In this document: positions 1 through 9,696 of the stretch, in pieces
Numbering within the stretch: position 1 is the stretch's first letter
Layout: every line of letters begins with the position of its first letter
Assembly: GCA_015061765.1 (NCBI GenBank)
Contig: SUVZ01000117.1
Location: forward strand, 1-9,696
Length of the DNA stretch: 9,696 bases
Source: Lentisphaerota bacterium
Lineage (GTDB): Bacteria; Verrucomicrobiota; Kiritimatiellia; RFP12; UBA1067
Reading direction: 5' to 3'
Position numbers and translations under genes: made by a program
The notes under the pieces: model-generated
What the model saw: the letters and a program-made list of their open reading frames with translations, nothing else
Databases searched by the model: none
What the model was told of the DNA's origin: nothing

Positions 1-263
1 GAGCCGATGGCCACAAGCGGTGTTCCTGCCTTGGCGAGGAGTGCTTGAGTTTTTCTGTCCGGCTCAATCCCGGTGACAACTCCTTGACAACCTGAAACGG
101 CGCGTTGCAGTTCGTCGGCAGACTGCACAACACGGATGTCCCAGTGGGTTTCCCTCTTGGCGTAGTCGAAGAATCCCATGAGGAAATCCCGCCATGAAGC
201 GTCGGAAAGCTTCACCGCCACCGCGACGCTTCTGATTTTCCGGGTCGTATTCATTGTTTTCAT
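1..263 (-). CDS. XylR-like transcriptional regulator, N-terminal part (cut by window edge)
   Basis: This is the 5' end of a minus-strand gene that runs off the left edge; 87 codons are visible. The protein has no N-terminal helix-turn-helix. After a few residues it goes straight into a sugar-sensor-like fold: RSVAVAVKLS (about 11-20), a helix around WRDFLMGFFDYAKRE (24-38), WDIRVV (41-46), then GVVTGI (61-66) and TPLVAIG (81-87). That strand-helix-strand order matches the periplasmic-binding-protein-like sensor of XylR-type regulators, which carry their AraC-type DNA-binding domain at the C-terminus (not visible here). An in-frame TAG at 296..294, with no start codon between it and the ATG at 263, excludes an N-terminal extension carrying a LacI-type HTH. 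ATG 254 is an alternative start. It faces the glycan-degradation operon and probably controls it. The family call rests on pattern resemblance, so an orphan sensor protein remains possible. Confidence 0.65.
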   Translation of the reverse strand, partial: MKTMNTTRKIRSVAVAVKLSDASWRDFLMGFFDYAKRETHWDIRVVQSADELQRAVSGCQGVVTGIEPDRKTQALLAKAGTPLVAIG

Positions 264-270
264 GTCGTTG

Positions 271-276
271 ATTATA
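271..276 (-). promoter_or_regulatory. Perfect -10 box for the regulator gene, very close to its start codon
   Basis: Read on the minus strand, 276..271 is TATAAT, an exact match to the sigma-70-type -10 consensus. Its 3' end is 7 bases from the ATG at 263, so transcription would begin at or next to that ATG, or about 10 bases before the alternative ATG at 254. Neither ATG has a purine-rich ribosome binding site, which fits a leaderless or nearly leaderless message. No good -35 lies at the usual distance: CAATAG occupies the 17-bp position, and TTCACA (303..298) is 21 bp away. That would suit an activated or weak promoter. Confidence 0.45.
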
Positions 277-331
277 TCAAAATCGTGATGTTTCTATTGT
301 GAAAATATGTCCCGGCTTTCCCGATTTTGAA

Positions 332-361
332 TAGACATCAAATTGATGATTGTGCTATCAT
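332..361 (+). promoter_or_regulatory. Candidate promoter of the plus-strand operon
   Basis: TAGACA (332..337, five of six matches to TTGACA) is followed after 18 bp by TATCAT (356..361, five of six matches to TATAAT). The -10 is preceded by TGC, giving an extended -10 element. Initiation would fall near 368, leaving a leader of about 37 nt before the sialidase-like gene at 405. The palindrome at 336..348 overlaps the -35 edge and spacer. Promoter rules in PVC bacteria may differ from those assumed here. Confidence 0.4.
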
Positions 362-404
362 TTGGAGCAAAGGGTGAATAGCATCTTGCAACGAGAGGAT
401 AGAG

Positions 405-1751
405 ATGAAATATGCTTCGAGACAAAAATATGCATTGATTGCCTTTTCCGTCATTGCGGGAACGGTAGCCGTTGCGGATATTGAGAGAAATGCGGACAAA
501 TTGATGTCCGAGCATCCGATGTTGCGCACTCTGCATGCAAAGCGGCTGAAAGATGTAATGCTGACGAAGCCAGATTATGTGGTTTATGTGCCGAAACAGG
601 AGATGCATCTTTACAAGAAGACGAATCCGCAGGAGATTGGAGACCGGTACAACGACCATTTTCAGGTGCTTTATGACGACAAGCGGAAACTCTACTACGC
701 GTTCTGGACTCAGGCGTCATGGGAAGGGGCGGGCGATCATCACATCGTGTTTTCCAAAAGTGCCGACGGCGGAAAGACCTGGACGGAGCCTGTGACGCTT
801 GCAGGTTCGGAGCGGCGCGCCTACAAACGGTTGGGGGCGAGCTGGCAGCAGCCGATGCTGTCGAAAAGCGGTCGGTTATACTGCTACTGGAACCAGAAGG
901 TAAGGCAGGGCGGATGCAACGAACTGCTGTACGGATTCTATTCCGATGATGCAGGCGAATCATGGAGCGATCCGGTATTGGTACATTATCCGCGACGTCC
1001 GCAGATTCCCGGATATATCGCCACTGTGAAGTCGGGTTGGATAAACTGGCAGCGCCCGTTGCGGCTTGGTGAGAACGGAAAATATTTCGTCGGTTGTTCC
1101 CGGGGCCCTGCCATCGAATTCTGGCAGTATGAGAACATTGATGACGATCCTCCTGCCGAAGACTTGAAGATATCCTTTTTCGCGTCCGGGACGAACAGCC
1201 TTTCCCGCAGCCGCCTTGCAGAAAAAAGCGATTTCGTTCTCAGTTCCGGCGAGAGCAGGTTTGAGGAGGCTGGAATCGTGAAGCTTCCTGACGGTCGGCT
1301 GTTCGCTCTTGCCCGTACACAGGTCGGTTATCCAGTGTGGAGCGTAAGCGCTGATGGCGGCAGAACATGGAGTGATCCGAAATACTTACGCAGGAAAGAC
1401 GGCGGCAAGGCGTTCCTTCATCCTCGCTCGCCCTGTCCCATTTACGATTGGGTTGCGCCCGAGGCCGGAAGCGGAAAGTATTTCGCCTTTGTGCATAACA
1501 AGTTCAATTTTGAAAACAAGCGTTCTGCGTCCGGTCCGCGCGGTGCGTTGTATTTGATTGCCGGAAAGTTCAATCCCAATGCGGAGCAGCCGATAGAGTT
1601 CTCCGAGCCGAAGTTCTTTCTTGAGCGCAAGAATGCATGGAACTCGTTCTATACGAGCTACACGGTTGTAGGCGACAAGCGCATTCTATGGTATCCCGAC
1701 GGGAAGCACTATCTTCTTGGACGGGAGATCGGCGAGGAGTGGTTCAAATGA
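405..1751 (+). CDS. Secreted BNR/Asp-box sialidase-like protein
   Basis: The 448-residue protein begins with a signal peptide, with likely cleavage after A24 (VAVA before D25). Three Asp-box motifs (S-x-D-x-G-x-T/S-W) mark a sialidase-type six-bladed beta-propeller: S119-W126 (SADGGKTW), S180-W187 (SDDAGESW) and S315-W322 (SADGGRTW). The segment EEAGIVKLPDGRLFALAR (287-304) resembles the strand of BNR_2/sialidase-like proteins that supplies an active-site glutamate (E287 or E288). WNSFYTSY (412-419) is a candidate for the tyrosine-bearing end of the propeller. The classical (F/Y)RIP arginine motif is not recognisable, so neuraminidase activity is unproven; other glycosidases and sialidase-like proteins share this fold. 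The ribosome binding site GAGAGGA (393..399) lies 5 nt before the ATG. It is the first gene of the operon, and its stop overlaps the next start (ATGA). Confidence is high for fold and export, low for substrate. Confidence 0.8.
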   Translation: MKYASRQKYALIAFSVIAGTVAVADIERNADKLMSEHPMLRTLHAKRLKDVMLTKPDYVVYVPKQEMHLYKKTNPQEIGDRYNDHFQVLYDDKRKLYYAFWTQASWEGAGDHHIVFSKSADGGKTWTEPVTLAGSERRAYKRLGASWQQPMLSKSGRLYCYWNQKVRQGGCNELLYGFYSDDAGESWSDPVLVHYPRRPQIPGYIATVKSGWINWQRPLRLGENGKYFVGCSRGPAIEFWQYENIDDDPPAEDLKISFFASGTNSLSRSRLAEKSDFVLSSGESRFEEAGIVKLPDGRLFALARTQVGYPVWSVSADGGRTWSDPKYLRRKDGGKAFLHPRSPCPIYDWVAPEAGSGKYFAFVHNKFNFENKRSASGPRGALYLIAGKFNPNAEQPIEFSEPKFFLERKNAWNSFYTSYTVVGDKRILWYPDGKHYLLGREIGEEWFK

Positions 1752-2575
1752 TCCGGTCAGCCATTCTGCTGTCGTTGATTTATCTAATTGTGCCGTCGGC
1801 AACGGCATCGGCTCTTTCCGTTCCGCTCTGGCCGGAAGGCAGGATTTCCGGCTTCAACGCCGGGCAGACTGTACCATCGCTTGAAGTGGTGCTGCCGGGA
1901 GACCGCACGAACGATGCGTTGCTTATAATAGCTCCGGGCGGAAGCTACATGAAGTGGTGCGAATGGGAAGGCAAGTGTGTCGCCTATTTCAATAAGCGCG
2001 GCATGGCAACAGCACTTCTCAAGTACCGTACGCCGCGTCCACTGGGTGCTGCGAAGCACATTTCTGCATGGCAGGATGCCCAGCGCGCCGTTCGGCTCTG
2101 CAGAAAATATTCCAAGGAGTGGAATGTGAATCCTGAAAGGATATTTTTCATGGGTTTTTCGGCAGGCGGCAATCTTACGCTCCTTGCGGCAACCTCGAGC
2201 CAGACGCCGTCATATGCAAAGGTTGACGACGTCGACGATCTGCCTTGCCATGTCAACGGGGCGATTGCCTGTTATCCTGCCTATGTGCTTTCGGATTGCA
2301 GGAACTTCGACGGTTCCAATCGTGCGAAGGGGAATGACTTAGGCCTTTTGATGGATCCGATTTTCAAGTTCGACACCAAAACCCCGCCTATGTGCTTCTT
2401 GCACGGCGATGCCGACGCACATTCTCCGATGGGGAGCGTGCGGGCATACCACAAGCTGCGCACGATGGGCATACCGGCGGAACTTCATGTGTTTTCAGAA
2501 CGTAAACATGCCGATCTGCCGCGAGGTACGTGGCAGGAACTTGTATGGACATGGATAGAAAGGAATAGGAAATGA
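1748..2575 (+). CDS. Secreted alpha/beta-hydrolase, acetyl-xylan-esterase-like
   Basis: This 275-residue esterase probably removes acyl (likely acetyl) groups from a glycan outside the cytoplasm. The ATG at 1748 is chosen because it overlaps the previous stop as ATGA, is preceded by GAGGAG (1734..1739) at 8 nt, and opens a clean signal peptide (hydrophobic residues about 5-15, likely cleavage after ASA near residue 22). The mature protein opens with VPLWPEG (25-31), common in secreted sugar esterases of this group. The oxyanion-hole region is APGGSY (62-67). The nucleophile elbow is GFSAGG (136-141) with Ser138. The acid is probably Asp223 in HGDADAH, and the base His254 in RKHADLP. All three catalytic residues are in canonical order, so activity is likely. 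An open frame extends upstream to 1637 but lies inside the sialidase-like gene. Substrate is inferred from neighbours only. Confidence 0.85.
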   Translation: MIRSAILLSLIYLIVPSATASALSVPLWPEGRISGFNAGQTVPSLEVVLPGDRTNDALLIIAPGGSYMKWCEWEGKCVAYFNKRGMATALLKYRTPRPLGAAKHISAWQDAQRAVRLCRKYSKEWNVNPERIFFMGFSAGGNLTLLAATSSQTPSYAKVDDVDDLPCHVNGAIACYPAYVLSDCRNFDGSNRAKGNDLGLLMDPIFKFDTKTPPMCFLHGDADAHSPMGSVRAYHKLRTMGIPAELHVFSERKHADLPRGTWQELVWTWIERNRK

Positions 2576-4038
2576 AAAGGACTATCGCGCTTTTTTCCGC
2601 TTCGGTGCTTACTGCCGCTTTTGCTGCGGAAGTGTCGTTCCCTCTCGATTCCGGCGATATCTCGCTTGAGGGAAACTGGAACGGGGTGTTTCCCGGAACC
2701 TCTGACTGTGCTGTGCTGCAACACGCCGGTCCGTACGAAATCTCCAGGAATGTCGAATTCGGGAGCATCGTATCGCTGTCCGGATCGTTGCGGATCAAGG
2801 CCGGCGAAAACGTGTGGATCACCGCCAACAATTCATCCGGCAAGGAAGGCGTGGTGATCAAAGCCAACAAAATCGAAAACGCTATGATTGAAGGCGGCGT
2901 TTACTACATGCGCAACAACGCCAACTTCATGCCGGTGTACGGACGGCATCTTGGAGTCGCCGAAAGCGGCGCTACTGCCACGCTCAATACGGTTACGGTT
3001 ACGAATGCGTATGAGTTTTCCGCGACCAAACGGATATCCGATGCCGTCGTCACCGTTGCTGGGAATTCCCGCATCTACGCTCGCTTCGGCAAAGTGTCGC
3101 ATCGCGACCAGAATGCCGGCAGCCGGAACACGTTGAGAATCGAGGGCGCGAGCAGGCTGCACGTTATTGATCATTTCTACTTTGAGTCGAAAAAAGACGG
3201 TGTTGACGGCACTGGCATGGGCGGTTCGGTTTTTGAGGTTGCCGGGAGGGATACGTTGGTGGATATCGGCCAGAGCCTGATAATGGGCCAGTACGGAGCG
3301 TCCGGAAGGGTCGACGTGGCGGATTGCGCCACACTGCAGGTCGGTTCCAGTTTCCTGATCGGCGGCGCGGATACGCAGAACAGTGGACTGGGAGGCCACG
3401 CGGCTGTTTTCTCCAATTCGGCGACCGGTCTGCTCAATACCGTGTATCTGGGCATGCGGCCCGGCGGTGGAGACAATGTTTTTACGGTTGCGTCCAATTC
3501 ATTCGTCTCTGTAGCTACCATGACCATCGGAAATCAAGCTTCTGGAAACACGCTTGTGGTTGATGATGCCATGCTTGATGTTCGCAGTCAGCTACATATC
3601 GGCTCCAGCAAAAATACTGAGGGAACGGACAATACTGTTATTTTACGCGGTCGCAATCCTCAGTTATGCAACAGGAATGGCAGCACTCAGTGGATATATG
3701 CTTTTAATCGTTCAAAGTTCCGTTTTGAAGTGCCGGAAGGAGGATTTGCCGATATCCCAATCAAGGGATCTCATTTTCACTGGGGTGGAGACGTTACATT
3801 TGAAGTTGAGTGCAAGAAGTTTCGCAATGCCGGTGGCGGTACTATAGTTCTTGCAGAGAGTGGAGGGAGTGCGTGGGTTGATCAAGATTCGGGAAGCAGT
3901 CAGTCAAATCTCGCAGAACGGTTTGTGGAGCTGAACAAGATCCAGCCAGAGGGGTGTTATTTTGAGATTAAGGACAAGCAGATTTTGTATCATGCTTCCT
4001 ATTTGCCGCCGGTCAGAATGAGAGTCATAATCCGGTAG
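2572..4038 (+). CDS. Secreted beta-helix-like repeat protein, function unknown
   Basis: I do not recognise a named family for this 488-residue protein. It starts with a signal peptide (likely cleavage after AFA, residues 16-18). Residues about 185-358 contain irregular repeats of 24-33 residues of the type N-T-hydrophobic-x-hydrophobic, polar turn, L-x-V, then I-G: for example NTLRIEGASRLHVID (186-200), GRVDVADCATLQVG (245-258), DNVFTVASNSFVSV (301-314) and GNTLVVDDAMLDVR (325-338). The alternating hydrophobic strands and Gly/Asn turns suggest a right-handed beta-helix, as in surface proteins and some polysaccharide lyases. The C-terminal third (about 359-488) lacks the repeat and is more charged. 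There is no sorting signal, transmembrane anchor or autotransporter barrel at the C-terminus. ATG 2572 overlaps the esterase stop (ATGA) and follows AAGGA (2560..2564) at 7 nt. Base composition falls sharply near 3590. A glycan-binding, lyase or adhesive role would be guesswork. Confidence 0.75.
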   Translation: MKRTIALFSASVLTAAFAAEVSFPLDSGDISLEGNWNGVFPGTSDCAVLQHAGPYEISRNVEFGSIVSLSGSLRIKAGENVWITANNSSGKEGVVIKANKIENAMIEGGVYYMRNNANFMPVYGRHLGVAESGATATLNTVTVTNAYEFSATKRISDAVVTVAGNSRIYARFGKVSHRDQNAGSRNTLRIEGASRLHVIDHFYFESKKDGVDGTGMGGSVFEVAGRDTLVDIGQSLIMGQYGASGRVDVADCATLQVGSSFLIGGADTQNSGLGGHAAVFSNSATGLLNTVYLGMRPGGGDNVFTVASNSFVSVATMTIGNQASGNTLVVDDAMLDVRSQLHIGSSKNTEGTDNTVILRGRNPQLCNRNGSTQWIYAFNRSKFRFEVPEGGFADIPIKGSHFHWGGDVTFEVECKKFRNAGGGTIVLAESGGSAWVDQDSGSSQSNLAERFVELNKIQPEGCYFEIKDKQILYHASYLPPVRMRVIIR

Positions 4039-4049
4039 GGAAGGTATTC

Positions 4050-7000
4050 ATGATGTTGTTTGCGATTCTCTTTGCGGCTTTTGTCGCCGATGTGCCGGTA
4101 AAGACCGAGGCGCCCTTGAAATTCTATCCGTCGTACGCCGAGGTGCAGGACTCTTCTCCCGGCAAAACGGTTCCGCTCACGCCGATTAAAATACGCAAGC
4201 CGGGGCGTTTCTGGATGTTTGTCGAGTCTCCGCGCAGGATAGAGTTCACTCTCCGTCGCGAGGCTGATGCGGGTTCTGCCCTCGACAAAAAGGTTGCTCA
4301 GATGCAGTTCAACTTCATTCAAGTGGAATGTGCAGGACAGCACCGCCGCCGCTGGCCCGCGCCGGGCGAAAAGGATTTCACCTTCAAGTGGGATTCTCCG
4401 CATCCAGGGTTCTATACGCTGGATTTCGATCCCGGAAAGGCATGTTCGCTCGTGCCGGTTTCGGCGAATGTGCCGTTCGCATTGGAAACGGCGGAAGGCT
4501 TCGAACAGCTTGCTCAAGGCAAAGGGTGGAATGCGCATAACCGTCCGTTAAAGGAGCTGGACGAGGCCGCCTCGAAAGTGAAGCTCGAAAAGCCAGTCAA
4601 CATCCTCTATCTTGGCGATTCCCTTTCAGATTTCGACCGCGGTTCGAACCATGTGGATACAGTTGCTGAATATCTTGCAAAGCACAACCCCGGCAAGGTG
4701 AAGTGCTGGAATTTTGCAAAAGGAGGCGATTGCATCAGATACATAATTCAGCGCATGGACGGAAAGGGAAAGGGTGACTGGAAGGCTCGCTATGACGACC
4801 TGTGGAACCGCAAATACGATTGGGCGTTCATTCTGCTCGGGCATAACGACACAAAAACCAATCTGAAGAACGATTTCAAGGAGCCGTTCACGCCGCGCGC
4901 GCAGCAGCACGAAATGTACGATGAACTGATCCGCAGACTTCGTGCGCGAGGAATCGGGCGCATTGTACTTCTGTCGTCCACAAGTTCGAATTTCGATGTG
5001 TGTAACCATTGGGTCACTTCACGTCTTGACCGCGCCAGAGCTTCCGGCAAAGGGATATCGCTCTTCGGTCAGCCGGAGCAGATGGAGGTGTTCAACAAGG
5101 CTCTGCGGGAGATCGCGGTGCGCAACAATGTCGAATATGCCGATTTGTACGACAAGATGAAGGCGCGAAAAGATAAACCGTCCATGCTTCGCTTCACTGA
5201 CGGCGTTCATCTTTCAAAGAAGGGGTATGATTTTGTGGCGGTGGAGACGTTGCGGTATCTGGCTAAAAATCCAGTCCCTAAAATTACGATGGAAAAAACG
5301 GTCGCACCAGCCGCAACGGTCAGATCGGCAAAGTGCGCGGAGAAGTCGCCTGTCCAAAAATTTCCTGAAGGTGACGCAATCAGGAACGGTTCGTTTGAAG
5401 TGCGCGGGCAGGAAAACGCTTGGACTCTGCCAAAAGGATGGCGCATATCTCGCGGCGAAGGCATGAACGGCGGCGGTGGACTGGTGTTTGAATGCACTGA
5501 AAAGCTCGAACAGCCTGCAAAAGCCGAGCAGATTTCAGATGTAGCTCCCGGGCGGATATATGATTTCGAGGCGTGGGTGGATGGTGCTATCGATTGTGCG
5601 AAGGGTGCGCAGGTGGATATTCAGTTTCTTGATGCTGACGGCAAAGTGGTTTCTGGGGTGTATTCCGGCACAAGGGCGAACAACAAGGGATGGGGGCGGC
5701 TTAGCGTGCGCACGAAGAGATTGCCTGCCAATGTGCGTAAAGTGCGCATCCGTCCGAGTGTTCCCGCCGGGGCGAAAGGCCGGGTTTCGTTTGACGACAT
5801 TTCTCTTAGTCCCCACCGGGTAATGCCGGTTACAGCGCTGTGTTCGTCGCACTACCGCAACGAGGCGGGGATTGATGACGGTATCGTGACCTTCTACGCC
5901 GGGATAGATTTGGCGGATACAGGGTGTCTGAAAGATGAAGTGGATGTATTTTTCGTTTACGAAACGCCAGAAGGGAAGATCGTCCGGAGAAAGGCGGAAT
6001 CCTTCAATGGCATTGATGCAAGCATCGGGATATGGCCTGCGGCGTTCATGGAGGGGCCTCAGGAGATTTCAGCTGAGATTGTCGCAAAAGACGGACGTAC
6101 GCTTGGAAGCCGCAAACTGACATTCTTGCGCATAAGGAGGCGTCCGCGCCGCAATGTTGCGATCGATCGTTACAAACGCGTTACGGTCTCCGGTAAACCG
6201 TTCTTCCCTGTCGGAATATATGCAGGAACGGCAAATTCCAATATGGTCGAACGATTGGGCAGGTCTCCATTCAACACGCTGATGGCGTATCATGGACTAA
6301 CCCGCGAGATGCTGGATTGGTGCCATGAAAATAATCTGATGGCAAATGTTCACGCTGGAGATTATCAGACATCCGAAGCCGCCATTGCCAAAAAAGTTTC
6401 TAATTTGAAGAACCACCCTGCGCTTCTCGCCTGGTTGGTGAACGACGAGAAGCCGGTCTCGGCACTGCCGCAGCTTAAGACTCGTTATCGTACCGTACTG
6501 GATAATGATGACGGGCATCCGACATGGGCGGTGCTGTATCAGGTGGATCAGATTCGCGAATACATCGGAACGTGTGACGTAATCGGAAGCGACCCTTATC
6601 CGGTTCCCCATGAATCGCTCTCGTGGGTGCGTAGGTCTACCGAAAAGGCCCGTAAAGGCACTTTTGGTGCGTTGTCCCTCTGGCAGACGTCGCAGATATT
6701 CGATTGGGCCGCGTACAAGACGAAGGCGGTGCCGGGAACGGACGTATCGAAGTATCGAGCGCCCACGCTTGCGGAAATGAAAGCGATGGCATGGTTGGAG
6801 ATTGCCGGCGGCGCAAACGCGCTCTTTATGTATTCGTACTCGCCGTTAGAAAAGATGGATTGGCGGGATCCATTCGAAAAGCGCTGGAAAGATGTGTGTG
6901 AATGTGCGTCGGAGATTGTGAAAATGTCATCTGTCCTGCTTTCGGTTGATGATCCTCCGCATATCAAAAACATCCCGGATCAGCTTTCGGTGCGTACGTG

Positions 7001-9125
7001 GCGTACGGGCGCAACGGTGCATGTTCTGGTGTGCAATGCAAGCGGAAAGGCGCTTAAGACGAACCTGCCGCTCGGCGAGGGCAAGTACGAGAATATGCGT
7101 ACCGTTCTCGGTGGCGGAGTCTCGATGTTGAAGAAAAATACTTTGGCGCTTGATTTTGCGCCAGAAGGCTACGCGTTCCTTTCATTCGACGGCGATAAGC
7201 CGATAGACTTTGAGGAGTTGAAATACAACAGACCGGGCGCGAGCGCCTACATTGATGCCGGCACATGGGCGCAGCCGCTTGTGCTGGACTATGATTCGGA
7301 CGGCGATCTTGATATTGTCGCGCTTTCGAAGAGCGCTTTGACCAACGCCTTCATTCTCTATGAAAACCCCACTCCCAAAGGTGTGAAATGCAAGATGCCG
7401 GTATTCCGGAAGGGACGCACCATTTCCACAGATGTATGCAACGGACATATCTCTTCTCAGCTTTTCGACGGCAAATGGATTGTGACCAGACCCGGCGGCG
7501 TGATGTGGGATCCGTTGACGCGCTGGGGCAGGTTTACCGATATTCGCGGGGTGGAGTATGATCCTATCCAACGCGATACAAAGAATACGGAAAAGGCGAA
7601 TTACCGGGTGTGGCGTCTCGTTGATTTTGATGGGGACGGATTGGAAGATGTTGTTATGGGGCTTGATTCGTGGACAAAGTATGGCGTTTTGAAAGGGAAT
7701 GCCTACGATTCCGCCGGCGTATGGACAAATTGCCTGCTTCAGACACGCCTGTATTGGAGCAAATGTGTATCAGGTCGCGGGAAGGATGCGAAATACGCAA
7801 GGACGGAAGAACTGCTTCTTGCGGATGGCACTTCCTTTCAGACTGATGGCGATCCGAGTCCGATGTTCGAAGATTTTGATCTCGACGGAGATCTTGATAT
7901 CGTATGCGGCGATTTTACCGGCGGCTTCTGGTATTTTGAAAATACAGGCTCGCGCACCGCTCCCAAATATGCGGCACGCCGCCGTTTAACTGATACACTT
8001 GACGCGGAGGTTCGCTGCGAGGTGTGCATGCAGGTTCCTCTGTCCGTCGATTGGGATGGGGACGGCGATGCTGATATTGTTGAAGGCGAGGAGGATGGGC
8101 GCATCGCCTTGATTGAAAATCTCGGAGTGAAGAATGGGGTTGTGAGATTCTCTCAGCCGCAGTATTTCCGGCAGGAGGCGGAAGATCTTGATTTCGGATG
8201 CCTTTCGACACCGTTCGGGTGCGATTGGGATGGAGACGGCGACTGGGATCTGATATGCGGTAATTCGGCAGGACGTCTGGCGTTTATTGAAAACCTTTCC
8301 GGAGCGGGTGTTTACAGGCCGAAATGGGCGGAACCAGTGTTGATGTCTGCTGGCGGCGAAACCATCAACATTCGCGCAGGAATGAACGGTTCAATTCAGG
8401 GACCGGGTGAACAAAGCTGGGGTTATACAGTACCGTCGGTCGCGGATTGGGACGGGGACGGCTTCTTGGATGTTATGATGAACGACATTTGGGGGCATGT
8501 GCGGATATACCGCAATCCCGGCAGGAAAGGCACGCTTGATCTGGAAAAACCTCAACCGATAGAAGTCGAGTGGGAAGGTGCGAATCCCGAACTCGCCTGG
8601 GGGTGGGAGAAGCCCAAGGGCAAGGAACTGCTTACCCAGTGGCGTACACGCGCACTCATGTACGACTGGAACAAGGATGGGCTTATGGACTTGATCGTGC
8701 TTGATCAGGAAGGGTATCTTGCCTGGTTTGAACGCTTCAAGAACCCTTCGGGAAAACTCTCTCTCAAGCATCCCAGGAGAGTCTTCTTGCGCGATGGGCG
8801 GATGGTTCCGCTTCTCTGGTCCAATGGTGCAGCAGGAAAGAGCGGACGGCGGCAGTTCTGCATTGCCGATTGGAACCGTGACGGCAAAGAAGATTTTCTC
8901 CTCAATGGTGGGAATGTACAGCTTTATCGCCAGATCAAAAAGACGGATGAAAGCTGGACGTTCTCCATGGGGGGCGGATTCGGAAAGCGCAAGCTTGCTG
9001 GACATCCGTCTTGTCCTACAGTTGTAGATTTCGATAACGACGGAGTTCCGGAAGCCATTGTCGGAACAGAAGACGGCCGCTTCTTCCATCATCTGAACCC
9101 CTATGCGTTCAATTGGGGAAAATGA
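4050..9125 (+). CDS. Giant secreted SGNH esterase / CBM-like / TIM-barrel / FG-GAP propeller protein
   Basis: This 1691-residue protein is a mosaic. In order: a short hydrophobic leader (about 1-13, FVA before D14) with no basic n-region; a beta-rich domain (about 25-145); an SGNH/GDSL esterase (about 181-408) with all blocks visible, namely GDSLSD with Ser191, AKGGD with Gly225, GHND with Asn266, and DGVH with Asp384/His387; a CBM4/9-like beta-sandwich (about 441-588: IRNGSFE, GWGRLSVR, VSFDDISLS); a second beta-sandwich (590-700); a glycosidase-like TIM barrel (about 702-965: GKPFFPVGIY, ALLAWLVNDEKP with candidate acid Glu800, GSDPYP); a small beta domain (966-1048); and an FG-GAP/VCBS propeller (about 1068-1691) with nine Asp-rich motifs. 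The predicted role is de-esterification and possibly cleavage of a glycan, with the propeller and CBM-like domain for binding. No second catalytic Glu is assignable in the barrel, so glycosidase activity is uncertain. GGGAAGG (4038..4044) serves ATG 4050 or ATG 4053; the gene starts 11 bp after the previous stop. Confidence 0.85.
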   Translation: MMLFAILFAAFVADVPVKTEAPLKFYPSYAEVQDSSPGKTVPLTPIKIRKPGRFWMFVESPRRIEFTLRREADAGSALDKKVAQMQFNFIQVECAGQHRRRWPAPGEKDFTFKWDSPHPGFYTLDFDPGKACSLVPVSANVPFALETAEGFEQLAQGKGWNAHNRPLKELDEAASKVKLEKPVNILYLGDSLSDFDRGSNHVDTVAEYLAKHNPGKVKCWNFAKGGDCIRYIIQRMDGKGKGDWKARYDDLWNRKYDWAFILLGHNDTKTNLKNDFKEPFTPRAQQHEMYDELIRRLRARGIGRIVLLSSTSSNFDVCNHWVTSRLDRARASGKGISLFGQPEQMEVFNKALREIAVRNNVEYADLYDKMKARKDKPSMLRFTDGVHLSKKGYDFVAVETLRYLAKNPVPKITMEKTVAPAATVRSAKCAEKSPVQKFPEGDAIRNGSFEVRGQENAWTLPKGWRISRGEGMNGGGGLVFECTEKLEQPAKAEQISDVAPGRIYDFEAWVDGAIDCAKGAQVDIQFLDADGKVVSGVYSGTRANNKGWGRLSVRTKRLPANVRKVRIRPSVPAGAKGRVSFDDISLSPHRVMPVTALCSSHYRNEAGIDDGIVTFYAGIDLADTGCLKDEVDVFFVYETPEGKIVRRKAESFNGIDASIGIWPAAFMEGPQEISAEIVAKDGRTLGSRKLTFLRIRRRPRRNVAIDRYKRVTVSGKPFFPVGIYAGTANSNMVERLGRSPFNTLMAYHGLTREMLDWCHENNLMANVHAGDYQTSEAAIAKKVSNLKNHPALLAWLVNDEKPVSALPQLKTRYRTVLDNDDGHPTWAVLYQVDQIREYIGTCDVIGSDPYPVPHESLSWVRRSTEKARKGTFGALSLWQTSQIFDWAAYKTKAVPGTDVSKYRAPTLAEMKAMAWLEIAGGANALFMYSYSPLEKMDWRDPFEKRWKDVCECASEIVKMSSVLLSVDDPPHIKNIPDQLSVRTWRTGATVHVLVCNASGKALKTNLPLGEGKYENMRTVLGGGVSMLKKNTLALDFAPEGYAFLSFDGDKPIDFEELKYNRPGASAYIDAGTWAQPLVLDYDSDGDLDIVALSKSALTNAFILYENPTPKGVKCKMPVFRKGRTISTDVCNGHISSQLFDGKWIVTRPGGVMWDPLTRWGRFTDIRGVEYDPIQRDTKNTEKANYRVWRLVDFDGDGLEDVVMGLDSWTKYGVLKGNAYDSAGVWTNCLLQTRLYWSKCVSGRGKDAKYARTEELLLADGTSFQTDGDPSPMFEDFDLDGDLDIVCGDFTGGFWYFENTGSRTAPKYAARRRLTDTLDAEVRCEVCMQVPLSVDWDGDGDADIVEGEEDGRIALIENLGVKNGVVRFSQPQYFRQEAEDLDFGCLSTPFGCDWDGDGDWDLICGNSAGRLAFIENLSGAGVYRPKWAEPVLMSAGGETINIRAGMNGSIQGPGEQSWGYTVPSVADWDGDGFLDVMMNDIWGHVRIYRNPGRKGTLDLEKPQPIEVEWEGANPELAWGWEKPKGKELLTQWRTRALMYDWNKDGLMDLIVLDQEGYLAWFERFKNPSGKLSLKHPRRVFLRDGRMVPLLWSNGAAGKSGRRQFCIADWNRDGKEDFLLNGGNVQLYRQIKKTDESWTFSMGGGFGKRKLAGHPSCPTVVDFDNDGVPEAIVGTEDGRFFHHLNPYAFNWGK
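7287..9053 (+). repeat. Nine FG-GAP/VCBS calcium-motif repeats within the giant protein gene
   Basis: Nine copies of a D-aromatic-[DN]-x-D-G type motif begin at residues 1080, 1192, 1275, 1334, 1392, 1466, 1539, 1607 and 1660 (DYDSDGDLD, DFDGDGLED, DFDLDGDLD, DWDGDGDAD, DWDGDGDWD, DWDGDGFLD, DWNKDGLMD, DWNRDGKED, DFDNDGVPE). Such loops bind calcium between blades in integrin-alpha-like propellers. Spacing ranges from 53 to 112 residues, wide in the first part and tighter later. The three DWDGDG copies are also close at DNA level (8049, 8223, 8445), consistent with duplication. The last copy ends in Glu rather than Asp. Confidence 0.85.
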
Positions 9126-9154
9126 TAAGGTATTACACAAATGAGGAGCCGAAA

Positions 9155-9556
9155 ATGAGGAAAATATTGATTGTTGTTGCGGTGTTATCAGTGTTCGCCG
9201 ATAGCATCGCGGCGGCGAACGAGGCCGAACAGGTGAATGAGGCGGCGTCCGTGTTCGATGGCGTGAAACCGTCTGAAATGCGCGGCGACAGGATTCTCGA
9301 GCGTGACCGTAGCGTAATCATTCCTCAGCGTTACACATTTGATAAAGATTGGATTCTCAACGGAAAGTCGGCGTGGGAGTTCATCCGCCAGATCCGCGCC
9401 GGTAAGAATCTGCCGCGCGAATTCAATGCCGTCGCTGAATACAATCCGCCGTTTGCGTTCGCCACTCACTGCCAGGCGGAGCTCTTCTGGAATTCGGATG
9501 ATTCATGGGAGGAGATCGCGAAACGCGCCCGTATGCGCTCGCGCCCGGAACGGTGA
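9155..9556 (+). CDS. Small secreted protein of unknown function, possibly truncated
   Basis: The 133-residue product starts with a signal peptide (hydrophobic about 4-17, SIAAA before N22). ATG 9155 is preferred over the in-frame ATG at 9113 because GAGGAG (9143..9148) sits 6 nt upstream and because 9113 lies inside the preceding gene. I recognise no family. The mature part is polar and aromatic-rich: RYTFDKDWILNGKSAWEFIR in the middle, then EYNPPFAFATHCQAELFWN and DSWEEIAKR near the end. The end (RMRSRPER) stops abruptly after what looks like a helix, as though this were a piece of a larger secreted protein that has lost its C-terminal part. However, the ribosome binding site, leader and tight spacing look functional. 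It lies 29 bp after the giant gene and 18 bp before the next. Confidence 0.65.
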   Translation: MRKILIVVAVLSVFADSIAAANEAEQVNEAASVFDGVKPSEMRGDRILERDRSVIIPQRYTFDKDWILNGKSAWEFIRQIRAGKNLPREFNAVAEYNPPFAFATHCQAELFWNSDDSWEEIAKRARMRSRPER

Positions 9557-9574
9557 TCAAGAAAGGAGTCAGCT

Positions 9575-9696
9575 ATGAAGACAGTCGCAAAGTTTACCAT
9601 CGTGGCATTGTTCTTTACATCGGCCTGCGTTCACGAATCGCGGGTTGATGGCGTGAATGCTGAGCGTGTGAGGTTCATGTCGTTCAACATCCGCAT
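9575..9696 (+). CDS. Secreted endonuclease/exonuclease/phosphatase-family protein, N-terminal part (cut by window edge)
   Basis: Forty codons are visible before the right edge. The ATG follows AAAGGAG (9562..9568) at 6 nt, the strongest ribosome binding site in the window. The product opens with a signal peptide (MKTVAKFTIVALFFTSAC); Cys18 after TSA could be a lipidation site, although position -3 is Thr rather than the usual Leu. The segment RVRFMSFNIR (31-40) is the hallmark first strand of the EEP (DNase I/inositol-phosphatase-like) fold, with Asn38 as the usual metal-binding residue. Secreted EEP proteins cleave phosphodiester or phosphomonoester bonds; in glycan loci their substrate is often unknown. 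It appears to be the last visible member of the operon, 18 bp after the small secreted protein. Confidence 0.75.
   Translation, partial: MKTVAKFTIVALFFTSACVHESRVDGVNAERVRFMSFNIR

Follow-up and report, generated by a model that had tools for sequence, protein, structure and literature searches.

Clan GH-A consists of well-studied enzymes marked by two catalytic residues, located on β4 and β7. In this clan, the Asn ahead of the acid/base contacts the 2-substituent of the sugar in subsite −1. In GH20, an adjacent Asp-Glu pair is present and the 2-acetamido group attacks C1, while the Asp-Glu pair of GH123 sits at the end of strand 4. FG-GAP/VCBS propellers are common in PVC bacteria. A DE motif and a substrate-assisted mechanism are described for GH123 in one account (PMC11087588). 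The window analysed here, the whole 9,696-nucleotide stretch of contig SUVZ01000117.1 from a gut Lentisphaerota bacterium, encodes a 1691-residue protein with likenesses to several of these groups. Its ORF (4050..9125, forward strand) runs from ATG to TGA with no internal stop, and joins an SGNH esterase domain, a central module containing a GH-A-like barrel and an FG-GAP propeller.

Pfam recognized only the two ends of this protein, namely Lipase_GDSL_2 at residues 188-394 (E 5.6e-18) and repeats of FG-GAP_3. Residues 440-1040 gave no Pfam match, the entire protein gave no NCBIfam match and a single-sequence search of the PDB returned nothing better than E 0.029. The hydrophobic N-terminal stretch (4050..4106, forward strand), read by eye, is likely a signal peptide, and the fusion protein is probably secreted. 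The first-pass annotation had left room for an assembly join. This can be excluded, because other records show the three parts in the same arrangement, namely L001/L119 at 98% identity (the nearest genome, G001, matches over the whole protein at 98%), P0001, a full-length relative with 45 member sequences, at about 94%, and P0003, also full length, at 74%. The barrel query was also matched, at 99% and 96%, by two MAGs of Kiritimatiellae obtained from the rectum of water deer and sheep; they are apparently the same genomes as G003 and G001. The full architecture is narrowly distributed, as module matches above 90% were found only in G001 and G003 among the 59 related genomes. In the G003 copy of the fusion gene (L118), codon 1374, which lies in the propeller, is an in-frame stop, either a true nonsense change or an assembly error. 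That the module order was unfamiliar is a fair observation, although it matters more that the module in the middle is widely shuffled and belongs to an unlabelled family. In our judgement the main interest lies in this module rather than in the order.

Four closely packed genes on the forward strand (405-1751, 1748-2575, 2572-4038 and 4050-9125), of which the fusion gene is the last, have starts that look signal-peptide-like by eye. The first gene (405..1751) encodes a sialidase-like BNR_2 protein (Pfam E 7.1e-16). It is followed, through an ATGA overlap at 1748, by a free alpha/beta-hydrolase esterase assigned by Pfam to BD-FAE (1748..2575), for which the top NCBIfam match is the pectin acetylesterase PaeX, which scores 86.8 bits where the cut-off is 550. 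A second ATGA overlap at 2572 leads into a 488-residue protein (2572..4038), which has a signal-peptide-like start and a sole, weak Pfam match below cut-off (DUF5975, E 0.0035); 11 nt separate its end from the fusion gene. On the opposite strand, a divergent regulator (3..263) is cut by the window edge; in the relative L119 it is whole and combines Peripla_BP_3 with an AraC HTH. Tight run and AraC-type regulator together would fit a glycan-induced operon, without naming the glycan, and the substrate may be heavily acylated. A survey of the neighbours found no conserved gene. Directly after the fusion gene, a 133-residue ORF (9155-9556, forward strand) that has no Pfam match and starts like a signal peptide may be the front of a broken gene.

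The SGNH domain occupies residues ~181-403 (4590..5258, forward strand), as judged from Pfam (above cut-off), alignment and structure matches. The first-pass annotation had placed the catalytic blocks at Ser191, Gly225, Asn266 and Asp384/His387, and all five residues lie exactly there, identical in 11 of 11 aligned SGNH-bearing sequences including that of the window. The domain is preceded by a predicted N-terminal beta-sandwich (residues ~20-180, 4107..4589, forward strand), based on the strands in a model of the homologue P0025 and on solved enzymes that combine a sandwich with an SGNH fold. Some of these align across residues 14/16-410 of the P0025 model, a range given by the first and last aligned residue only. 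The SGNH fold and the catalytic Ser/His/Asp are shared with CE2-type and other SGNH acetylesterases (2wao, PbeAcXE 7toh and Axe2), and for 2wao and 7toh the alignment extends back into the sandwich. Unlike these enzymes, the SGNH domain of the window is joined to a GH-A-like module and a propeller, and its specificity is only predicted.

At the other end, the calcium-motif propeller proposed in the earlier annotation was recovered by Pfam and motif scan at 7191..9122 (forward strand). FG-GAP_3 matched seven stretches above cut-off (best 1607-1671; whole-protein E 4.3e-30), and nine D-x-[DN]-x-DG motifs lie within residues 1080-1670. Repeats and calcium motifs are common to this protein and to CRTAC1-like FG-GAP/VCBS propellers, CRTAC1 being the best Foldseek match of the P0025 model; in contrast to those, the window protein combines the propeller with SGNH and barrel domains. 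Precomputed Pfam assignments also show FG-GAP propellers chained to SASA-type esterase (PF03629), BNR sialidase-like or GH92 (PF07971) domains in six other proteins (P0173, P0188, P0195, P0220, P0250 and P0234).

The central module, about 600 residues long, was modelled over residues 430-1047 using a 111-sequence alignment (pLDDT 95.1, pTM 0.91), which predicted a (beta/alpha)8 barrel with flanking beta-sandwiches. A barrel had been proposed for residues 702-965, and this region indeed appears to contain one, since the eight model strands fall there (721-727, 743-748, 764-768, 792-799, 825-829, 844-847, 876-882 and 924-928). With Pfam covering the ends and the predicted structure the middle, the domain calls of the first-pass annotation (SGNH, CBM-like, TIM barrel and FG-GAP propeller) were therefore right. 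The module begins with a CBM_4_9-like beta-sandwich (residues ~439-592, 5364..5825), assigned from the model and from Pfam in other copies: the window copy has no PF02018 match, and at E≤1 this profile is found in 26 of 51 module copies (best 3.4e-9). This is followed by a second sandwich that we read as Ig-like from the model strands (residues ~593-699, 5826..6146), by the barrel itself (residues ~715-965, 6192..6944), delimited by the model, alignments and profiles, and by a C-terminal beta-sandwich of the model (residues ~979-1047, 6984..7190), all on the forward strand.

Profile comparisons relate the barrel to GH42 and GH2 with 97-99% probability, and the best PDB sequence match of the module is GH158 (E 1.1e-11). 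At E≤1, the GH42 profile PF02449 does not match the window copy and is found in 26 of 51 module copies (best 1.1e-5). Barrel fold and acid/base Glu are shared with GH42 and other clan GH-A families (GH2, GH164, GH140 and GH158). With GH42 the module also shares the 'HPAlLaW' run into strand 4, the D-x-Tyr-Pro motif after strand 6 and the 'GA.G' before strand 8. By these profile relationships, the barrel has its origin in clan GH-A (GH42/GH2). Unlike GH42 and its clan, the module adds CBM and Ig-like domains, has Asp in place of Asn before the Glu and lacks an acid on strand 7.

In the model, Asp799 and Glu800 lie at the end of strand 4, with Glu800 directly after it, Asp848 and Tyr850 follow strand 6, Gln882 ends strand 7 and Tyr928 is on strand 8. 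Asp799 is present in 106 of 106 and 111 of 111 aligned copies, two alignments that overlap, and both it and the acid/base Glu are near-invariant in a third set of 40 distant copies at 19-34% identity. At the same site, Asn-Glu occurs in 30/30 GH42 and 25/25 GH2 sequences, and hhalign pairs Asp799 with that Asn. As for strand 7, the clan's nucleophile Glu is found in 29 of 30 GH42 sequences, whereas no acid occurs at positions 875-884 in any of the 111 aligned module copies. Gln882 is present in all 111; one of the 106 copies (L061) has Glu at this position. In the profile alignments, the GH42 nucleophile falls opposite Trp878 or a gap and not opposite Gln882, so the firm part is that no acid is found there. 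The earlier proposal of Glu800 as the acid/base of a clan-A glycosidase thus stands for the Glu itself and for the GH-A descent; with neither the Asn of the clan nor its nucleophile on strand 7 in place, an ordinary GH-A mechanism is unlikely.

We tentatively favour a bifunctional enzyme, an O-acetylesterase combined with a retaining glycosidase that would probably be substrate-assisted and act on 2-acetamido sugars. In this proposal, a secreted two-enzyme polypeptide would trim a decorated glycan. The N-terminal SGNH domain would take off O-acyl groups, most likely O-acetyl, while the CBM4/9-like domain of the central module would bind the glycan and the GH-A-derived barrel would cut glycosidic bonds; the propeller may be an accessory binding or adhesion domain. 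Glu800 would be the general acid/base. As strand 7 has no acid, the nucleophile would not be an enzyme side chain there; Asp799 would orient and charge-stabilize the 2-acetamido group, which would itself attack C1 as in GH20 and GH123. Like these N-acetylhexosaminidases, the module carries Asp and Glu next to each other where strand 4 ends, the DE motif of GH123, and would have no enzyme nucleophile; such a pair combined with an acid-free β7 is how substrate-assisted hexosaminidases are laid out. In contrast to them, its substrate is only predicted, and it shows neither profile kinship (hhalign 0.1-0.2%, GH123 0.1%) nor, in the window protein or the module copies, a match to the GH123 profile PF13320. 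Given this lack of kinship, the layout would be a case of convergence from a GH-A ancestor.

Alternatively, though this is rather unlikely, the barrel is an active glycosidase of ordinary double-displacement or inverting type that acts on a plant cell-wall glycan, with a second carboxylate from Asp848, Glu909 or Asp885. Asp848 and Glu909 are each conserved in 105 of 106 copies, other modules are fused to GH28, GH106, GH43 and AXE1, and a gene with a weak pectin acetylesterase-like match lies beside the fusion gene. However, the D-x-Tyr-Pro motif occurs in canonical GH42 as well, so that Asp848 was probably inherited and is not a new nucleophile; the position is Asp in 35 of the 40 distant copies. 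Glu909, at the start of helix 7, is replaced by Gln in two of 111 copies and, among the distant ones, by Gln in six and Ala in one of 40, and position 885 is Asp in just 70 of 111.

The module (window 5364-7170) was matched in 37 of the 59 related genomes. Among the ORFs of regions fetched from these genomes, 80 near-full-length copies (more than 450 model positions) were counted, with 16 in G006, 11 in G002, 10 in G003 and seven each in G001 and G005. Nineteen were counted as fused, their ORFs extending 120 or more residues beyond the module on a side. Partners in the related genomes were GH28, GH106, AXE1, GH20-like, GH31, GH43, aldose epimerase, MGH1-like GH, GDPD, metallophosphoesterase, a C-terminal SGNH and SGNH + GH106 (L097); three fused ORFs (L048, L082 and L050, the last with sub-cut-off matches only) had no accepted Pfam match beyond the module. 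Public proteins added DUF4838, BNR, GH123, GH88/rhamnosidase-type and propeller partners. Plant-type domains (GH28, GH106, GH43 and AXE1) are thus mixed with host-type ones (BNR, GH20-like and GH123), and the partners therefore give no pointer to an N-acetylhexosamine substrate. At the scale of the phylum, 56 of 288 genomes matched at E≤1e-30, with few candidates scored per genome (four in nearly all rows). From these comparisons, the module is a large family of its own without a name in Pfam and NCBIfam, the two databases compared, and the lineage has copied it many times and attached it to many enzymes.

Some individual proteins deserve mention. An additional fused ORF in G003 (L097) is a triple, in which a module with a part missing is followed by SGNH and then GH106. 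The copy with Glu882 (L061 of G052, 3923-6835, reverse strand) combines the module with an aldose 1-epimerase domain. A second, diverged barrel type occurs in GDPD-type proteins (P0007, P0028, L044:518-3640 on the forward and L043:4081-6765 on the reverse strand), with GDPD detected in P0007, P0028 and L044. In P0007, P0028 and L043, Asp-Asp replaces Asp-Glu after strand 4 and a Gln is on strand 7. Both types of barrel are found within the single chain of P0007, and the genes for the diverged barrel in L044 and L043 adjoin a module fusion (with GH28 by Pfam in L044).

The first-pass annotation had also considered an esterase tethered by two binding modules. The barrel would then be a non-catalytic, carbohydrate-binding pseudo-glycosidase and the protein an esterase anchored by large binding modules, which we regard as improbable. 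Nearly all copies tested lack the nucleophile of strand 7, and the module has been joined to many enzymes, before or after it, as would be expected of a binding module. A further case is P0004, a protein of 1141 residues that has neither SGNH nor CBM and consists of an Ig-like domain, barrel and propeller. Its identity to the window protein is 81% for the propeller and 82% for the C-terminal sandwich of the module, but only 58% for the barrel and 48% for the Ig-like domain. It lacks E800, D848, Y850, P851 and Y928 in a frame that is still open; by its sequence it is a decayed pseudo-enzyme kept in frame, so a barrel can be retained without catalysis. Nevertheless, near-invariant active-site residues in the sets of 106, 111 and 40 copies, among them the acid/base Glu and the new Asp even at 19-34% identity, make the tethered reading less likely for the barrel, and 61 of the 80 near-full-length copies are free-standing, which would be unusual for a targeting module. 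A recent fusion, the product of shuffling among secreted proteins whose parts act alone and share no substrate logic, is very improbable. In its favour, a raw count on a FastTree tree of 211 modules (44 labelled fused and 167 free by default) gives at least 22 free/fused changes, and the parts are recombined within the lineage of the window itself: P0025 has SGNH and propeller without the module, and P0010-P0015 have SGNH and module without the propeller. Against it, SGNH and module are combined in far-apart parts of the tree (at least four changes for SGNH versus the rest) and in both orders.

Returning to the substrate-assisted reading, it is possible, with rather less than even probability, that a GH-A barrel lost its strand-7 nucleophile and changed Asn to Asp, converging on the mechanism of GH20 and GH123. 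The result would be a glycosidase family unclassified in Pfam and NCBIfam, which PVC bacteria, above all the Kiritimatiellae lineage of the window, multiplied to as many as 16 near-full-length copies in one genome and used as a general cutting module by joining it to esterases, glycosidases and phosphodiesterases. The module is thus possibly a family with a switched mechanism. If this is true, a large branch of GH-A that retains fold and acid/base but carries Asp for Asn and an acid-free β7 would be a natural example of a switch in mechanism, and a single free-standing protein, some 650 residues long, would be enough to test it. A possible role would then also emerge for a family that gut Kiritimatiellae have duplicated many times, and for the 'hypothetical proteins' that are joined to recognized carbohydrate-active enzymes.
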